Positions 1 through 64,000 of a stretch of 64,000 nt of DNA are shown here, in pieces. The stretch comes from Conexibacter woesei Iso977N (GTDB taxonomy: Bacteria > Actinomycetota > Thermoleophilia > Solirubrobacterales > Solirubrobacteraceae): the NCBI RefSeq assembly GCF_000424625.1, contig NZ_AUKG01000004.1, positions 124,001 to 188,000 of the forward strand, given 5' to 3'. Positions within the stretch are counted from its first letter, which is position 1. Each line of letters opens with the position of its first letter. The notes under the pieces were generated by a model that made no database searches, was not told the origin of the DNA, and saw only the letters and a program-made list of their open reading frames with translations. A program made the translations under genes and the position numbers.

Positions 1-297
1 CGCTGGCTCCGCGAGTTCGCCACCCTCATGGAACCCGGCTTCCTGGAGAGCATCCGCCGCTTCCGCCTCGTCGGCCCCGAGGACTACGAGCGCGACTTCT
101 CGATGCCCCGCGGCTACGCCCCCTCCTTCGCCGGCGGCCCCCTCTCAGCCCTCCTCGGCACCGACCGCGAGCTGACCCGCTACACGACCCCCATCCCCGG
201 CCTCTACCTCACCGGCTCCGGCACCTTCCCCGGCGCCGGGATCTCCGGAGCGCCCGGCCGCAACACCGCCCGCGTCGTCCTCTCCGCCCTGCGCTAG
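1..297 (+). CDS. Phytoene desaturase-like FAD oxidoreductase, C-terminal fragment
   Basis: The reading frame is open from the first base of the window, so the gene starts upstream. About 98 C-terminal residues are present. The end of the protein carries the pattern PIPGLYLTGSGTFPGAGISG followed by APGRNTARVVL, which is the typical C-terminal FAD-contacting region of the phytoene desaturase / carotenoid isomerase family. Substrate cannot be told from this fragment. It converges on the next gene, and the two share the tetranucleotide CTAG so that their TAG stops overlap. Confidence 0.8.
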   Translation, partial: RWLREFATLMEPGFLESIRRFRLVGPEDYERDFSMPRGYAPSFAGGPLSALLGTDRELTRYTTPIPGLYLTGSGTFPGAGISGAPGRNTARVVLSALR

Positions 298-749
298 GCG
301 GCCGGGAGCTGCTCCGCGAGGCGGGTCATGGCCTTCATGTTGCCTCGGCGTAGGGCGCCGCGGACCAGTGGGGACAGGAGGCGGTCGGCGAGGGGTGCGG
401 TTGTCCAGGTGTAGGTGAACGTGATGTGGGTGCCGCCGTCCGGGAGGTCGGTCAGCTCGTAGGTGCCGGAGGCCGTGCGCCTGCCGCCCGCCGAGATGTT
501 GTGCTCGACGATCCGTGATGGCGCCTCGGCGGCGACGACCTCGATCGAGACCGGCTCCTTGAGCGGGCCGAACTTCGAGTTGACGGTGGCCTTGCTGCCG
601 ATGCCGCGCGGCGGGCCGGCGTAGGACCAGTCCACGAGCATGTGGTCGGTGAACGGCTCGTGGTTGGCCATCACGTCGAGGAAGTCATACACCTCGGTGC
701 GTGGGTTGGGGACGTCCACGCTGACGGAAATGGGCTTGGGAGGGGTCAT
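294..749 (-). CDS. SRPBCC-family (polyketide cyclase/START-like) protein
   Basis: A 151-residue protein with the SRPBCC helix-grip pattern: an N-terminal strand (ISVSVDVPNPRTEVYDFLDV), mid-protein strands around GIGSKATV and EPVSIEVVAAEAP, and a C-terminal helix (NMKAMTRLAEQLP). Such proteins bind hydrophobic ligands; the ligand here is unknown. The ATG at 749 has no Shine-Dalgarno sequence. A TACCGT hexamer lies 7 bases upstream on this strand, consistent with a leaderless transcript. It is divergent from a TetR gene, and a perfect 16-base palindrome touches its start codon, so the TetR protein probably controls it. Confidence 0.8.
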   Translation of the reverse strand: MTPPKPISVSVDVPNPRTEVYDFLDVMANHEPFTDHMLVDWSYAGPPRGIGSKATVNSKFGPLKEPVSIEVVAAEAPSRIVEHNISAGGRRTASGTYELTDLPDGGTHITFTYTWTTAPLADRLLSPLVRGALRRGNMKAMTRLAEQLPAA

Positions 750-766
750 GTACCAGACGGTACACT
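749..766. promoter_or_regulatory. TetR operator and overlapping divergent promoters
   Basis: TGTACC-AGAC-GGTACA (749-764) is a perfect inverted repeat in the 23-base gap between divergent start codons. It covers the TACCGT -10-like hexamer of the SRPBCC gene and most of TACACT (761-766), the -10-like hexamer 6 bases before the GTG of the TetR gene. Binding would block both genes. Operator identity is inferred from position and symmetry. Confidence 0.65.
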
Positions 767-772
767 ACGTCC

Positions 773-1318
773 GTGCCCCGTCGCAACCCGCGCGCCGACC
801 TCCTGGAGCAGGCCATCGCCTACATCGCCGACCGCGGCATCAGCGACCTCTCGCTGCGCGAGCTGGCGGCCGCGATCGGGACCAGCCACCGCATGCTGAT
901 CCACCACTTCGGGTCCAAGGAGGCTCTGTGGGTCGAAGTGATCCGGACCGTCGAGCAGCGCCAGCGCGACGCGCTCCCGGACCTCCTCCCCGACCCCGAC
1001 GCGGACCCCGCGACCGCGATGCGCGCCTGGTGGCAGCACATCTCCGACCCCGCGCTGTGGCCGAACGAGCGCCTGTTCTTCGAGCTCTACGGCCAGGCCC
1101 TCCAGGGCCGGCCCGGCACCGAGCAGCTCCTCGACGGCATCGTCGACCACTGGCTCGACGCGATCGCCGCCACCGGCATGCCCCGCGCCCAGGCCCGCCT
1201 CGGCATCGCCGTCACCCGCGGCCTGCTCCTCGACCTCCTCGCCACCCACGACCGCGCGGGCGTCGACGCCGCGATGGAGGCCTGGATCGCCCTCAACCTC
1301 GCCGCGGGCGAGGCCTGA
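773..1318 (+). CDS. TetR-family transcriptional regulator
   Basis: 181 residues starting at GTG. The N-terminal helix-turn-helix is clear (DLSLRELAAAIGTSHRMLIHHFGSKEALW), followed by an all-helical ligand-binding domain with no recognisable signature. It lies divergent to the SRPBCC gene across a palindromic operator, the usual layout for a TetR repressor controlling itself and its neighbour. The ligand is unknown; a hydrophobic molecule handled by the SRPBCC protein is a reasonable guess. The 129 bases that follow (1319-1447) contain no gene I can support. Confidence 0.88.
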   Translation: MPRRNPRADLLEQAIAYIADRGISDLSLRELAAAIGTSHRMLIHHFGSKEALWVEVIRTVEQRQRDALPDLLPDPDADPATAMRAWWQHISDPALWPNERLFFELYGQALQGRPGTEQLLDGIVDHWLDAIAATGMPRAQARLGIAVTRGLLLDLLATHDRAGVDAAMEAWIALNLAAGEA

Positions 1319-1447
1319 GGCTCAGCCGCCGCGCCGCCACGCCCGCCAGGCGCGTAGGCCGTACTTCAGCGACTAGCCAGCAGCGCGATCCCCATCGTCA
1401 GAAAGAACCCCAGGAACGCCAGCACCCGCAGCGCCCTCGCCGCGCGG

Positions 1448-2890
1448 TCATGCGCGCGTCCGGGCCAGCGCCGCGCGCAGCGCCTCGATGCGCGCGATCG
1501 TCTCCGGCAGGCGCGGGTCGGCGGGCTCGCGCAGGCGGCGCTCGCGCTGCTCCGCGATCGCCGCGTGGACGTCGTCGAGCGAGAAGCGCACCGGCACCCG
1601 GTCGCGGACGACGAGCTCGCCGGCGACCACCACGTGCCGGACCGACCCGCCGGTCTCGCTCAGGACCAGCGCCGCCTCCAGGTCGCGCGCACCCGCCAGC
1701 CCGAACGACGCGCGGTCCAGCAGCGCGATGTCCGCGGGCGCGCCGACGGCCAGCGTCCCGAGCCCGTCCACCCCCAGCGCCCGTGCGCCCAACGACGTGG
1801 CCATCGCCAGCGCGTCGCCCGACGACACGTGCTCCTCGTCCGGCCCGCGGTGGATCAGCGTCGCCAGCCGCATCGCGAACCACATCTGCTGGTCGTCGCT
1901 CGAGGCCGCGCCGTCCGTACCCACTCCGACGGCGACGCCGCGGTCGAGCAGCTCCCGGACCCGCGCGCGCCCCGACCGCAGCCGCGTGTTCGCCGCCGGG
2001 TTGTGCACCACCACGCCGCCGGCCGCGGCGATCAAGTCAAGGTCATCGACATCGAGCCAGACGCCGTGGGCCATCGACACCTCCGGCCCGAGGACGCCCC
2101 ACTCGCTCAGCACCCGGACCCCGGAACCGCCGCCGAACCGCGCCCGGCACGCCGCGTCCTGCACCCGCGTCTCGAGGACATGCAGTTGCATCGTCGTCCC
2201 GCGCCGCCGGGCGAGGTCGGCCATCCCCACCAGCAGCTCCTCCGACGCCCACTGGATGCCCGACGCGCCGGTCAGCAGATGCAGCCGCCCGCCCTCCGCG
2301 CCGTGCCAGCGCGCCACGGCGTCGTCGGTCAGTGCGATCGCCTCGCGCGTCGGGAGCGCCGGCGCCATCTGCGGGATCAGCGGACCATCCACCCCAACAA
2401 CGCCAAGCGACCGCGCAAGGTCGGCGGTCGCGTCGTGGTCGCTGAACAGCGGCGCCATCCCGCCGCGGATGCCGGCATCGCGATACGCCCGCATCACGCC
2501 GTCGAAGCCCTCCGGCCGCAGCGGCGTCATCCCGACGTGGTCGACGACGCTCGTGCACCCGCACAGCAGCAGCTCGGCGGCGGTCGCCAGCGCGCACCAG
2601 TAGTGGTCCTCCCCGGAGTACGGCCCGGACTCGCCCATCAGCCGCGCCAGCCACGGCTCCAGCGCCAGGCCGTCGCCGAGCCCCCGCATCGGGTTCTCCG
2701 GCGAGTGCGTGTGCGCGTTGACGAGCCCCGGGACCGCGAGCAGCCCGCGGCCGTCGAGCACGTCGGCGCCGCCGGGGTGCGACGCGGCCGCCGGCGCGAT
2801 CGCCGCGACCCGCCCGTCCTCCAGCGCGACGTCCACGCCCACGCGCAGGTCGCCCGGTGTGACGAGCAGGTCGACGCCCGCCAGGATCAT
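1448..2890 (-). CDS. Amidohydrolase, TrzA/AtzB/deaminase subfamily
   Basis: 480 residues, last gene of a seven-gene minus-strand run. It is a metal-dependent amidohydrolase: HTH at residues 60-62 gives the first two metal ligands, LHVLET and VHNPAANTR supply two more histidines, and GTDGAAS gives the catalytic aspartate. The overall pattern resembles aminohydrolases such as 8-oxoguanine deaminase, SAH deaminase and AtzB, which deaminate nitrogen heterocycles. Start ATG at 2890 overlaps the P450 stop (ATGA), so the two are translationally coupled. The exact substrate cannot be assigned from sequence alone. With uraH, allC and allB nearby, a purine derivative is plausible. Confidence 0.82.
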   Translation of the reverse strand: MILAGVDLLVTPGDLRVGVDVALEDGRVAAIAPAAASHPGGADVLDGRGLLAVPGLVNAHTHSPENPMRGLGDGLALEPWLARLMGESGPYSGEDHYWCALATAAELLLCGCTSVVDHVGMTPLRPEGFDGVMRAYRDAGIRGGMAPLFSDHDATADLARSLGVVGVDGPLIPQMAPALPTREAIALTDDAVARWHGAEGGRLHLLTGASGIQWASEELLVGMADLARRRGTTMQLHVLETRVQDAACRARFGGGSGVRVLSEWGVLGPEVSMAHGVWLDVDDLDLIAAAGGVVVHNPAANTRLRSGRARVRELLDRGVAVGVGTDGAASSDDQQMWFAMRLATLIHRGPDEEHVSSGDALAMATSLGARALGVDGLGTLAVGAPADIALLDRASFGLAGARDLEAALVLSETGGSVRHVVVAGELVVRDRVPVRFSLDDVHAAIAEQRERRLREPADPRLPETIARIEALRAALARTRA

Positions 2891-4110
2891 CGCGCCACCA
2901 GCCGCACCGGCAGCGACCGGTAGGTCCGGATCATCAGCGTCGGGTGCAGCTCGCCCGGTTCGATGACCTCGATCCGCCGCCAGCGCGCCACCGCCCGGCG
3001 CAGGACCTCCCGCGCCTCCAGGCGCGCGACGTGCGCGCCGAGGCACGTGTGCACGCCGCCGCCGAAGGCCACGTGGCGATTCGGCGTGCGCGCGACGTCG
3101 AACGCGTCGGGATCGGCGAACGCGTCCGGATCGCGGTTGGCCGCCAGCACCGCGCACTGGACGACGTCACCCGCGCGCAGCTCCACCCCGTGCAACATGA
3201 AGTCCTCGACCACCACGCGCCCCATCGTCAAGGCCGGCGAGACCCACCGCAGCGTCTCCTCGACCGCGGGCCCGACCAACCCAAGGTCATCGTGAACGCG
3301 ATCCCACTGCTCCGGGAACGCGGCGAACGCCTCGACCATCCCGGACAACAACGTCTGCGTCGTCGAGGTCCCCGCGGCCAGCGCCTCCATCGCCTGCGTC
3401 AGGACGTCGTCCCAGGTCAGCGCGCCCGCACGGTGCGCGCCGCACAGCCACGACAGCAGGTCGTCGCCGGGCTCCTCCAGCCGCCGCAGCGCCAACGCCT
3501 CCAAGTACGTGCACAACCCGAGCATCGCGGCCTGCCCGCGCTCGAGGTCGCCGGGCGCGACCAGCCGCGGGTCCAGCAGGACGTCGATCGCCACCGTGTC
3601 CTCATGCAGCCAGGCCATCAACAGCTCGGCGTCCTCCTCCGGCAGGCCGAAGAGCGTCCGGAACACCATCGCGGGCAGCGGGCCGGCGACCGCCGCCACC
3701 CAGTCGACCTCCCCGGAATCCGGCAGCGCGCCGAGCAACGCGTCGGCGAAGCCGGCGACGACAGCGGTCATCGTCGCCTCCACCCGCGCCCGCGTGAACG
3801 GCCGGGTGAACGCGCCCCGCACACGCCGGTGCTCGGCGGCGGGCAGGTTGATCAACAACCCCTCCTGGAAGCGCTCCAGCGCGCTGCCCGCGCCGAACGG
3901 CCGCGCGGCGTCGTAGCCGCGCACCGCGTGCAGGTCGGTGCCCAGCAGCACCCGCTCCTTCAACAGCGCCGCGACGTCCGCATAGCGGGTGACCATCCAC
4001 CGCCCCGGCCCCAGCTCCACGAGCGGCGGCAGCGCCGCGACGACAGCGTGCAGCCGCCGCGGCAGCCCGGGATCGCCGAAGTCGATCCCGGGCGCCTCGG
4101 CGTACGTCAC
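2887..4110 (-). CDS. Cytochrome P450
   Basis: 407 residues, the usual length of a soluble bacterial class I P450. All signatures are present: I-helix AGTST (246-250), the K-helix ExxR motif EETLR (284-288), and the haem loop FGGGVHTCLG (349-358) with the proximal cysteine at 356. It needs a ferredoxin partner, and none is in the window. It overlaps the lipoprotein gene upstream and the amidohydrolase downstream by 4 bases each, so it is in the middle of an import/degradation operon. It probably hydroxylates or dealkylates the imported heterocycle. Substrate unknown. Confidence 0.92.
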   Translation of the reverse strand: MTYAEAPGIDFGDPGLPRRLHAVVAALPPLVELGPGRWMVTRYADVAALLKERVLLGTDLHAVRGYDAARPFGAGSALERFQEGLLINLPAAEHRRVRGAFTRPFTRARVEATMTAVVAGFADALLGALPDSGEVDWVAAVAGPLPAMVFRTLFGLPEEDAELLMAWLHEDTVAIDVLLDPRLVAPGDLERGQAAMLGLCTYLEALALRRLEEPGDDLLSWLCGAHRAGALTWDDVLTQAMEALAAGTSTTQTLLSGMVEAFAAFPEQWDRVHDDLGLVGPAVEETLRWVSPALTMGRVVVEDFMLHGVELRAGDVVQCAVLAANRDPDAFADPDAFDVARTPNRHVAFGGGVHTCLGAHVARLEAREVLRRAVARWRRIEVIEPGELHPTLMIRTYRSLPVRLVAR

Positions 4111-5309
4111 AACCCGATGCCCTGCTTGATGAACTCGTTCGTGAACAGGTCCGCCGGCTTCAGGCCGTCGGCGATCGTGATGTGGTTCTTCTTGTAGATC
4201 GGCGTGACGATGTCGATCATCTTCTGCACCTTGGCCTCGTCGATGTTGCCCAAGGTGTCGTCATCGCCGTTGCTGATGATCCTGTTGTCGACCTGCGCCC
4301 TGGCCGCGTAGGCCGCCAGCGCCGCCGGGTAGACCCAGCCGTTGTTGTACTCCGCGGCCGCCTTGACGATGATCCCGTTGGCCACCGTCGGGTCCTTGGC
4401 GTAGTCGGCCTGCGCCTGCTGGATGATCGGCACCAGCTTCTTCAGGCACGGCGTGTCTCTGGCCAGGTCGCCCTTGCGGACGGCTAGCGTCTCCCCGTAG
4501 TTGGGGTAGCCGGACTGCTCGATCGACAGCGTCGAGACCGGCTTCATCCATGGCTTGACCTCGTGCTCGTACTGCCACGGCTCCGCGGTGATGAAGCCCT
4601 GCTGCACGAGCTTGCCGCCGGACGACACGAACCGCGCAGGCTTGCCGTCGTAGGACGAGTCCACCTGCGACTTCTTCAGGATCCCCGCCCCCGTCAGGTA
4701 GTCCATGTACACGTTGGACTTGAAGTACAGGACCCTGGTGTCGGTCCTGCCGATGTCGGCGATCGTCCTGAAGTTGTACGTCTTGGGATCGAAGATCAGC
4801 ACCTGCGCCCAGTGCTCGCGCGGCGCCATGACCGACACGGTCGGGAGCTTCTTCGAGTTCTGGATCGACTCGTCGGTGTTGGCGTAGCCCAACATGATCG
4901 ACTTGTCCACGTACATCTGCTGGGTCGGGCTCTGGAAGCCGGTGGCCGGACCGCCCGCGCGGATCTCGACCTTCACCCCGGTGTCCCTGCCTTGGGCCAT
5001 CAGCTCGGCCGTGTAGCGCTTCTTGCCCTTGTCGTAGGTGCCGTCCGGCGAGGCGAGCGCGTACGCCTCGGAGTGGTCGGACTCCGGGTTCCAGTCGGTC
5101 TGGATCACGACCGTCGACGGGCAGACGCCCTTGAGGCTGGTGGCGCTGTCCGCCGCCGGAGCGGCGGCCGCGGCCGTCGTGGCCCCGGCCGAGGACGTGC
5201 TGCTGCCCGAGGAGTCGTCGCTGCTGCCGCAGCCGGCAGCCCCGATCGATCCGAGAGCGAGCGCCATCAGCAGCGCGGTGATGCGAGAGGACCTGGTCAT
5301 GGGCTCCAT
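4107..5309 (-). CDS. ABC importer substrate-binding lipoprotein (NMT1/SsuA-like)
   Basis: About 400 residues. The N-terminus is a lipoprotein signal: basic residues, a hydrophobic stretch, then a lipobox ending GAAGC and a Ser/Gly-rich linker. The mature part has the periplasmic-binding layout of the NMT1/THI5/SsuA family (VVIQTDWNPESDHS near the start, QQMYVDKSIMLGYANTDES, then FVSSGGKLVQQGFITAEPW), used for sulfonates, nitrate, pyrimidine precursors and similar small molecules. Two in-frame starts exist, 5309 and 5300; the second has GGAG just upstream and may be the true one. It is followed by the permease and ATPase of the same importer. Confidence 0.85.
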   Translation of the reverse strand: MEPMTRSSRITALLMALALGSIGAAGCGSSDDSSGSSTSSAGATTAAAAAPAADSATSLKGVCPSTVVIQTDWNPESDHSEAYALASPDGTYDKGKKRYTAELMAQGRDTGVKVEIRAGGPATGFQSPTQQMYVDKSIMLGYANTDESIQNSKKLPTVSVMAPREHWAQVLIFDPKTYNFRTIADIGRTDTRVLYFKSNVYMDYLTGAGILKKSQVDSSYDGKPARFVSSGGKLVQQGFITAEPWQYEHEVKPWMKPVSTLSIEQSGYPNYGETLAVRKGDLARDTPCLKKLVPIIQQAQADYAKDPTVANGIIVKAAAEYNNGWVYPAALAAYAARAQVDNRIISNGDDDTLGNIDEAKVQKMIDIVTPIYKKNHITIADGLKPADLFTNEFIKQGIGL

Positions 5310-5328
5310 TCCATGGCGTGTGTGCGTG

Positions 5329-6237
5329 TCAACGGGTGCCGCGTGTGGCCGTGTGCCAGCGGCCGACGACGCGGCGCTCCAGCCACGTGACGGCCAGGAA
5401 CACGACGATCCCCAGCAAGGACGACAAGATGACCGCCGCGTACAGCCGCTCGGACTCGAGCTCCGACGCGTAGGTGTTCATCAACACGCCGATGCCCGGC
5501 GTGCCCTGCTGGAAGAAGAAGTCGCCGACGACCGCGCCGATCACCGACGCGCCCGCGGCGATCCGCAGGCCGGTGAAGATCGCGGGCATCGCCGCCGGCA
5601 GCTGCAGCTTGAACAGGCGCGTGACCCGCCCGCCGCGGTGCAGGCTGAACAGATCATGGTGGCCTTGGTCGACCGAGAGCAGGCCGAACAACGTGTTGGT
5701 GATGATCGGGAACAGCGCGATCAGCACCACCACGAGCACGCGGCTGGAGAAGTCGTAGCCGAGCGTGAAGCCGATCAGCGGGACGATCGCCAGCACCGGG
5801 ATCGTCTGCAGCACCACCGCGTACGGGTACAGCGAGCGCTCGATCCACTTCGCCTGCGACATCGCGATCGCGGTGCCCATCCCGATGACGATCGAGAGCA
5901 CCAGCCCCACCATGGCCGCCTTCGTCGTCAGCCACAGGCCCGTGAACAGCTCGGCGCGGTTGTGGGCGTCCAGGAACGCCACGTTGACGACCGCCCACGG
6001 CGCGGGCAGCAGGAAGCGCTTGTCCTCGGCCAGGATCACCTGGCTGACGAGGATCCACGCGCCCAGCACGACCAGGAACACCAACAACGGCGGGAGGACC
6101 ACCGACATCAGCGACGCGCCGCGCGAGCGCAGCGCCAGCCGCCCGCCCGCCCCGCCCAGCGCGGTCGGCGCCAGCTCGGCCTCGGCCTGCGCGGCGGCCT
6201 CCGCCGCGTCGGTCCCGGACACCGGGAACGCACTCAT
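5329..6237 (-). CDS. ABC importer permease (SsuC/TauC type)
   Basis: 302 residues with about six membrane segments and the permease coupling motif KLQLPAAMPAIFTGLRIAAG (the EAA loop that docks on the ATPase). The N-terminal 40 residues are a soluble Ala/Glu-rich extension. It lies between the ATPase (4-base overlap at 6234-6237) and the lipoprotein (19-base gap), the classic order of nitrate/sulfonate/pyrimidine importers. Together the three genes make one importer for the substrate processed by the surrounding P450, monooxygenase and deaminases. Confidence 0.9.
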   Translation of the reverse strand: MSAFPVSGTDAAEAAAQAEAELAPTALGGAGGRLALRSRGASLMSVVLPPLLVFLVVLGAWILVSQVILAEDKRFLLPAPWAVVNVAFLDAHNRAELFTGLWLTTKAAMVGLVLSIVIGMGTAIAMSQAKWIERSLYPYAVVLQTIPVLAIVPLIGFTLGYDFSSRVLVVVLIALFPIITNTLFGLLSVDQGHHDLFSLHRGGRVTRLFKLQLPAAMPAIFTGLRIAAGASVIGAVVGDFFFQQGTPGIGVLMNTYASELESERLYAAVILSSLLGIVVFLAVTWLERRVVGRWHTATRGTR

Positions 6238-6986
6238 GCGAACGCTCCCCGCAGCGCGGCCGAGACGCGGCCGCTCAGCTCCGCGAAGGCCGGGTCGAAG
6301 CGCAGCTCGGGCCTCCGTGGGTAGGCGAACGGGACCGCGAAGTCGCCGACGATCCGTCCCGGCCGCGCGCTCATGACCAGCACGCGCGTCGACAGGAACA
6401 CGGCCTCGGCGATCGAGTGCGTGATGAACAGCCCGGCGAAGCGCTCACGCTCGAACAGCGCCAGCAGCTCGTCGTTCAACCGCTCCCGCGTGATCTCGTC
6501 CAGCGCGCCGAACGGCTCGTCGAACAGGAACGTCGAGGGCTGCAGCGTCAGCGCGCGCGCCAGCGACGCGCGCATCTTCATGCCGCCCGACAGCGACTTG
6601 GGGTACTTGTCCTCGAACCCCTTCAACCCCACCAACTCGATCGCCTGCGCCGCGGCGGCGCGGCGCTCGGCCCTGCTCATCCCCTCCAGCTCGCCGAGCA
6701 GCTCGACGTTGCCGCGCACCGTGCGCCACGGCAGCAGCGTCGCGTCCTGGAAGACGTAGCCGAGGTGGCCGTCGCCGACGCCCACCTCACCGCCGGTCGC
6801 GTCGAGCAGGCCGGCGGCGATCTTCAACAACGTGGACTTGCCGCAGCCCGACGGGCCGACGATCGAGACGAGCTCGCCGGGCGCGACGGAGAACGACGCG
6901 TCCTCGACCGCCAGCGTGCCGTCCGGGAACTCCATCCGGACGGCGTCGAAGGTCAAGGTGGTGGACATGGTTGCTGTGGGGCTCAT
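6234..6986 (-). CDS. ABC importer ATPase (SsuB/TauB type)
   Basis: 250 residues from the ATG at 6986, which overlaps the stop of the deaminase upstream (ATGA); a longer frame exists upstream but is unlikely. Walker A is GPSGCGKST, the Q-loop reads YVFQDATLLPW, the signature is LSGGMKMR, Walker B is FLFDEPFGALDE, and the switch histidine is in FITHSIAEAVFLS. The DEPFGALDE block is typical of the nitrate/sulfonate/taurine group. It energises the permease encoded immediately downstream. Confidence 0.92.
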   Translation of the reverse strand: MSPTATMSTTLTFDAVRMEFPDGTLAVEDASFSVAPGELVSIVGPSGCGKSTLLKIAAGLLDATGGEVGVGDGHLGYVFQDATLLPWRTVRGNVELLGELEGMSRAERRAAAAQAIELVGLKGFEDKYPKSLSGGMKMRASLARALTLQPSTFLFDEPFGALDEITRERLNDELLALFERERFAGLFITHSIAEAVFLSTRVLVMSARPGRIVGDFAVPFAYPRRPELRFDPAFAELSGRVSAALRGAFA

Positions 6987-8251
6987 GGCATCAGTGCTGG
7001 GACGTTGGACAGGGGCGCGAGCGCGGTGCGGACCTCGGTGCGGGCCACGCACCGCCCGCGATGGATGACGAAGCGGTGGTCGGAGCCGCGGGCCAGCGCG
7101 TCGGCCAGCGACTCGCCGCGGACGGCGAGCAGCTCGGCGGGCGCGCCGGGCACGAGCGCGACGGCGGGCAGGCCGAGCGCGGCGCGTGCGTCGCCGGACA
7201 CGCGCGTGTAGGCCTCGGCCGGCGTGAGGTGCGCGGCGGTGACCAGCAGCGCGGCGGTCTCCAGTGGGTCCGGGCGCCCGACGCAGTTGAAGGGGTCACC
7301 CACGTTGTCGGCGCCGCCCGCGACGATCGCGCCCGCGTCGAGCAGCGCCCGGACGGCGGTCAACCCGCGCGCCGGCGCCTGCGCGACGCCGCGCGACTGC
7401 AGGTACAGGTTGGTCTGCGGGCAGGTGACGACCGCGACGCCGGCGTCGGCCAGCTCGCGGGCGACGATCGCCTGCAGCGCCGGGCGCTGCGCGCCGAGCG
7501 ACACGCAGTGCGAGGCGACGGCGCCGCCCACGAACCCGCGCTCGACGACCATCCGCGCGAGGTCGCGGACCGCGAGCCTGCGCGCGTCGAGCGTCTCGTC
7601 GGAGTGCAGGTCGACCGGCGCGCCCGCCGCCTCCGCGGCGTCGAGCGCGACCGCGGTCGCGCCCACGGGGTCCGGGTCCAGGTGCGGGCAGCCGCCCGCG
7701 ACGTCGGCGCCCGCCTCGAGGGCGGCGGCCAACAACATGCGGTTGCTCTCGCCCTCCGGCCCGGTCAGCGGCGGCGAGATCAAGGCCACCAACTGCAGGT
7801 CGCACAGCCCCTGCTCGGCGAGCTCGCGCTTCAAGGCGACCAGCGCGTCCAGCCCGCGCAGCCCGATCCCCGGACCGACGTCCAGGTGCGTCCGGATCGC
7901 GGTCGCGCCCGCGGCGACGAAGCGGTGCGCGGCCTCCCGCGCGCGCCCCAGGATCTCCTCGGCGTCCAGCGACGGCCGGTAGGCGTGCCAGGCGTCGATC
8001 GCCCCGCGCAGGTCCCCGGCCGGGTTGGGCGCCGCGCCCGCCGACAGCGCCTTGTCGAGGTGCGCGTGCGGCTCGGCCGGTGCCGGCAGCACGACCATCC
8101 CGGCGCAGTCCAGGGTCGCGTCGCCGTCGCCGGGTGTCAGCGCCGCACCGACCTCCACAACAAGTCCGGAGCCCGGATCGACGCGGACGTCGACCCGGGC
8201 TCCCTCTCCGTCCACCCCATCGCGCAGGAGCAGCATGGTGGCCTCGCTCAC
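6983..8251 (-). CDS. Cytosine deaminase-like amidohydrolase
   Basis: 422 residues from a GTG at 8251 that overlaps the monooxygenase stop (GTGA); an ATG at 8236 is a possible alternative. Metal ligands follow the CodA pattern: HAH at 62-64 within EPHAHLDKAL, the LHSDE signature that separates cytosine deaminases from other amidohydrolases, ASHCVSL, and GGADNVGDPFN with the catalytic aspartate. Known relatives deaminate cytosine, isoguanine, creatinine or other cyclic amidines. It sits between the monooxygenase and the importer, so it probably acts on an imported or partly oxidised ring. Substrate unresolved. Confidence 0.85.
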   Translation of the reverse strand: MSEATMLLLRDGVDGEGARVDVRVDPGSGLVVEVGAALTPGDGDATLDCAGMVVLPAPAEPHAHLDKALSAGAAPNPAGDLRGAIDAWHAYRPSLDAEEILGRAREAAHRFVAAGATAIRTHLDVGPGIGLRGLDALVALKRELAEQGLCDLQLVALISPPLTGPEGESNRMLLAAALEAGADVAGGCPHLDPDPVGATAVALDAAEAAGAPVDLHSDETLDARRLAVRDLARMVVERGFVGGAVASHCVSLGAQRPALQAIVARELADAGVAVVTCPQTNLYLQSRGVAQAPARGLTAVRALLDAGAIVAGGADNVGDPFNCVGRPDPLETAALLVTAAHLTPAEAYTRVSGDARAALGLPAVALVPGAPAELLAVRGESLADALARGSDHRFVIHRGRCVARTEVRTALAPLSNVPALMP

Positions 8252-9417
8252 GGCGTCGCCGCGCCGGCGCCGAGCTCGATCCCCAGCCGCGGGAGCACCT
8301 CCTCGGCGAGCAGCACCAGCTGCTCGTCGATCTCCTCGCGGGTGAGGCCCGGGAACTCGGGGAAGAGCAGGACGTGGCGGAGGTCCAGGAGGTCGCGGAA
8401 CTCGCCGAGGACCTCGACGACGTCCTCGACCGACCCGATCGCCATCGCCCGCGACGCGCGCGTCTCCTCCAGCGTCGGGGCGTAGCCGAACGGCAGGTCG
8501 TCGCCGTCGTAGAGGCCGAAGCGGCCGTACGGCGCCAGGAACTTGACGTACTCGTCGTGGCCGGGCCGGGCGCGCGCCAGCGCCTGCTCGGTCGTCGGCG
8601 CGACGTGGACCATCAGCTGCATCGCGCGCGCCTCGCCCGGCGCGAGGTCGCGGCCGACGGCCGCCGCCTCGTCGGCGAACAGGTCCCACGCGCGCTTGAG
8701 CTTGGCCGGGCTGGCCAGCGCGAACACGCCGTGGAAGCCCTGCCGGGCGACGTAGCTCAGCGTCCGCGGCGAGCCGACCGGCTGGAAGATCTCCACCGGT
8801 CGCGTCGGGCGCGGCACGAGCGTCAGCTCGGTCACGGTCGCGCCGCGGTCCGGGATCCCCGGCGGCGGGTAGACGTGGTGCCTGCCGTGGTAGGCGAAGC
8901 GCTCCTGCGTCCAGGCGAGCTGGATGACCTCCATCGCCTCCTCGAAGCGCTCGCGGTTGAGGTCGTCCAACCGCTTGGACATCTCGTTGTCGCCCGAGGC
9001 GACCGGTGCGCCGAGCGTCATCGACTCGCGCGGCACGGTCCCGCGGCCGACGCCGAAGACCATCCGGCCGCCGGTCAGGATGTCGGCGGCCGCGAAGTCC
9101 TCGGCCAGCCGCAGCGGATGCCAGGTCGGGACCACGTTGAAGGCCTGGCCCATCCGCAGGTTCCTGGTGATCCCGGCGAGGTGCAGGCCGAAGAGGATCA
9201 GGTTCGGCGTGACCTCGTAGCCCTCGTGCTGGAAGTGGTGCTCGGTCAGCCAGAGCGTGTCGTAGCCGAGCTCGTCGGCGAGCTTGGCCCAGTGCTCCAT
9301 CGACTCGTAGGTGTGGACGACCTCGTCGTTGGTGATGCGCCGGTCGGTCGGTGCGGGCGCCCCGGCGCCGGCGTCGGGCATCGGTGCGGTGGCGTAGAAG
9401 TGCAGGTCGGTCCGCAA
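8248..9417 (-). CDS. Luciferase-like (LLM class) flavin-dependent monooxygenase
   Basis: About 389 residues from a TTG at 9417; the start is uncertain because no ATG fits the expected N-terminus LRTDLHFYATAP, and the next ATG would remove it. The bacterial-luciferase fold is shown by LWLTEHHFQHEGY, PNLILFGLHLAG, RLAEDFAAADILTGGRMVFG and GRGTVPRE. Such enzymes use reduced FMN and oxygen; a partner flavin reductase is not visible here. It is the first gene of the minus-strand run and is divergent to uraH, so it shares a control region with urate catabolism. It may oxidise a purine or pyrimidine ring, as RutA does, but this is a guess. Confidence 0.85.
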   Translation of the reverse strand: MRTDLHFYATAPMPDAGAGAPAPTDRRITNDEVVHTYESMEHWAKLADELGYDTLWLTEHHFQHEGYEVTPNLILFGLHLAGITRNLRMGQAFNVVPTWHPLRLAEDFAAADILTGGRMVFGVGRGTVPRESMTLGAPVASGDNEMSKRLDDLNRERFEEAMEVIQLAWTQERFAYHGRHHVYPPPGIPDRGATVTELTLVPRPTRPVEIFQPVGSPRTLSYVARQGFHGVFALASPAKLKRAWDLFADEAAAVGRDLAPGEARAMQLMVHVAPTTEQALARARPGHDEYVKFLAPYGRFGLYDGDDLPFGYAPTLEETRASRAMAIGSVEDVVEVLGEFRDLLDLRHVLLFPEFPGLTREEIDEQLVLLAEEVLPRLGIELGAGAATP

Positions 9418-9520
9418 GGCGCCGACGGTATTTGCGGCGCGGCGCGGTGTAGATGGACGCGGAGATGAACCGGCTCGACCGCCGGTCCAACGGCCCCGGC
9501 GCAGCGCGGCGGGTGGTTGA
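9418..9520. promoter_or_regulatory. Divergent control region between the monooxygenase operon and uraH-allC-allB
   Basis: This 103-base gap must hold promoters for both operons. It contains an inverted repeat ACCGG-N8-CCGGT (9469-9486) that could be an operator, although short GC-rich repeats are expected by chance in this DNA. An AT-richer patch with TATTTG at 9429-9434 lies just upstream of the presumed TTG start of the monooxygenase. No regulator gene is adjacent. Confidence 0.35.
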
Positions 9521-9865
9521 ATGGCGTGCGTGAGCGGACGCTTGACGACGCATGTGCTGGACACGGCCGCGGGACGGCCGGCAGAGGGGGTCCGGGTCGA
9601 GCTGTGGCGCGACGGCGCGCTGGTCGGCGCCGCGGTGACCGACGCCGACGGCCGGACCGGCGCGCCGCTGACCGACGCGCTGGAGGTCGGCGGCTACGAG
9701 CTGCGGTTCGCGGTGGGACCGTACTTCGCGGCGTCCGGTCTGGCGTCGGACCCGCCGTTCCTGGACGTCGTCCCGGTCGCCTTCGGCGTCGCGGACGCCG
9801 CGGCGCATCACCACGTGCCGCTGCTCGTCGCGCCGTGGTCGTACTCGACCTATCGCGGTTCTTGA
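9521..9865 (+). CDS. uraH: 5-hydroxyisourate hydrolase (transthyretin-like)
   Basis: 114 residues, the family's usual length. The N-terminal signature LTTHVLDTAAGRPAEGV contains the active-site histidine, and the protein ends with the family's invariant YRGS tetrapeptide. A central RTGAPL matches the loop before the conserved strands. The enzyme opens 5-hydroxyisourate, the product of urate oxidation, to OHCU in the cytoplasm. Start ATG at 9521; a GTG at 9530 is an alternative. Its stop overlaps the allC start by one base (TGATG). No urate oxidase or OHCU decarboxylase is encoded next to it. Confidence 0.95.
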   Translation: MACVSGRLTTHVLDTAAGRPAEGVRVELWRDGALVGAAVTDADGRTGAPLTDALEVGGYELRFAVGPYFAASGLASDPPFLDVVPVAFGVADAAAHHHVPLLVAPWSYSTYRGS

Positions 9866-11091
9866 TGTCCTACGGCGAGCAGATCGTCGCGCGCTGCCGC
9901 GAGCTGGCGCGGGTCAGCGAGGACGAGGGGCGCCTCACGCGCCGCTACGCGACGCCCGCGATGCAGCGCGCCAACACGCTCGTCGGCGCGTGGATGCGCG
10001 ACGCCGGGATGACCGCGCGCCTCGACGCCGCCGGCAACCTCGTCGGCCGCCGGCCCGGGCTCGGCGGTCCGGAGGCCGGGACGTTGTTGTTGGGGTCGCA
10101 CCTCGACACGGTCCGGGACGCGGGCGCGTTCGACGGGCCGCTCGGCGTTGTGCTGGCCATTGCCTTGGTCGACCGGCTGCGCGGTGAGAGGGCGTCGCTG
10201 CCGTTCGCGCTCGACGTGCTCGGCTTCGCCGACGAGGAAGGCCTGCGCTTCGGGACCGCGTACCTGGGCTCGCGCGCGGTCGCGGGGACGTTCGACGACG
10301 CGCTCTTCGACGTCCGGGACGACGACGGCAGCACCGTGCGCGGGGCGCTGATCGCCTTCGGCGGCGACCCGCGCGGCGTGCCCGACGCCGCGCGTGGCCG
10401 CGACGGCGAGCGGATCCTCGGCTACGTCGAGGTCCACATGGAGCAGGGGCCGGTCCTGGAGGACCGCGGCGTTCCCGTGGGAGTCGTGTCCGGGATCGCG
10501 GGCGCGACGCGCGTCGAGGTCCGGTTCACCGGCCAGGCCGGGCACGCCGGGACGGTCCCGATGCGGCTGCGGCGCGACACCGCGCCGGCGGTCGCCGAGA
10601 TGGTCCTGGCCTGCGAGGACGCCGCGCGCTCGACCGAGGGGCTGCTGGCGACCGTCGGGAAGATGGACGTCCGGCCGGGCGCGCCGAACGTCGTCGCGGG
10701 GCTCGGGATCGCGTTCCTCGACGTGCGCCACGCCAACGACAGGATCCGCGCCGATGCGGTCGCGTCGCTGCACCAGACGGCTGACGCGATCGCCGCGCGG
10801 CGCGGGCTCGGCATGGAGTGGGACGTTCGGCTCGACAACCCGGCGGTCGCGGTCGACGACGACCTCACCGCGCGCCTGGAGGCGGCGGCCGCGGCGCGCG
10901 GCGTGGACGCGCCCCGCATCCCCTCCGGCGCCGGCCACGACGCGGTCGCGATGGCCGCGCTGTGCCCGGTCGCGATGCTGTTCGTCCGCTGCGCGGGCGG
11001 GCTGTCGCACCACCCGGACGAGGACGTCGCGCCCGCCGACGCGGAGGCCGCGCTGGACGTGTTGTACGACATGGTCCGCGGGCTCGCGTGA
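9865..11091 (+). CDS. allC: Allantoate amidohydrolase (M20 family)
   Basis: 408 residues starting at the ATG at 9865. The dinuclear metal site of the M20/AAH subfamily is visible: SHLDTV (His79), GAFDGPLGV (Asp90), FADEEGLRFG (Asp-Glu-Glu 123-125), EVHMEQGPVLE, and a C-terminal GLSHHPDE. These sites are shared by allantoate amidohydrolase, ureidoglycolate amidohydrolase and N-carbamoyl-amino-acid hydrolases. Its position between uraH and an allantoinase favours allantoate. It would release ammonia and CO2 to give ureidoglycine or ureidoglycolate. The stop overlaps the next start (GTGA). Confidence 0.88.
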   Translation: MSYGEQIVARCRELARVSEDEGRLTRRYATPAMQRANTLVGAWMRDAGMTARLDAAGNLVGRRPGLGGPEAGTLLLGSHLDTVRDAGAFDGPLGVVLAIALVDRLRGERASLPFALDVLGFADEEGLRFGTAYLGSRAVAGTFDDALFDVRDDDGSTVRGALIAFGGDPRGVPDAARGRDGERILGYVEVHMEQGPVLEDRGVPVGVVSGIAGATRVEVRFTGQAGHAGTVPMRLRRDTAPAVAEMVLACEDAARSTEGLLATVGKMDVRPGAPNVVAGLGIAFLDVRHANDRIRADAVASLHQTADAIAARRGLGMEWDVRLDNPAVAVDDDLTARLEAAAAARGVDAPRIPSGAGHDAVAMAALCPVAMLFVRCAGGLSHHPDEDVAPADAEAALDVLYDMVRGLA

Positions 11092-12422
11092 GCAAGGCCT
11101 ATGACCTGATCATCCGGCGCGGCGGCGGCGATCCGGATGTTGGGGTGATCGACGGCAAGATCGCCGCGCTGGTCCCGGACCTGGAGGGCGGCGCGCGCGA
11201 GGAGGTCGACGCCCGCGCGTTGATGGTGTTGCCCGGCGTGGTCGACGCGCACGTGCACCTCAACGACCCGGGCCGCGCCGACTGGGAGGGCTTCGCGACC
11301 GGCACGGCGGCGCTGGCCTGCGGCGGCACGACGACCGCGGTCGACATGCCGCTCAACGCGATCCCGCCGACGCTCGACGGCGCGTCGTTCGCCGCCAAGG
11401 AGGCGGCCGCACGCGGGGTCGCGCGGGTCGACGTCGCGCTCTGGGGCGGGCTGACGCCGGCCGGGTCGCTCGACCGGCTCGATGAGCTCGCGGCGTGCGG
11501 GGTCGTCGGCTTCAAGGCCTTCATGTCGGCCTCCGGCGTGGAGGAGTTCGAGGCGGCCGACGACCTCACGCTGCTGGAGGGCATGGGCCGCGCGGCGCGG
11601 CTCGGCCTGCCGGTGGCGGTCCACGCCGAGAGCGACACGATCACCTCGCGGCTGGCGGCGCGCGCGGTCGCGGCGGGCCGGACCGACATGGAGGACTACC
11701 TGGCGTCGCGGCCGGTCGTCGCCGAGCTGGAGGCGATCGAGCGCGCGCTGCTGTTCGCGCGCGAGACCGGCTGCGCGCTGCACGTCGTCCACGTCTCGAC
11801 CGGGCGCGGCGTCGCGCTGGTCGCCGAGGCGCGGGCGCGCGGGGTCGACGTGACCTGCGAGACCTGCCCGCACTACCTCGTGCTCGACGCCGACGACGCG
11901 GTCCGGATCGGCGCCGCGGCGAAGTGCGCGCCGCCGCTGCGCCCGCGCGCGGAGGTCGACGCGCTCTGGGACCGGCTGCTGCACGGCGACGTCGACCTGA
12001 TCGCCACCGACCACTCGCCGTCGCCCGCCGCGCTGAAGGAGGGCGACAGCGCCTTTGCCGCTTGGGGCGGGATCCCCGGCGCGCAGACGCTCCTGGCGTT
12101 GATGTACCACCACGGCGTCGCCGAGCGCGGCCTCCAGCGCGCCGACCTGATGCGGTTGCTCGCCGCCGCGCCCGCGGGCCGCTTCGGGCTGAAGGGCAAG
12201 GGCGTCCCGGTCGTCGGCGCCGACGCCGACTTCGCCCTGCTCGACCCCGCGGCGTCCTGGACGGTCGCGCGCGACGACCTCCGCGACCGCCACCGCCTCT
12301 CCCCCTTCACCGGCATGACACTACGCGGCCACGTCGTCCGCACGATCCTGCGCGGCGAGACGATCGCGCTCGACGGGCAGGTCGTCGGCGAGCCGTCGGG
12401 CCGCGTCCTACGTCGCCAGTAG
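11088..12422 (+). CDS. allB: Allantoinase (cyclic amidohydrolase)
   Basis: 444 residues from GTG at 11088. The cyclic-amidohydrolase metal centre is seen in VVDAHVHLND (55-57 HVH), in FKAFMSASG with the lysine that becomes carboxylated, in AVHAES, in LHVVHVSTG, and in the catalytic ATDHSPSP. Dihydroorotase, dihydropyrimidinase and allantoinase share this layout. The DHSPSP block and the company of uraH and allC point to allantoin hydrolysis to allantoate. The three genes overlap one another and form one translationally coupled operon. Its last 15 bases overlap the convergent MocA-like gene. Confidence 0.9.
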   Translation: MSKAYDLIIRRGGGDPDVGVIDGKIAALVPDLEGGAREEVDARALMVLPGVVDAHVHLNDPGRADWEGFATGTAALACGGTTTAVDMPLNAIPPTLDGASFAAKEAAARGVARVDVALWGGLTPAGSLDRLDELAACGVVGFKAFMSASGVEEFEAADDLTLLEGMGRAARLGLPVAVHAESDTITSRLAARAVAAGRTDMEDYLASRPVVAELEAIERALLFARETGCALHVVHVSTGRGVALVAEARARGVDVTCETCPHYLVLDADDAVRIGAAAKCAPPLRPRAEVDALWDRLLHGDVDLIATDHSPSPAALKEGDSAFAAWGGIPGAQTLLALMYHHGVAERGLQRADLMRLLAAAPAGRFGLKGKGVPVVGADADFALLDPAASWTVARDDLRDRHRLSPFTGMTLRGHVVRTILRGETIALDGQVVGEPSGRVLRRQ

Positions 12423-12974
12423 CGCGAGCATGTCCGGCGTGTCGGCGTCCGCCGGCGAGCCGAGGCCGTCGCAGATGACGAAGGCGGCGCCGCGCAGCAG
12501 CTCGCGCGCGCCGGTGTCGCCGCGCAACTCGGCGATCGCGGTGAACATGGTGGACTCGATCAGCGCCGGATGGCCGGGGACGCCGTCGTAGGTCGCGCGG
12601 ACGGCGATCGCCGTGTCCGGATCCCGTGCGTCGAGCAGCTTGGCGACCGCGGCGCCGGACAGCAGCGGCTGGTCGCCGAGCACGACGACCACCGCGTCCG
12701 CGCCGCGCCGCGCCGCCGCCGCGATCCCGCGCCGCAGTGAAGCGCTGACGCCGTCGGCCCAGTCCTCGGCGACGACGTGCGGCACGTCGAGGACCGGTGC
12801 GACCTCGGCCGCGTGCGCACCGAGGACGACCACGACGTCGTCCACCCCGCCGTCCCGCAGCGCCGCCACCGGCCACGTCACCAGCGGCCGTCCCCGGAAC
12901 GGCGCCAGTTGCTTGATCGCGCCGCCGAAGCGCGAGCCGGGCCCGGCGGCGAGGACGACACCGACGACGCTCAT
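12408..12974 (-). CDS. MocA-like molybdenum-cofactor nucleotidyltransferase
   Basis: 188 residues with the nucleotidyltransferase start VVGVVLAAGPGSRFGG (nucleotide-binding G-rich loop), the lysine in IKQLAPFRGRPLV, and VVLGDQPLL (metal-binding aspartate). The LGDQPLL and PGHPALIE patterns match MocA/MobA-like enzymes that add CMP or GMP to molybdopterin. MocA-type enzymes often accompany xanthine dehydrogenases, which would produce the urate consumed by the adjacent uraH-allC-allB genes. That link is inference, since no dehydrogenase is in the window. It overlaps allB tail-to-tail by 15 bases. Confidence 0.8.
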   Translation of the reverse strand: MSVVGVVLAAGPGSRFGGAIKQLAPFRGRPLVTWPVAALRDGGVDDVVVVLGAHAAEVAPVLDVPHVVAEDWADGVSASLRRGIAAAARRGADAVVVVLGDQPLLSGAAVAKLLDARDPDTAIAVRATYDGVPGHPALIESTMFTAIAELRGDTGARELLRGAAFVICDGLGSPADADTPDMLALLAT

Positions 12975-12978
12975 CGCG

Positions 12979-13686
12979 TCAGTGTCGCATCAGCTTCAGG
13001 TGCACCAGCGTGACCGGGTCGTCGAGCTCCTCGAGGTTGACGACCTCGAGCGTCCCCCTCGCGCCGAGCATGAAGTCGCGCAGCCCGGCCCGCCGCGGGT
13101 CGGCCAGCAGCAGGTGGCTGTCGGGGCCGAGCAGCCGCGGCCACAGCTCCAGCGCGGCCGCGACGTTGTCCTTGTTGTAGAGGACGTCGGCGGCCAGCAC
13201 CACGTCGAACGGCCCGCGCGCCACGAGCGCGTCGCCGTCAACCGCCCAGTCGATCCGGGCGACCTCCGCGAAGGTGTCGTTGAGCGCGAAGTTGTGGGTG
13301 GCGAAGGCGATCGCGTCCTCGACGCCGTCGGTGGCCAGTACCGTCGCGCCCAGCCGCGCGGCGACGATGCTCGGCAGCGCCAGCCCGCAGCCGAGCTCCA
13401 GGAACCGGTACCCGTCGGGCGGCGGCCACTGCGCAAGGTACTCGGCCAGCGCCAGGCCGGCCGGCCACGGGTGCGCCCAGAACGGCAGCGGCCGCCCCGC
13501 TCCGCCCTCCTCGTGGCGCAGCTGCTCCCAATCGCTGGGCAGCAGCAGGTCGACGTCCTGGCCGACGTCGAAGCGCTCGATCGCCACGTCGAGCAGCGCG
13601 GGCGGCAGGTCGGCGACCGGCACGCCGCGCAGCACCGACAGCTGCTCGCCGAGCGACGCCCTCAGCTTGGTGATGACGTCAGCCAA
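12979..13686 (-). CDS. Class I SAM methyltransferase, protein-lysine methyltransferase-like
   Basis: 235 residues from a TTG at 13686 that overlaps the crotonase stop by 8 bases. The SAM-binding motif is FLELGCGLALPSIVAARLG, followed by VLATDGVEDA and FDVVLAADVLYN. The segment LPFWAHPWPAGLALAEYL resembles the substrate-side motif of METTL20/ETFB-lysine and nicotinamide N-methyltransferase-like enzymes. A protein target is therefore more likely than a small molecule, but this is inference. It forms an operon with the crotonase and the MocA-like gene. Confidence 0.75.
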   Translation of the reverse strand: MADVITKLRASLGEQLSVLRGVPVADLPPALLDVAIERFDVGQDVDLLLPSDWEQLRHEEGGAGRPLPFWAHPWPAGLALAEYLAQWPPPDGYRFLELGCGLALPSIVAARLGATVLATDGVEDAIAFATHNFALNDTFAEVARIDWAVDGDALVARGPFDVVLAADVLYNKDNVAAALELWPRLLGPDSHLLLADPRRAGLRDFMLGARGTLEVVNLEELDDPVTLVHLKLMRH

Positions 13687-14356
13687 ACGCGACCGGCGTC
13701 AGGTCGCGCAGGAGGGTCAGCGTCTCGGAGTACATGCCCTCCTTGATCGCTCCCAGCGTCGGACCATGCTTGGCCGCCAGCGCCGCCGCGCGCTCCACGG
13801 CAACCGCGACAACCTGGTCCTCGGCCACCGCGTCGTCCACGATCCCCGCGACCGCCGCGTCGGCGCCGCCGTAGCGGCGCCCGGTCGTCATCGCCTCGTG
13901 CGCGGTCCTCTTCGACAGCCGCGCCTGGATCAGCGCGGCCATCGGCGGCGTGAACGGGATGTGGATGTCGACCTCGGGCAGGCAGAAGAACCCGCGGTCG
14001 GCGCGCATGACCCGGAAGTCGTGGGCGACCGCCAGCATCGCGCCGGCAGCGAAGCAATGTCCTTGGATCGCCGCGACCGTCGGGACCGGCAAGGCCAACA
14101 TCTTGCCGAACAGCGCGTGCACGGTCGGGACGAACGCGCCGACCGCGCCGGTGTTCGCGCCCATCCACTCCAGGTCGAGCCCGTTGGACCAGATCTTCCC
14201 GGTCGCCGTCGTGACCAGCGCCCGCGGCGCCTCGGCACCCGCCACCTCGTCGAGCAGCGCACCGACCGCGCCGACCCATTCCGGGTTGAAGCGGTTCTCG
14301 TCGTCGCCCAGGTTCAGGACGAAGACGTCCCCTTCGCGGTCCAGTGTTGGCGCCAT
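13679..14356 (-). CDS. Enoyl-CoA hydratase/isomerase family protein
   Basis: 225 residues, slightly short for a crotonase (about 260). Oxyanion-hole segments are ALVTTATGKIWSNGLDLEWM and IQGHCFAAGAMLAVAHDFRVM, the second with the conserved Gly pair. The usual catalytic glutamates of hydratases are not obvious, and the FCLPEVDIHIPFTPPM region resembles peroxisomal-type isomerases (ECI2-like) acting on unsaturated acyl-CoA. Start ATG at 14356 gives the correct N-terminus; the frame runs on upstream without support. It is co-directional with the methyltransferase gene and overlaps it by 8 bases. Confidence 0.82.
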   Translation of the reverse strand: MAPTLDREGDVFVLNLGDDENRFNPEWVGAVGALLDEVAGAEAPRALVTTATGKIWSNGLDLEWMGANTGAVGAFVPTVHALFGKMLALPVPTVAAIQGHCFAAGAMLAVAHDFRVMRADRGFFCLPEVDIHIPFTPPMAALIQARLSKRTAHEAMTTGRRYGGADAAVAGIVDDAVAEDQVVAVAVERAAALAAKHGPTLGAIKEGMYSETLTLLRDLTPVAFG

Positions 14357-14367
14357 GGCGCCGGAGA

Positions 14368-15228
14368 CTAATCGCCCGGCAGCCCCGGCCGCGCCCCGGC
14401 CAGCCGCCGCTCCATGCGCTCCAGCTTGGCGATCCGCTGCTCGACCGTCGGATGCGTGCGCCAGAACCACCACCTGCTGTCTTCGCCGGACGGCAGCAGG
14501 TTCAGCGACTGCCAGCCGGTGCGCAGGTCGTCCTTCGGGACCAGGACGCCCGACATCTTCAACAACGCCGACGCCAGCGCGCTCGGCCTGCCGGTCAGCA
14601 TCGCGGCGCCGCGATCGGCGGTCAGCTCGCGATGGCGAGAGAGCGCGAGGCTGCCGACGTGCGCGACGATCCCGACGGCCCCGCCGGGGTTCCACGAGCC
14701 GCCGTTGCCTCCGGCGACCCGGAACAGCGCGTCTCCGGGGAGGCCCGTGACCGTCATCACGACCGCGTCACGATGCGCGAGGTGCGCCAGCTCGTGGGCG
14801 ATCACCGCCTCCAGCTCGGCGGGTTCCAGCATGTTCAGCAGCTTGCGCGTCACGTGCAGGCGCGGCGTGCGGCGCGGCAGGTCGACGACCCAGCTGTTGG
14901 GCTCCGCGCTCTCCTCGAGGACGAGCTCGGGGCGCGGCAGGTCGGCGGTGACGCAGAGCCGGTCGACGATCGCCCACAGCTCGGGCTCCTCGCCGGGCTT
15001 CAGCGGCTCGCCCTTCGCCGACCGCACCAGGTCCCTTACGCAGACCGTGAGCCCGAGCAGCGCGAGGCCGACGAACAGCCACCAGTGCCAGCCGTTCAGC
15101 GTCAGGAGCAGGAAGATCGTCCCGCCGATCGCGATCGTCGGCGTCACGACGATCGCCATGAGCATCCGGGCCTGGAGCCCGCGATCGGCCGGGAACAGCT
15201 CGCGGCGGCGATGGTGCGTCCGTGCCAT
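14368..15228 (-). CDS. M48-family membrane metallopeptidase (HtpX-like)
   Basis: 286 residues from the ATG at 15228. Two membrane helices lie near the N-terminus (MLMAIVVTPTIAIGGTIFLLL and WWLFVGLALLGLTVCV). The zinc motif is HELAHLAHRD, and a downstream HRELTADRGAAML supplies the third ligand glutamate, as in M48 enzymes. HtpX proteins degrade misfolded membrane proteins. A TATCCT hexamer ends 7 bases before the ATG and no Shine-Dalgarno sequence is visible, which suggests a leaderless message and argues against the upstream in-frame ATG at 15270. Confidence 0.87.
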   Translation of the reverse strand: MARTHHRRRELFPADRGLQARMLMAIVVTPTIAIGGTIFLLLTLNGWHWWLFVGLALLGLTVCVRDLVRSAKGEPLKPGEEPELWAIVDRLCVTADLPRPELVLEESAEPNSWVVDLPRRTPRLHVTRKLLNMLEPAELEAVIAHELAHLAHRDAVVMTVTGLPGDALFRVAGGNGGSWNPGGAVGIVAHVGSLALSRHRELTADRGAAMLTGRPSALASALLKMSGVLVPKDDLRTGWQSLNLLPSGEDSRWWFWRTHPTVEQRIAKLERMERRLAGARPGLPGD

Positions 15229-15313
15229 ATCGGTGAGGATACCCGCGCATAACGCGCGGCGCCAGCCCATCGCGACATCCGTCCAGGTGCGAACGTTCGC
15301 GCAAAGACCATCG

Positions 15314-15358
15314 TTGACGCAATCCTTGCGTTCACGTTACTATTTGCGCCGATGCAAA
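15314..15358 (+). promoter_or_regulatory. marR promoter with two palindromic sites
   Basis: TTGACG (15314-15319) and TACTAT (15338-15343), 18 bases apart, form a good sigma-70-type promoter 8 bases before the marR ATG. A perfect palindrome ACGCAA-TCC-TTGCGT (15317-15331) overlaps the -35 box. A second symmetric pair TTTGC-N6-GCAAA (15343-15358) straddles the start codon. Both share TTGC/GCAA half-sites, so they are probably two MarR operators giving autorepression. Confidence 0.72.
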
Positions 15359-15846
15359 CGACAGGCGTCACGGCCGAGCAGCTCGCCGACATGATGGCGG
15401 CGTTCATGGCCACGGCCATGAAGGGCTCGCAGACCCAGGTCTTCCACGTGGTGGAGGAGCTGGAGCTGTCGATGACGCAGTTCAAGATCCTGCACATCCT
15501 CGACGGCGTCGATCGCGAGCTGACGCCGTCCGAGCTGGCCCAGTTCGTGGGGTTGAGCCCCGCGGCCACCGGGCGGGCGGTCGACGCGCTGGTCCGCGCG
15601 GGACTCGTCACGCGCCGCGACGACGACGCCGACCGGCGCGTCAAGCGGCTCACGCTCACCCCGACGGGCACCACCGCCGTCGACCGCATCACCCAGGCGC
15701 GCCTCGAAGCGCTCGCCAACACGGTGTCCACCCTGGACGCCGATCAGCGCGACGCGCTCGCCGCCGCTCTGGCCCCTCTCCTCCCCGACTCCCCCGACGG
15801 CGTGTGCGGCTCGAAGCCGCGCACGCAGGAGGCACCTCCAGCATGA
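15352..15846 (+). CDS. MarR-family transcriptional regulator
   Basis: 164 residues with a winged helix: LTPSELAQFVGLSPAATGRAVDALVRAGLVTRRDD, then DRRVKRLTLTPTG (the wing). MarR proteins bind small phenolic or drug-like ligands and release DNA. Its stop overlaps the start of the efflux gene (ATGA), so regulator and pump are co-transcribed from the operator-bearing promoter upstream. This is the standard design of a drug-inducible efflux operon. Confidence 0.92.
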   Translation: MQTTGVTAEQLADMMAAFMATAMKGSQTQVFHVVEELELSMTQFKILHILDGVDRELTPSELAQFVGLSPAATGRAVDALVRAGLVTRRDDDADRRVKRLTLTPTGTTAVDRITQARLEALANTVSTLDADQRDALAAALAPLLPDSPDGVCGSKPRTQEAPPA

Positions 15847-17390
15847 GCTCTCCCCAGAACGGCGCCGCCGCGGCGCCGGCCAGGGTCTTCGACAAGGCGC
15901 TGATCAGCGTCGCGATCGTCGTCGTCCTCGGCACGTTCATGTCGATCCTGGACACCACGATCGTCAACGTCGCGATCAACACGCTGTCCAAGGACTTCAA
16001 CACCGACCTGGCGACGATCCAGTGGGTCTCGACCGGCTACATGTTGGCCTTGGCCACCGTGATCCCGCTGACCGGCTGGGCCGCGGACCGCTTCGGCACC
16101 AAGCGCTTGTACATCATCTCGATCAGCCTGTTCCTGGTCGGCTCGGCGCTGAGCGGCGCCGCGTGGTCGGCCGGCTCGCTGATCGCGTTCCGGATCCTGC
16201 AGGGCCTCGGCGGCGGCATGATCATGCCCGCGGGCATGACGATCCTGTCCAAGGCGGCGGGCCCGCAGCGCATGGGCCGCGTCATGGGCATCGTCGGCGT
16301 CCCGATGCTGATGGGCCCGATCATCGGCCCGATCCTCGGCGGCTGGCTCGTCGACGACGTGTCGTGGCGCTGGATCTTCTACGTCAACATCCCGGTCGGC
16401 GCGGTCGCCCTGACCGCCGCGACCCGGCTGCTGCCGCGCGACAAGCCGAGCGCGATCGAGAAGCTCGACTGGCTCGGCCTGCTGATGCTCTCCCCCGGCC
16501 TCGCCGCGTTCGTGTACGGGTTGGCCGAGACGTCGTCGTCCGGCGGCCTCGGCGCGACCAAGGCGTGGCTGCCGATGGTCGTCGGCGCGACCCTGATCGG
16601 CACGTTCATCTGGCACGCCGCGCGTGAGCGCCAGCCGCTGATCGACGTCAAGCTGTTCAAGAACCGGACGATGAGCGCCTCGGCCGCGACGACCGGGACG
16701 TTCGCGATGGCGATGTTCGGCGCGATGTTCCTGATCCCGCTCTACTACCAGGTGGTGCGCGAGAAGTCGGCGCTGGACGCCGGCCTCCTGCTGGCGCCCC
16801 AGGGCGTCGGCGCGGCGATCATGATGCCGATCGCGGGCAAGCTGACCGACGACCTCGGGGCGGGCAAGATCGTCCTCGGCGGCCTCGGCTTCCTGTTCCT
16901 CGGGCTGCTGGGCTGGACGCAGGTGACCGACGACACGTCGTTCTTCATCCTCGGCGGCTCCCAGTTCCTGATGGGGCTGGGCATGGGCGCGGCGATGATG
17001 CCGGCGATGTCGGCGGCCTACGCGACGCTGCAGCGCCAGCAGATCGCGCGAGCGACCACAGCGCTCAACATCATCCAGCGCGTGGGCGGCTCGATCGGTA
17101 CGGCGTTCCTGTCGGTCATCCTCACCCACCAGCTGGTCTCGCGCCTACCCGGCGCGGGCAGCGGCGGGCTGGGCGCCGCGCAGAAGCTGACGCCTACCCA
17201 ACATGATGTGGTCGCTCCGAGGATCGCGGAGGCCTTCGGGAACACGTTCTGGTTCGCCGCGGGCGCGATCCTGCTGGCGCTGATCCCGGCGCTGATGCTC
17301 CCGCGCAGGAAGCCGGACCTCAGCGACCCGCAGCAGATCGACGCGCGGACCGAGGCCGAAGAGGCCGAAGCCGTCCTCGTCGAGATCTAG
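15843..17390 (+). CDS. MFS drug efflux transporter, DHA2 (14-TM) family
   Basis: 515 residues with about 14 membrane segments. The DHA2 motif SILDTTIVNVAINTLSKDF is in the first helix and WRWIFYVNIPVG follows helix 5. The family exports drugs and dyes by proton antiport. An AGGAGG lies 10 bases upstream of the ATG at 15843, but it pairs with CCTCC right after it (GGAGG-CA-CCTCC, 15828-15839), so the ribosome site could be partly masked. Coupled to marR by ATGA. It converges on the oxidoreductase gene, sharing CTAG. Confidence 0.9.
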   Translation: MSSPQNGAAAAPARVFDKALISVAIVVVLGTFMSILDTTIVNVAINTLSKDFNTDLATIQWVSTGYMLALATVIPLTGWAADRFGTKRLYIISISLFLVGSALSGAAWSAGSLIAFRILQGLGGGMIMPAGMTILSKAAGPQRMGRVMGIVGVPMLMGPIIGPILGGWLVDDVSWRWIFYVNIPVGAVALTAATRLLPRDKPSAIEKLDWLGLLMLSPGLAAFVYGLAETSSSGGLGATKAWLPMVVGATLIGTFIWHAARERQPLIDVKLFKNRTMSASAATTGTFAMAMFGAMFLIPLYYQVVREKSALDAGLLLAPQGVGAAIMMPIAGKLTDDLGAGKIVLGGLGFLFLGLLGWTQVTDDTSFFILGGSQFLMGLGMGAAMMPAMSAAYATLQRQQIARATTALNIIQRVGGSIGTAFLSVILTHQLVSRLPGAGSGGLGAAQKLTPTQHDVVAPRIAEAFGNTFWFAAGAILLALIPALMLPRRKPDLSDPQQIDARTEAEEAEAVLVEI

Positions 17391-18373
17391 CGGACGTCGA
17401 GCACGACCTTCCCCAGCGCGCCGCGGCCGTCGATCGTCTTCAGGGCGTCGGCGGCCGCGTCGAGCGGGAAGCGCTGCCCGACGATCGGGTCGATGTGGCC
17501 GCCGGCGATCAGCTCGTCGATGGCCGCGCCGATCTCCAGGTTCACCGGCGGGTTGGACAGCACCCACTCGCCCCAGCCGGCGCCGATGACCTCGGTGTTC
17601 CTGAGCAGCAGCCGGTTGACCCTGACCTCGGGGATCGACCCGCCGGTGAAGCCGACGACGACGACGCGGCCCGCGCGGCGCAGGGAGCGCAGCGAGTCGG
17701 TGAAGCGATCGCCGCCGACCGGGTCGAGCACGAGGTGCACGCCGCCGCCGGAGAGCTCGACGGCCTCGTCCTTCCAGGCGCCGTCGCTGCGGACCACGTG
17801 ATCGGCGCCCGCGCGCTTGGCGACCTCGGCCTTCTCGTCGGTCGAGACGACCGCGATCGTCGTCGCGCCCAGACCCTTGGCGACCTGGATCGACGCGGTC
17901 CCGACGCCGCCCGCGGCGCCGTGGATCAGGACCGTCTCGCCCTCCGCCAGGCGCCCGCGCAGCTTCAGCGCGAAGTAGGCCGTGTGGTAGTTGAGGATCA
18001 ACGCCGCGCCCTGGGCGAAGTCCAGCGCGTCCGGGATCTTGAACGTCAGGAACGTCGGCGCGACCGCGACCTCGGCGAACCCGCCGAGCATGCAGAACGC
18101 CGCGACGCGGTCGCCCGGCTGCAGCGGCGAGTCACCCCTGACCTCGCGCACCACGCCACCGACCTCGCTGCCCGGGACGAACGGCAGCGGCGGCCTGACC
18201 TGGTACTCGCCGCGCGTCTGCAGCACCTCCGGGAACGACACGCCCGCGGCATGGACATCAACAAGGACGCCGGAGCCCGGCGTCATCGGATGCTCGGCCC
18301 CGGGCTCCGGGACATCGACGATCTTCAGGGCGGTGTCCGGGCCGGTCAGCTCGGTGATCTGCAGAGCGCGCAT
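17387..18373 (-). CDS. NADPH:quinone oxidoreductase-like MDR protein
   Basis: 328 residues of the medium-chain reductase family without the structural-zinc cysteines. The nucleotide-binding motif is IHGAAGGVGTASIQVAKGLG; the catalytic-domain pattern FVPGSEVGGVVREVG-like (FVPGSEVGGVVREVRG) and GDRVAAFC follow the N-terminus. Members reduce quinones or enoyl compounds with NADPH. A TAGGGT hexamer ends 6 bases before the ATG at 18373, and a perfect 20-base palindrome directly abuts it, so the gene is probably repressed by a regulator encoded elsewhere. Confidence 0.88.
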   Translation of the reverse strand: MRALQITELTGPDTALKIVDVPEPGAEHPMTPGSGVLVDVHAAGVSFPEVLQTRGEYQVRPPLPFVPGSEVGGVVREVRGDSPLQPGDRVAAFCMLGGFAEVAVAPTFLTFKIPDALDFAQGAALILNYHTAYFALKLRGRLAEGETVLIHGAAGGVGTASIQVAKGLGATTIAVVSTDEKAEVAKRAGADHVVRSDGAWKDEAVELSGGGVHLVLDPVGGDRFTDSLRSLRRAGRVVVVGFTGGSIPEVRVNRLLLRNTEVIGAGWGEWVLSNPPVNLEIGAAIDELIAGGHIDPIVGQRFPLDAAADALKTIDGRGALGKVVLDVR

Positions 18374-18379
18374 GCCCGC

Positions 18380-18405
18380 ACCCTAACTTGAATCACGATT
18401 CAAGT
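18380..18405 (-). promoter_or_regulatory. Promoter and 20-base palindromic operator of the quinone oxidoreductase
   Basis: ACTTGAATCACGATTCAAGT (18386-18405) is a perfect 20-base inverted repeat. On the minus strand it lies directly upstream of TAGGGT (18380-18385), the presumed -10 element of the leaderless oxidoreductase gene, so a bound protein would cover the space between -35 and -10. The symmetry and size suit a TetR-type dimer. No TetR gene is adjacent. Confidence 0.7.
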
Positions 18406-18483
18406 GCAGCGGCAGCGGCGGCGCTGCGCTGGGGCGACGCAGGCGATCGCGGTGTGGCTCGTCGCCGCGCCGGGACAGGGAGC

Positions 18484-18526
18484 GAACGGTGCATTGGGGC
18501 TCGCAGAGAGCCCAAATGCACCGTTC
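18484..18526 (+). repeat. Dispersed hairpin repeat, copy 1 (loop GCAGA)
   Basis: Left arm GAACGGTGCATTGGGGCTC (18484-18502), loop GCAGA (18503-18507), right arm 18508-18526. The 19-base stem has a single mismatch opposite the variable base after GGTGCATT. It shares GGTGCATT and GGGCTC with the copy at 37416-37456. The loop differs by one base from the GCGGA loop of the other copies. Confidence 0.8.
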
Positions 18527-18530
18527 ACCC

Positions 18531-18577
18531 GTCAACGGCAGATCGGTGTTCGCGGAGAACACCCAACTGCCGTTGAC
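18531..18577 (+). repeat. Dispersed hairpin repeat, copy 2 (loop GCGGA)
   Basis: Left arm 18531-18551, loop GCGGA (18552-18556), right arm 18557-18577; a 21-base stem with two mismatches. The stem sequence is unlike copy 1 except for the base pairs closing the loop (TTC-GCGGA-GAA). Conserved loop with changed but still pairing stem is the hallmark of this repeat family. Confidence 0.78.
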
Positions 18578-18596
18578 CCCGCCCCGCCCCGCCCCG
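18577..18596 (-). other. (CCCCG)4 tract, G-quadruplex motif on the minus strand
   Basis: Four perfect CCCCG units. The minus strand reads four GGGG runs separated by single C bases, a canonical G-quadruplex pattern. It directly follows hairpin copy 2 and lies inside the 30-base outer arms. Confidence 0.7.
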
Positions 18597-18722
18597 CCTG
18601 TCCCGGCACGGCGACGAGCCACACCGGGAACGGTGGCGCCTCCGCCAACGCCTTTCCCCATCGATGCCCACCCGCGAACGCCCCGCGCCACCACCCACGC
18701 GCCGCACGGAACGCCACCACCG

Positions 18723-20411
18723 TCACGCCGTGGCGCTCTGAGCCTCGCCCCGCCCGAGGATGCGGCCGTGGCCGATCCGGATGACCTCGTCGGCGCGGGC
18801 GACGGTCGAGAGGCGGTGGGCGATGATCAGCGAGGTGCGGCCGTGCAGCAGCTGGTCCAGCGCGCGCTCGATCAGCAGCTCGGTCGGGCGGTCGATGTTG
18901 GAGGTCGCCTCGTCGAGGATCAGGATCCGCGGGTCGGCGAGCAGCGCGCGGGCGATCGAGATCAGCTGGCGCTCGCCCGCGCTCAGCCCGCTGCCGCCCT
19001 CGCGGACCGGATGGTCCAGGCCTTCCGGGAAGCGGCGCGCGAGCCGGTCGAGGCCGAGCATCGCCGCGGTCTCGCGGACCTGCGTGTCGCTCGCGTCCGG
19101 CCGCGCGAAGCGGATGTTGTCCGCGATCGTGCCCGAGAACAGGAACGGGTCCTGGAGCACGACGCCGAGCTGGCGGCGGTAGGCGTGCAGGTCGACCTCG
19201 CGCAGGTCGATGCCATCAACCAGCACAGCCCCCTCGCTGGGGTCGTAGAAGCGTGCGACGAGCTTGGCCAGCGTCGACTTCCCGCCGCCGGACTCGCCGA
19301 CCAGCGCCGTGCAGCCGCCGACGGGGATCGTCAGGTCGATCCCGTGCAGCACCTCGTTGTCGCCGTACTTGAAGCGCACGCCGTCGAGCCGGACCTCGCC
19401 GCGCACGCGGCCGAGGTCGCGCGGGCGCTGCGGCGAGCGGACCTCGGGCTCCTCGTCGAGGACCGCGCCGATCTTGACCATCGCCGCGGTCGCCGACTGC
19501 ACCTGCGCGTAGAGGTCGGAGAGGTCCTGCAGCGGCTGGAAGACCAACCCCAACAGGAAGTACGCCGCGGCGAGCGTCCCGATCTCGCTGTCCTGGAGCA
19601 CGCCCGCGCCGAGCGCGAGCACCGCGATCGTCGCGACCACGCCGAGGAACTCGATCGACGGGAAGAACAGCGACGAGATCCGCTGCGCCTCGAAGTTGGC
19701 CCTGCGGTTGTCGTCGTTGAGCTCGTCGAAGCGCGCGCGGAACGCCCGCTCGCGCCGGAACGACTGCACGACCGCCATCCCCGCGACCGACTCAGCGATC
19801 TGCGCGGTGACCGCGCCGATCCGGTTGCGGACGTCGAGCTGGATGACGGCCGAGCGGCGCTGGAACCAGCGCGTGATCAGCAGCGCGGGCGGCAGCACGA
19901 CCAGCGCGATCAGCGCCAGCCGCCAGTCGTTGATGAACAACGCGGTGATCGCCGCCGGGATCAGCACGCTGCTGGTCACGAGCGTCGGCAGCCCCTGCGA
20001 CAGGACGTCGGAGATCGCGTCCACGTCGGACGTCAGCCGCGCGATGATCCACCCCGCGCGCTGCTCGGAGAAGTAGCGCAGCGACAGCGCCGTGAGGTGG
20101 TCGAAGAGCTCGCGCCGCAGGCCGAGGACGACCGCCTGGCCGAAGCGCGCCATCCCGCGGATCACGATCGAGTACAGGAAGAAGCCGAGCACCGACACCG
20201 CGACGTAGGCGCCCGCGATCTGCGCCAGCGCGTGCTCGTCCTTGGGCACGATCCCGGCGTTGATCGCCTGGCGCACGAGCAGCCAGGAGCCGCTGCGCGC
20301 CAGCGCCTCGGTGACCGCGCACGCGACCAGCAGCGCGATCCAGCGCCGCCGCTCGTGGACGTGGCGCCCGAGCGTCCGCAGCCCGGAGGGTGCCCTGCGC
20401 TCACGCGGCAA
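18723..20411 (-). CDS. ABC exporter half-transporter with canonical ATPase site
   Basis: 562 residues: an N-terminal six-helix exporter domain and a C-terminal ATPase. Walker A is GESGGGKST, signature GSGLSAGERQ, Walker B with catalytic glutamate ILILDEATSNID, and the switch histidine IIAHRLSTVARAD. All catalytic residues are intact. It overlaps the upstream half-transporter by 11 bases. Because the partner lacks the catalytic glutamate and histidine, the two most likely form a heterodimer of the TM287/288, LmrCD or BmrCD kind, usually exporting drugs or lipids. Confidence 0.9.
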   Translation of the reverse strand: MPRERRAPSGLRTLGRHVHERRRWIALLVACAVTEALARSGSWLLVRQAINAGIVPKDEHALAQIAGAYVAVSVLGFFLYSIVIRGMARFGQAVVLGLRRELFDHLTALSLRYFSEQRAGWIIARLTSDVDAISDVLSQGLPTLVTSSVLIPAAITALFINDWRLALIALVVLPPALLITRWFQRRSAVIQLDVRNRIGAVTAQIAESVAGMAVVQSFRRERAFRARFDELNDDNRRANFEAQRISSLFFPSIEFLGVVATIAVLALGAGVLQDSEIGTLAAAYFLLGLVFQPLQDLSDLYAQVQSATAAMVKIGAVLDEEPEVRSPQRPRDLGRVRGEVRLDGVRFKYGDNEVLHGIDLTIPVGGCTALVGESGGGKSTLAKLVARFYDPSEGAVLVDGIDLREVDLHAYRRQLGVVLQDPFLFSGTIADNIRFARPDASDTQVRETAAMLGLDRLARRFPEGLDHPVREGGSGLSAGERQLISIARALLADPRILILDEATSNIDRPTELLIERALDQLLHGRTSLIIAHRLSTVARADEVIRIGHGRILGRGEAQSATA

Positions 20412-22164
20412 CGGACGCGTCCTCCCCGAAGAGCTCGGCGAACGTGCCGCCGCGCTCCAGCAGCTGCGCCTGCGTGCCGGACTCGACGACGACGCCGTCG
20501 TCCAGGACGACGATGCGGTCGGCGAGCGCGAGCGTCGACAGCCGCTGCGTGGCGAGCAGGACCGCGCGGCCCTCCAGCGCGGAGCGCAGGCGGGTGACGA
20601 TCCGGTCCTCGGTCGTCGTGTCGACCGCCGACAGCGGGTCGTCGAGGACGAGCACCGGCGCGTCGGTCAGCAGCGCGCGGGCGAGCGCGACGCGCTGGCG
20701 CTGGCCGCCGGACAGGTTCACGCCGCGCTCGCCGATCAGCGTCTGCCAGCGGTCCGGGAGGTCGTCGAGGAACGCGGTGACGCCCGCGACGTCGCAGGCC
20801 TCGTGCAGCGCCGCGTCGTCGGCGTCCGGGCGGCCGGCGAGCAGGTTGTCGCGCAACGTCTCGGAGAACAGGATCGGCCGCTGGGTCACGACGCCGACCG
20901 CGCCGCGGACGTCGTCGAGCGCCAGGTCGCGCAGGTCGTGGCCGCCGAGCAGCACCGCGCCGGCGTCCGGGTCGTAGAAGCGCGGCAACAACCCCAACAA
21001 CGTCGACTTGCCCGCGCCGGTCGCGCCGCAGACCGCGACGACCTCGCCGGGCGCGACCGTGAGGTCGACCCCGTCGAGCACCGCCTCGGCCGCGCCCGGG
21101 TAGGCGAAGCGCACGCCGCGCAGCTCGACACCCGTGTCGCCCTCCGCCATGCGCGCGGGGTCCGGCCGCTCCGGCAGCACCGGGACCTCGTCCAGCCACG
21201 CGAACGAACGGCCCGCCGAGGCCAGCGCGCGCTGGCCGAGGTTGATGATCCAGCCGGTCGACTCCAGCGGCCACACGAGCTGCAGCAACAGCTGGATGAA
21301 CAGCGCGAACTCGCCGTAGGTCAGCGTGCCGTGGATGACCGCGCGCCCGCCGACGAGCAGCACGACGGCGACCGACGCCGACGGCAGGTAGAACAGGCCC
21401 GGCAGGTGGTGGGACTCGACGCGCGCCTGGCGCAGCACCTCGGTCCGGACGGCGTCGGCGCGCTGCGCGAAGCGGTCCTGGACGTCGTCCTCGCGGCCGA
21501 AGGCCTGGACCATCTCGATCCCGACGACGGCCTCGTCGGCCGACTCGGTCACGTCGCCCTTGCGCGCCTGGACGTCGCGGGAGATCGGCGTGACGAGGTG
21601 CGCGAAGCGCCACGCGACCAGCCCGATCAGCGGCAGCGGGATCGCGCTCAACGCCGCGAGCTTGAGGTTCGTCACGCCGAGCACGACGGCCGTGCCCAAG
21701 ATCATCATGATGCTCTGCGCGCCCTGGACCATCCCCCACCCGATGAAGTACCGGACCGGGTAGAGGTCGTTGGTCGCGCGCGAGACGACCTGGCCGGTCG
21801 GGTGCAGGTCGTAGAACGCGCGCGGGAAGCGCAGGTAGGCGCCGTAGAGCAGCTCGCGCATCGACGCCTCGACGCCCACGCCGACGCGTGCCGTCGCGTA
21901 GCGGCGCAGGAAGTTGACCGTCGACCGCACCGCCGCCAGCACCGCGACGATCGCCAGCTGCGGCGCGAGCGGCCGCTCGTCGTGCAGGATCGAGTCGTCG
22001 ATCGTCCGCGCGATCAGCAGCGGGATCGCCAGCGACAGCGCCGAGTACATCAACGCGTACAACAACGCGAGCGCCGTGAGACGGCGCTGCAGGCGCCAGA
22101 CGTCGAGCAGCCGGGACGTCGTGAGGCGCAGCCCGTGGTCGGGCGGATCGAGGTTCGGGGACAC
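20401..22164 (-). CDS. ABC exporter half-transporter with degenerate ATPase site
   Basis: 587 residues from GTG at 22164: exporter membrane domain, then ATPase with Walker A GATGAGKST and signature LSGGQRQR. Walker B reads VLVLDDPLSAVD, with aspartate in place of the catalytic glutamate, and the switch region reads LLATQRLSTLA, with glutamine in place of histidine. These are the exact substitutions of the non-catalytic subunit of heterodimeric exporters. It is transcribed just before its catalytic partner with an 11-base overlap. A RidA gene is divergent from it. Confidence 0.9.
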   Translation of the reverse strand: MSPNLDPPDHGLRLTTSRLLDVWRLQRRLTALALLYALMYSALSLAIPLLIARTIDDSILHDERPLAPQLAIVAVLAAVRSTVNFLRRYATARVGVGVEASMRELLYGAYLRFPRAFYDLHPTGQVVSRATNDLYPVRYFIGWGMVQGAQSIMMILGTAVVLGVTNLKLAALSAIPLPLIGLVAWRFAHLVTPISRDVQARKGDVTESADEAVVGIEMVQAFGREDDVQDRFAQRADAVRTEVLRQARVESHHLPGLFYLPSASVAVVLLVGGRAVIHGTLTYGEFALFIQLLLQLVWPLESTGWIINLGQRALASAGRSFAWLDEVPVLPERPDPARMAEGDTGVELRGVRFAYPGAAEAVLDGVDLTVAPGEVVAVCGATGAGKSTLLGLLPRFYDPDAGAVLLGGHDLRDLALDDVRGAVGVVTQRPILFSETLRDNLLAGRPDADDAALHEACDVAGVTAFLDDLPDRWQTLIGERGVNLSGGQRQRVALARALLTDAPVLVLDDPLSAVDTTTEDRIVTRLRSALEGRAVLLATQRLSTLALADRIVVLDDGVVVESGTQAQLLERGGTFAELFGEDASVAA

Positions 22165-22225
22165 GGCTATGGGACAGTTGGGGAGAGGCGGGGACCACCC
22201 CTGACCCTACGACAGGACCAACCCA

Positions 22226-22624
22226 ATGCACTTGATCAGCCCTCCTGACTCCCCACCCACCGCGGGCTACAGCCACGTCGCGACGATCCCCGCGGGTTCG
22301 ACTCTCGTCCACACCTCCGGCCAGGTCCCGGTGGCGCCCGACGGCACGATCGCGCCGGCCGGCGACTGGGAGGCGCAGGCGCGCCAGGTCTTCGAGAACC
22401 TCACGACCGCGCTGGCCGGCGGCGGCGCGGCGTGGCGCGACGTCTTCAAGCTGACCGTGTACGTCACCGACCTCGCCGGCCTGGCGGAGTTCCGGGCGGT
22501 GCGCGACGAGTTCGTCGACACGACGCGGCCGCCGACGAGCTCGCTCGTCCAGGTCGCGGGGCTCGTGCGGCCGGAGTTCCTGATCGAGGTCGAGGCGGTC
22601 GCCGCGATCAGCGGCGGCGGCTAG
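22226..22624 (+). CDS. RidA/YjgF family protein
   Basis: 132 residues with the family pattern: HTSGQVPVAPDG early, QARQVFENLTTALAGGG, DVFKLTVYVTDLA and a C-terminal EFLIEVEAVAAI. RidA proteins hydrolyse reactive enamine/imine intermediates from PLP enzymes; relatives act in pyrimidine and aromatic catabolism. The conserved arginine before the last strand seems to be present in LVRPEF, but I cannot confirm its alignment. AGGA lies 9 bases before the ATG. It converges with the asparaginase gene, stops 3 bases apart. Confidence 0.85.
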   Translation: MHLISPPDSPPTAGYSHVATIPAGSTLVHTSGQVPVAPDGTIAPAGDWEAQARQVFENLTTALAGGGAAWRDVFKLTVYVTDLAGLAEFRAVRDEFVDTTRPPTSSLVQVAGLVRPEFLIEVEAVAAISGGG

Positions 22625-22627
22625 CGG

Positions 22628-23632
22628 CTAGCCGTCGTCCTGCGAGAAGGCCCAGCGCGTCTCGTCGACGTCGAGGCCCGCGGAGAGGCAGGCGAGCAGC
22701 TTCATGCGGATCGCCTGGGGTGAGAGGAAGCCGGCCGGGATGATCTTCGTGCCGCGCAGGTCGCGCTCGGAGCCCGCGTAGCCGTAGGTCGCGTTCAGGA
22801 CGACGCCGCGCTCGGGGCGGCAGTAGGCGACGATCGGGATGTCGCCCGCGACCTGGGCCCAGATCTCCAGCACCTCGGGCGCCAGGTGGCCGGCGCCGAG
22901 CGTCCCGAGGACGATGCCGTCGGGGCTGGTCGACAGCGCGGCGCGCGCGAGCGTCCCGTCGTCGCCGGCGGTCGACGGGATGATGTGGACCCTCTTGGCG
23001 AGCTCCGGCGGGTCCAGCGGCGGGTTGCGCGGGATCCGCGACCAGATCGTCGGGTGGCCCTCGGTGACGCGGCCGAGCGGGCCGGTCTGGGGCGAGGAGA
23101 ACGCGACCAGCGACGTCGTGTCGGTCTTGCGCGCGCAGCGCGCGTGGTGGATCTCGCCGCCGAAGACGACCAGGACGCCCATCCCGGCGGCCGGGGCGGA
23201 CGCCGCCACGCTGACCGCGTCGACGAGGTTGGCGGGACCGTCGGCGCCGGCGGCCGAAGCGGGCCGGATCGCGCCGGTGAAGACGATCGGCGCGTCAGCG
23301 TCGTGCAGGACGTCGCAGAGCATCGCGGTCTCCTCCAGCACGTCCGTGCCGTGCGTGACGACGACGCCGATCCCGCGCCGCGACGCGTCGCGCGCCGCGC
23401 GGCAGATCTGCAGCTGGTCGTCGAGCGTCATGTGCGCCGACGGCTTGTTGAGGACCGTGATCGCCTCGAGGTCCGGGAACGCCTGCAGGCCCGGGACGCT
23501 CGCGACGAGCGCCTCCGCGTCCAGCTCCGGCCTCGCGCCCTCACCCTCTCCGGTCATGGCGATCGTGCCGCCGGCGGTCAGGATCCGGACCCGGCGAACC
23601 GGGGCGGTGGAACGGTCGGTCGCGTTCAACAT
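22628..23632 (-). CDS. L-asparaginase (type I/II family)
   Basis: 334 residues from ATG at 23632. The nucleophile threonine is in ILTAGGTIAMTG and the second catalytic block is VVTHGTDVLEETA; PANLVDAVSVAAS and GVVLNATYGYAG complete the family pattern. No signal peptide, so a cytoplasmic enzyme that converts asparagine to aspartate and ammonia. A TACCCT hexamer ends 9 bases before the start, and an imperfect inverted repeat GTTCA-N7-TGAAC (23624-23640) spans the start codon. Confidence 0.9.
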   Translation of the reverse strand: MLNATDRSTAPVRRVRILTAGGTIAMTGEGEGARPELDAEALVASVPGLQAFPDLEAITVLNKPSAHMTLDDQLQICRAARDASRRGIGVVVTHGTDVLEETAMLCDVLHDADAPIVFTGAIRPASAAGADGPANLVDAVSVAASAPAAGMGVLVVFGGEIHHARCARKTDTTSLVAFSSPQTGPLGRVTEGHPTIWSRIPRNPPLDPPELAKRVHIIPSTAGDDGTLARAALSTSPDGIVLGTLGAGHLAPEVLEIWAQVAGDIPIVAYCRPERGVVLNATYGYAGSERDLRGTKIIPAGFLSPQAIRMKLLACLSAGLDVDETRWAFSQDDG

Positions 23633-23709
23633 CTGTGAACGAGGGTACCGGCGACGCGCCGAGCGCGGGCACCGCGCCGGGACGAGCGCGGTGCCGTGCG
23701 GTCGAGGAG

Positions 23710-24294
23710 CTAGGCGTACAGGTCGACGGCGAGGCCGCTCGTCGAGGCGCCCGAGGAGCTCCAGGTCGCCGAGCCGGACTGGCCGAACAGCGAGGACAGG
23801 TCGGCGCCGGACGAGAGCTGCGACATCAGGTCGTCGCTCGAGGTGCCGAGCGCGTCGGCCAAGGACGACAGGTTGGACGTCGTGTCCGACGCCTGCGTGC
23901 CGAGGATCGCGGCGTCCGCCTGGCCCTGGCCGCCGCCGCCGCCGTGGTGGTGGCCGTGCGGCCCGCCGGGACCGCCCGGGCCCTTGCCCGCGGCGATGCC
24001 CTGCGCCATCTGCGTCAGCTGGTCGTCGGACAGCGCCGGCGCGTCCGCCGGCTTGTTGGCCTGCAGGTCGGTCTTGACCGCGCTGAGCAGGTCGTCGCTG
24101 CTGACGCCCTTGTCCTGGGCGATCGAGTCGAGCGTCTTGCCCGACTTCAGCTCGCTCTGGAGGTCGTCGGCCGAGAGCCCGAGGGCCTTGGCCGTGTTCG
24201 TCATGTCGGGCGGCTTGGGCCGCTGGCGCTGCGTGGCAGTCGCCTGAGTCAGCGCGGTGACGTCCGCGCTGCTCGAGAGGGATGAGATCGTCAT
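23710..24294 (-). CDS. Low-complexity protein with repeated helical (LGLSADDL) motifs
   Basis: 194 residues, not assigned to a named family. Two tandem motifs are clear: ALGLSADDLQSELKSG then KTLDSIAQDKGVSSDDLLSA, and later SLADALGTSSDDLMSQLSSG. The middle is a Gly/His-rich linker (GGPGGPHGHHHGGGGG) that could bind metal. There is no signal peptide. The same helical motif occurs in the secreted protein at 36630-37343, so these are two members of one local family. Role unknown. Confidence 0.65.
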   Translation of the reverse strand: MTISSLSSSADVTALTQATATQRQRPKPPDMTNTAKALGLSADDLQSELKSGKTLDSIAQDKGVSSDDLLSAVKTDLQANKPADAPALSDDQLTQMAQGIAAGKGPGGPGGPHGHHHGGGGGQGQADAAILGTQASDTTSNLSSLADALGTSSDDLMSQLSSGADLSSLFGQSGSATWSSSGASTSGLAVDLYA

Positions 24295-24397
24295 GGCCCC
24301 GGGATCGGCGGGCCCTCACGCGCCTGAACACCGTCTCACCGCGTTCTTCCGAAGGACTTCGCGGTCTCTTCGGTGGCGCCAACGAAGCGCCAACAAA

Positions 24398-24928
24398 TCA
24401 CGCCGTCCCGTCCACCACGACGTCGGCGACGGCGACCGGATCCTGAGCCGCGACGTACGCGTCCTCGGCCGGCATCCACTCGCCGGTCCACCGCTCCCGC
24501 GCGCCCTCGCCGTCGCGTTCCAGGCCGCGCGCGAGCCGCAGGTCGTAGGGCGCCTCGACCCAGATCCGCCAGTCATAGGCATCGCGCAACCCATAGGACA
24601 ACGCGTAGGTGCCCTCGACGATGACCAGGCCGCCTGCGGAGATCGCGTGCCACTCCGCGAGCGCGTCCTCGTCCCAGTCGTAGCGCTGGTAGCGCGCGGC
24701 CGCGCCGCCCAGCAGCGGGTCCAGCACCTGCGCCCGGACCCGCGGCAGGTCGTAGTTGCCGCCGTGCTGCAGCGGCGGGACGTGGCGCTCCCACGACGGC
24801 CGGTAGAAGTCGTCGAGCTCGACGACCACGCCGCCCCGCTCCGCCGCCAGCGCGCGGCCGAGCGTCGACTTGCCGGAGCCGCCGCGGCCGTCGATCCCGA
24901 CGATCCGCGCATCTGCGGGCAACACCAT
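24398..24928 (-). CDS. Uridine kinase-like P-loop nucleoside kinase
   Basis: 176 residues with P-loop GIDGRGGSGKST and the base/sugar-binding block VVELDDFYRPSWE, as in uridine kinase and related (d)NMP kinases. LVIVEGTYALS is the Walker B-like region, and a Lid-type arginine segment (LERDGEGARERW) follows. Substrate is not certain: uridine, nicotinamide riboside and pantothenate kinases share this layout. It is divergent to the aldehyde dehydrogenase, with a 41-base gap. Confidence 0.75.
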   Translation of the reverse strand: MVLPADARIVGIDGRGGSGKSTLGRALAAERGGVVVELDDFYRPSWERHVPPLQHGGNYDLPRVRAQVLDPLLGGAAARYQRYDWDEDALAEWHAISAGGLVIVEGTYALSYGLRDAYDWRIWVEAPYDLRLARGLERDGEGARERWTGEWMPAEDAYVAAQDPVAVADVVVDGTA

Positions 24929-24969
24929 GGCCGCGGAGGCTAACCGGCGCGGTGGTACTACTAGCTGCC

Positions 24970-26472
24970 ATGTCCGCCACCGCCACGCGCCTGCTCGACA
25001 ACTACGTCGCCGGGGCCTGGACGCCCGCCACCGCCGCGTCCGTGGACCCGCTCGACGTCATCAACCCCGCGACCGGCGAGGTGCTCGCCCGCGTCCCGCT
25101 GTCGGGCGCCGCCGACCTCGACGCCGCGGTCGCTGCCGCCCGCGCGGCGCTGCCCGAGTGGCGCGCGGTCTCGACGATCGAGCGCGCGCGGCGGCTGTTC
25201 ACGCTGCGCGAGCGGCTCGTCGAGCGCTCCGACGACATGGCGCGCAGCGTCACGGCCGAGATGGGCAAGACGATCGCCGACGCCCGCGCCGAGGTCGCCC
25301 GCGCGATCGAGATGGTCGAGGCCGCGACCGCGATCCCGACGACGATGCAGGGCCGGATCCTCGAGGACGTCTCGCGCGGCATCGACGCCGAGACGATCCG
25401 CCAGCCGGTCGGTGTCTGCGCCGCGATCGTCCCCTTCAACTTCCCGGCGATGGTCCCGTTCTGGTTCCTGCCGTTCGCGATCGCCTGCGGCAACACCTTC
25501 ATCTTGAAGCCGTCCGAGCAGGTCCCGCTGACCCAGCAGATCGTCTTCGAGGTGCTCGACGGCATGGACCTCCCGAAGGGCGTCGTCAACCTCGTCAACG
25601 GCGGCCGCGAGATCGTCGAGGGCATCTGCGACCACCCGGGCATCGACGCCGTGTCGTTCGTCGGCAGCGCGCCCGTCGCCAAGCTCGTCTACGAGCGCAG
25701 CGCCAGGGCCGGCAAGCGCGTCCAGGCGCTCGGCGGGGCCAAGAACCACATGGTGGTCATGCCCGACGCCGTGATCGGCAAGACCGTCGACGGCCTGATC
25801 GGCTCCGCGTTCGGCGCGGCCGGCCAGCGCTGCATGGCGGGCTCGGTCGTCGTCGCCGTCGGCGAGGCCCACGACCGCCTGCTGCCCGAGCTGGTCGAGG
25901 CCACCAAGAAGCTCAGCGTCGGCGACGGCATGGACGAGGGCACGCAGGTCGGCCCGGTCGTCTCGTGCGCGGCGCGCGACCGGATCGAGGAGTGGATCGA
26001 CCGCGGCGTCTCGGACGGCGCGCAGATCGTGGTCGACGGCCGCAACGCGGGCGGCCCGGACGGCTCGTCGTTCGTCGGCCCGACGATCCTCGACGGCGTC
26101 ACGCCCGACATGGCGATCGCCCAGGAGGAGGTCTTCGGCCCGGTCCTGGTCGTCGTCAAGGCCGAGACGCTGGACGAGGCGACCGCCATCGTCAACAGGT
26201 CGCGCTTCGGGAACGGCACGTCGATCTTCACCGAGTCCGGGGCGGCGGTGCGCCGCTACCGCCATGACGTCGAAGCCGGGATGGTCGGCGTCAACATCGG
26301 CGTCGCGGCGCCCGTCGCCTTCTTCCCCTTCTCGGGGTGGAAGGACTCGTTCCTCGGCGACCTCCACGCGCACGGCACCGACGGCGTGGACTTCTTCACC
26401 AAGAAGAAGACCGTGACCAGCCGCTGGTTCTCCGACGGCCAGGGTCACGGCTCCTACTTCGTCGAGGACTAG
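24970..26472 (+). CDS. mmsA: CoA-acylating methylmalonate-semialdehyde dehydrogenase
   Basis: 500 residues. The catalytic cysteine lies in AAGQRCMAGS, the MMSDH-specific form of the ALDH active site, and FNFPAMVPFWFLPFAIACGN is the matching cofactor/substrate segment (oxidoreductases of other ALDH types have different residues). It converts methylmalonate or malonate semialdehyde with CoA and NAD to propionyl- or acetyl-CoA, in valine, inositol and uracil breakdown. ATG at 24970; an upstream ATG at 24952 is less likely. Confidence 0.92.
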   Translation: MSATATRLLDNYVAGAWTPATAASVDPLDVINPATGEVLARVPLSGAADLDAAVAAARAALPEWRAVSTIERARRLFTLRERLVERSDDMARSVTAEMGKTIADARAEVARAIEMVEAATAIPTTMQGRILEDVSRGIDAETIRQPVGVCAAIVPFNFPAMVPFWFLPFAIACGNTFILKPSEQVPLTQQIVFEVLDGMDLPKGVVNLVNGGREIVEGICDHPGIDAVSFVGSAPVAKLVYERSARAGKRVQALGGAKNHMVVMPDAVIGKTVDGLIGSAFGAAGQRCMAGSVVVAVGEAHDRLLPELVEATKKLSVGDGMDEGTQVGPVVSCAARDRIEEWIDRGVSDGAQIVVDGRNAGGPDGSSFVGPTILDGVTPDMAIAQEEVFGPVLVVVKAETLDEATAIVNRSRFGNGTSIFTESGAAVRRYRHDVEAGMVGVNIGVAAPVAFFPFSGWKDSFLGDLHAHGTDGVDFFTKKKTVTSRWFSDGQGHGSYFVED

Positions 26473-26475
26473 CGC

Positions 26476-27540
26476 CTAGCCCATCGGGATGGCCAGCTGC
26501 GGCAGCTCCTGCTGCTGCGACTGGTCGTCCTGGCTCTGGCCCTGGCTGTCGTCGCCGTAGCCGTACGGGTCGGACTGCTGGTCCTGGCTGTCGCCGTACG
26601 GGTCGCTCTGCTGGTCCTGGCCCTGGTCCTGCTGGCCGTAGGGATCGACCTGCTGGCCCGACCCATAGGGGTCGCTCTGCTGGTCCTGGCCCTGCTGCGG
26701 AAGCTGCTGCTGCGACTGGCCCTGCTGCTGGGACTGCTGCGACTGCTGGCCGGTCTCGCTGGACGACGTCGGGTTCTCGACGAACGCCTTGACCGTGTTC
26801 GACGGGATCGCGAAGCCGATGCCGACGTTGCCGGCCTCCGACCCGCTCGACGACGCCGAGGCGATCTGCGAGTTGACGCCGATGACCTGGCCGGAGCTGT
26901 CGATCAGCGCGCCGCCGGAGTTGCCCGGGTTGAGCGCGGCGTCGGTCTGGACGACGTTCTTGATCGGCGTGCCGTCGGGCGCGTCGATGTCGCGGTCCAG
27001 CGCCGAGACGATGCCCGACGTCAGCGTGTGGTCCAACCCATAGGGGTTGCCGATGGCGAAGACCGCGTCGCCGACCTCGACCTTGGAGGAGTCGGCGAAG
27101 CTCAAGGGCTTCAGGTTGCTCTGGTTGATCTTCAACAACGCGAGGTCCTTGGAGGCGTCGGCCGCCAGCACCTGCGCGGTCTGGGCCTTGCCGTTGACGC
27201 CGAGCTTGACGGTCACGGTCTGGGCGCCGTCGACGACGTGCTCGTTGGTGATGATCTTGCCGTCGGCCGTGACGACGAAGCCCGAGCCGGTCGCGGTCCC
27301 CTGGCTGGTCTGGGACTGGATGTAGGCGACCGAGTCCTTGGCCTCGTTGTAGACCTGCTTGGCCGTCATGTTGCCGTTGGAGACGGGGCGCGTGCTCGGG
27401 GTGGAGGACGCGGACGCGGCCGAGGCCGTCGAAGAGGAGGAGCCGTGGCCATCGACCGCGACCGCTGCCACGGCGGCGCCACCCGCGCCCGCGATCAGGG
27501 CGCAGGCGCCGATGGCGGCGAGCTTCGAAGAGGGAGTCAT
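26476..27540 (-). CDS. HtrA-like serine protease with QS/DPYG-repeat tail and no PDZ
   Basis: 354 residues. An N-terminal membrane anchor or signal (KLAAIGACALIAGAGGAAVAA) is followed by a Ser/Ala linker and a trypsin-like domain with the triad in NEHVV (His), KDLALL (Asp) and PGNSGGAL (Ser). Where most HtrA proteins have PDZ domains, this one has about 100 residues of Gln/Ser-rich sequence with four DPYG units. It acts outside the membrane. It is divergent to a second HtrA gene that has PDZ, across a shared control region of phased boxes. Confidence 0.88.
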   Translation of the reverse strand: MTPSSKLAAIGACALIAGAGGAAVAAVAVDGHGSSSSTASAASASSTPSTRPVSNGNMTAKQVYNEAKDSVAYIQSQTSQGTATGSGFVVTADGKIITNEHVVDGAQTVTVKLGVNGKAQTAQVLAADASKDLALLKINQSNLKPLSFADSSKVEVGDAVFAIGNPYGLDHTLTSGIVSALDRDIDAPDGTPIKNVVQTDAALNPGNSGGALIDSSGQVIGVNSQIASASSSGSEAGNVGIGFAIPSNTVKAFVENPTSSSETGQQSQQSQQQGQSQQQLPQQGQDQQSDPYGSGQQVDPYGQQDQGQDQQSDPYGDSQDQQSDPYGYGDDSQGQSQDDQSQQQELPQLAIPMG

Positions 27541-27578
27541 TGACGTACAGCTTGCGCGCCCGTGCTTGGGCCAACGTC

Positions 27579-27636
27579 AAGCGTTCCCAAAGAGTTCCTA
27601 AGCGTTCACGGTCCCAGGTGGTTCCCAGGGTTCGCA
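27579..27636. promoter_or_regulatory. Shared control region of the two htrA genes with phased GTTC boxes
   Basis: GTTC occurs at 27583, 27594, 27604, 27621 and 27630, and AAGCGTTC is repeated exactly 21 bases apart (27579 and 27600). The first three copies are one helical turn apart, as expected for tandem binding of an OmpR-type response regulator. GTTCACGG also occurs upstream of the response regulator gene at 36509, suggesting the same protein binds both. Confidence 0.5.
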
Positions 27637-27673
27637 CACGGTCGCCGCAGGCGAGGGGCGCAGCCTTCCGGCC

Positions 27674-28726
27674 ATGACCTCCAAGCCCGCAGCCCTCACC
27701 CTCATGGCCGTCGCCGCGATCGCCGGCGGCGGCGCCGGCGCCGTGGTCGTCGCCACCTCGCGCGACGGCGACAACCGCGCCGCGACCGTCACGCAGACCA
27801 CCTCCAACGCCGCGGCGGGCACCGCGGTCCCGGCGTCCGACACCACCACGTCGACCACGCTGACCGCGAGCGAGATCTACAGGAACGACAACAAGGGCGT
27901 GGTCGACCTGGTGGTCAACGCCGACGCCGAGGGGTCGGGCTTCGTGATCGACAGGAGGGGCGACATCGTCACCAACGAGCACGTGGTCGACGGCGCGCGC
28001 ACGATCAGGGTCACGTTCAGCGACGGCACCAAGGCCAGCGCGACCGTCGTCGGCAGCGACAAGACCACCGACATCGCGGTCGTGCGCGTGACCGGGATCA
28101 AGGCCTCCATGTTGACCCCGCTGACGTTCGGCGACTCCTCGGCCGTCGAGGCCGGCGACGCCGTCCTGGCGATCGGCTCGCCGTTCGGCCTGGCCGAGAC
28201 GCTGACGACCGGCATCGTCTCGGGCACCGACCGGACGATCGAGTCGCCCTCGGGCGCGACGATCGGCGGCGCGATCCAGACCGACGCGTCGATCAACCAC
28301 GGCAACTCGGGCGGGCCGCTGATCGACGCCGAGGGCGACGTCGTCGGCGTCAACGCGCAGATCGAGAGCGACTCCGGCGGCAGCGACGGCGTCGGCTTCG
28401 CGATCCCGTCCAACACGGCGCGCAGCGTGGCCCTGCAGCTGATCGCCGGCGAGACCGTGGAGCACCCGCAGCTGGGCGTGCAGATCGAAGACGGATCGAG
28501 CGGAGGCGTGAAGCTGGCCGCCGTCACCGCGGGCGGCGCAGCCGCGGCGGCGGGCCTGAAGGCCGGCGACACGATCACCGCGATCGACGGGACCACGGTG
28601 GGCGACGCCGACGCGCTGGCGTCGCTCATCGCCTCCCACCAGCCCGGCGACCGCGTCCGGGTGACCTACCGGCGCGGCAGCGCGAGCGCCACGGTCACCG
28701 CGACGCTCGGGGAGAGCAAGAGCTAG
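27674..28726 (+). CDS. HtrA/DegP-like serine protease with PDZ domain
   Basis: 350 residues: an N-terminal hydrophobic anchor (LTLMAVAAIAGGGAGAVVVA), a Thr/Ala linker, the protease domain with NEHVV (His), TDIAVV (Asp) and HGNSGGPL (Ser), then one PDZ domain (VEHPQLGVQIED onward, GLKAGDTITAIDG). The family degrades misfolded envelope proteins. It is divergent from the PDZ-less paralogue and shares its control region. The gene converges on the PadR gene, the two stops sharing CTAG. Confidence 0.92.
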   Translation: MTSKPAALTLMAVAAIAGGGAGAVVVATSRDGDNRAATVTQTTSNAAAGTAVPASDTTTSTTLTASEIYRNDNKGVVDLVVNADAEGSGFVIDRRGDIVTNEHVVDGARTIRVTFSDGTKASATVVGSDKTTDIAVVRVTGIKASMLTPLTFGDSSAVEAGDAVLAIGSPFGLAETLTTGIVSGTDRTIESPSGATIGGAIQTDASINHGNSGGPLIDAEGDVVGVNAQIESDSGGSDGVGFAIPSNTARSVALQLIAGETVEHPQLGVQIEDGSSGGVKLAAVTAGGAAAAAGLKAGDTITAIDGTTVGDADALASLIASHQPGDRVRVTYRRGSASATVTATLGESKS

Positions 28727-29241
28727 TCCTTGCCTTCCAGCTCCGCGAGCTGATCGCGGATCCACCCCTCGATCACGGGGTTGATGCGCAGGCCGAGGTC
28801 GACGGCGGGCTCGAAGGGCGAGCTCACGCCGCCGGCCTCGATCGCGTTCTTGATGCCCTCGAGTTGTTGCTGTTGCTCCAGGACCGCCTGCAGGTCACGC
28901 TCCAGCGCGAAGCGCGCGTCCTCCGGCGACAGCAGGCGCGGCGTCAGGAACATCCGCAGCGCCGACTCGCTGCGCTGCTGGCGCGAGGGCTCGACCTCGA
29001 CCAGCCAGCGCCGCAGCTCCGCGCGGCCCGCGTCGGTCAGGGCCCACGTCTTGCTGTTGCGCGCGCCCTGGGCGATGACCTCGACCATGCCCGCGTCCTC
29101 GAGCTTGGCCAGCTCGGGGTAGATCTGAGAGTGGCTGGCGTGCCAGGCGTTGCTGAGCGACTTGTCGAACTTGGCGGTCAGCTCGTAGCCCGTGGCGGGC
29201 TCCGTGGCGAGCAGTCCGAGCATCGCGTGGCGCAGCGACAT
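28723..29241 (-). CDS. PadR-family transcriptional regulator
   Basis: 172 residues from the ATG at 29241. The N-terminal winged helix is typical (MSLRHAMLGLLATEPATGYE, then SQIYPELAKLEDAGMVEV), followed by a long C-terminal helical dimerisation segment (LERDLQAVLEQQQQLEGIKN), which makes it a class I-like PadR. It is divergent to an MFS pump whose promoter carries the canonical ATGT-N8-ACAT PadR site, so it almost certainly represses that pump and probably itself. Confidence 0.92.
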   Translation of the reverse strand: MSLRHAMLGLLATEPATGYELTAKFDKSLSNAWHASHSQIYPELAKLEDAGMVEVIAQGARNSKTWALTDAGRAELRRWLVEVEPSRQQRSESALRMFLTPRLLSPEDARFALERDLQAVLEQQQQLEGIKNAIEAGGVSSPFEPAVDLGLRINPVIEGWIRDQLAELEGKD

Positions 29242-29264
29242 ATGGCGGTCAGCATAACCCGGAC

Positions 29265-29300
29265 TTGACATGCAAGATCCGTCATGTAAGAAATTACATG
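29265..29300 (+). promoter_or_regulatory. MFS promoter with PadR operator
   Basis: TTGACA (29265-29270) is a perfect -35 box and TAAGAA (29287-29292) a weaker -10, 16 bases apart. CATGTAA-GAAA-TTACATG (29283-29300) is a perfect 18-base palindrome over the -10, containing ATGT-N8-ACAT, the known PadR consensus. The MFS ATG follows at 29302. Confidence 0.82.
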
Positions 29301-29301
29301 T

Positions 29302-30789
29302 ATGACCTCTCTCCCCTCCGCGCCGCCCGCCCTCCCCAGGCAGCGGCTCCTGCTCGCCGCGGTCATGTCCGGGCTGATGCTCGCGATGCTCGACCAGACG
29401 ATCGTCGGCACCGCGCTGCCCCGCGTGGTCGCCGACCTGCACGGCCAGCAGCTGTACCTGTGGGTCGTCACGGCCTACCTCGTCCCCGCCACCGTGACGC
29501 TGCCGCTCTACGCGCGCCTGTCGGACCGCTTCGGCCGCCGCCCGCTGCTGCTGGCGGGCATGTCGCTGTTCCTGGTGGGCAGCGCGCTGGCGGCGCTCGC
29601 GCCGTCGATGGGCTGGCTCGTCGCCGCCCGCGCGGTCCAGGGCGGCGGCGCCGGCGCGCTGGAGTCGTTGTCCTTCATCCTGGTCGCCGACCTCTACGCC
29701 GGGCGCCGCAACGCCGCGCTGCAGGGGGCGATGGCGGGGATGATGGGCTTCGCGTTCATCGCCGGGCCGCTGATCGGCGGCTTCCTGACCGACCACGTCG
29801 ACTGGCGCGCGTGCTTCACCGTCAACCTGCCGATCGGCGCCGCGGCGCTGGTCGCGGTCGCGCGCGTCCTGCCGGGGGACATCGGGAAGTCCGAGGCGCG
29901 CGGCGTGCCGCTCGACCTCGCCGGGATCGCGCTGCTGACCGGCGCGGTCGGGCTGTTGTTGGTGGGGTTGAACGAGAAGACCCACGGGTCGGGCGCGACC
30001 GACGCGCTGCCGGGCTGGACCGAGCCGCGCACCGGCGGGCTGATCGTGCTCGGGCTCCTGATGTTGGCGGCGTTGGTCCGGGTCGAGTGGCGCGCGCCCG
30101 CGCCGATCATCCCGCTGCGCCTGCTCGCCGCCGACCGGCGCCTGGCGGCGATCTGCGCGGCCGGGACCGCGTCGGCCTTCGGCCTGTTCTGCGGCGTGCT
30201 GCTGCTGCCGCGCTACTTCCAGTTCGCGCGCGGCGTGAGCGCGACGCACTCCGGGTTGCTCATCTACCCGTTGTTGTTGGGGTTGGTCGTGGCGGTCAAC
30301 GTCGGCGCGGCGCTGATCGTCCGGCGGCTGGAGTGGCGCGGGCCGATCCTCGCCGGGATGGGCCTGATGGCCCTGGGCGCGCTCGGCTTCGCGACGTTCG
30401 ACTCCGGCACGCCCGACGCGCTGTCGCTGTTGTACATGGCGTTGATCGGCCTCGGCGTCGGGCCCGCGCTGTCGGGCCTGCAGATCGCCCTGCAGCGCAC
30501 CGTCGAGCCCGCCCGGATCGGCGCGGCGATGGGCACGCTGCTGCTGTTGCGCCAGCTCGGCGGCGCGATCGCGCTGGCCGGTGCCGAGACGCTGTACTCC
30601 TCGCGCCTCAGCCACGCGCTGGCGTCCGGCGACGCGCCACGCGAGGCGGCCGCGAGCGCCACCGGCACCGCGGTCTTCGTGGTCGCGCTGTGCGGCGCGG
30701 GCGTCGCAGCGGTCGCACTGCTGAGCCTCGGCCGCGGCGCCGGACGCCTGCAGCCGCTGCCGGAGCAGGTGGTCGCGGCGGCCGCATAA
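29302..30789 (+). CDS. MFS drug efflux transporter, DHA2/EmrB-like
   Basis: 495 residues with about 14 membrane segments. Motif MLDQTIVGTALPRVVADL is the DHA2 helix-1 signature; RLSDRFGRRPLLLAG is the loop 2-3 motif A. Proton-driven export of toxic compounds is likely, controlled by the divergent PadR protein. The M32 carboxypeptidase starts 9 bases after its stop, but that gene has its own TAAGGT hexamer and is probably not co-regulated only through this promoter. Confidence 0.9.
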   Translation: MTSLPSAPPALPRQRLLLAAVMSGLMLAMLDQTIVGTALPRVVADLHGQQLYLWVVTAYLVPATVTLPLYARLSDRFGRRPLLLAGMSLFLVGSALAALAPSMGWLVAARAVQGGGAGALESLSFILVADLYAGRRNAALQGAMAGMMGFAFIAGPLIGGFLTDHVDWRACFTVNLPIGAAALVAVARVLPGDIGKSEARGVPLDLAGIALLTGAVGLLLVGLNEKTHGSGATDALPGWTEPRTGGLIVLGLLMLAALVRVEWRAPAPIIPLRLLAADRRLAAICAAGTASAFGLFCGVLLLPRYFQFARGVSATHSGLLIYPLLLGLVVAVNVGAALIVRRLEWRGPILAGMGLMALGALGFATFDSGTPDALSLLYMALIGLGVGPALSGLQIALQRTVEPARIGAAMGTLLLLRQLGGAIALAGAETLYSSRLSHALASGDAPREAAASATGTAVFVVALCGAGVAAVALLSLGRGAGRLQPLPEQVVAAAA

Positions 30790-30798
30790 GGTGTCGTC

Positions 30799-32247
30799 AT
30801 GGCCGACGCCCTCGATCTCCTGCGCACCCGCCTCGCCGAGCTCAACGACCTGCGGTTGGTCGGCTCATTGCTGGGATGGGACCAGCGGACGATGATGCCG
30901 GCGGGCGGCGGTCCGTCGCGCGCCAAGCAGCAGGCGACGATCCAGAAGCTGGCCCATCAGCTCGGGACCGCCGACGAGGTCGGCGGCTGGCTGGCCGAGC
31001 TGGAGGGCGCCGACGGCTTGTCCGAGGTCGACCGCGACGTCGTCGCGGTCACCCGCCGCGGCTACGAGCGCGCGCGGGTCGTGCCGAACGAGCTGGCCGC
31101 CGAGCTGGCGCTCGCGGGCGCCGCGGGTGAGGACGCCTGGCAGGTCGCGCGCGCCGAGGACGACTTCGCGAAGTTCGCGCCGGTGCTGGAGCGCAACGTC
31201 GAGCTCACGCGCCAGTACGCGGCCTGCTTCGACGGGCACGCCAGCGCGTACGACGCGTTGTTGCAGGACTACGACCACGGGCTGACGACCGCGCGGATCC
31301 AGGAGGTCTTCGCCCAGCTGCGCGAGGCGCTGCCGCCGGTCGTCGCCGAGCGCGCCGCCCAGGCCGCGCCCGCCGCGCTGGCGATCCCGGTCGAGGCCCA
31401 GCAGGCGGCGGTCAACGGCGTGCTCGCGCGCTTCGGCGTCGGCGCGGACTCGTGGCGGATCGACGTGTCGTCGCACCCGTTCTCCACCAACATCGGGCTG
31501 CGCGACAGCCGCATCACGACGCGCTACGAGGACGGCCAGCTCGAGCCGCTGCTGGCCGCGATGCACGAGTTCGGCCACGCGCTCTACGACCGCCAGGTCG
31601 CGCCGGAGCTGGAGGGCACGACGCTCGACGACGGCACGTCGATGTCGATCCACGAGTCGCAGAGCAAGTTGTGGGAGAACCACGTCGGGCGCAACCCGGC
31701 GTTCGCGGGCGTGCTCGCGCAGGAGCTGACCAGCGGCGGCTACGAGATCTCCGCCACCGACGTGCACGCGACGCTCAGCGCGGTCCGGCCGTCGCTGATC
31801 CGCGTCAGCGCCGACGAGGTCACCTACCCCCTGCACATCGTGCTGCGCTTCGAGCTGGAGCGCGCGCTGATCGACGGCGACCTCGCGGTCCGCGATCTCC
31901 CAGCGGCGTGGAACGACGGCATGAGGTCGCTGCTGGGGATCGACGTGCCGTCCGACGCCGAGGGCGTCCTGCAGGACGTGCACTGGGCCGGGCTGGCGTT
32001 CGGCTACTTCCCGTCCTACGCGCTGGGCTGCCTGATCGCCGCGCAGCTGTGGGAGGCGCTGGAGGCCGAGCTGGGCTCGCGCGACGGCGCGCTGGAGTCC
32101 GGCGACGTCGCGGAGATCCGCGACTGGCTGGGCGCCAAGGTCCACGTCTGGGGCCGGCGGCGGGACACGATCCCGATCGTCGAGTCGGCGACGGGCCGCG
32201 GGCTGGACGCGGCGCCGTTCCTGCGCCACGTCGGCGCGTTGTCGTAG
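30799..32247 (+). CDS. M32-family (Taq) metallocarboxypeptidase
   Basis: 482 residues, full length for M32. Zinc motif HEFGHALYD (HExxH) and the third-ligand block HESQSKLWEN are both present; the N-terminus MADALDLLRTRLAELNDL and WDQRTMMPAGG are typical. It removes C-terminal amino acids from peptides in the cytoplasm. Its last 232 bases are overlapped on the opposite strand by the YczE-like frame, so the extent of that neighbour is doubtful rather than this gene's. Confidence 0.93.
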   Translation: MADALDLLRTRLAELNDLRLVGSLLGWDQRTMMPAGGGPSRAKQQATIQKLAHQLGTADEVGGWLAELEGADGLSEVDRDVVAVTRRGYERARVVPNELAAELALAGAAGEDAWQVARAEDDFAKFAPVLERNVELTRQYAACFDGHASAYDALLQDYDHGLTTARIQEVFAQLREALPPVVAERAAQAAPAALAIPVEAQQAAVNGVLARFGVGADSWRIDVSSHPFSTNIGLRDSRITTRYEDGQLEPLLAAMHEFGHALYDRQVAPELEGTTLDDGTSMSIHESQSKLWENHVGRNPAFAGVLAQELTSGGYEISATDVHATLSAVRPSLIRVSADEVTYPLHIVLRFELERALIDGDLAVRDLPAAWNDGMRSLLGIDVPSDAEGVLQDVHWAGLAFGYFPSYALGCLIAAQLWEALEAELGSRDGALESGDVAEIRDWLGAKVHVWGRRRDTIPIVESATGRGLDAAPFLRHVGALS

Positions 32248-32834
32248 GCCTTCCTGCGCTCGGGCACAGTCAGCCGCGGCACGAAGAACTGGGCCAGCGG
32301 GCCGATCGCCAAGGCGTAGGCGATGGTCCCGGCGCCGAACGTCCCGCCGAGGAGCACGCCCGCGGTCAGGACGGTCAGCTCGATGGCGGTCCGGACGGCG
32401 CGCAGCGAGCGCCCGGTGAGCGCGTGCAGGCCGGTCATCAGCCCATCGCGCGGCCCGGGGCCGAAGCGCGCGCCGATGTAGGCGCCGGTCGCGACGCCGT
32501 TGAGGACGATGCCGCCGACGAGGAACGTCGCGCGGATGGCGGTCCCGTGCGGCGCTCCGAGGTGCGTGATCGTGGCTTCGAGCGCGAGGCCGATCACGAC
32601 CGCGTTGGACACCGTGCCGAGGCCCGGCCACTGGCGCAGCGGGATCCAGAGCAGGAGCAGCAGCACGCCGACGATGTCGGTCCAGTAGCCGGTCCCGATG
32701 CCGGTCTGGATCGACAGGCCCTGGTGGAAGACGTTCCAGGGGTTGTTGCCCAGGCCGGAGAGGAGCATCAGGCCGCTGCTGAAGCCGTAGAGGAGGAGGC
32801 CGAGGTAGAGCTGGGCGAGGCGGCGGAGCAACAT
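32016..32834 (-). CDS. YczE/YitT-type membrane protein with antisense C-terminal tail
   Basis: 272 residues as the frame stands, from ATG at 32834. The first 195 residues contain five or so membrane helices with the YczE signatures GLGNNPWNVFHQGLS and FGPGPRDGLMTGLHALTG. Typical family members are about 210 residues. The remaining 75 residues lie antisense to the end of the M32 gene, are polar and Ser/Arg-rich, and look like read-through after loss of the normal stop. It is divergent to a MocR regulator, a known pairing for YczE genes. Function of YczE proteins is unclear. Confidence 0.78.
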   Translation of the reverse strand: MLLRRLAQLYLGLLLYGFSSGLMLLSGLGNNPWNVFHQGLSIQTGIGTGYWTDIVGVLLLLLWIPLRQWPGLGTVSNAVVIGLALEATITHLGAPHGTAIRATFLVGGIVLNGVATGAYIGARFGPGPRDGLMTGLHALTGRSLRAVRTAIELTVLTAGVLLGGTFGAGTIAYALAIGPLAQFFVPRLTVPERRKAYDNAPTWRRNGAASSPRPVADSTIGIVSRRRPQTWTLAPSQSRISATSPDSSAPSREPSSASSASHSCAAIRQPSA

Positions 32835-32851
32835 GGCACCACGATGCCACG

Positions 32852-32879
32852 GATTGGCCCTGGTGCTACGGGTCCAATC
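32852..32879. promoter_or_regulatory. MocR operator candidate between yczE-like and mocR genes
   Basis: GATTGGCCC and GGGTCCAATC face each other across a 9-base gap as an inverted repeat with a one-base indel (GATTGG/CCAATC perfect). It occupies the 61-base gap between the two divergent starts. MocR proteins often bind such sites in the shared promoter. Confidence 0.5.
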
Positions 32880-32895
32880 GTGCGACGATGGACCC

Positions 32896-34332
32896 ATGGC
32901 CCGGACCCTGACCGCCGCCGCTCTCGTCCCGCTGCTGGGCTCCTCCTGGCGCCGCCCGGCCGCCGGCTCGTCGCGCTCCGCGACGCTGGCCGACGCGCTG
33001 CGCGCGCTGGTCGTCGACGGCCGCCTGCTGCCCGGCACCCGCCTGCCCTCGACGCGTGACCTCGCCGCCGAGCTGGAGCTGTCGCGCGGCTCGGTGACCC
33101 GCGCGTTCGCCCGCCTCGACGAGGCCGGCTACGTGACCGCCCGCACCGGCGCGGGCACCGTCGTGACGCTGCCGGCGAGCCACCGCGCCGTCGCGCTTCC
33201 GGACCGGACGGACGGCGTGGTCGACCTCACGGTCGCGGCGCTGCCCGCGCCCGACCCGCTGCTCGCCGAGGCGGTGCAGCGGGCGGCGCGGGGCCTGGCG
33301 CGGCACCTGCCGGGGCTCGGGTACTCGGCGGCGGGGTTGCCGGAGCTGCGGGAGGCGGTCGCGGCGCGGCTGACCGCGCGCGGGCTGGCGACGAGCGCCG
33401 ACGAGGTGCTGATCACCGCGGGCGCGCAGCATGCGCTGCGGCTGATCATGGACCTGCATGTAGGACCTGGTGACCGAGTGCTGGTGGATGCTCCCGGCTA
33501 CCCGCGGACGCTGGCGGCGATCCGGGCGGCGCGGGCGCGGGCGGTCCCGATCGCGCTCGGCCCGCGCGGCTGGGATGCGGGCGCCTGGGCCGACGCCGCG
33601 CGGGTCGCGGCGCCGCGGCTGGCGGTCGTCGTGCCCGACTACCAGCACCCGACGGGCCTGGTCATGAACGCGGCGGCGCGCGAGGCGATCGCGACGACGT
33701 GCGCGCGGGCGGGCGCGGTCCTGGTCGCCGACGAGACCTGCAGCGAGCTGCGCCTCGACGGCCCCGCGCTGCCCGCGCCGCTGGGCACCTTCGGCGCGGC
33801 GATCACGGTCGGCTCGATGAGCAAGGCGGCGTGGGCGGGCCTGCGGATCGGCTGGGTCCGGGCCAGCGCCCGCACGATCCGCGAGCTGATCGCCGTCCGG
33901 ACCGCGGTCGACATGGCCAGCCCGATGCTCGAGCAACTTGTCGCACTCGAGGTGTACAAGAACTGGGACGCGGTCCTGGCCTCGCGCCGTGCGCTGCTGC
34001 GCCCGCGCCGGACCGCGCTGTTCGACGCCCTGCGCGAGCACGCGCCGTCCTGGGAGGTGCGCCGCCCGACCGGCGGCATCAGCGCCTGGGCGCGCCTGCC
34101 GACGCCGGACGCCACGCGCCTGGCGGCCACCGCGGCGGACCACGACATCCTGCTCTCCCCCGGCCCGGCGTTCTCGGTCGACGGGACGTTCGAGCACCAC
34201 GTCCGGCTGCCGTTCACGCTGGCGCCGGAGACGACCGCCGCGACGATCGCGACGCTCGCGCGCCTCGCCGCGGAGCTGAGCGGCGACGCGCCGGAGCCCG
34301 CCGAGCCGCGCGAGGTCGCGCTCGCGGTCTAG
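32896..34332 (+). CDS. MocR-type regulator (GntR helix-turn-helix fused to aminotransferase domain)
   Basis: 478 residues. The N-terminal winged helix reads LPSTRDLAAELELSRGSVTRAFARL, then a class I aminotransferase-like domain with YSAAGLPELREAV, LITAGAQHALRLIMD, PDYQHPTG, and the PLP lysine in VGSMSKAAWAGLRIGW. These proteins sense PLP or amino compounds rather than act as free enzymes. It is divergent to a YczE membrane gene, a recurrent pairing, and probably regulates it. It converges on the histidine kinase with a shared CTAG. Confidence 0.9.
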   Translation: MARTLTAAALVPLLGSSWRRPAAGSSRSATLADALRALVVDGRLLPGTRLPSTRDLAAELELSRGSVTRAFARLDEAGYVTARTGAGTVVTLPASHRAVALPDRTDGVVDLTVAALPAPDPLLAEAVQRAARGLARHLPGLGYSAAGLPELREAVAARLTARGLATSADEVLITAGAQHALRLIMDLHVGPGDRVLVDAPGYPRTLAAIRAARARAVPIALGPRGWDAGAWADAARVAAPRLAVVVPDYQHPTGLVMNAAAREAIATTCARAGAVLVADETCSELRLDGPALPAPLGTFGAAITVGSMSKAAWAGLRIGWVRASARTIRELIAVRTAVDMASPMLEQLVALEVYKNWDAVLASRRALLRPRRTALFDALREHAPSWEVRRPTGGISAWARLPTPDATRLAATAADHDILLSPGPAFSVDGTFEHHVRLPFTLAPETTAATIATLARLAAELSGDAPEPAEPREVALAV

Positions 34333-35798
34333 CCCGCGGCGGTGTCCTCGGGCGCGGCGGGCGCGGGCCTCCGGTCGCCGCCCGCGGGCAGCCTGACCGT
34401 GAAGCGCGCGCCGCCGCCCGGGGCGTTGACGGCGCTCACGCTGCCGTCGTGGGCGGCCACGATCCCGGCGACGATCGCCAGCCCGAGGCCGGCGCCGGCC
34501 TTGCCCTGCTTGCGCCCCGCCTCGGCGCGCCAGAAGCGCTCGAACAGCGCGTCGTTCTCGTCGGTCGGCAGGCCCGGGCCGTAGTCGCGGACCTCCAGCA
34601 CCGTGCAGCGGTCCTCGTCGCGGACCGACACCTCGATCGGCGTCCCCGCAGGCGTGTGGACGAGCGCGTTGCGCAGGAGGTTGGCGAAGACCTGGCGGAG
34701 CTGGTGTGGGTCGCCGCTGACGTGGCCGAGCCCGAGGTGCTCCAGCTCGATCTCGCGGTCGGGCGCAGTGGCGCGCGCGTCATCGACCGCGTCGCCGGCC
34801 AGGCGACCGAGGTCGACGTCTTCCCGGATCTGCTCGCGGACCTCGTCGAGGCGCGCGAGCGTCAGCAGGTCCTCGACGAGCACGCCCATGCGCGCGGCCT
34901 CGGCCTCGATCCGCGTCATCGCCTTCTCGGTGTTCTCGGGATCACGCGCCGCGCCGATCCGGAACAGCTCCGCGTAGCCGCGGATCGACGCCAGCGGTGT
35001 GCGCAGCTCGTGCGAGGCGTCGGCGAGGAACGTCCGGAGGCGGTCCTCAGACGCCTTCTGCTTGGAGAACGCGTCCTCGAGGCGGTCGAGCATCCGGTTC
35101 AGCGCCAGGCCGAGCCGGCCGACCTCGGTCTTCGAGGTCGCGGGCTCGACGCGCCGCGCGAGGTCGCCGCCCGCGATCGCGCCCGCCGTGACGCCGATGC
35201 GCTCCAGCGGGCGCAGCCCGATCCGGACCAACCACCATGACAACGCACCCAAGGCCAACAGGATGCCCACGATGACGAGGCCGGAGATCCGCAGCAGGCG
35301 GTTGAGCGTGTCGGTCGTCTCCGCCAGCGGCACGGCCGCGAACTTGACCGTGCCGTCGCGCAGCTTGGTCCCGTAGACGCGGTAGGACTTGCCCGTGTTG
35401 GTGGCCTTGACGGTCACCGCCTCGCCGGCGGTGAGGTTCGAGGGCCACCTCGGGGTGACCGAGGTGTCGTAGCAGTTGCAGTCCGGGGTGCTGCTGGTGC
35501 CGTCGGTGTCGCGGGTCCAGATGTAGGTGCCGGCCGCCGGGCCGGGGCCGCCGTGCGCGGCCGGCGGACGGCCGCCGTTGTCGTCGCCGTCGTCGCTGCC
35601 GTAGCCGGGGTTGACGGCGCCGAACGGCAGCAGCGAGCCGCCACCGTCGCGTGTCCACTGCGAGGCCTGCTTGGCCTGGTCGTCGACGCGGCTCAGCAGG
35701 AAGTGACGCTGCTCGGCGTAGGTGACGCCGGCGAGCAGCAGCAGGCCGACGGTGGCCAGCGCCAAGAGCCCCGCGATCAGGCGTGTGCGGAGCGACAT
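34329..35798 (-). CDS. Sensor histidine kinase (HAMP-HisKA-HATPase)
   Basis: 489 residues from the ATG at 35798, which has GGAG 10 bases upstream; a TTG two codons earlier directly follows the regulator's stop. Layout: N-terminal helix (about 8-28), an extracytoplasmic sensor of about 140 residues with an acidic Gly-rich stretch and a CNC cysteine pair, a second helix, HAMP (around RRVEPATSKTEVGRL), H-box DASHELRTPLASIRGY, N-box NLLRNALVH, and G-box GAGLGLAIV. It is an envelope sensor; with HtrA genes nearby, an envelope-stress role is plausible. Confidence 0.92.
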   Translation of the reverse strand: MSLRTRLIAGLLALATVGLLLLAGVTYAEQRHFLLSRVDDQAKQASQWTRDGGGSLLPFGAVNPGYGSDDGDDNGGRPPAAHGGPGPAAGTYIWTRDTDGTSSTPDCNCYDTSVTPRWPSNLTAGEAVTVKATNTGKSYRVYGTKLRDGTVKFAAVPLAETTDTLNRLLRISGLVIVGILLALGALSWWLVRIGLRPLERIGVTAGAIAGGDLARRVEPATSKTEVGRLGLALNRMLDRLEDAFSKQKASEDRLRTFLADASHELRTPLASIRGYAELFRIGAARDPENTEKAMTRIEAEAARMGVLVEDLLTLARLDEVREQIREDVDLGRLAGDAVDDARATAPDREIELEHLGLGHVSGDPHQLRQVFANLLRNALVHTPAGTPIEVSVRDEDRCTVLEVRDYGPGLPTDENDALFERFWRAEAGRKQGKAGAGLGLAIVAGIVAAHDGSVSAVNAPGGGARFTVRLPAGGDRRPAPAAPEDTAAG

Positions 35799-35804
35799 GG
35801 ACAA

Positions 35805-36509
35805 CTAGCTCCGGGGCGCACGCAGCGCGTAGCCGACACCGCGCGCGGTGTGGATCAGCGGCGGGCCGTTCTTGTCGATCTTCTTGCGCAGGTACGAGAT
35901 GTAGGTCTCGAGCACGCGGGCGTCGCCGCCGAAGTCGTAGTCCCAGACCTGGTCGAGGATCTGGGCGCGCGTGAGGACGCGGCGCGGGTTGAGCATCAGG
36001 TAGCGCAGGAGGCGGTACTCGGTGGCGGTCAGCTCGATCAGCTCGCCGTCGCGGGTGACCTCCCGCGTGTCCTCGTCGAGCTCGAGGTCCTCGAAGACCA
36101 GGCGCGAGGTCTCGGGCTGCGAGAGGCCGGCGCGGCGCAGGATCGTCCGGATCCGGGCGACGAGCTCCTCGAGGCTGAAGGGCTTGGTGACGTAGTCGTC
36201 GCCGCCCATCGTGAGGCCGCGGACCTTGTCCTCGGTCGCGTCGCGGGCGGTCAGGAAGATGATCGGGACCTGGACGCGCTCGGCGCTCAGGCGGCGGGCG
36301 ATCTCGAAGCCCTCCATGTCCGGGAGCATCACATCCAGGACCAGGAGGTCCGGCTTGAAGGACGAGACGGCCTCCAGCGCGCTCTTGCCGTCGCCGGCGG
36401 ACTCGACGGTGAAGCCCTGGAAGCGCAGGGCCATCGAGATGACGTCGGCGATGTTGGGCTCGTCGTCGACGACGAGGACGCGGTGGCTCTCGGGCGTGGC
36501 GGTGGTCAT
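35805..36509 (-). CDS. OmpR-family response regulator
   Basis: 234 residues. Receiver: VLVVDDEPNIAD (acidic pocket), LLVLDVMLPDMEG (phosphoacceptor aspartate), FLTARDA and VTKPFSLEE (lysine). C-terminal winged helix: LTATEYRLLRYLMLNPRRVL and YISYLRKKIDKNG with HTARGVGYAL. It resembles MprA/TrcR-type regulators. GTG at 36512 is an alternative start. It precedes its kinase by 6 bases. A perfect 11-base inverted repeat upstream and shared GTTCACGG boxes suggest autoregulation and control of htrA. Confidence 0.93.
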   Translation of the reverse strand: MTTATPESHRVLVVDDEPNIADVISMALRFQGFTVESAGDGKSALEAVSSFKPDLLVLDVMLPDMEGFEIARRLSAERVQVPIIFLTARDATEDKVRGLTMGGDDYVTKPFSLEELVARIRTILRRAGLSQPETSRLVFEDLELDEDTREVTRDGELIELTATEYRLLRYLMLNPRRVLTRAQILDQVWDYDFGGDARVLETYISYLRKKIDKNGPPLIHTARGVGYALRAPRS

Positions 36510-36540
36510 CACGCTGATCAGTTTCGGCCGTGAACCTCAG

Positions 36541-36567
36541 AGCTTCCTGGGAAACGCCCAGGAAGCT
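36541..36567. promoter_or_regulatory. Perfect inverted repeat upstream of the response regulator
   Basis: AGCTTCCTGGG (36541-36551) and CCCAGGAAGCT (36557-36567) are perfect inverted repeats around AAACG, 32 bases upstream of the regulator start and 63 bases beyond the stop of the preceding secreted-protein gene. No T-run follows on the minus strand, so an operator is more likely than a terminator. TTCCTGGG resembles the GTTCC boxes between the htrA genes. Confidence 0.55.
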
Positions 36568-36629
36568 GCTGCGAGATCGCGGGGTGGTGCCTGCGAGCTC
36601 GACACGAGCTCCGCCAGTGTGTGCGCAGG

Positions 36630-37343
36630 CTAGCGCCAGTGGTGACGCGGGCCGAACTGCGGTGCGCCGTTCGGTCCGTTCTTCGGCGCGCCCGCTGGCG
36701 GTGACGGTCGCGTGTTGTTGACGAGGTCGTCGAGGTGATCCCTGAGCTCGCCGAGGATCTTCGTCTCCTGGTCGGCAGTGAGCTTCCTGTCGCTGACCTG
36801 CTGATCGAGCTCCTTCGTGACGGCCGCGGTGATCGCCGTCTTGACGTCATCCAGGGACTTGCCCTGCGCCCTGGCGATGTCGGCGATCGACCTACCGGCG
36901 CGGAGCTGCTTCAGGAGATCGTCGCGCGACAGACCGAGGGCGGTCGCCGCGCCATCGAGCGCCCCACCCGGCCCGGCCTTGAACCCGAGCCCAAAGCCCG
37001 GATGCATCATCCCGGGACCACGCGGCCCGGCGGGTCCGCCGGCGGCACCCGGCCCCAGCACCTCGCCCGAGTCCGCCCGCCGCCTCTTGATCGCATCGGC
37101 CTGCGCCTGCGTGAGCCTGCCATCCCTGACCTGCTGGTCGAGCTGCGCATCCTCCGCCGCACCGAGCGCCGAGCGCAGCGCGTCCGGCGTGACGTTCAAC
37201 CGCTTGGCGGCATCATCCAAGATCGACTGCTCAGCCTTCTTGTGATCATCATCACCACCGCCGGTCGCCGCAATCGCAGCCCCTCCACCAGCCCCCGCAG
37301 CCAACACCGCAGCCGACACCAAGACATAGCGCTTGATCCGCAT
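36630..37343 (-). CDS. Secreted helical protein with duplicated LDQQV motif
   Basis: 237 residues from ATG at 37343 (GGAGAG 8 bases upstream). A signal peptide is clear (MRIKRYVLVSAAVLAAGAGG through AIAA). Two halves repeat the pattern LDQQVxDxxLTxxQ: LDQQVRDGRLTQAQADAI and LDQQVSDRKLTADQETKI. The second half also has ALGLSRDDLLKQLRAGRS and SLDDVKTAI, as in the protein at 23710-24294. The centre is Gly/Pro-rich. It lies just upstream of a two-component system and could be its extracytoplasmic accessory, in the manner of CpxP, but no homology to CpxP is claimed. Confidence 0.7.
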   Translation of the reverse strand: MRIKRYVLVSAAVLAAGAGGGAAIAATGGGDDDHKKAEQSILDDAAKRLNVTPDALRSALGAAEDAQLDQQVRDGRLTQAQADAIKRRRADSGEVLGPGAAGGPAGPRGPGMMHPGFGLGFKAGPGGALDGAATALGLSRDDLLKQLRAGRSIADIARAQGKSLDDVKTAITAAVTKELDQQVSDRKLTADQETKILGELRDHLDDLVNNTRPSPPAGAPKNGPNGAPQFGPRHHWR

Positions 37344-37387
37344 GAGCACGACTCTCCCAGAGCACCCTTAAGCCCACCTGAGAGTTC

Positions 37388-37485
37388 CATTGGCGCGCCT
37401 CACGGTCTCGGTGTCAGCGGTGCATTCGGGCTCGCGGAGAGCCCAAATGCACCGCTCGTCTCGTGGGCGTGAGACATACCAATGG
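37388..37485 (+). repeat. Dispersed hairpin repeat, copy 3, upstream of the toxin-antitoxin pair
   Basis: The core is an 18-base stem with one mismatch, AGCGGTGCATTCGGGCTC (37416-37433), loop GCGGA (37434-37438) and right arm 37439-37456. It is nested in two weaker inverted pairs, GTCTC/GAGAC (37405 and 37471) and CCATTGG/CCAATGG (37388 and 37479). The element ends 5 bases before the -35 box of the antitoxin promoter. Its right flank CGCTCGTCTCGTGG is repeated after copy 4 at 38128-38140. Confidence 0.8.
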
Positions 37486-37490
37486 CGCGG

Positions 37491-37519
37491 TTGTGGCGGA
37501 CCGGCGACGTGACTACAAT
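37491..37519 (+). promoter_or_regulatory. Toxin-antitoxin promoter
   Basis: TTGTGG (37491-37496), 17-base spacer, TACAAT (37514-37519). The -10 box ends 7 bases before the antitoxin ATG at 37527, predicting a leaderless message. The -10 is within an imperfect palindrome GAC-N10-GTC (37511-37526) suited to autoregulation by the antitoxin. Confidence 0.75.
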
Positions 37520-37526
37520 TATGGTC

Positions 37527-37790
37527 ATGTCCGAAGCGCTGCCGCTCTCGTGGGTCAAGGCCCATCTCTCCGAGCTCGTCGATCGCGTCGAGGGGCAGCA
37601 TGACCGCGTCGTCGTGACGCGCAATGGCCGCCCGGCTGCGGTGCTGATCAGCCACGAGGATCTTGAAGGCCTTGAGGAGACGCTGGCGGCGCTCACCGAC
37701 CCGGACCTCATGAAGCAGATCCGCGACAGCGAAGCGGCCGTCGCCGCGGGCGATGTCGTATCGCTTGACGAGCTGCGCAAGCGCGTTTGA
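37527..37790 (+). CDS. Antitoxin of the Phd/YefM (RelB-like) family
   Basis: 87 residues from ATG at 37527, chosen from the promoter spacing over an ATG at 37521 that would leave a one-base leader. The N-terminus SWVKAHLSELVDRVEGQHDR is followed by VVVTRNGRPAAVLISHEDLE, the Phd/YefM DNA-binding signature. The C-terminal helix (IRDSEAAVAAGDVVSLDEL) would wrap the toxin. It overlaps the toxin start by 4 bases. Together they form a type II toxin-antitoxin module bracketed by hairpin repeats. Confidence 0.9.
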   Translation: MSEALPLSWVKAHLSELVDRVEGQHDRVVVTRNGRPAAVLISHEDLEGLEETLAALTDPDLMKQIRDSEAAVAAGDVVSLDELRKRV

Positions 37791-38059
37791 GCGACGCGCC
37801 CTGGCAGCTGGTCGTTGCCGGGCCGGCCGCGCGCAACCTGGAGCAACTTCCCACCAGGTACGCGACCGCGGTCATCGAAGCCCTCAGCGCGATCGCCACC
37901 AACCCCCATCGCCTCGGCAAGCCCCTGCGCTTCGAGCTGACCGGCCGCTGGTCCGCCCGCCGCGGCCCCTACCGCATCATCTACGCGATCGACGACGATA
38001 CGCGCACAATCACAGTGCTCGCAATCGCCCACCGCGCCGACATCTATCGCAACCGCTGA
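37787..38059 (+). CDS. RelE/ParE-family toxin
   Basis: 90 residues from a TTG at 37787 overlapping the antitoxin stop (TTGA). It has the RelE fold pattern: VAGPAARNLEQLP, ALSAIATNPHRLGKPL, then RRGPYRIIYAIDDDTRTI and HRADIYR at the C-terminus, with the basic residues used for ribosome-bound mRNA cleavage in RelE/YafQ. A ribosome-dependent mRNase is therefore likely, rather than a gyrase poison. The TTG start should keep its expression below that of the antitoxin. Confidence 0.9.
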   Translation: MSDAPWQLVVAGPAARNLEQLPTRYATAVIEALSAIATNPHRLGKPLRFELTGRWSARRGPYRIIYAIDDDTRTITVLAIAHRADIYRNR

Positions 38060-38091
38060 CGCCGCAGCGCGCGATGGGTCGCGGTGCCCAA

Positions 38092-38128
38092 CGGTGCATT
38101 TTGGTTCGCGGAGAACCAAAACGCACCG
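38092..38128 (+). repeat. Dispersed hairpin repeat, copy 4, downstream of the toxin-antitoxin pair
   Basis: CGGTGCATTTTGGTTC (38092-38107), loop GCGGA (38108-38112), right arm 38113-38128; a 16-base stem with one mismatch. Compared with copy 3, GGGCTC/GAGCCC has become TGGTTC/GAACCA, two compensatory base-pair changes around the unchanged loop. It starts 33 bases after the toxin stop, in the same orientation as copy 3. Confidence 0.8.
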
Positions 38129-38133
38129 CTCGT

Positions 38134-38165
38134 CTCGTGGCCGCGCTCGCGGAGAGCGCGACGAG
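38134..38165 (+). repeat. Dispersed hairpin repeat, copy 5 (short)
   Basis: CTCGT-GGC-CGCGCTC (38134-38148), loop GCGGA (38149-38153), GAGCGCG-ACGAG (38154-38165). The 7-base inner stem is perfect and the outer 5-base stem is separated by a 3-base bulge. It follows copy 4 in tandem. Beyond it AGTCGC/GCGACT (38164-38169 and 38180-38185) may form another small hairpin; I see nothing else up to 38275. Confidence 0.7.
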
Positions 38166-38275
38166 TCGCGTCGTCAGAAGCGACTACGCATTGGTGGCAG
38201 GACGTTGGCGCTGCGACTGCGGCCGACCGCCCAACGGCGACGGCGCTGCCAGAGGCGACGAGGCGCGTCTATCGA

Positions 38276-39964
38276 TCAGCCGAAGGTGAAGGCGTAGGCC
38301 GAGGTGCCCGGCGCGAAGGTGATCTTGAGGGTGTGGACTGAGGTGGTGCCGAAGTCGGCGAGGGTGTAGAGGCGTTGAGAGGTGACGGCGATGTGCTTGG
38401 TCTTGCCGTCGACCTGGACGGTCACTGCTCCGGCGTGGCCGCGGGGTGGTGAGAGGACGAGGTAGACGAAGCGGGCTTGGACGGTCGCGGTGATGGAGGC
38501 GCCCGTGCTGACTGCGGTCGCCGGCTGGTCGGCGATGTTCCAGGTGCCGCCGAGGGCGAAGCCGTTCAGCGGCGGGTTGGCCGGCGCGGTGTAGCTCTTC
38601 GTGCCCTTGGAAGGCCTCTTGATCCAGCCGTCCGCGCGCTCGGCGCCGACGTAGGTCTCGGGCGTCGCCTGCGTCCCGACCGGCGTCACACCGTGCGGGC
38701 GGGAGCGCGAGGCGCTCAACCGGTCACCGCGCTCGGCCAGCAGCGACCGGATCTCCGACTCCGTCTTCGCGTAGTCGCCCTCGCCGAACTGCGTCGCGCG
38801 GACCTGGCCGTCGGCGTCGATGAGGTAGTCGGCCGGCCAGTACTGGTTGCCGTAGGCGTTCCAGGTCCCGAGGTCGTTGTCCTGGACGACGGGGTACTTG
38901 ATGTGGTTGCTCCTGATCGCCCGCGCGACGTTGCCGGCGTCGTGCTCGAACTGGAACTCGGGCGCGTGGACGCCGACGATCGTCAGGCCCTGCCTCCGAT
39001 ATCGCGCGTCCCACGCCTCCAGGTATGGCAACGTGCGCAGGCAATTGATGCACGTGTAGGTCCAGAAGTCGATCAGCACGACCCGCCCGCGCAACGCCTT
39101 CATCGACAACGGCTGCGTGTTGAACCACTGCTGCGTGTCGGCGAACTCCGGCGCCGCGCCGAGCTTGGGCAGCGACGACCTCCTGGTGGCCGACGCCGAC
39201 GCCGACGACGACCTGTCGGTGAACTTGGGCGCCGTGTCGTGCAGGTCGTGCAGCCGCTTCTGCGTCGACTGCGACTGCTCCAGCCCCGCGGTCAGCGTGA
39301 TGTCGCTCGTGTGGCGCGCCAGCGCCGTCTCGAAGTTGGTGTCCAACCCGAACGCCAGCGCGACCGCGGTCAACAGCAGCACCGCGCCCAGCGCGCGCTG
39401 CACCCGCAGCGGCCCCGCCCGCCGGATCGGCTCCAGCACCCGCCGGCCGCCCAAAGCGATCGCCGCCAGCACGACCGCCGAGCCGAACACGTAGGCGACC
39501 GCGACCAGGACGGTCTTGCCGCTCACCGCGCTCACCGACGCGACCGCCGCCAGCACCGGCCCCGCGCACGGCGCGTAGACGAACCCCAGCGCGGCACCGA
39601 CGAGCAGCCCGGACCAGAACCCGTCACCACGCGTCCGCGGCCCCAGCCGCGACAGCGACGCCAGCGGCCGCTCGACCCGCTCCGCCACACCCGGCACCAG
39701 CGCCGCGACGCCGGCCACGATCAGCACGACGATCCCCGCGTCGCGCAGCGTGTTCCCGCCCAGCCCGACGTGGCGCAGCAGCTCGCCGCCGCCGATCACC
39801 GACAGCAGGAACGTCGCGCTCAGCCCGAGCACGATCGCGATCGGCCGCCGCCGCCCTCCCGCGGCCCCCGCGGCGCCGAGCAGCGCGGGCAGGACCGGCA
39901 GCGCGCACGGGCTCAGCGCCGTGCCCGCGCCGACGACGACGGCAATGACCAACAACAAGACCAT
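38276..39964 (-). CDS. DipZ-like thiol-redox membrane protein (CcdA + TlpA-like + C-terminal domain)
   Basis: 562 residues from ATG at 39964. The first 210 are a CcdA-like membrane domain with two cysteine motifs, SPCALPVLPALLG and VYAPCAGPVLA, which pass electrons across the membrane. A Ser/Thr linker leads to a thioredoxin-like domain with TYTCINCLRTLPYL (the redox CxxC) and APEFQFEHD. The last 140 residues form the beta-sandwich typical of DipZ. The same layout occurs in Mycobacterium DipZ. It supplies reducing power outside the membrane, for example to cytochrome c or disulfide proteins. Confidence 0.9.
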   Translation of the reverse strand: MVLLLVIAVVVGAGTALSPCALPVLPALLGAAGAAGGRRRPIAIVLGLSATFLLSVIGGGELLRHVGLGGNTLRDAGIVVLIVAGVAALVPGVAERVERPLASLSRLGPRTRGDGFWSGLLVGAALGFVYAPCAGPVLAAVASVSAVSGKTVLVAVAYVFGSAVVLAAIALGGRRVLEPIRRAGPLRVQRALGAVLLLTAVALAFGLDTNFETALARHTSDITLTAGLEQSQSTQKRLHDLHDTAPKFTDRSSSASASATRRSSLPKLGAAPEFADTQQWFNTQPLSMKALRGRVVLIDFWTYTCINCLRTLPYLEAWDARYRRQGLTIVGVHAPEFQFEHDAGNVARAIRSNHIKYPVVQDNDLGTWNAYGNQYWPADYLIDADGQVRATQFGEGDYAKTESEIRSLLAERGDRLSASRSRPHGVTPVGTQATPETYVGAERADGWIKRPSKGTKSYTAPANPPLNGFALGGTWNIADQPATAVSTGASITATVQARFVYLVLSPPRGHAGAVTVQVDGKTKHIAVTSQRLYTLADFGTTSVHTLKITFAPGTSAYAFTFG

Positions 39965-40033
39965 TGGCCGCCATGATGGCGCGCGCTTCGCAGATTTCGC
40001 ATTACGAAGTGCGTACGGGTTAGGGTCGCCTCC

Positions 40034-41398
40034 ATGACCGCAGCCCGCCTGGTGCTCGGCGTGGAGGACGCCGACCCGGTCAGGCTCTGGCGCACCATCA
40101 TCCGCGCCCTGCGCGCCACCCATCCTGCCTTCGGCCGCGACGCCGAGGCGATGCTCGCCGCCGGCCCGTCGGCGCTCGCCGAGGCCGTGATCCCGCTCGT
40201 CGCCGCCGAGGTCGCGCTGCTGGCGATCCCGCTCGACCTGGAGCTGATCGGCGTCGCCGACGCCGCGCTGCCCTCGCTGCTGGTCTGGAGCGACTGCGCG
40301 CCGACCGGCGCCCGGATCCGCCTCGGCGACGGCGAGCCGGACGCCCCGCCGCGCCTCACCGCCGCGCAGGTCGCCGCCGCCTGGCCGGGCGCGCTCGCCC
40401 GCGGCGAGCACGCGACCGTGATCCGCTGGCTGCAGCAGACCGACGACGACAACAACAGCGCGCTGCTCCTCCCCCGCCTCTGGGCCGCGCACGAGCTCGG
40501 CGACACCGCCCGCGCCGACGACCTCGCCGCCGACACCGTCGATGGCCGCGCGCTCCTGCTCCACGCCCACGGCGCGCTGCGCGCGGGCGACCTCGAAGCG
40601 CTCGCCGACCGCCTCGACCTCGCCGCCGCCACCGCCGACCCGCGCGACGGCTTCTGGCACACCTTCGACGCGCTCCTGCGCGCGCACGAGGCGCTCTGGC
40701 GCGGCCACCCGCGCGTCGCCGCCCGCCACTTCGCACGCGCCGCCGGCCTCGCCCACGTCCACGCCGACCCGCGCGCGCTGGCCGCCGCGCTCGGCTACCT
40801 CGCGCTGCTGGCGACCGAGGGCGGCGACGACGACAGCGCCCGCCGCCGCCTCAACCGCATCGAGGACCTCGTCGACGCCGACCCGTCGATCGCCGAGCAC
40901 CCGGTCGCGATCGGCGGCGCGCTGGCCGAGGGCCGGATGCTCGAGCTCGCCGGCGCGCTGGAGCCCGCGGTCGCGCCGCTGAACCGCGCGATCACGCTCG
41001 CCGAGCGCGGCGGCAACGCGTTCGAGCGCGCCGAGCCGCGGCTCAGGCTCGCCGCCGTCCACCGCGCCTGCCTGCGCCCGGAGCTTGCGAGCATCCTGGA
41101 AGCCGAAGCGCTCCAGATCCTCGAGCCGTGCCCGGACCGCGGCCGCCTCGCCGGCCCCGCCGCGGCGATCGACCTGACCGCGACAGCGACCGCGCCGGCC
41201 ACCGCCGCGCCGCTCTCACCCTCCGAGCGCGCGGTCCTGCGGCTGCTGCCGTCCGGCCTCTCCCAGCGCGAGATCGGCGGCACGCTGTTCCTGTCGGTCA
41301 ACACGGTCAAGACCCACTGCCGCAACATCTACACCAAGCTCCACGCGCAGTCGCGCGAGGAGGCCGTGGCGCGCGCCCACGACCTCGGCCTGCTGTAG
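40034..41398 (+). CDS. LuxR-family regulator with helical repeat domain
   Basis: 454 residues. The C-terminal helix-turn-helix (LSPSERAVLRLLPSGLSQREI then LFLSVNTVKTHCRNIYTKLH) is the LuxR/MalT type. The N-terminal 380 residues are Ala/Leu-rich helical repeats (TPR/MalT-like) without any P-loop, so this resembles a LAL or MalT regulator that has lost its ATPase half. TAGGGT ends 7 bases before the ATG, giving a leaderless start. It is divergent to the DipZ gene and is followed by a receiver-only protein. Confidence 0.82.
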   Translation: MTAARLVLGVEDADPVRLWRTIIRALRATHPAFGRDAEAMLAAGPSALAEAVIPLVAAEVALLAIPLDLELIGVADAALPSLLVWSDCAPTGARIRLGDGEPDAPPRLTAAQVAAAWPGALARGEHATVIRWLQQTDDDNNSALLLPRLWAAHELGDTARADDLAADTVDGRALLLHAHGALRAGDLEALADRLDLAAATADPRDGFWHTFDALLRAHEALWRGHPRVAARHFARAAGLAHVHADPRALAAALGYLALLATEGGDDDSARRRLNRIEDLVDADPSIAEHPVAIGGALAEGRMLELAGALEPAVAPLNRAITLAERGGNAFERAEPRLRLAAVHRACLRPELASILEAEALQILEPCPDRGRLAGPAAAIDLTATATAPATAAPLSPSERAVLRLLPSGLSQREIGGTLFLSVNTVKTHCRNIYTKLHAQSREEAVARAHDLGLL

Positions 41399-41516
41399 GG
41401 AACCGCCTGCATAGGCACGCGGTAGCTCACGCGTTGCCTTCCGGACACCCACGCGGCAAAAGGGGGTTACCCGCACGTTGGAAGGTCCCGCATATGGGCA
41501 CGCTTGAGGTGTGCCC

Positions 41517-41861
41517 ATGAAGGTCCTCATCGTCGACGATCACCCCTCCTTCCGCTCCGCCGCGAGGCTGCTGCTGGAGCACGAGGGCTTCGAGGTCATC
41601 GGCGAGGCCGAGGACGGCGCCAGCGGCCTCGCGGCCACCTCGGAGCTGTCCCCGGATCTCGTCCTGCTGGACATCAACCTGCCCGACCTCGACGGCTTCG
41701 ACGTCGCCTCGCGGATCACGCTCGACCACCACGCGCCGAAGGTCGTCCTGACCTCCAGCCGCGACCCGAAGGAGTTCGGGCCGCTCGTGGGGCGCTCCGG
41801 CGCCAACGGCTTCGTCCCCAAGGGCGAGCTGTCGGCCGAGGCGATCTGCGCGCTCCTGTAG
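41517..41861 (+). CDS. Stand-alone response-regulator receiver domain
   Basis: 114 residues and no output domain. Receiver landmarks: VLIVDDHPSFRSA, LVLLDINLPDLDG (phosphoacceptor Asp), VLTSSRDP and FVPKGELSA (lysine). The DDHPSFRSAARLLLEHEG start is NarL-like, so it looks like a NarL regulator without its DNA-binding half. ATG at 41517 preferred over GTG at 41511. It may act with the LuxR protein upstream, which has an output domain but no receiver. Confidence 0.87.
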   Translation: MKVLIVDDHPSFRSAARLLLEHEGFEVIGEAEDGASGLAATSELSPDLVLLDINLPDLDGFDVASRITLDHHAPKVVLTSSRDPKEFGPLVGRSGANGFVPKGELSAEAICALL

Positions 41862-41877
41862 CGCCGGCCGGCGAGGC

Positions 41878-43362
41878 CTACAACTTCGCCAGCACCTCCC
41901 TGGCCGCGCGCTCGCCCGACGAGATCGCGCCGTCCATGTAGCCGTTCCAGTAGCCCGCGGTCTCGGTGCCCGCCCAGTGCACGGCGCCGACCGGCTCGGT
42001 GAGCTTCGGCCCGAAGCGCGTGAGCGTCCCCGGCCCCAGGACCGACGTCGGCGCGCCGCGCGTCCAGCGCTCCTCGACCCAGTCCTGCTCGAAGTAGTCG
42101 ATCGGCGACAGCGCCTGCGGGCCGAACGCGCTCGCGAAGTCGTCGAGCACCGCCTGCCTGCGATCCGCGGCCGACGCCGTCTGGTAGGTCGACCACGACT
42201 TCCCGCCCATGAACCCCATCAACACGCCCGGCGTGCCGTCGGGCGGCGAGTTGTCGAAGATCGCCGGGACCGCGCAGTCGCCGAGCTTGATGGCCTGGCC
42301 GTTGTACCCCGCCCTGCGCCAGAACGGCGTCTCGTAGATCGCCTCGCACTTGGCCAGCGTGCCGAGGATCATCCGGCGCCGGAGCGCGTCGTGCTCGGCG
42401 GGCAGCAGCGGATCCCAGTCGATCTCGACGGCCAGCGGCGGCGGGATCGCCACGACCGCCCGCGCGCCGCGCCAGGCGCGGCCGTCCTGCACGGTCACGG
42501 TGACGCCGCCGGCGTCGCTCTGCGCGATCGACGCCACCGGCGCGTTCAACACCACGTTGCTGCCGAGCGCCTGGGCCATCAACAGCGAAAGTCGTTGCGT
42601 GCCGCCGACCAGTCGCGAGTCCTGCGCGGCGTCCTTGGAGCCGATGCCGCGCTCCAGCGTGCCGGGCGTCGAGGCGTCGCCGTAGCCCGCGATCGTCGCC
42701 AGCAGGAACAGCATCGAGCAGTCCGAGGCCCGGGAACCGAGCGCCGGCGACAGGAACAGGTTCACCAGCGCCAGGATCCGCGACGAGTTGATGGTGTTGC
42801 TCCTGATCCACGTCTCGGCGGTCATGCCGTCGAGCGTCGCGGCGTCCCTGTAGGTCCAGGGCGCGTCGACTGGGAAGTCCTTGGCCATGGTGTCCAGCCG
42901 CAGGATCATCTGCGCGAGGTCGGGCAGCGCGAGCAGGTCCGGCGGGATGTCGCCCGTGTACGTGGTGGCGTGGCCGTCGGCGACGTAGACGCTGTTGCCC
43001 GGCTGGTAGCCGGGGTAGGTGCCGACGCCCAGCTCCCTGCACAGCGCCAGCGCGCGGTCCTGGGTCGGGCCGACGTACTGCCCACCCGCCTCGGTGACCT
43101 TGCCGCCGCCGAGGTCGTGGTTGAGGGTCCGGCCGCCGACGCGGTCGCGCGCCTCCAGCACGACCACCGACTTGCCCGCCGCGACGAGGTTGCGCGCGGT
43201 CGTCAGGCCCGCCAGCCCGGCGCCGACGATCACGGCGTCGACGTCGCTCGGCGCGGCGGCCGCCTGCGCGCTGCTCCGCTCTCCCCCGGCCAGCATCAGC
43301 CCGAGCCCGCTCGCGCCGGCCCAGCCCAGCGCGCCGCGCCGCGTCAGCTTCCCTCGTTCCAC
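41878..43362 (-). CDS. Flavin-containing amine oxidase, Tat-exported
   Basis: 494 residues from GTG at 43362 with GGGAG upstream. An N-terminal LTRRGALGWAGASGLGLML segment is a twin-arginine signal. The FAD-binding motif is VIVGAGLAGLTTARNLVAAG with VVVLEARDRVGGR; the C-terminus has VHWAGTETAGYWNGYMDGAI, the amine-oxidase FAD-binding loop. It oxidises primary or polyamines, or related L-amino compounds, outside the membrane. It is transcribed in the same direction as the presenilin-like gene but separated from it by 185 bases with a strong hairpin. Confidence 0.9.
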   Translation of the reverse strand: MERGKLTRRGALGWAGASGLGLMLAGGERSSAQAAAAPSDVDAVIVGAGLAGLTTARNLVAAGKSVVVLEARDRVGGRTLNHDLGGGKVTEAGGQYVGPTQDRALALCRELGVGTYPGYQPGNSVYVADGHATTYTGDIPPDLLALPDLAQMILRLDTMAKDFPVDAPWTYRDAATLDGMTAETWIRSNTINSSRILALVNLFLSPALGSRASDCSMLFLLATIAGYGDASTPGTLERGIGSKDAAQDSRLVGGTQRLSLLMAQALGSNVVLNAPVASIAQSDAGGVTVTVQDGRAWRGARAVVAIPPPLAVEIDWDPLLPAEHDALRRRMILGTLAKCEAIYETPFWRRAGYNGQAIKLGDCAVPAIFDNSPPDGTPGVLMGFMGGKSWSTYQTASAADRRQAVLDDFASAFGPQALSPIDYFEQDWVEERWTRGAPTSVLGPGTLTRFGPKLTEPVGAVHWAGTETAGYWNGYMDGAISSGERAAREVLAKL

Positions 43363-43454
43363 GAACCTCTCCCGTCGTTCGGCGACTCTCCTCAGATGGT
43401 TGATGCGAGATCGACCGTGGTCGTGATCGTGCGCACGGTGGATGCTGAGCGCCG

Positions 43455-43498
43455 CGCGACAGCGCAGCCGATCCTGGTTGGATCGGCAAGTTGTCGCG
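43455..43498 (-). terminator. Two-tier hairpin between presenilin-like and amine oxidase genes
   Basis: GCCGATCC-TGGTT-GGATCGGC (43467-43487) is a perfect 8-base stem, enclosed by CGCGACA (43455-43461) and TGTCGCG (43492-43498). It starts 50 bases downstream of the presenilin-like stop on that strand. There is no T-run, as is common for GC-rich actinobacterial terminators. A regulatory hairpin for the amine oxidase is the alternative. The rest of the 185-base gap shows nothing clear. Confidence 0.5.
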
Positions 43499-43547
43499 TG
43501 GCGATCAGCGCCGCCGGGCGTGCGAGCACGGCCGCGGGAATCTCGTA

Positions 43548-44342
43548 TCAGCCATCGGGAGCGGCAACGCGACGGCGGCGCCGAACTTGCGCCCAGACCT
43601 CCACGAGCACCAGGACGATCGCCACCGGGACGGTCGCCGGGAGCGTGTCGACGGTCAGGAACAGCTGGTCCCAGCACAGCGACACCACCAACAACGCGAC
43701 GGCGGGGATCAGCTGTGGGCGGCGCTCCGTCGCCAGCAGCCCGCCGAGCACCGCGGCGGCGAAGAAGTCGCCGTAGCCCATCGAGGCGTAGTGGAACGCC
43801 GCGGACTGCAGCTGCGGCAGCCCGGCGCCCGGCGCCGCGGCCTCCAGGACCGCGTTGGGCGCCTGCAGCGTGTTCCCGAAGACGAGGATCGCGTCGGAGA
43901 CCGCCATCGCGATCAACCCCAACTTGAGCAGCAGCAGCGGCGCCGCGCCGCCGAGCAGGCGCCCGAGCGTGATGACCGACCCCATGATCAACAGCAGCGT
44001 CGCGACCTGCCCCGGGCGCGAGCCGTCCTGGTCGGCCCAGGCGATCGCCAGCAGCGGGATCGCCAGCGGCGCCAGCCACCAGCGCGCGCCGTGCATCGCC
44101 CAGCCCAGCGCCAGCGCGCAGCCGGGCGGGATCAGCAGCAGCGCGACCCACGTCAGGACGTTGGCGGTGTCCGGGACCTGGTCGATCCCGACGATCACCG
44201 CGACGATGCACAGCGGCAGGATCAGCGCCCACCAGCCGCCGCGGAAGCGCTCCAGGAAGCGCGGGACGCCGGCCGCGGGAAGCGCGACGCACGCCGCCTG
44301 GGCGCCGGTCAGGACCAGGTTGTCCCACTCGAACCACAGCAC
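43548..44342 (-). CDS. Polytopic membrane protein with presenilin-like two-aspartate signature
   Basis: 264 residues from GTG at 44342, with TACGGT 8 bases upstream. About eight or nine membrane segments. Late in the protein, one helix carries AVSDAILVFG and the next carries SMGYGDFFAAAVLGG; some 35 residues later comes LPATVPVAIVL. This matches, in order and rough spacing, the YDxxxV aspartate, the GxGD aspartate and the PAL segment of presenilin/signal-peptide-peptidase-type intramembrane proteases. It is divergent to a HipA-like kinase. Assignment rests on motifs only; it could be an unrelated membrane protein. Confidence 0.6.
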   Translation of the reverse strand: MLWFEWDNLVLTGAQAACVALPAAGVPRFLERFRGGWWALILPLCIVAVIVGIDQVPDTANVLTWVALLLIPPGCALALGWAMHGARWWLAPLAIPLLAIAWADQDGSRPGQVATLLLIMGSVITLGRLLGGAAPLLLLKLGLIAMAVSDAILVFGNTLQAPNAVLEAAAPGAGLPQLQSAAFHYASMGYGDFFAAAVLGGLLATERRPQLIPAVALLVVSLCWDQLFLTVDTLPATVPVAIVLVLVEVWAQVRRRRRVAAPDG

Positions 44343-44388
44343 TGCGCAGGACCGTAGCGCCGGAGCGGGCGTTACCGTGCGGCGTCGC

Positions 44389-45174
44389 ATGCCCGAACCG
44401 ACGCGACTGCGCACCGTGCGCGCCACGCGCTACGTCACCCCGCTGCGCGAGGGCGGCTCGATGCCGGGCCTGGTCGAGGCCGACGACGACGGCCTCTACG
44501 TCGTGAAGTTCCGCGGCGCCGGGCAGGGCCTGAAGGCGCTGATCGCCGAAGTCGTCGTCGGCGAGATCGCGCGCGCCTGTGGCCTGCGCGTCCCGGAGAT
44601 CGTGATCGTCGAGGTCGACCCGCTGCTGGCGGCCGCCGAGCCGGACCCGGAGATCCAGGAGCTCGTCGCCGCCTCCGGCGGGACCAACGCGGCGCTCGAC
44701 TTCCTGCCCGGCGCGCTGTCGTTCTCCCCCGCCGCGCCGGTCGGCGTGACGCCCGAGCTGGCCGCCGAGGTCGTCTGGCTCGACGCGCTGTGCCAGAACG
44801 TCGACCGCACGCCGCGCAACCCCAACATGTTGATCTGGCACGGCGACCTGTGGCTGATCGACCACGGCGCCGCGCTCTACCGCCACCACGCGCCCACGTG
44901 GCCCGAGGGCGCGGCCGCGGCGAGGTTCCCGCTGATCCGCGACCACGTGCTGCTGCCGTTCGCGGGGTCGATCGCCGAAGCCGGCGAGCGCCTGGCGCCC
45001 CGGCTCGACAGCGCGACCGTCGAGCGGATCGCCGCCGAGGTCCCCGACGACTGGCTCGGCGGCGCCGCGGACGCGTCGCCGCCGCGCGAGGTCTACGCGA
45101 CCTACATCGCGCAGCGCCTGCGCGACGGCGCGTTCGCCGCCGAGGCCGAGGAGGCGCGCCGTGCCGTCGCCTGA
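44389..45174 (+). CDS. HipA-like kinase-domain protein
   Basis: 261 residues. LYVVKFRGAGQGLKALIAEV supplies the ATP-binding lysine region, and LCQNVDRTPRNPNMLIW with LWLIDHGAAL supplies the catalytic and metal-binding residues of the HipA-type fold. It is shorter than toxin HipA (about 440 residues) and matches the stand-alone HipA-like family. A substrate is unknown. It overlaps the DUF3037 gene by 14 bases, and the pair is likely one functional unit. A TACCGT hexamer lies 10 bases before the ATG. Confidence 0.8.
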   Translation: MPEPTRLRTVRATRYVTPLREGGSMPGLVEADDDGLYVVKFRGAGQGLKALIAEVVVGEIARACGLRVPEIVIVEVDPLLAAAEPDPEIQELVAASGGTNAALDFLPGALSFSPAAPVGVTPELAAEVVWLDALCQNVDRTPRNPNMLIWHGDLWLIDHGAALYRHHAPTWPEGAAAARFPLIRDHVLLPFAGSIAEAGERLAPRLDSATVERIAAEVPDDWLGGAADASPPREVYATYIAQRLRDGAFAAEAEEARRAVA

Positions 45175-45562
45175 GCGCGCGCCGTCCGACGACGCCTTCG
45201 CCTACGCGATCTGGCGCGTCGTCCCGAGCGTCGAGCGCGGCGAGGCCGTCAACGTCGGCGTCGTCGTCTTCTGCCGCCGCCGCAGGTTCCTGAAGGCCTT
45301 GGTGCAGGTTGATGAACAACGCCTGCGCGCGCTCGCGCCCGACCTCGACGTCGCGGCGGTCGCCCAGCACCTCGACGGCCTCGTCCGCGTCGCCGACGGC
45401 GACCCGTCGGCGGGCGCGATCGCCACGATGGACCAGTCCGACCGCTTCGGCTTCCTGACCGCCACGTCGTCGACGATCGTCCAGGCCTCGCCGATCCACA
45501 CCGGCTTCTGCGACGACCCCGAGGCGACGCTGCAGCGCCTGTTCAGGCGTCTCGTCGCCTGA
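45161..45562 (+). CDS. DUF3037-family protein
   Basis: 133 residues from GTG at 45161, with GAGGAGG 6 bases upstream inside the kinase gene. The start FAYAIWRVVPSVERGEAVNVGVVVFC is the DUF3037 signature. Function is undescribed. It overlaps the HipA-like kinase by 14 bases, and this kinase/DUF3037 pairing recurs in other bacteria. The two could be an enzyme and its partner or inhibitor. It converges with the channel gene and overlaps its 3' end by 20 bases. Confidence 0.85.
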   Translation: MPSPERAPSDDAFAYAIWRVVPSVERGEAVNVGVVVFCRRRRFLKALVQVDEQRLRALAPDLDVAAVAQHLDGLVRVADGDPSAGAIATMDQSDRFGFLTATSSTIVQASPIHTGFCDDPEATLQRLFRRLVA

Positions 45563-46193
45563 GGTTGCCGACCAGCAGGGCGACCACGACGACGAGGTAG
45601 ATCTGGCCGACCAGGACCTCGAGCGTCGAGATCGCGCGGCCGACCTCGGTGCGCGGCGTGAAGTCGCCGTAGCCGGTCGTCGTCAACGTGATGAACGAGA
45701 AGTAGATGTGGTCGCCCGAGCTGCCGTCCACGTTCTGGGCGAAGTACCAGCCGCTGGTGCCGTCGGCGATCGCACCCACGACGTCGGCGAAGATCATCCC
45801 GACGAGCAGGTAGGACACGAGGCCGCCGGCCACCGCCTGGACGTTGACGCCGTCGCGGCGGATCAGCGCCACGACGCCGGTCCCGACCGTCACGAGCATC
45901 GCCGTGGCGACCGCGCCGCTGAGGCCGAGCAGGTTCCAGCCCGGCGTCCGGATCCCGACCGCGCTGATCGCGCCGAAGACGACGGCGGCGAAGCCGATCG
46001 CGGTCAGCGTCCGGCTGCGCGTGTCGCGCGCGGCGATCGTGACCATCACCAGCAGCGCCGCCTGGAGCAGCAGCGCGATCCCGCGCCCGACGTGGTCGTC
46101 GGGCAGCGCGATCGTCGCGACGATCACCAAGACCGTCGCCGCGAGCACCTGCCCGTAGCGGTGCGTGGCCACCTGCGGGCGCCCGAAAGCCAT
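45543..46193 (-). CDS. Six-helix ion channel with potassium selectivity filter
   Basis: 216 residues from ATG at 46193. Six hydrophobic segments are visible. The fifth and sixth flank a pore loop with FSFITLTTTGYGDFTPR, the TxGYGD filter of potassium channels. No voltage-sensor arginine ladder and no cytoplasmic RCK or cyclic-nucleotide domain. It is probably a small K+ leak-type channel in the cell membrane. No operon partner is evident. Confidence 0.87.
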   Translation of the reverse strand: MAFGRPQVATHRYGQVLAATVLVIVATIALPDDHVGRGIALLLQAALLVMVTIAARDTRSRTLTAIGFAAVVFGAISAVGIRTPGWNLLGLSGAVATAMLVTVGTGVVALIRRDGVNVQAVAGGLVSYLLVGMIFADVVGAIADGTSGWYFAQNVDGSSGDHIYFSFITLTTTGYGDFTPRTEVGRAISTLEVLVGQIYLVVVVALLVGNLRRRDA

Positions 46194-46285
46194 CGTGACG
46201 ATGGCGTTCGACGTTGCGGTGAGCGCTCCTGCGCCGCGCCCCACTCCCAGTGAAGACCCGGCGCAGGTGCTGCGCTCCCCTCGCG

Positions 46286-47686
46286 CTAGGCGTGAGCCGG
46301 CGCCACCGGGTGGTTGGCGTGGATCACGTCGCGCGGGTCGTACTTCGCCTTGACCGCCTGCAGCGCGGCAAAGGACTCCTCGGAGAACGCCGTGGCGACG
46401 TCCGAGGGGTGCTCGGCGAAGTTGAGGTAGATGCGGCCGTTCGCGCACGGCTCGATCGCGGCCTTGGCGCGCTGCAGCGAGGCCGGGATCAGCTCCGCCA
46501 GCTGCGGCGTCATCGGCGAGCCGAGGGCGAAGAAGATGTACTCGCCCTCCATCCTGCCGCGGGCGCCCGCGTGCTCCGGCACCCGGCCCAGCGCGCCCCC
46601 GAAGTGGCGCAGCTCGGTCAGCAGCAGGCAGCTCTCGGACTCGTGGCCGCAGGCGTCGACGAGCGCGTCGATCGCCTCGGACGTCAGGTCGCCCAGCAGC
46701 GCGTGGTCGCTGATGCCCGGGACCGGCGTCTCGGGATCCATGTGCAGGTGGCTGAGCGCGATGGGCGGCGCCGGGGCGAACATGTCGATCTCCGGCTCCA
46801 ACGCGCGGAACGGCGCCAGCACGTCGGACGCGTAGCCGGCGCTGCCGACCACCGCGCCGTCGATCACGACGAAGTTGCGGCCGCGCACGATCTCCGGGAT
46901 CTCCGGGACGGGCGGGACCTGCAGGATCCGGATCGATGTCGTGGCAGTCTCCGGCGCATCGCGCGTCCAGGCGTGCCAGGCGTGGAAGACCTCGCGGGCG
47001 CGCTCCCACGGCCACAGCATCGCGCCGGCGTAGAGCTCCGGCACCGCGTAGAGCTTCAGCTCCATGTGCGTGATGACCGCGGGCGAGCCCGAGCCGCCGC
47101 GCAGCGCCCAGAACAGCTCCGGGTCGTGGTCGGCGTCGACGCGGCGCTGCTCGCCGTCGCCGGTGACGACGTCGAAGGACAGGACCGAGTTGCAGCACAA
47201 CCCGTAGGCGCGGCCGAGCCAGCCCACGCCGCCGCCCAGGACGTAGCCGACGAGGCCGACGTCGGGCGAGGAGCCCGCGAGCGCGGCGAGGCCGAGCTCG
47301 GAGGCGGGCGCGGTCAGGTCGGCGCAGAGCGCGCCGGCCTCGACGCGGGCGGTGAAGTTGGTGTTGTCGATCTCGACGGCGCGCAGGTTGCGCATGTTGA
47401 GCAGGATCGACTCGTCGGCGCCGGCGCGGGCCGAGGCGTTGTGGCCCGTGCCCTGCGGCGCGACGCGCAGCCCGTTGGCGGCGGCGAAGCGGACCAGCGC
47501 GGCGACGTCGTCGGCGTTGCGGGGCTCGGCGACCAGCGGCGGGCGCTGGTCGACCGTGAGGTTCCAGGCCGCGCGGGCGTCGTCGTAGCCGGCGTCGCCG
47601 GGGAGGTGCAGGGTGCCGCCGAACTCGGCGCGGAGGGCGGAGAGGTCGAGGTCGAGCGAGGGAGCAGCAGCAGCAGAGGTCAGCAT
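46286..47686 (-). CDS. FAD-linked oxidoreductase, berberine-bridge/PCMH type
   Basis: 466 residues. PLVAEPRNADDVAALVRFAA starts the PCMH FAD domain and APQGTGHNASAR contains the histidine that can bind FAD covalently. The second covalent site (a cysteine in berberine-bridge enzymes) is serine here (GSSPDVGLVG), so any linkage is single. The C-terminus IYLNFAEHPSD and YDPRDVIHANHPV is the BBE motif, typical of enzymes oxidising alcohols, sugars or alkaloid-like substrates. It follows a TetR gene 81 bases upstream on the same strand. Confidence 0.88.
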   Translation of the reverse strand: MLTSAAAAPSLDLDLSALRAEFGGTLHLPGDAGYDDARAAWNLTVDQRPPLVAEPRNADDVAALVRFAAANGLRVAPQGTGHNASARAGADESILLNMRNLRAVEIDNTNFTARVEAGALCADLTAPASELGLAALAGSSPDVGLVGYVLGGGVGWLGRAYGLCCNSVLSFDVVTGDGEQRRVDADHDPELFWALRGGSGSPAVITHMELKLYAVPELYAGAMLWPWERAREVFHAWHAWTRDAPETATTSIRILQVPPVPEIPEIVRGRNFVVIDGAVVGSAGYASDVLAPFRALEPEIDMFAPAPPIALSHLHMDPETPVPGISDHALLGDLTSEAIDALVDACGHESESCLLLTELRHFGGALGRVPEHAGARGRMEGEYIFFALGSPMTPQLAELIPASLQRAKAAIEPCANGRIYLNFAEHPSDVATAFSEESFAALQAVKAKYDPRDVIHANHPVAPAHA

Positions 47687-47767
47687 TGGGAGTGTCTCCA
47701 GGAAGGGGAGTTGCGGGGTCGGAGCGCATACTGCGCCGCCGCCGCCCTCCGCACATCAGGGAGTCCC

Positions 47768-48409
47768 CTATTTCTGCTGGGGTGCGGTTCCCCGCACCTC
47801 CTGCAGGGCGGCGATCCCGCCCCGCAGGAACGTGAACGCCTCGTCGAGGCGCGCGAGGTCGGCCTCGTCGGGGCCGTGCTTCTTCTTGGCCCGGCGATCC
47901 TCGTCGTCGCCCGACAGCGCCATCAGGGCCGCGACGGCCGCCGCGGCGATCAGCTTGGGCTGCAGGTCGTCGGGCGCGGAGCCGAGGTCGATCGCGACCG
48001 ACTCGGCGATCAGCGTCTCGAAGCGGCCCATGATGTGGCGCTCGTGGGCGGCGAGCGCGTCGTTGTCGCGCACGAGGCAGTGGCGCAGCCACTCGCGGTC
48101 GCCGTCGTCCTCGGCGTGGCCGCGGGCGATCAGCTCGCCGATCCACTCCCGCAGCGCCTCGAAGGCGTTCTCGTCGTCGGCGCGGTCGCGCATCCGCGTC
48201 TCGAGCGCGTCGAAGACCTCGTCGAAATCGCCGAAGACGACCGCTTCCTTGGACGGGAAGTACGAGAAGAACGTGCGCGGCGCGATGTCGGCCGCCTCCG
48301 CGATGTCGGCGACGGTCGTCGCGGCGTAGCCGCGGTCCTCGAACAGGCGGAACGCCGCGTCCTCGATGGCGCGGCGCGTCTGCTCCTTCTTGCGCTCGCG
48401 CAGACCCAT
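47768..48409 (-). CDS. TetR-family transcriptional regulator
   Basis: 213 residues from ATG at 48409. Helix-turn-helix: YAATTVADIAEAADIAPRTFFSYFPSKEAVVF. The C-terminal half is helical, with ALREWIGELIARGH, and it resembles mycofactocin or MMPL-associated TetR proteins in general outline only. It is divergent to an MMPL transporter across a 116-base gap with palindromic repeats, and upstream of the FAD oxidoreductase. It probably represses the MMPL gene and its own operon. Confidence 0.9.
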   Translation of the reverse strand: MGLRERKKEQTRRAIEDAAFRLFEDRGYAATTVADIAEAADIAPRTFFSYFPSKEAVVFGDFDEVFDALETRMRDRADDENAFEALREWIGELIARGHAEDDGDREWLRHCLVRDNDALAAHERHIMGRFETLIAESVAIDLGSAPDDLQPKLIAAAAVAALMALSGDDEDRRAKKKHGPDEADLARLDEAFTFLRGGIAALQEVRGTAPQQK

Positions 48410-48450
48410 TGCGTGACGGATGTTACCTATTCGGCCTGCGACTCTGCACT

Positions 48451-48498
48451 GTGTGCCGGATTGCACACTGCGCATTTCTGCAGTCATTGCATTTCTGC
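48451..48498. promoter_or_regulatory. TetR operator region upstream of the MMPL gene
   Basis: GTGTGC-CGGATT-GCACAC (48451-48468) is a perfect inverted repeat. Two direct copies of GCATTTCTGC follow at 48472 and 48489, 17 bases apart. All lie between the divergent TetR and MMPL starts. The inverted repeat is the better operator candidate; the direct repeats may serve a second protein. Confidence 0.6.
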
Positions 48499-48525
48499 GC
48501 AGGCTGTGCTTTCCTGGCCTGCGTC

Positions 48526-50727
48526 ATGAGACGACTTGCCGCCTTCTCCCACGACCGCCGCCGCCTCGTCGCCGCCCTCTGGGTCGCGCTGATCGTCGCC
48601 GCAGGCGCGCTCGCCGCCGGTGCCGGTTCCGGCTACATCAACAACTTCACGCTCCCCGGGACCGAGTCCCAGCGTGCCCTCGACCTCCTCCGCAGCCGCT
48701 TCCCCCAGCAGGCGGGCGACACGTCCCAGATCGTGTTCCACGCCAAGCGCGGCTCGCTGAACGACCAGGCCAACCAGGCCGCGGTCCAGTCCGTGATCGC
48801 CAAGGTCTCGAAGCTCCCCGACGTGACCGCGGTGGTCAGCCCCTACAAGAACGCGAAGGCGACGGTGTCCAAGGACGGCACCGTCGCCTACGCGTCGCTG
48901 CTGTTCGACAAGCAGGCCGTCGACCTGGACAAGAAGGACGTCCAGAAGGTCATCGACACCGCGCAGGCCGGCGCGACCTCGACGCTGCAGGTCGAGCTCG
49001 GCGGGCAGGCGATCAAGCAGGCCCAGCAGCCGGAGACCGGCGCCGGCGAGCTGATCGGCGTCGCCGTGGCGGTGATCGTCCTGTTCCTCGTGCTCGGCTC
49101 GATGACCGCGATGGCGCTGCCGCTGGTCAGCGCGTTCGCGGCGATCGCCGCGGCGATGGGCCTGGTGTACGCGGCGACCGGCTCGTTCTCGATCGCGGAC
49201 TTCGCGCCGACGCTGGCGGTGATGATCGCGCTCGGGGTCGGGATCGACTACGCGCTGCTGGTGATCAACCGCTTCCGCGGTGAACGCAGCGGCGGCGCGG
49301 ACGTGCGCGGCGCGACGCTGACCGCGATGGACACGGCGGGGCGCTCGGTGCTGTTCGCCGGGACGACCGTGGTGATCGCGCTGCTCGGCATGCTGCTGCT
49401 CGGCGTCTCGTTCCTCAACGGCCCGGCGGTCGCGTCGGCCGCGGCGGTCGCGCTGACCATGTTGTCGTCGTTGACGCTGCTGCCCGCGCTGCTGGGGTTC
49501 TTCGGCAGGCGCATCAAGTTCCCGGCGGGCGACGCCGAAGTCGAAGGGGTTGCCGAGCCGCGCGGGTTCGGGCGCTGGAGCGCGTGGATCGCGCGGCGCC
49601 CCGCCGCGTTCGCGACCGGCGCGCTGGTGCTGCTGCTGGTCGTCGCCGCGCCGGTCACGGGCATCCGCCTGGCCAGCGCCGACGCGGGCAACGACGGGCC
49701 GGCGACGACGACGCGCAAGGCCTATGACCTGCTCTCGCAGGGCTTCGGCCCCGGGTTCAACGGGCCGCTGCTGGTGGCCGCCGAGGTCGACGCCGCGCAC
49801 GGCGGCAAGACCGAGTTGGTGGCCTTGAAGACCAGGCTGGCGCAGACGCCCGGCGTGGCCGCGGTCTCGCAGCCGGTGCTGAACGCCGCGGGCGACGCCG
49901 CGACGCTGACGGTGATCCCGAAGAGCGCGCCGCAGGACCAGGCGACCAAGGACCTGCTGTCGGACCTGCGCGACCACGTCGTCCCGGGCGTGACGCACGG
50001 CCAGGATGGTTTGAAGGATGTCTCGATCGGCGGCGCGACCGCGTCGACGACCGACTTCGGCAGCGTGCTGTCGTCGAAGCTGCCGCTGTTCATCGGCGTC
50101 GTGATCGGGTTGTCGTTGCTGTTGCTCGCGGTGGTGTTCCGCAGCGTGTTGATCCCGGTCAAGGCCGCGGTGCTCAACCTGCTCAGCATCGGCGTGGCGC
50201 TCGGCGTGATCACCTTCGTCTTCCAGGACGGGCACCTCGCGTCCCTGATCGGGGTGGAGACGACCGGGCCGATCGAGCCGTTCCTGCCGGTGATGCTGTT
50301 CGCCATCATCTTCGGGTTGTCGATGGACTACGAGGTCTTCCTCGTGACGCGGATGCACGAGGAGTGGGAGCGCACCCACGACGCGCCGTTCGCGGTGCGC
50401 CACGGCCTGGCCTTGACCGGCAAGGTCGTCATGGCGGCGGCGATCATCATGATCTCGGTCTTCGGCTCGTTCGTCCTCGGCGACGACCGGACGATCAAGC
50501 TGTTCGGCGTCGGCCTGGCGAGCGCCGTGCTGTTCGACGCGTTCGTGATCCGGCTGATCCTGGTCCCGGCGCTGATGCACCTGTTCGGCCGCGCGTCCTG
50601 GTGGATGCCGGAGTGGCTGGAGCGGCGCCTGCCGCGCCTGTCGATCGAGGGCCCGGCGGAGGACGCCGACGATGACGACGACTCGCCGTCCTCGCCGCGC
50701 CGCAGGCGGGTCGAGATCCCGGCGTAG
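48526..50727 (+). CDS. MMPL-family (RND) transporter
   Basis: 733 residues with the RND arrangement: one helix, an extracytoplasmic porter domain (GYINNFTLPGTESQRAL, then RFPQQAGDTSQIVF), a five-helix block with GVGIDYALLVINRFR, then a repeat of the same with GLSMDYEVFLVTRM. The two DY motifs carry the proton-relay residues. MMPL proteins export lipids or drugs. The C-terminus is acidic. ATG at 48526 gives a proper first helix. Controlled probably by the divergent TetR protein. Confidence 0.92.
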   Translation: MRRLAAFSHDRRRLVAALWVALIVAAGALAAGAGSGYINNFTLPGTESQRALDLLRSRFPQQAGDTSQIVFHAKRGSLNDQANQAAVQSVIAKVSKLPDVTAVVSPYKNAKATVSKDGTVAYASLLFDKQAVDLDKKDVQKVIDTAQAGATSTLQVELGGQAIKQAQQPETGAGELIGVAVAVIVLFLVLGSMTAMALPLVSAFAAIAAAMGLVYAATGSFSIADFAPTLAVMIALGVGIDYALLVINRFRGERSGGADVRGATLTAMDTAGRSVLFAGTTVVIALLGMLLLGVSFLNGPAVASAAAVALTMLSSLTLLPALLGFFGRRIKFPAGDAEVEGVAEPRGFGRWSAWIARRPAAFATGALVLLLVVAAPVTGIRLASADAGNDGPATTTRKAYDLLSQGFGPGFNGPLLVAAEVDAAHGGKTELVALKTRLAQTPGVAAVSQPVLNAAGDAATLTVIPKSAPQDQATKDLLSDLRDHVVPGVTHGQDGLKDVSIGGATASTTDFGSVLSSKLPLFIGVVIGLSLLLLAVVFRSVLIPVKAAVLNLLSIGVALGVITFVFQDGHLASLIGVETTGPIEPFLPVMLFAIIFGLSMDYEVFLVTRMHEEWERTHDAPFAVRHGLALTGKVVMAAAIIMISVFGSFVLGDDRTIKLFGVGLASAVLFDAFVIRLILVPALMHLFGRASWWMPEWLERRLPRLSIEGPAEDADDDDDSPSSPRRRRVEIPA

Positions 50728-50777
50728 TCACCGCCCTTGCCCGGCGTCGCGGCAGAGCAGCGCGACGCCGGGCTAAC

Positions 50778-50820
50778 TTGACGTTCACGTCAAATGGAAG
50801 TTTGGGTACCATCGAACTTC
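50778..50820 (+). promoter_or_regulatory. Operator/promoter of the MFS-MerR operon
   Basis: TTGACGT-TC-ACGTCAA (50778-50793) is a perfect 16-base palindrome. A second inverted pair GAAGTT (50797-50802) and AACTTC (50815-50820) follows. TACCAT (50807-50812) lies 9 bases before the MFS ATG and may be the -10 box. Whether the co-encoded MerR protein or another regulator binds is not known. Confidence 0.6.
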
Positions 50821-50821
50821 G

Positions 50822-52306
50822 ATGTCTGCTCTCCCCTCTTCCCCGGCGGTCGCACGCAAGCGGCGGATCGGCGTCAGCGCCGATCACCATCACTACAAGT
50901 GGTGGGCGCTCAGCTGCACGTCGCTGGGCATGTTGTTGGCCACCATCAACTCCGGCACGCTGGTCATCGCGCTGCCGGACCTGGAGAGGGCGCTCGGCGT
51001 CGACCTGCTCACGCTGGTCTGGGTGATCCTGGCGTTCATGATCGCCTCGACCGTGCTGGTGCTGACGTTCGGGCGGCTCTCGGACATCTTCGGGCGCAAG
51101 AAGGCGTTCGTGCTGGGCTTCGCGGTCTTCACGGTCGCCTCGCTGGGCGCCGGGTTCGCGCAGGGCGGGACCGACCTGATCCTGTGGCGGATCGTCCAAG
51201 GGATCGGCGGCGCGCTGCTGTTCGCGAACGCCTCGGCCCTCGTGACCGACGCGTTCCCGAAGGAGCAGCTCGGCGTCGCGATGGGGACCAACGTGATGGT
51301 CGCGGGCATCGGGCTGGTGCTCGGGCCGGTGCTCGGCGGCGCGCTGGTCGAGATCTCCTGGCACTGGGTCTTCTGGTTCAACGTCCCGCTCGGGATCGTC
51401 GGCACGCTGTGGGCGTTCTTCGTGCTGGAGGAGCTGATGCGGCCCGAGGTCGACCACACCTTCGACTGGTGGGGAACGGTGACCTTCGTCATCGGGTTGA
51501 CGGGCCTGACGTACGGGATCTCGCGCGGCGGGATCGTGGCGTGGAACGACACGTCGACGATCGTCGCGCTGGTCGCCGCGGTCGTGCTGCTGCCGGCGTT
51601 CGTGCTGATCGAGAGGCGGACGCGCGCGCCGATGCTCGACCTGTCGCTGTTCGCCGACCGCGGCTTCGCGGCCGCGACGGGCGCCGCGTTCCTCAACGGG
51701 CTGTCGCGCTTCGCGCTGACGTTCGTGTTCGTCCTGTACTTCCAGGGCGCGCTGGGCGACGACCCGATCCTGGCGGGCGTCAAGCTCGCGCCGCTGGCGC
51801 TGGGCATGCTGATCTCCTCGCCGCTGGCCGGTGCCTACGCCGACAGGCACGGCGCGCGCACGTTGGCGGCGCTGGGCATGGTCGTCGTGGCGGTCTCGCT
51901 GGCCGGGATGACGACGCTCGGGACCGGCTCGTCGTACCCGCTTGCCGCGTTCTGGCTGTTGTTGAACGGGTTGGGGTCGGGCATGTTCAACTCGCCCAAC
52001 ACGGCGGCGATGATGGGCTCGGTGCCCGTGCACCGGCGCGGGATCGCGGGCGGCACGCGGATGATGCTGCAGAACACGGGCAGCGTGCTGTCGATCGCGT
52101 TCGTGCTCGGGATCATCACCGCGGCGGTCCCGACCAAGGTGCTGCTGTCGATCTTCAGCGGCGTGTCGTCCGGCCTGAGCGACGAGGCCCTGAGGCCGTT
52201 CATCCACAACATGCACACGGCGCTGTGGGTCCTGGCCGGGACCGCGGTCGCGGGCGCGCTGGTGTCGCTGGCGCGGCCGGCGACGCCGAAGGCGGCGAAG
52301 GCATGA
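50822..52306 (+). CDS. MFS drug efflux transporter, DHA2 family
   Basis: 494 residues with about 14 helices. TINSGTLVIALPDLERAL is the helix-1 motif, FGRLSDIFGRKKAFVLG motif A, and the loop WHWVFWFNVPLGIVG the DHA2 signature after helix 5. Proton-coupled export of toxic compounds is likely. The stop overlaps the MerR start (ATGA), so pump and regulator are one operon. Confidence 0.9.
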   Translation: MSALPSSPAVARKRRIGVSADHHHYKWWALSCTSLGMLLATINSGTLVIALPDLERALGVDLLTLVWVILAFMIASTVLVLTFGRLSDIFGRKKAFVLGFAVFTVASLGAGFAQGGTDLILWRIVQGIGGALLFANASALVTDAFPKEQLGVAMGTNVMVAGIGLVLGPVLGGALVEISWHWVFWFNVPLGIVGTLWAFFVLEELMRPEVDHTFDWWGTVTFVIGLTGLTYGISRGGIVAWNDTSTIVALVAAVVLLPAFVLIERRTRAPMLDLSLFADRGFAAATGAAFLNGLSRFALTFVFVLYFQGALGDDPILAGVKLAPLALGMLISSPLAGAYADRHGARTLAALGMVVVAVSLAGMTTLGTGSSYPLAAFWLLLNGLGSGMFNSPNTAAMMGSVPVHRRGIAGGTRMMLQNTGSVLSIAFVLGIITAAVPTKVLLSIFSGVSSGLSDEALRPFIHNMHTALWVLAGTAVAGALVSLARPATPKAAKA

Positions 52307-52746
52307 GCGCCGTCGAGACGACCCTGCGGATCGGCGAGGTCGCCAAGCGCCTCGGGATCACGACGCGGACGATTCGGTACTACGAGGAGCTCGGCCTGCT
52401 CGGCGGCGTCGACCACGACCGCGCCGCCGGCCAGCACCGCACCTACACCGAGGCCGACGTCGAGCGCCTGCGCAAGGCGGTCAAGTTGAAGTCCTTGCTC
52501 GGCGTCTCGCTCGAGGAGCTCAAGACGCTGATGGAGGCCGAGGACGGCCGCGACGCCCGCCGCGAGGAGTTCACCGCACCCTCGACCTCCAAGCGCCGCC
52601 GCCGCGAGATCCTCGACACCTCCGCCCTCAACGTCACCCGCCAACTCGAGCTCCTCACCGCCCGCCGCGCCGAGTTCGACCAACTCGAAGCCGAGCTCAT
52701 CGCCCGCCGCAACCTGATCACCACCCGCCGCGCCGAGCTCGGCTGA
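52303..52746 (+). CDS. MerR-family transcriptional regulator
   Basis: 147 residues. LRIGEVAKRLGITTRTIRYYEELGLL is the MerR helix-turn-helix and RTYTEADVERLRKAVKLKSL the wing. The C-terminal half is a long charged coiled coil (RQLELLTARRAEFDQLEAEL) without the cysteines of metal sensors, so it probably senses an organic compound. Coupled to the MFS gene by ATGA; it may activate or repress the operon from the palindromic promoter. Confidence 0.9.
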   Translation: MSAVETTLRIGEVAKRLGITTRTIRYYEELGLLGGVDHDRAAGQHRTYTEADVERLRKAVKLKSLLGVSLEELKTLMEAEDGRDARREEFTAPSTSKRRRREILDTSALNVTRQLELLTARRAEFDQLEAELIARRNLITTRRAELG

Positions 52747-52778
52747 GCGCGCGAGGCGACCCACTACCGTCGTTGGGC

Positions 52779-53552
52779 ATGAGCCTGACGCGCGAACCTG
52801 GGCCGCTGGCGGGGACGCCCGGCAACACGAACTACGCGATCGAGGGGCCGAAGCACCGGCTGCTGTCGACGCCGGTGCCGCGGCGGGTGCGCGGGGAGAT
52901 CGGTGGCAGGACGGTCGTCGACACCGAGAACGCGTTCCTCCTGCACGAGACGGGGTTGTCGCCGCAGCTCTACGTGCCGCTGGCGGATGTGGACGCGGAC
53001 GCCCTGGAGCGGACGGACACCTCGACGCACTGCCCGTTCAAGGGCGATGCCTCCTACCGGACGGTCGCGGGGTCGGTCGACGCGATCTGGGTCTACGACG
53101 AGCCGTTGGAGGCCGCGTCGTGGCTGGAGGGCTACGCCGGCGTCTACCTCGACCGCTTCGACCGCTGGCTCGACGAGGACGAGGAGGTCCAGGGCTTCCC
53201 GGATCCGTACCACCGCGTCGACATCCGCTCGACGTCCGCGCGCGTCGAGGTCCGGGCGCGCGGTGAGCTGATCGCCGAGAGCGACCGCGCCCTGGTCCTG
53301 TCGGAGACCGCGCTGCCCAACCGCTACTACCTGCCGGTCGACGACGTCACCGCGCCGCTGAGCGGCCCGACCGAGACCTCGACCTTCTGCCCGTACAAGG
53401 GCACCGCGTCCTACTGGACCGTCACCGTCCCCGGCGGCGAGCTGCCCGACGCCGCCTGGTCCTACGAGGCGCCGTTCCCGGAGTGCGGCCCGGTCAAGTC
53501 CTACGTGTCGTTCTGGGGCGACGACGTCGAGGTCACGTTCATGCGCCGTTGA
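52779..53552 (+). CDS. Protein of two tandem DUF427 domains
   Basis: 257 residues from ATG at 52779. Two similar halves: VRGEIGGRTVVDTENAFLLHE through THCPFKGDASY, and VRARGELIAESDRALVLSE through TFCPYKGTASY. The CPFKG/CPYKG blocks are the DUF427 signature. Single-domain members are about 95-120 residues, so this is a duplication/fusion. Function of DUF427 is not established. TACCGT lies 8 bases before the ATG (leaderless). Confidence 0.88.
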   Translation: MSLTREPGPLAGTPGNTNYAIEGPKHRLLSTPVPRRVRGEIGGRTVVDTENAFLLHETGLSPQLYVPLADVDADALERTDTSTHCPFKGDASYRTVAGSVDAIWVYDEPLEAASWLEGYAGVYLDRFDRWLDEDEEVQGFPDPYHRVDIRSTSARVEVRARGELIAESDRALVLSETALPNRYYLPVDDVTAPLSGPTETSTFCPYKGTASYWTVTVPGGELPDAAWSYEAPFPECGPVKSYVSFWGDDVEVTFMRR

Positions 53553-53579
53553 GGTGAAGCTGAGAGGGTCTCCAGGGTG

Positions 53580-54746
53580 ATGGGCAGGACTCTCGAGCTA
53601 CGGCCGTTGCGCACGCTGCGCGACCACCGCTGGTTCGCCCTGCTCACGATGACCCGCGTGCTGGGCGCGCTGGTCGCCGTGGCGCTGCTGCTGCTGCACC
53701 GCGTCACCCACCACGACCCGCTGCTGGCGGCGATCACGCTCGCCTGGACGCCGGTCAGCCTCTACGTCCTGCGCCTGACCCAGGACTGGCGCGCCGCGCC
53801 CGTGATCTGGGCCCTCGACGCGCTCGCCGCCTTCGGGCTGATCATGGCGGGCGGCGACTGGCGCTCGCCGTTCTACGTGTTCGCGCTGACCACGCTGATC
53901 CTGCCCGCGACGTCGCTGCCGTGGCGGATCGCGTTCGCCTGGGGCGTCGTGTTCTCCGCCCTCTACGGCGGGGTCGCGCTGCTGACCGAGAAGCTCCCGG
54001 CGGACACGCTGGAGAACACGATCCGGCTGGAGACGCTCGCCACCCACCTTTTCGTCCCGATGGTCATCACGACCACGCTCGCCTACTCCGCGCTGCTCCT
54101 GGAACGCCTGCGGACCGCGCGCGGCGAGTCCGAGCGCCTCGTCCTCCAGGCCGAACGTCAGCGCATCGCCTGGGAGCTGCACGACTCCGCCAAGCAACGG
54201 GTCCATGCCGCCCACCTGATGCTCTCGGCGCTCGAACCGCAGGTGCCTCAGGACGGCCCGCGCGCGCTGCTCGACGGCGCGCTCGCCGAGCTCCGGAACG
54301 CGACCGCCGACATGGAGACCAGCGTCGCCGAGCTGCGCACGCCGCTCGACGGCCGCCCCGTCGACGAGCTGCTGCGCGAGCGCGCCGCCGAGCTGGCGCA
54401 GGCCGGGACCGCCCGGATCGACGTCGCCGGCCACCTGCCCGCGCTGCCGCCGCTGGTCGCCGCCCACACCTACCGGATCGCCGCCGAGGCGCTCACCAAC
54501 GCGGTGCGCCACGCCGGCTGCTCCGCCATCACCGTCACGCTCGCCGACGCGCCCGACGCGATCACCCTCACGATCGCCGACGACGGCGTCGGCATGCCAC
54601 CCGAGCCGCGCCCCGGCGGCCACGGGCTGCGCTCGATGCACGGACGCGCAGAGACGATCGGCGCCCGCCTGAACATCGGGCCCGGACCCGGAGGGCGCGG
54701 CACGGCCGTCGCCCTCGCTCTCCCCCATCCCGGAGGTTCCCCATGA
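53580..54746 (+). CDS. NarL-type sensor histidine kinase
   Basis: 388 residues. Several N-terminal membrane helices form a small sensor (VLGALVAVALLLLHR onward), then a HisKA_3-like dimerisation/phosphorylation segment ERQRIAWELHDSAKQRVHAAH with the histidine in ELHDSAKQ, then a Walker-like HATPase with EALTNAVRHAG (N-box) and DDGVGMPPEPRPGGHGLRSM. It overlaps its regulator by 4 bases (ATGA), so the pair is co-translated. Stimulus unknown. Confidence 0.9.
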   Translation: MGRTLELRPLRTLRDHRWFALLTMTRVLGALVAVALLLLHRVTHHDPLLAAITLAWTPVSLYVLRLTQDWRAAPVIWALDALAAFGLIMAGGDWRSPFYVFALTTLILPATSLPWRIAFAWGVVFSALYGGVALLTEKLPADTLENTIRLETLATHLFVPMVITTTLAYSALLLERLRTARGESERLVLQAERQRIAWELHDSAKQRVHAAHLMLSALEPQVPQDGPRALLDGALAELRNATADMETSVAELRTPLDGRPVDELLRERAAELAQAGTARIDVAGHLPALPPLVAAHTYRIAAEALTNAVRHAGCSAITVTLADAPDAITLTIADDGVGMPPEPRPGGHGLRSMHGRAETIGARLNIGPGPGGRGTAVALALPHPGGSP

Positions 54747-55312
54747 TCCGCCTGCTCATCGTCGACGACCACCCCGCCATGCGCGCCGGCCTGACCGCCG
54801 TGCTGCGCGCCGAGCCCGGGATCGTCCCGCTCGGGACCGCGTCGTCCGAGGAGGACCTCGGCGCGATGATGCAGCGCACCAAGCCGGACGTCGTCCTGCT
54901 CGACTACCACCTGCCCGGCGCCGACGGGCTGAAGCTCTGCCGCCGCCTCAAGCGCGAGATCCCGGCGCCCGCCGTGCTGTTGTACTCCGCCTACGCGGAT
55001 TCCGCGATGGTCGTCCCCGCGATCCTCGCGGGCGCCGACGGCTTGTTGAACAAGTCGGCCCCCGCGCCGGAGCTGTTCGACGCGCTGCGCGCCGTCTCCC
55101 GCGGCGACCGCGTCCTGCCGCCGGTCCCGCGCGAGCTGCTGGAGTCGGCCGGCACGCGCGTCGAGCCCGGCGACCTGCCGATCCTGGCGATGATGGTCGA
55201 CGGCACCCCGATCGCCGAGGTCGCCGAGGCGATGCGCCAACCAGTCACCCACGTCGCCCGCCGTGTGGACGCGATGATCGAGCGCCTGCGGGTCGAGATC
55301 GCGGCGGTCTAG
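54743..55312 (+). CDS. NarL-type response regulator with degenerate output domain
   Basis: 189 residues. Receiver: LLIVDDHPAMRAG, VVLLDYHLPGADG (phosphoacceptor), YSAYAD and LLNKSAPAPE (lysine). The C-terminal 60 residues should be a LuxR helix-turn-helix, but only ILAMMVDGTPIAEVAEAMRQ and VARRVDAMIERL remain, which is shortened and lacks the usual conserved residues. It probably still binds DNA weakly or works through a partner. Partner kinase is immediately upstream. Confidence 0.85.
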   Translation: MIRLLIVDDHPAMRAGLTAVLRAEPGIVPLGTASSEEDLGAMMQRTKPDVVLLDYHLPGADGLKLCRRLKREIPAPAVLLYSAYADSAMVVPAILAGADGLLNKSAPAPELFDALRAVSRGDRVLPPVPRELLESAGTRVEPGDLPILAMMVDGTPIAEVAEAMRQPVTHVARRVDAMIERLRVEIAAV

Positions 55313-55324
55313 CGCGAGCGACTC

Positions 55325-55990
55325 CTACATCTTGCAGTGGTAGACCACGCGCAGCCGGGCCTTCAGCTGCGTCACGCGTGCGGCCAGGCGTGTGATGCGG
55401 TCGCGGCGGGCGCTGGTCCGATGCGACCTGTAGGACTTGCGTGCCGCTGCGAGATCTCGCGTGGCGGCCCGCAGCGCGGTCCGGTTGGCGCTGCAGACGG
55501 TCTCGCGCACGACCACCCGGACCGGGTCGCCGACCTCTTCGCCGAACGGGCAGAGGTAGGTCGCGCAGTCGCGGTAGGGCTGCCACCAGTAGGTCCCCGG
55601 CTCGCGCGGCAGCAGCCCGCGCTCGGCGGCGTCCGGCGCCGCGGTGCACATCCCGGCGACGCCGTCGACGACGACCGCGGCGCGCGTGTCGACCCGCGCC
55701 GGGCCGAGCAGCAGGCCGTCCACGCCAACCGCACCGGCCGTCGCCAGGACCACGTAGTAACCGTCGCCGTCGCCGTGCACGTCCTGGTCGAACTGCGTCG
55801 GGTGGTAGGCCGGGCAGGTGAACTGGACCCTCAACCCACCGACCACGTCCTTGACGACCGCGCCGTCGACCGGCGCGCGCGCCTCGACCGGCGGGTCGTC
55901 CTGGCGTGCGCGCGCGGCGCCCGGCCAGGCCGCCGCGACCATCAGCACCAGCGCCACGGCGCCAAGACACCATCGTCTCCACCCTTCCAC
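55325..55990 (-). CDS. Secreted protein of unknown function
   Basis: 221 residues with a signal peptide (MEGWRRWCLGAVALVLMVAA). No named family recognised. The mature part begins with a fibronectin-like strand pattern (PVDGAVVKDVVGGLRVQFTCP), has at least six cysteines (FTCP, GMCTA, RDCATYLCP, VCSAN, HCKM) that could form disulfides, and ends in a basic helical segment rich in Arg. It converges on the response regulator gene. Confidence 0.75.
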   Translation of the reverse strand: MEGWRRWCLGAVALVLMVAAAWPGAARARQDDPPVEARAPVDGAVVKDVVGGLRVQFTCPAYHPTQFDQDVHGDGDGYYVVLATAGAVGVDGLLLGPARVDTRAAVVVDGVAGMCTAAPDAAERGLLPREPGTYWWQPYRDCATYLCPFGEEVGDPVRVVVRETVCSANRTALRAATRDLAAARKSYRSHRTSARRDRITRLAARVTQLKARLRVVYHCKM

Positions 55991-56048
55991 GCGCCGACCC
56001 TACCCGCTCCAGTGGTCCCGACCGGTGAGGAACGCTAGGGTGCCCAAC

Positions 56049-56684
56049 ATGGGGCAGGTGACGGACTCGCGCTTCGTGCGCGCGCTGCGGGCCGAGGGCA
56101 GCGGCGACGCCGAGCGCACGCAGCTGATCGCGGCGATGGCGGAAGCGCTCCGCGACGCACCGCTGACCGCCATCACCCCCGCCGACGTCGCCACCCGCGC
56201 CGGCGTCCCGCGCGACCGGTTCTTCCAGCACTTCCCGGACGTCGCCGCCTGCTACCTGGCGACCTACGAGGCCTCCGCCTCCCTCCTGCGCGCCGAGACC
56301 GCGTCCGCGGTGATCGAGGGCACCGGCCGCCCCTACGACGAGCGGATCGCGCTCGGCGTCCGCGCCTACCTGGAGACGCTGGCCTCCGAGCCCGGCCTCG
56401 CGCGCGCGTTCCTGCGCGACGTCCAGGACGCCGGCCCGGAGGCGCTGCGCCGCCGCCGCACGGTCAACGAGGGCTTCGCGGCGATGATCCAGGCGCTCGC
56501 CGAGCAGCACGCCGACGAGCTCCCGGACGGCTACGCCGTGCATCCCGACATGGCCCGCGAGCTGGTCGAGGCGCTCGAGGAGCTGACGCTGCTGTCGATC
56601 GACGGCGACCGGATCGCCGACCTCCCGCGCCTGACCGACACCGCTACGCGGATGATCCACGCGGCGCTCGTCGCGGGCGCGTAA
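56049..56684 (+). CDS. TetR-family transcriptional regulator
   Basis: 211 residues. DNA-binding helices: LTAITPADVATRAGVPRDRFFQHFPDVAACY, followed by an all-helical ligand domain. TAGGGT lies 7 bases before the ATG at 56049, so it is probably leaderless. It is divergent to the secreted protein (58-base gap) and followed by a small membrane protein. Target genes are not clear from the sequence. Confidence 0.88.
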   Translation: MGQVTDSRFVRALRAEGSGDAERTQLIAAMAEALRDAPLTAITPADVATRAGVPRDRFFQHFPDVAACYLATYEASASLLRAETASAVIEGTGRPYDERIALGVRAYLETLASEPGLARAFLRDVQDAGPEALRRRRTVNEGFAAMIQALAEQHADELPDGYAVHPDMARELVEALEELTLLSIDGDRIADLPRLTDTATRMIHAALVAGA

Positions 56685-56703
56685 GCGCTACCTTCGGGAG
56701 CGC

Positions 56704-56973
56704 ATGCGCTCCGTGATCGCCTTCTACCGCGCACGCCCGCTCGTCGGCGTGATCGTGTTCATCATCGGCCTGCTGATCGCCCTGCTGACCGTGATGCTCA
56801 AGGACGGCGGCGGCGTGATCCTGCCGATCGCGCTGTGCGTGTTCGCCGGCTTCGCCGTCGGCGGGGTCGTCGCCTACGGCCAGCGCCGCAGGAACGCGCT
56901 CTACGACCTCGACGAGTACGAGGCCGCGCTGGACCCGACCGACCCGCGCAGCGACACGCCCGCCGCGCACTAG
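56704..56973 (+). CDS. Small two-helix membrane protein
   Basis: 89 residues. Two hydrophobic helices, PLVGVIVFIIGLLIALLTVML and VILPIALCVFAGFAVGGVVAY, followed by a short acidic tail (YDLDEYEAALDPTDPRSD). No family recognised. It starts 20 bases after the TetR stop; TACCTT lies 9 bases before the ATG. Confidence 0.7.
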   Translation: MRSVIAFYRARPLVGVIVFIIGLLIALLTVMLKDGGGVILPIALCVFAGFAVGGVVAYGQRRRNALYDLDEYEAALDPTDPRSDTPAAH

Positions 56974-56995
56974 GCGCGCCTGCGCGCGAGGCGCG

Positions 56996-58963
56996 CTAGC
57001 CCGCGACCCGCAGCCAGGCGACCTGGCGCCTGACGGTCGCCACGCTCGGGAACCGGAAGCGCTGCGGCAGCCGCCCGCGCCCCGCGCTCGCGGCGGCCGC
57101 CGCCGCGCTCGCCGTCGCATCCCTCGGCGAGTACCGCACCGCCTTGCCGCCCAGCGTCCCGCGCACGGCGCCCTTGGCGCTGATCGTCAGCGTGCCGTCC
57201 AGGCGGCCCGGCCCGTCGACCGTCACGGTCCCCGCGTCGCCGTCGGCGTCGGCGCCGAGCGCGCCGCTGACCCGCAGCCCCGGGACCAGCGAGTAGCCGT
57301 GCAGCCTCAGCCGCCCGCCGTCGCCCGACGCGCTCCACCGCCCGGCGCGCAGCCCGCCGCCCTGGAGCCTGGTGTAGCCCGCGTACAGCGTCTGCAGCGC
57401 GCTGACCTGCGCGTCGATGATCGTGTCGAGCGTCGCGTACAGCACCCTGCCGCGATCGCCCGCGACGGTCTTGGGCCGCCGGTAGTCCTTGATCGACCCG
57501 GCCGGCCGCGACAGCACCGAGACCGCGTTGTCGGCGCCCCTGCACGGCGTGCCGATCTGCCTGCCGTCCGCCCACAGCCTCAGCGCCTTGGCCGCGCAGC
57601 CGGAGATGTCGGAGTCCAGGACGTCGTGGCCGGTCCCGGCGACCTGCAGGAGCTGCGCGTGCGGCAGCAGCGGCAGCATCTCCCTGGAGTTCTCGACCGG
57701 CGTGCGCGTGTCGAGACGGCCGGACAGCAGCAGCGTCGGCACGTCGGGCAGCGGCGCGGTCGACGGCCTGGTCAGCGTGTCGCCCTGCGGCCAGCGCAGG
57801 CAGTCGTGGGCGACCGACGTGTCGACGACCGCCAGGCGGCTGAACGGCGCGAACGCGCTGTCGGGCACGAGGTCGGAGCCGTGCTGCCACTTGTCCCAGC
57901 GCAGCCCGACGCGGTCGTCGGCGATCGAGTACGGCAGCGTGACGTCGGCGCACGTCGTGGCGACGTTCAAGGTGGAGGAGAACTCGCTGGACGGGCTGAA
58001 CGGCCCCTGCGCGATCCGGCGCAGGCGCAGCAGCGGCGCGGCGTCGCCGTGGCCCGCGGCGTTGATCGCGCCCGGCAGCGCGGCCTGCAGGAACGGGTTC
58101 AGGTCGCCCGACATGATGATCAACAGCAGCTCGGACTCGTCGTGCACGGCGGTCGCGTGCTGCGCGCCGTGGACGTCCGGGACGCTGCCGCGCAGCGCGC
58201 CCTTGGTGGCCAGCCTCCGCGCGAGCGTGCCGAGGTCGGCGACCGGGTCACGCGTCGCGCCCAGGCAGCGCGAGCCGCGGCACTGCTCGGCGAGGACCCG
58301 CGGCAGGCGCTCGAAGGTGTCCAAGAAGTAGGGGTCGATCCCGTCGGGGCCGACGACCGAGTCGAGGATCAGCCCCTCGGTCGAGGCCGGGAACTGGCGC
58401 GCGTACTGCGCGGCGACGTAGGTCCCGTAGGAGACGCCCATCAGCTCGAGCTTCGGCGCGCCCAGCGCCTGGCGGACGGCGTCGATGTCCTGGACCGACT
58501 GCGTCGTGGAGTAGAACTGGCGCGCCGGGCCGAGCGACCTCATGCACGACTCGACGATCGACGTGTTGACGACGTCCAGCGTCCCGAGCGCCTGCAAGGG
58601 CGGGCACTTCAGCACGCCGGAGTCGCCGGTCCCGCGCTGGTCCATGACGACCAGGCGGCGATGCTGGAGCGCGGGCGCCAGCGACGCGCGGAACGAGTCG
58701 GCGAACGCGACCGACGGCTGTCCCGGACCGCCCGACAGCGCCAGCAGCCAGCCGCTCGTGCCCCTGCGCGGCGCCTCGACCGCGACGTTGAGCCTGACGG
58801 TCCCGGGCACCCTTCCGGAGCGATCCAGCGGCACCGTCACGGTTCCGCACCTGAATCCGGCAAATCGAGCGCAGGCGTGGGTCTCCAGCGCGGAGGCGGA
58901 CGGCGCGAGGACCGCGGCGAGGGCGACGGTCGCAGTCAGGGCGGGAAGAACGCGGCGCAGCAT
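56996..58963 (-). CDS. Secreted alpha/beta-hydrolase peptidase (tripeptidyl-aminopeptidase type)
   Basis: 655 residues from ATG at 58963. Signal peptide: LRRVLPALTATVALAAVLAP. Alpha/beta-hydrolase triad: VVMDQRGTGDS (oxyanion region), MGVSYGTYVAAQ (nucleophile Ser), LLLSGRLDTRTP (Asp), VAGTGHDVLDS (His). The layout with a cap and C-terminal TAP-like segment matches Streptomyces tripeptidyl aminopeptidases. The last 150 residues form an extra beta-rich domain (GGRLRLHGYSLV, TVTVDGPGRLDG). It is likely to degrade extracellular peptides. Converse orientation to the membrane protein upstream. Confidence 0.88.
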   Translation of the reverse strand: MLRRVLPALTATVALAAVLAPSASALETHACARFAGFRCGTVTVPLDRSGRVPGTVRLNVAVEAPRRGTSGWLLALSGGPGQPSVAFADSFRASLAPALQHRRLVVMDQRGTGDSGVLKCPPLQALGTLDVVNTSIVESCMRSLGPARQFYSTTQSVQDIDAVRQALGAPKLELMGVSYGTYVAAQYARQFPASTEGLILDSVVGPDGIDPYFLDTFERLPRVLAEQCRGSRCLGATRDPVADLGTLARRLATKGALRGSVPDVHGAQHATAVHDESELLLIIMSGDLNPFLQAALPGAINAAGHGDAAPLLRLRRIAQGPFSPSSEFSSTLNVATTCADVTLPYSIADDRVGLRWDKWQHGSDLVPDSAFAPFSRLAVVDTSVAHDCLRWPQGDTLTRPSTAPLPDVPTLLLSGRLDTRTPVENSREMLPLLPHAQLLQVAGTGHDVLDSDISGCAAKALRLWADGRQIGTPCRGADNAVSVLSRPAGSIKDYRRPKTVAGDRGRVLYATLDTIIDAQVSALQTLYAGYTRLQGGGLRAGRWSASGDGGRLRLHGYSLVPGLRVSGALGADADGDAGTVTVDGPGRLDGTLTISAKGAVRGTLGGKAVRYSPRDATASAAAAAASAGRGRLPQRFRFPSVATVRRQVAWLRVAG

Positions 58964-59093
58964 CGAGCGCGCAACCGTACTGGAGGCGACCGGCGGTGAT
59001 CGGCACTCCGGGCCCGGAACACGCCGTTCGGACTCCGACCCTGGACGAACGAACGAGTCAAGCCCGCCGCGCGCCGCGCCGATGCGGAGAACG

Positions 59094-59312
59094 ATGACCG
59101 ACGCCTTCGCGGTGCGCTGCACCGGCTGCGAGTTCACCTGGAACACCCCCGCGATGGTCGAGGGCCTGAGGGTCCTCGGCGCTTGCCCGAAGTGCAGGGG
59201 CGCGCTCGAGTTCTCCGAGGACGCGCCGACCGCGCCCGTCGCGACCGACACACGCGACGCCGACGTCCCCGCCGCAGCACCGCACATGGTGCTCGGTATC
59301 CCTCGCATCTAG
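59094..59312 (+). CDS. Small zinc-ribbon protein
   Basis: 72 residues from ATG at 59094 (GGAGA just upstream; an ATG at 59082 is possible). AVRCTGCEFTW and GACPKCRGALEF form a CxxC...CxxC zinc ribbon, followed by an acidic/Ala-rich tail. Such proteins often bind nucleic acids or act as adaptors. It is upstream of the FtsH-like gene by 33 bases and may belong to the same transcript. Confidence 0.75.
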   Translation: MTDAFAVRCTGCEFTWNTPAMVEGLRVLGACPKCRGALEFSEDAPTAPVATDTRDADVPAAAPHMVLGIPRI

Positions 59313-59345
59313 CCGCACCCGTCCTCCAGCACTACCCTCTGCGCC

Positions 59346-61732
<2,387 letters not shown>

Positions 61733-61736
<4 letters not shown>

Positions 61737-62818
61737 GCGACGAGCGCGACGACGACGCGGTCCCGGAGGACCCCAAGCGCCCCGACCCGCGGCTGCGCCC
61801 GCCGGACCCTGCGGGCACGCAGCCGAAGTGGGACCCGGACGAGCTGCTGCCCCAGGAGAAGCCGCCGGCCGCGCACGACCGGCTGTGGTCGCCGCCGGGC
61901 GAGGGCGAGGCCGAGGGCGACCGCGAGGTCGCGGCGCCCGCCCCCGAGGTCGCCGCGGCGTCCGGCGACGACGTCGCCGCCTCCGCCGAGCCGCTGCGCT
62001 CGCGCTACTCCGGGCGCTTCCACTTCATCCTCGGCGCGCTGCTGGCCTGCGGCGCCGCCGCGGTCACGCTCTTCTTCGCCGCGCTGCTCGGCGGTTCGAG
62101 CTCGACCAAGACCATCACCTTGAAGACGCTCCCGGCGTGGTCGAAGTGGAAGCCGACGGCGGTCACCGGCAGCGCGGCCGCCCAGCAGATCGCCACCCAC
62201 GTCAGCCAGCAGTACCACCTGCCCGACCGCCGCCAGCTCGTGCTCGCCAGCGGCGGCCCCCTGTCCTACGCCAGCCTCCCCGCGTCGCTCGTGATCAAGC
62301 ATCCGGACGCCCAGGGCGGCAACATCGAGACGCTCGACGGCGTCGCCGCCCAGTACAAGCTCTGCGCGATCGACCCCTCGTCCCCGAGGGCGAGGGCGCA
62401 GCCGAGCAAGTCGTGCGTGTTGTCCGGCAGGCCTTCCGTGAGCCGCGCGCAGCTGCTCAAGCGCGAGGCGGTGGAGCTGGCGCTCTACTCGTTCCGCTAC
62501 CTCGGCGTGACCCAGACGGTGGTCCTGATGCCGCCGACGGTGGTCACCGACCGCGACCTCGCGACCGGCAGGACGGTCAACGACGGGACGCTGGCGACCG
62601 CGCTGCTGTTCCAGCGCGACGCGCCGGGCGTCGCGACGGCGATCACGCGGCCGCTGAGCCAGACGCTGTCGGACACGACGCCGACGCTGGCCACCGTCAC
62701 GCGCTCGCCCGACAGGTCGACCGTCGACACGCTGGCCAGCAGCGTCTACGCCTACCGCTTCACGCTGTCGGAGACGGACGGCTCGGCCTACCTCGTGCTG
62801 CAGTCGCCGACCGGCTGA
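61733..62818 (+). CDS. Membrane-anchored partner protein of the FtsH-like protease
   Basis: 361 residues from GTG at 61733 overlapping the protease stop. A long acidic/Pro-rich cytoplasmic N-terminus (about 100 residues) precedes one helix, RFHFILGALLACGAAAVTLFFAALL, and an outside domain of about 230 residues with no named family; it contains two cysteines (KLCAID and KSCVLSG). The topology and the coupled start suggest an adaptor or regulator of the protease. Function unknown. Confidence 0.75.
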
Positions 62819-62822
62819 CGCC

Positions 62823-63191
62823 GTGGGGCCCGAGGAGCATGCCGCGCTGACGGCCGCCAAGGCGCGGCTCGACAGGTTGTCGTTCTACCCGCGGCCGGTG
62901 GCGCTGCGCCGGACGGTCCGGATCCTCTCGGTGCCGTGGCTGTTCCGGCTGCCGTGGTTCTCGCGCTTCGATGGCTACACGATGTGGGACCTGATCCTGC
63001 TGCGCGCGCCGCTGGCGCAGGCGAGCGACGACCTGATCTGCCACGAGCTGTGCCACGTCTGGCAGATGCAGCACAGGCCGCTCGCGATGCCGCTGTCCTA
63101 CCTGTACCGCGGCTACGCCTCCAACCCCTATGAGTTGGAGGCGCGCCGGGCCACTGCGAGTACTGCGGGTCCTTCAGGAGGTCCTGGCTAG
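62823..63191 (+). CDS. Small HExxH protein (metallopeptidase-like)
   Basis: 122 residues from GTG at 62823. DLICHELCHVWQMQH contains HELCH, a zinc-binding HExxH, and NPYELEARRA about 30 residues on supplies a plausible third ligand. The protein is too short for a standard metalloprotease and looks like the DUF4157-like or minimal gluzincin group. It follows the FtsH operon by 4 bases and may be part of it. Confidence 0.72.
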   Translation: MGPEEHAALTAAKARLDRLSFYPRPVALRRTVRILSVPWLFRLPWFSRFDGYTMWDLILLRAPLAQASDDLICHELCHVWQMQHRPLAMPLSYLYRGYASNPYELEARRATASTAGPSGGPG

Positions 63192-64000
63192 CAGCTGGGC
63201 TGCCAGGTCGCGGTGACGCCCTGGGACTGCCAGGCGTTGGCGACCGACGTCGCGTTCGCGCCGACATCCCCAGCGGCTGAGACGAACGCGGCGCGCGCGT
63301 CGGCGAAGCCGGACTGCGGCGTCAGGTAGGTGGTCTGCGCGCGGTAGCGCACCTGCTCGGCCTGCGAGCGGCCGATCGTGTCGACCAGGTTGGCGTACAC
63401 CTTGTTCGGGATCCCCGAGTTGGTGTGGACGCCGCCCTCGTCGTCGCTCGTGCAGACGTACTGCGAGGCGGTCGCCGGCTGCCCGTAGGCGCCCGGGTTC
63501 TCCATGTCGCGGATCGCGCCGATCGGCAGGTCCTCGCCCATCGTCGTGTCGCCCGGGTCGATGTCCCACCCGGCCATGTCGGAGATCGCCTCGTTGAGCG
63601 CGCCGGACTGGTCGGCGTACTCCAGGCCCGCCGTGCGCTCGGTGACCGCGTGGGTCAGCTCGTGGCCGGTCACGTCGTTGACGGCGAAGCCGTCGCCGTA
63701 GACCATCTCGGCGCCGTCCCAGAACGCGTTCTCGTAGCCGACGCCGTAGTGCACGAAGCTGACGAGCCCCGCGCCGGCGCCGTCGTAGGAGTCGCGGCCG
63801 AACGTGTTCCTGTAGTAGTCGTAGACGGCGCCCGTGTAGTTGTAGGCGTTGTCCACGTCGGTGTTGCCGGTCGCGCCCTGACCCTCGCTGCGGGCCAGCG
63901 ACCCGGTGCTCGTCGAGCCCCTGGCGTTGTAGATCGTCCGGTTCTTGGCGGTCTCGACGCGGTTGAGCGTGTCGATCACGGCACCCGTGCGGGCGTCGGT
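63188..64000 (-). CDS. M4-family (thermolysin-like) metalloprotease, 5'-truncated by window end
   Basis: About 270 C-terminal residues; the frame continues past base 64000. HELTHAVTERTAG is the zinc motif, GALNEAISDMAG the second (glutamate ligand), and VHTNSGIPNKVYAN the C-terminal catalytic histidine region of M4 enzymes. The frame immediately upstream in the window reads TDARTGAVIDTLNRV, the propeptide/mature boundary pattern, so the full gene has a propeptide further left on this strand (beyond the window). A secreted neutral protease is likely. Confidence 0.9.
   Translation of the reverse strand, partial: TDARTGAVIDTLNRVETAKNRTIYNARGSTSTGSLARSEGQGATGNTDVDNAYNYTGAVYDYYRNTFGRDSYDGAGAGLVSFVHYGVGYENAFWDGAEMVYGDGFAVNDVTGHELTHAVTERTAGLEYADQSGALNEAISDMAGWDIDPGDTTMGEDLPIGAIRDMENPGAYGQPATASQYVCTSDDEGGVHTNSGIPNKVYANLVDTIGRSQAEQVRYRAQTTYLTPQSGFADARAAFVSAAGDVGANATSVANAWQSQGVTATWQPSC

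Follow-up and report, generated by a model that had tools for sequence, protein, structure and literature searches.

A nested palindrome between two tandem genes is probably a degraded copy of a lineage-specific mobile repeat

Introduction

Palindromic repeats in bacteria are mostly portrayed as small hairpins whose use is unclear. In the 64-kb stretch of DNA analysed here, called the window throughout, the gap between an ABC exporter gene and a quinone oxidoreductase-like gene holds a much more elaborate set of nested inverted repeats. A preliminary description of this gap suggested that it could be a structured RNA, a cruciform-binding site or a recombination substrate, and the question is what kind of element occupies it. 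Positions are given in window numbering unless a contig is named. The genome holding the window is referred to as G000 and a relative of the same genus as G001; G002 to G006 are further relatives, and L followed by a number designates an individual locus.

Results

Structure and limits of the palindrome in the window

The nested palindrome is real. Outer arms of 30 bases with one mismatch had been described, and positions 18450-18479 and 18597-18626 are indeed complementary at 29 of 30 positions; a repeat finder extends these arms to 18433-18479 and 18597-18643 (47 nt, 83%). Between them the same program recovers the two long hairpins already noted, at 18482-18528 with the loop GCAGA (type A) and at 18531-18577 with the loop GCGGA (type B); in both, 19 of the 21 stem positions pair. 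The (CCCCG)4 tract, described as a G-quadruplex tract, is likewise present at 18577-18596. No strand is assigned to any of these parts. The RNA fold of 18420-18660 reaches -167.1 kcal/mol, compared with -110.6 +/- 4.9 kcal/mol for 200 dinucleotide-preserving shuffles, none of which equalled it (z -11.6). In a palindrome scan the nested palindrome is the top peak of the 64-kb window with a score of 28.5, against a maximum of 19.0 in five shuffled 20-kb stretches (3255 centres).

The extent of 18450-18626 first given to the feature holds for the palindrome and not for its limits, as the homology to the repeat family described below starts near 18433 and reaches the ABC stop codon at 18723. The right, ABC-side arm (18597-18722) matches the family arm up to this stop codon, and an arm profile, R1, built from 50 arms, recovers it at G000:C4:142612-142710 on the minus strand (63.3 bits, E 1.3e-16), which corresponds to window positions 18612-18710. 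The left, oxidoreductase-side arm (18433-18479) is truncated or degenerate when aligned with full copies and was not recovered by the profile; on this side the outer part of the arm is missing from the window copy. The location had been described as lying between two operons. The gap does separate the ABC exporter gene (18723-20411; Pfam ABC_membrane, ABC_tran) from the quinone oxidoreductase-like gene with zinc-type dehydrogenase domains (17387-18373; Pfam ADH_N, ADH_zinc_N), and with both genes on the minus strand it is a tandem gap, in which the exporter stop codon is followed by the element, next by the region upstream of the oxidoreductase gene and finally by the start of that gene. Just upstream of this start, an inverted repeat (ACTTGAATC / GATTCAAGT, 18386-18405) looks operator-like by eye, and a small regulator-like gene, which we take to be of the MarR type, is located at 15352-15846.

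Elsewhere in the window, isolated type A hairpins occur at 37413-37459 in a divergent gap and at 38087-38133 in a convergent gap; again, no strand is assigned. A second long imperfect hairpin at 43380-43565 has a stem of about 80 bp that includes G-U pairs when read on the plus strand, a palindrome score of 24 (shuffle maximum 19) and a fold of -165 kcal/mol for 43350-43600; no further copy was found among the fetched loci and no match in Rfam.

A family of dispersed palindromes

When a 221-base stretch of the window was used as query, the whole G000 genome returned 98 matching pieces, and other G000 copies fold as larger nested structures in 440-base windows. In a full copy, two mutually inverted arms of about 150-200 nt enclose the two 47-nt hairpins A and B, and the whole measures about 500 bp. 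The order common to 11 aligned copies is outer arm, a small GGTTCGGGGCCGAAC-like palindrome, hairpin B, hairpin A and then the reverse. In this alignment the small palindrome is missing in L022 and in the window copy, where the (CCCCG)4 tract sits near its usual place; the tract itself is absent from the 25 other family loci checked, none of which has three or more units. L024, L026 and L027 carry an additional small palindrome between B and A. Two copies, L157 and L058, show by eye an internal deletion in one arm, the one-sided loss expected of unstable long palindromes.

In G000, profile R1 gave 25 arm matches that group into at least 14 loci, including one deduced from a pair of contig ends; in G001 it gave at least 33 matches that group into at least 21 loci. 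Both locus counts are lower bounds, with 33 candidates scored per genome and all 33 matching in G001. In G001, 8 of the 21 loci cluster within about 220 kb of contig C1 (about 1.32-1.54 Mb). In G000, the end of contig C3 (588641-588819) and the start of contig C2 (1-226) both lie inside an element copy; the assembly probably breaks at the element here, and the two contigs may be neighbours.

Hairpins A and B are also found alone, without the large palindrome and in unrelated flanks. The collection drawn from 30 fetched loci and the window comprises 44 hairpins (26 A, 18 B), both single and within large copies. Short loops common in G000 are GCATA, GTATG, GCAGA and GCGGA, and GCATA recurs in G001 on different stems. 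The idea that palindromes insert into the centres of other palindromes was rejected: for 16 of 17 single hairpins the complementarity between the flanks stayed within chance, and the exception, L037 (p below 0.05), looks like the remnant of a larger copy. Together, the sequence comparisons indicate that the feature in the window belongs to an interspersed family, as one of its worn copies, and is not a unique RNA.

Recent copies, filled sites and empty sites

Four G000 copies, L016, L017, L018 and L019, share 88-95% identity across about 490-515 bp and lie at unlinked places, and their flanks do not align to one another. An all-against-all comparison of flanking genes identified a single element position common to the G000 and G001 sets, between the AlkA and GH genes (L019, L147); it is filled in both genomes, and the stops overlap in G005. 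The UDPGP/CtaG junction is filled in G001 (395 bases between stops) and in G006 (427 bases, with a differently sequenced nested palindrome) and empty in G000, G002 and G005, where the stops lie 1 base apart, lie 8 bases apart and overlap as CTAG, respectively. At AlkA/GH and UDPGP/CtaG alike, the filled sites hold each species' own sequence type. DegV/AI-2E is filled in G001 (360 bases) and empty in G000 and G002 (9 bases between stops); the gap measures 1163 bases in G003 and 147 bases in G006. PgsA/HD-GYP is filled in G000, and the two genes overlap in G001 and G004. The GlmS-AcpS site carries a copy in G000. G004 was considered as filled at DegV/AI-2E and AlkA/GH and then discarded, as both places hold other DNA, apparently small genes.

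UDPGP has the same C-terminal end (VLEG) whether its site is filled, as in G001, or empty, as in G000 and G005; DegV likewise ends in MAELGV in G001, where its site is filled, and in G000, where it is empty. The filled and empty pairs represent clean gains or clean losses. The UDPGP protein of G006 has 69% identity to the query, compared with 78-83% for the empty genomes. With the most divergent genome filled and less distant ones empty, repeated gain at a preferred junction would explain the pattern more simply than old presence followed by losses. No convincing target-site duplication was seen by eye in the flanks of young copies or in the filled and empty site pairs, and the outer ends of copies fade without a sharp stop. 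The best counterpart of the window's ABC gene in the relatives has 41% identity and none is close, so that the window site itself has no filled and empty comparison.

Placement relative to genes

The 13 large G000 copies examined, with the contig-end copy excluded from the 14, divide into 5 convergent, 8 tandem and no divergent sites; the absence of divergent sites has a p of 0.02. The 20 single hairpins in G000 comprise 8 convergent, 8 tandem and 2 divergent cases and 2 inside called ORFs. The convergent excess in G000 is not significant (p 0.14 for large copies, 0.06 for single hairpins), and convergent gaps of at most 60 bases amount to 3.8% if drawn by length and to 48% if each gap is weighted equally.

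The gene context was examined for 19 of the 21 loci in G001. It is convergent at 14 and tandem at 3, with no divergent case, and 2 loci lie inside ORFs that the simple ORF caller possibly miscalled. With convergent gaps accounting for a fraction of 0.237 of the intergenic length across 400 kb of G001, this excess gives p = 5.6e-7 for 14 of the 17 classified loci, or 5.8e-6 if the two unclassified loci count as misses; the test is conservative because the 400 kb were picked partly where copies cluster, so that the background contains copies. In 10 of the 14 convergent cases both distances from the element span to the flanking stops are at most 54 bases, some of them slightly negative. In L149 and L167 the span runs more than 100 bases past the called gene end, and L144 and L148 show no stop-to-stop fit. 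Considering both genomes, divergent gaps hold 0 of the 32 large copies examined, two of the 32 being unclassified.

The same form with other sequences in relatives

The preliminary description had proposed searching related genomes for the same nested layout, and the layout was found in relatives of the same genus with different arm and hairpin sequences. The arm region reads CATCGATG in G000 and CATCAAGGGCGTG in G001; in G004 and G005 it differs again, yet is mutually complementary, and the inner hairpin sequences also differ between species. G004 and G005, both of the same genus, gave 8 weak R1 arm matches each, and when five stretches were folded, several proved to be nested palindromes. 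G006 has its own element type. In G002 none was detected by the R1 profile or in a 200-kb palindrome scan, and in G003 none by the R1 profile, which would miss a G006-like type. Outside the genus, R1 produced single weak unpaired arm matches in 17 of 114 family genomes, which were treated as background. A wide distribution was rejected; the exact hairpin-A pattern matched three times in other actinobacteria (Bifidobacterium, Gordonia and Microbacterium), in a sequence collection that may lack near relatives, but the inner sequence differs and these matches are taken as chance.

Pairing within copies

Covariation in the stems, the second check that had been proposed, did not exceed shuffles within the G000 hairpins. 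For hairpin A (26 sequences), 87.9% of cells are paired compared with 87.8% in shuffles (223 of 500 shuffles at least equal), and for hairpin B (17 distinct sequences) the values are 88.0% and 87.5% (188 of 500). Pairing of both lies above slid controls (24-45% paired), as it would for any palindrome. Co-evolution of the two arms of a copy was rejected as well, as arms of one copy are no closer than arms of different copies. In G000 the agreement is 84.3% within and 83.2% between copies (p 0.22, 10 copies; p 0.07 for 7 copies, with three of the four recent ones left out), and in G001 it is 83.8% and 85.0% (p 0.83, 12 copies). The missing covariation and the missing same-copy match make the pairing within a genome look inherited from the repeat and not repaired in each copy.

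Search for a mobilising enzyme

The survey of transposases covered the Y1 family. Y1_Tnp genes are present at 8 loci in five genomes of the genus (G000, G001, G003, G005 and G006), and none of the 8 loci carries the hairpin motifs tested, which were those of the G000, G001 and G006 types; the best palindrome scores at these loci are 13-21. No similarity was found between the three G006 loci and four stretches of G006 that hold nested palindromes or hairpins. Presence of the gene and of the element agree loosely, G003 having the gene without detected elements and G004 elements without a detected gene, both in incomplete genomes. A RAYT was considered as mobiliser and rejected for want of linkage; the G006 gene in L231 is flanked by inverted repeats that form GGGGTCTGACCCC arrays and do not resemble the nested palindromes. 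Hairpins resembling GGGGTCAGACCCC or GGGGACTGTCCCC near the Y1 genes of G005 and G006 (L226, 1940-1984; L230, 1288-1339; L231, 1340-1374; L229, 1338-1368 and 2106-2136) belong to a different repeat class. A full-copy search of G000, with 40 candidates scored, gave 48 matches, all of them short copies or pieces as far as they were grouped.

Discussion

The feature in the window probably derives, as a degraded copy, from a mobile repeat that is lineage-specific and non-coding, and a non-autonomous, REPIN- or MITE-like mobile palindrome is favoured over a conserved RNA. Copies have been duplicated to unlinked places, their sites are empty in relatives, they are placed at gene ends, and they decay. 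The absence of covariation and of a same-copy arm match is what decaying copies of a palindromic master would be expected to show. We infer that a DNA-processing enzyme acting in trans would recognise the hairpin or the palindrome and paste copies, and that insertions would survive, or be aimed, at the ends of two genes, since in such a place a long palindrome interrupts neither a promoter nor a coding region. After insertion, the palindrome may serve passively as a bidirectional 3'-end structure for the adjacent transcripts, and copies would later decay, like the one in the window, by point mutations and by deletions on one side. The objection that the preliminary description itself had raised, that the arms might be remnants of an insertion sequence, comes nearest to this reading: the dispersal of the copies and the empty sites point to a mobile repeat, although a matching insertion sequence or transposase was not found.

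Several observations speak against mobility, namely that no transposase is linked, target-site duplications are not clear, the ends fade, and only 5 of 13 large G000 copies are convergent (p 0.14). In addition, mobility by itself leaves unexplained why relatives keep the layout and change the arms and hairpins. The joint change of both arms between species fits new master sequences, and selection for form may act at the level of the master. A related possibility, which we consider unlikely, is that a mobile palindrome has become aimed at or fitted to the convergent junction, where it would fill the space from stop to stop, leave both proteins intact and form a bidirectional transcript end, with only the architecture persisting across species.

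The stop-to-stop placement between convergent genes in G001 and the empty divergent gaps are also consistent with a functional transcript end kept by selection, in which a 3' hairpin on converging mRNAs would stop read-through, block antisense RNA or protect from exonucleases. The better-folding strand is moreover the sense strand in 7 of 7 large tandem copies of G000. This strand bias fails in G001 tandem copies (1 of 3) and in single hairpins (3 of 8), giving 11 of 18 overall, and a bias at the RNA level was therefore dropped. Orthologous gene pairs manage without the element, no compensatory change keeps the pairing within copies, and no hairpin followed by a U-tract was found between 18300 and 18800, where the window copy lacks even a run of four T or A. 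A transcript end kept by selection is thus rather unlikely, and the earlier judgement that the feature goes far beyond a terminator stands, given the missing U-tract and T or A runs and the recurrence of the layout in relatives. A conserved structured non-coding RNA, the first of the readings initially suggested, is very improbable. Its very stable fold and the layout common to relatives would suit it, but no Rfam family reached its gathering score in the whole window (nine matches, all far below), the G000 hairpins show no covariation above shuffles, hairpin sequences vary among species, and near-perfect palindromy makes both strands candidates. The short loops shared on different stems, and one layout with species-specific stems, might instead point to a site for a hairpin- or cruciform-binding protein with a nucleoid, gyrase or recombination function, whose sequence would co-evolve with the protein in each species; the modest copy numbers in two genomes (at least 14 and 21 loci) and the single weak, unpaired matches outside the genus render this improbable.

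MITEs are non-coding elements with long terminal inverted repeats that are dispersed and have empty sites in relatives. The present family resembles them in all these respects, coding capacity being judged by length and repeat structure, and may differ from them, in that neither a convincing target duplication nor sharp ends nor a parent insertion sequence was identified. With its 44 A and B hairpins it also has the short extragenic palindromes in many dispersed copies that are typical of REPs and REPINs. Beside 17 single hairpins, a GTAG tail on either strand was found in none and a CGTC tail on either strand in 3, and no RAYT flanked by the same repeats was detected at the 8 Y1_Tnp loci with the motifs tested.

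REP dimers inside long palindromes, GTAG-15 of A. variabilis and CGTC-1 of H. neapolitanus, are reported in PMC3733652, as are Y1 transposase genes with other inverted repeats on their flanks. As in these systems, short and often paired hairpins lie in a longer palindrome, which in those two species did not occur without them, are largely extragenic and are unevenly distributed among species (PMC3733652). The present stems are longer (about 21 bp compared with 5-13), as are the outer arms (about 150-200 nt compared with about 20-27), and the family has neither a GTAG tail nor a regular CGTC tail. Its hairpins also occur without the palindrome, and convergent stop-to-stop placement is dominant in one relative. 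According to PMC3116915, a REPIN is a REP doublet that forms a hairpin and is proposed to be moved by RAYT, with compensatory changes being common. Like this doublet, the present element is inverted around a spacer, forms a hairpin, is dispersed in extragenic space and has single units; unlike it, the present element has much longer arms, extra inner hairpins, no RAYT linkage and no compensatory changes above shuffles (PMC3116915). A narrow literature search returned no title describing the present family, which is weak evidence of novelty.

Conclusions

The family described here is large, nested and modular, keeps its form and changes its sequence between species, and is placed mostly at convergent junctions in one genome. 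It also advises caution, as hairpin-rich gaps resemble new RNAs if one genome is read alone. Two questions become testable with it: whether mobile repeats are targeted to transcript ends, and whether they may later take on a role as two-sided terminators.
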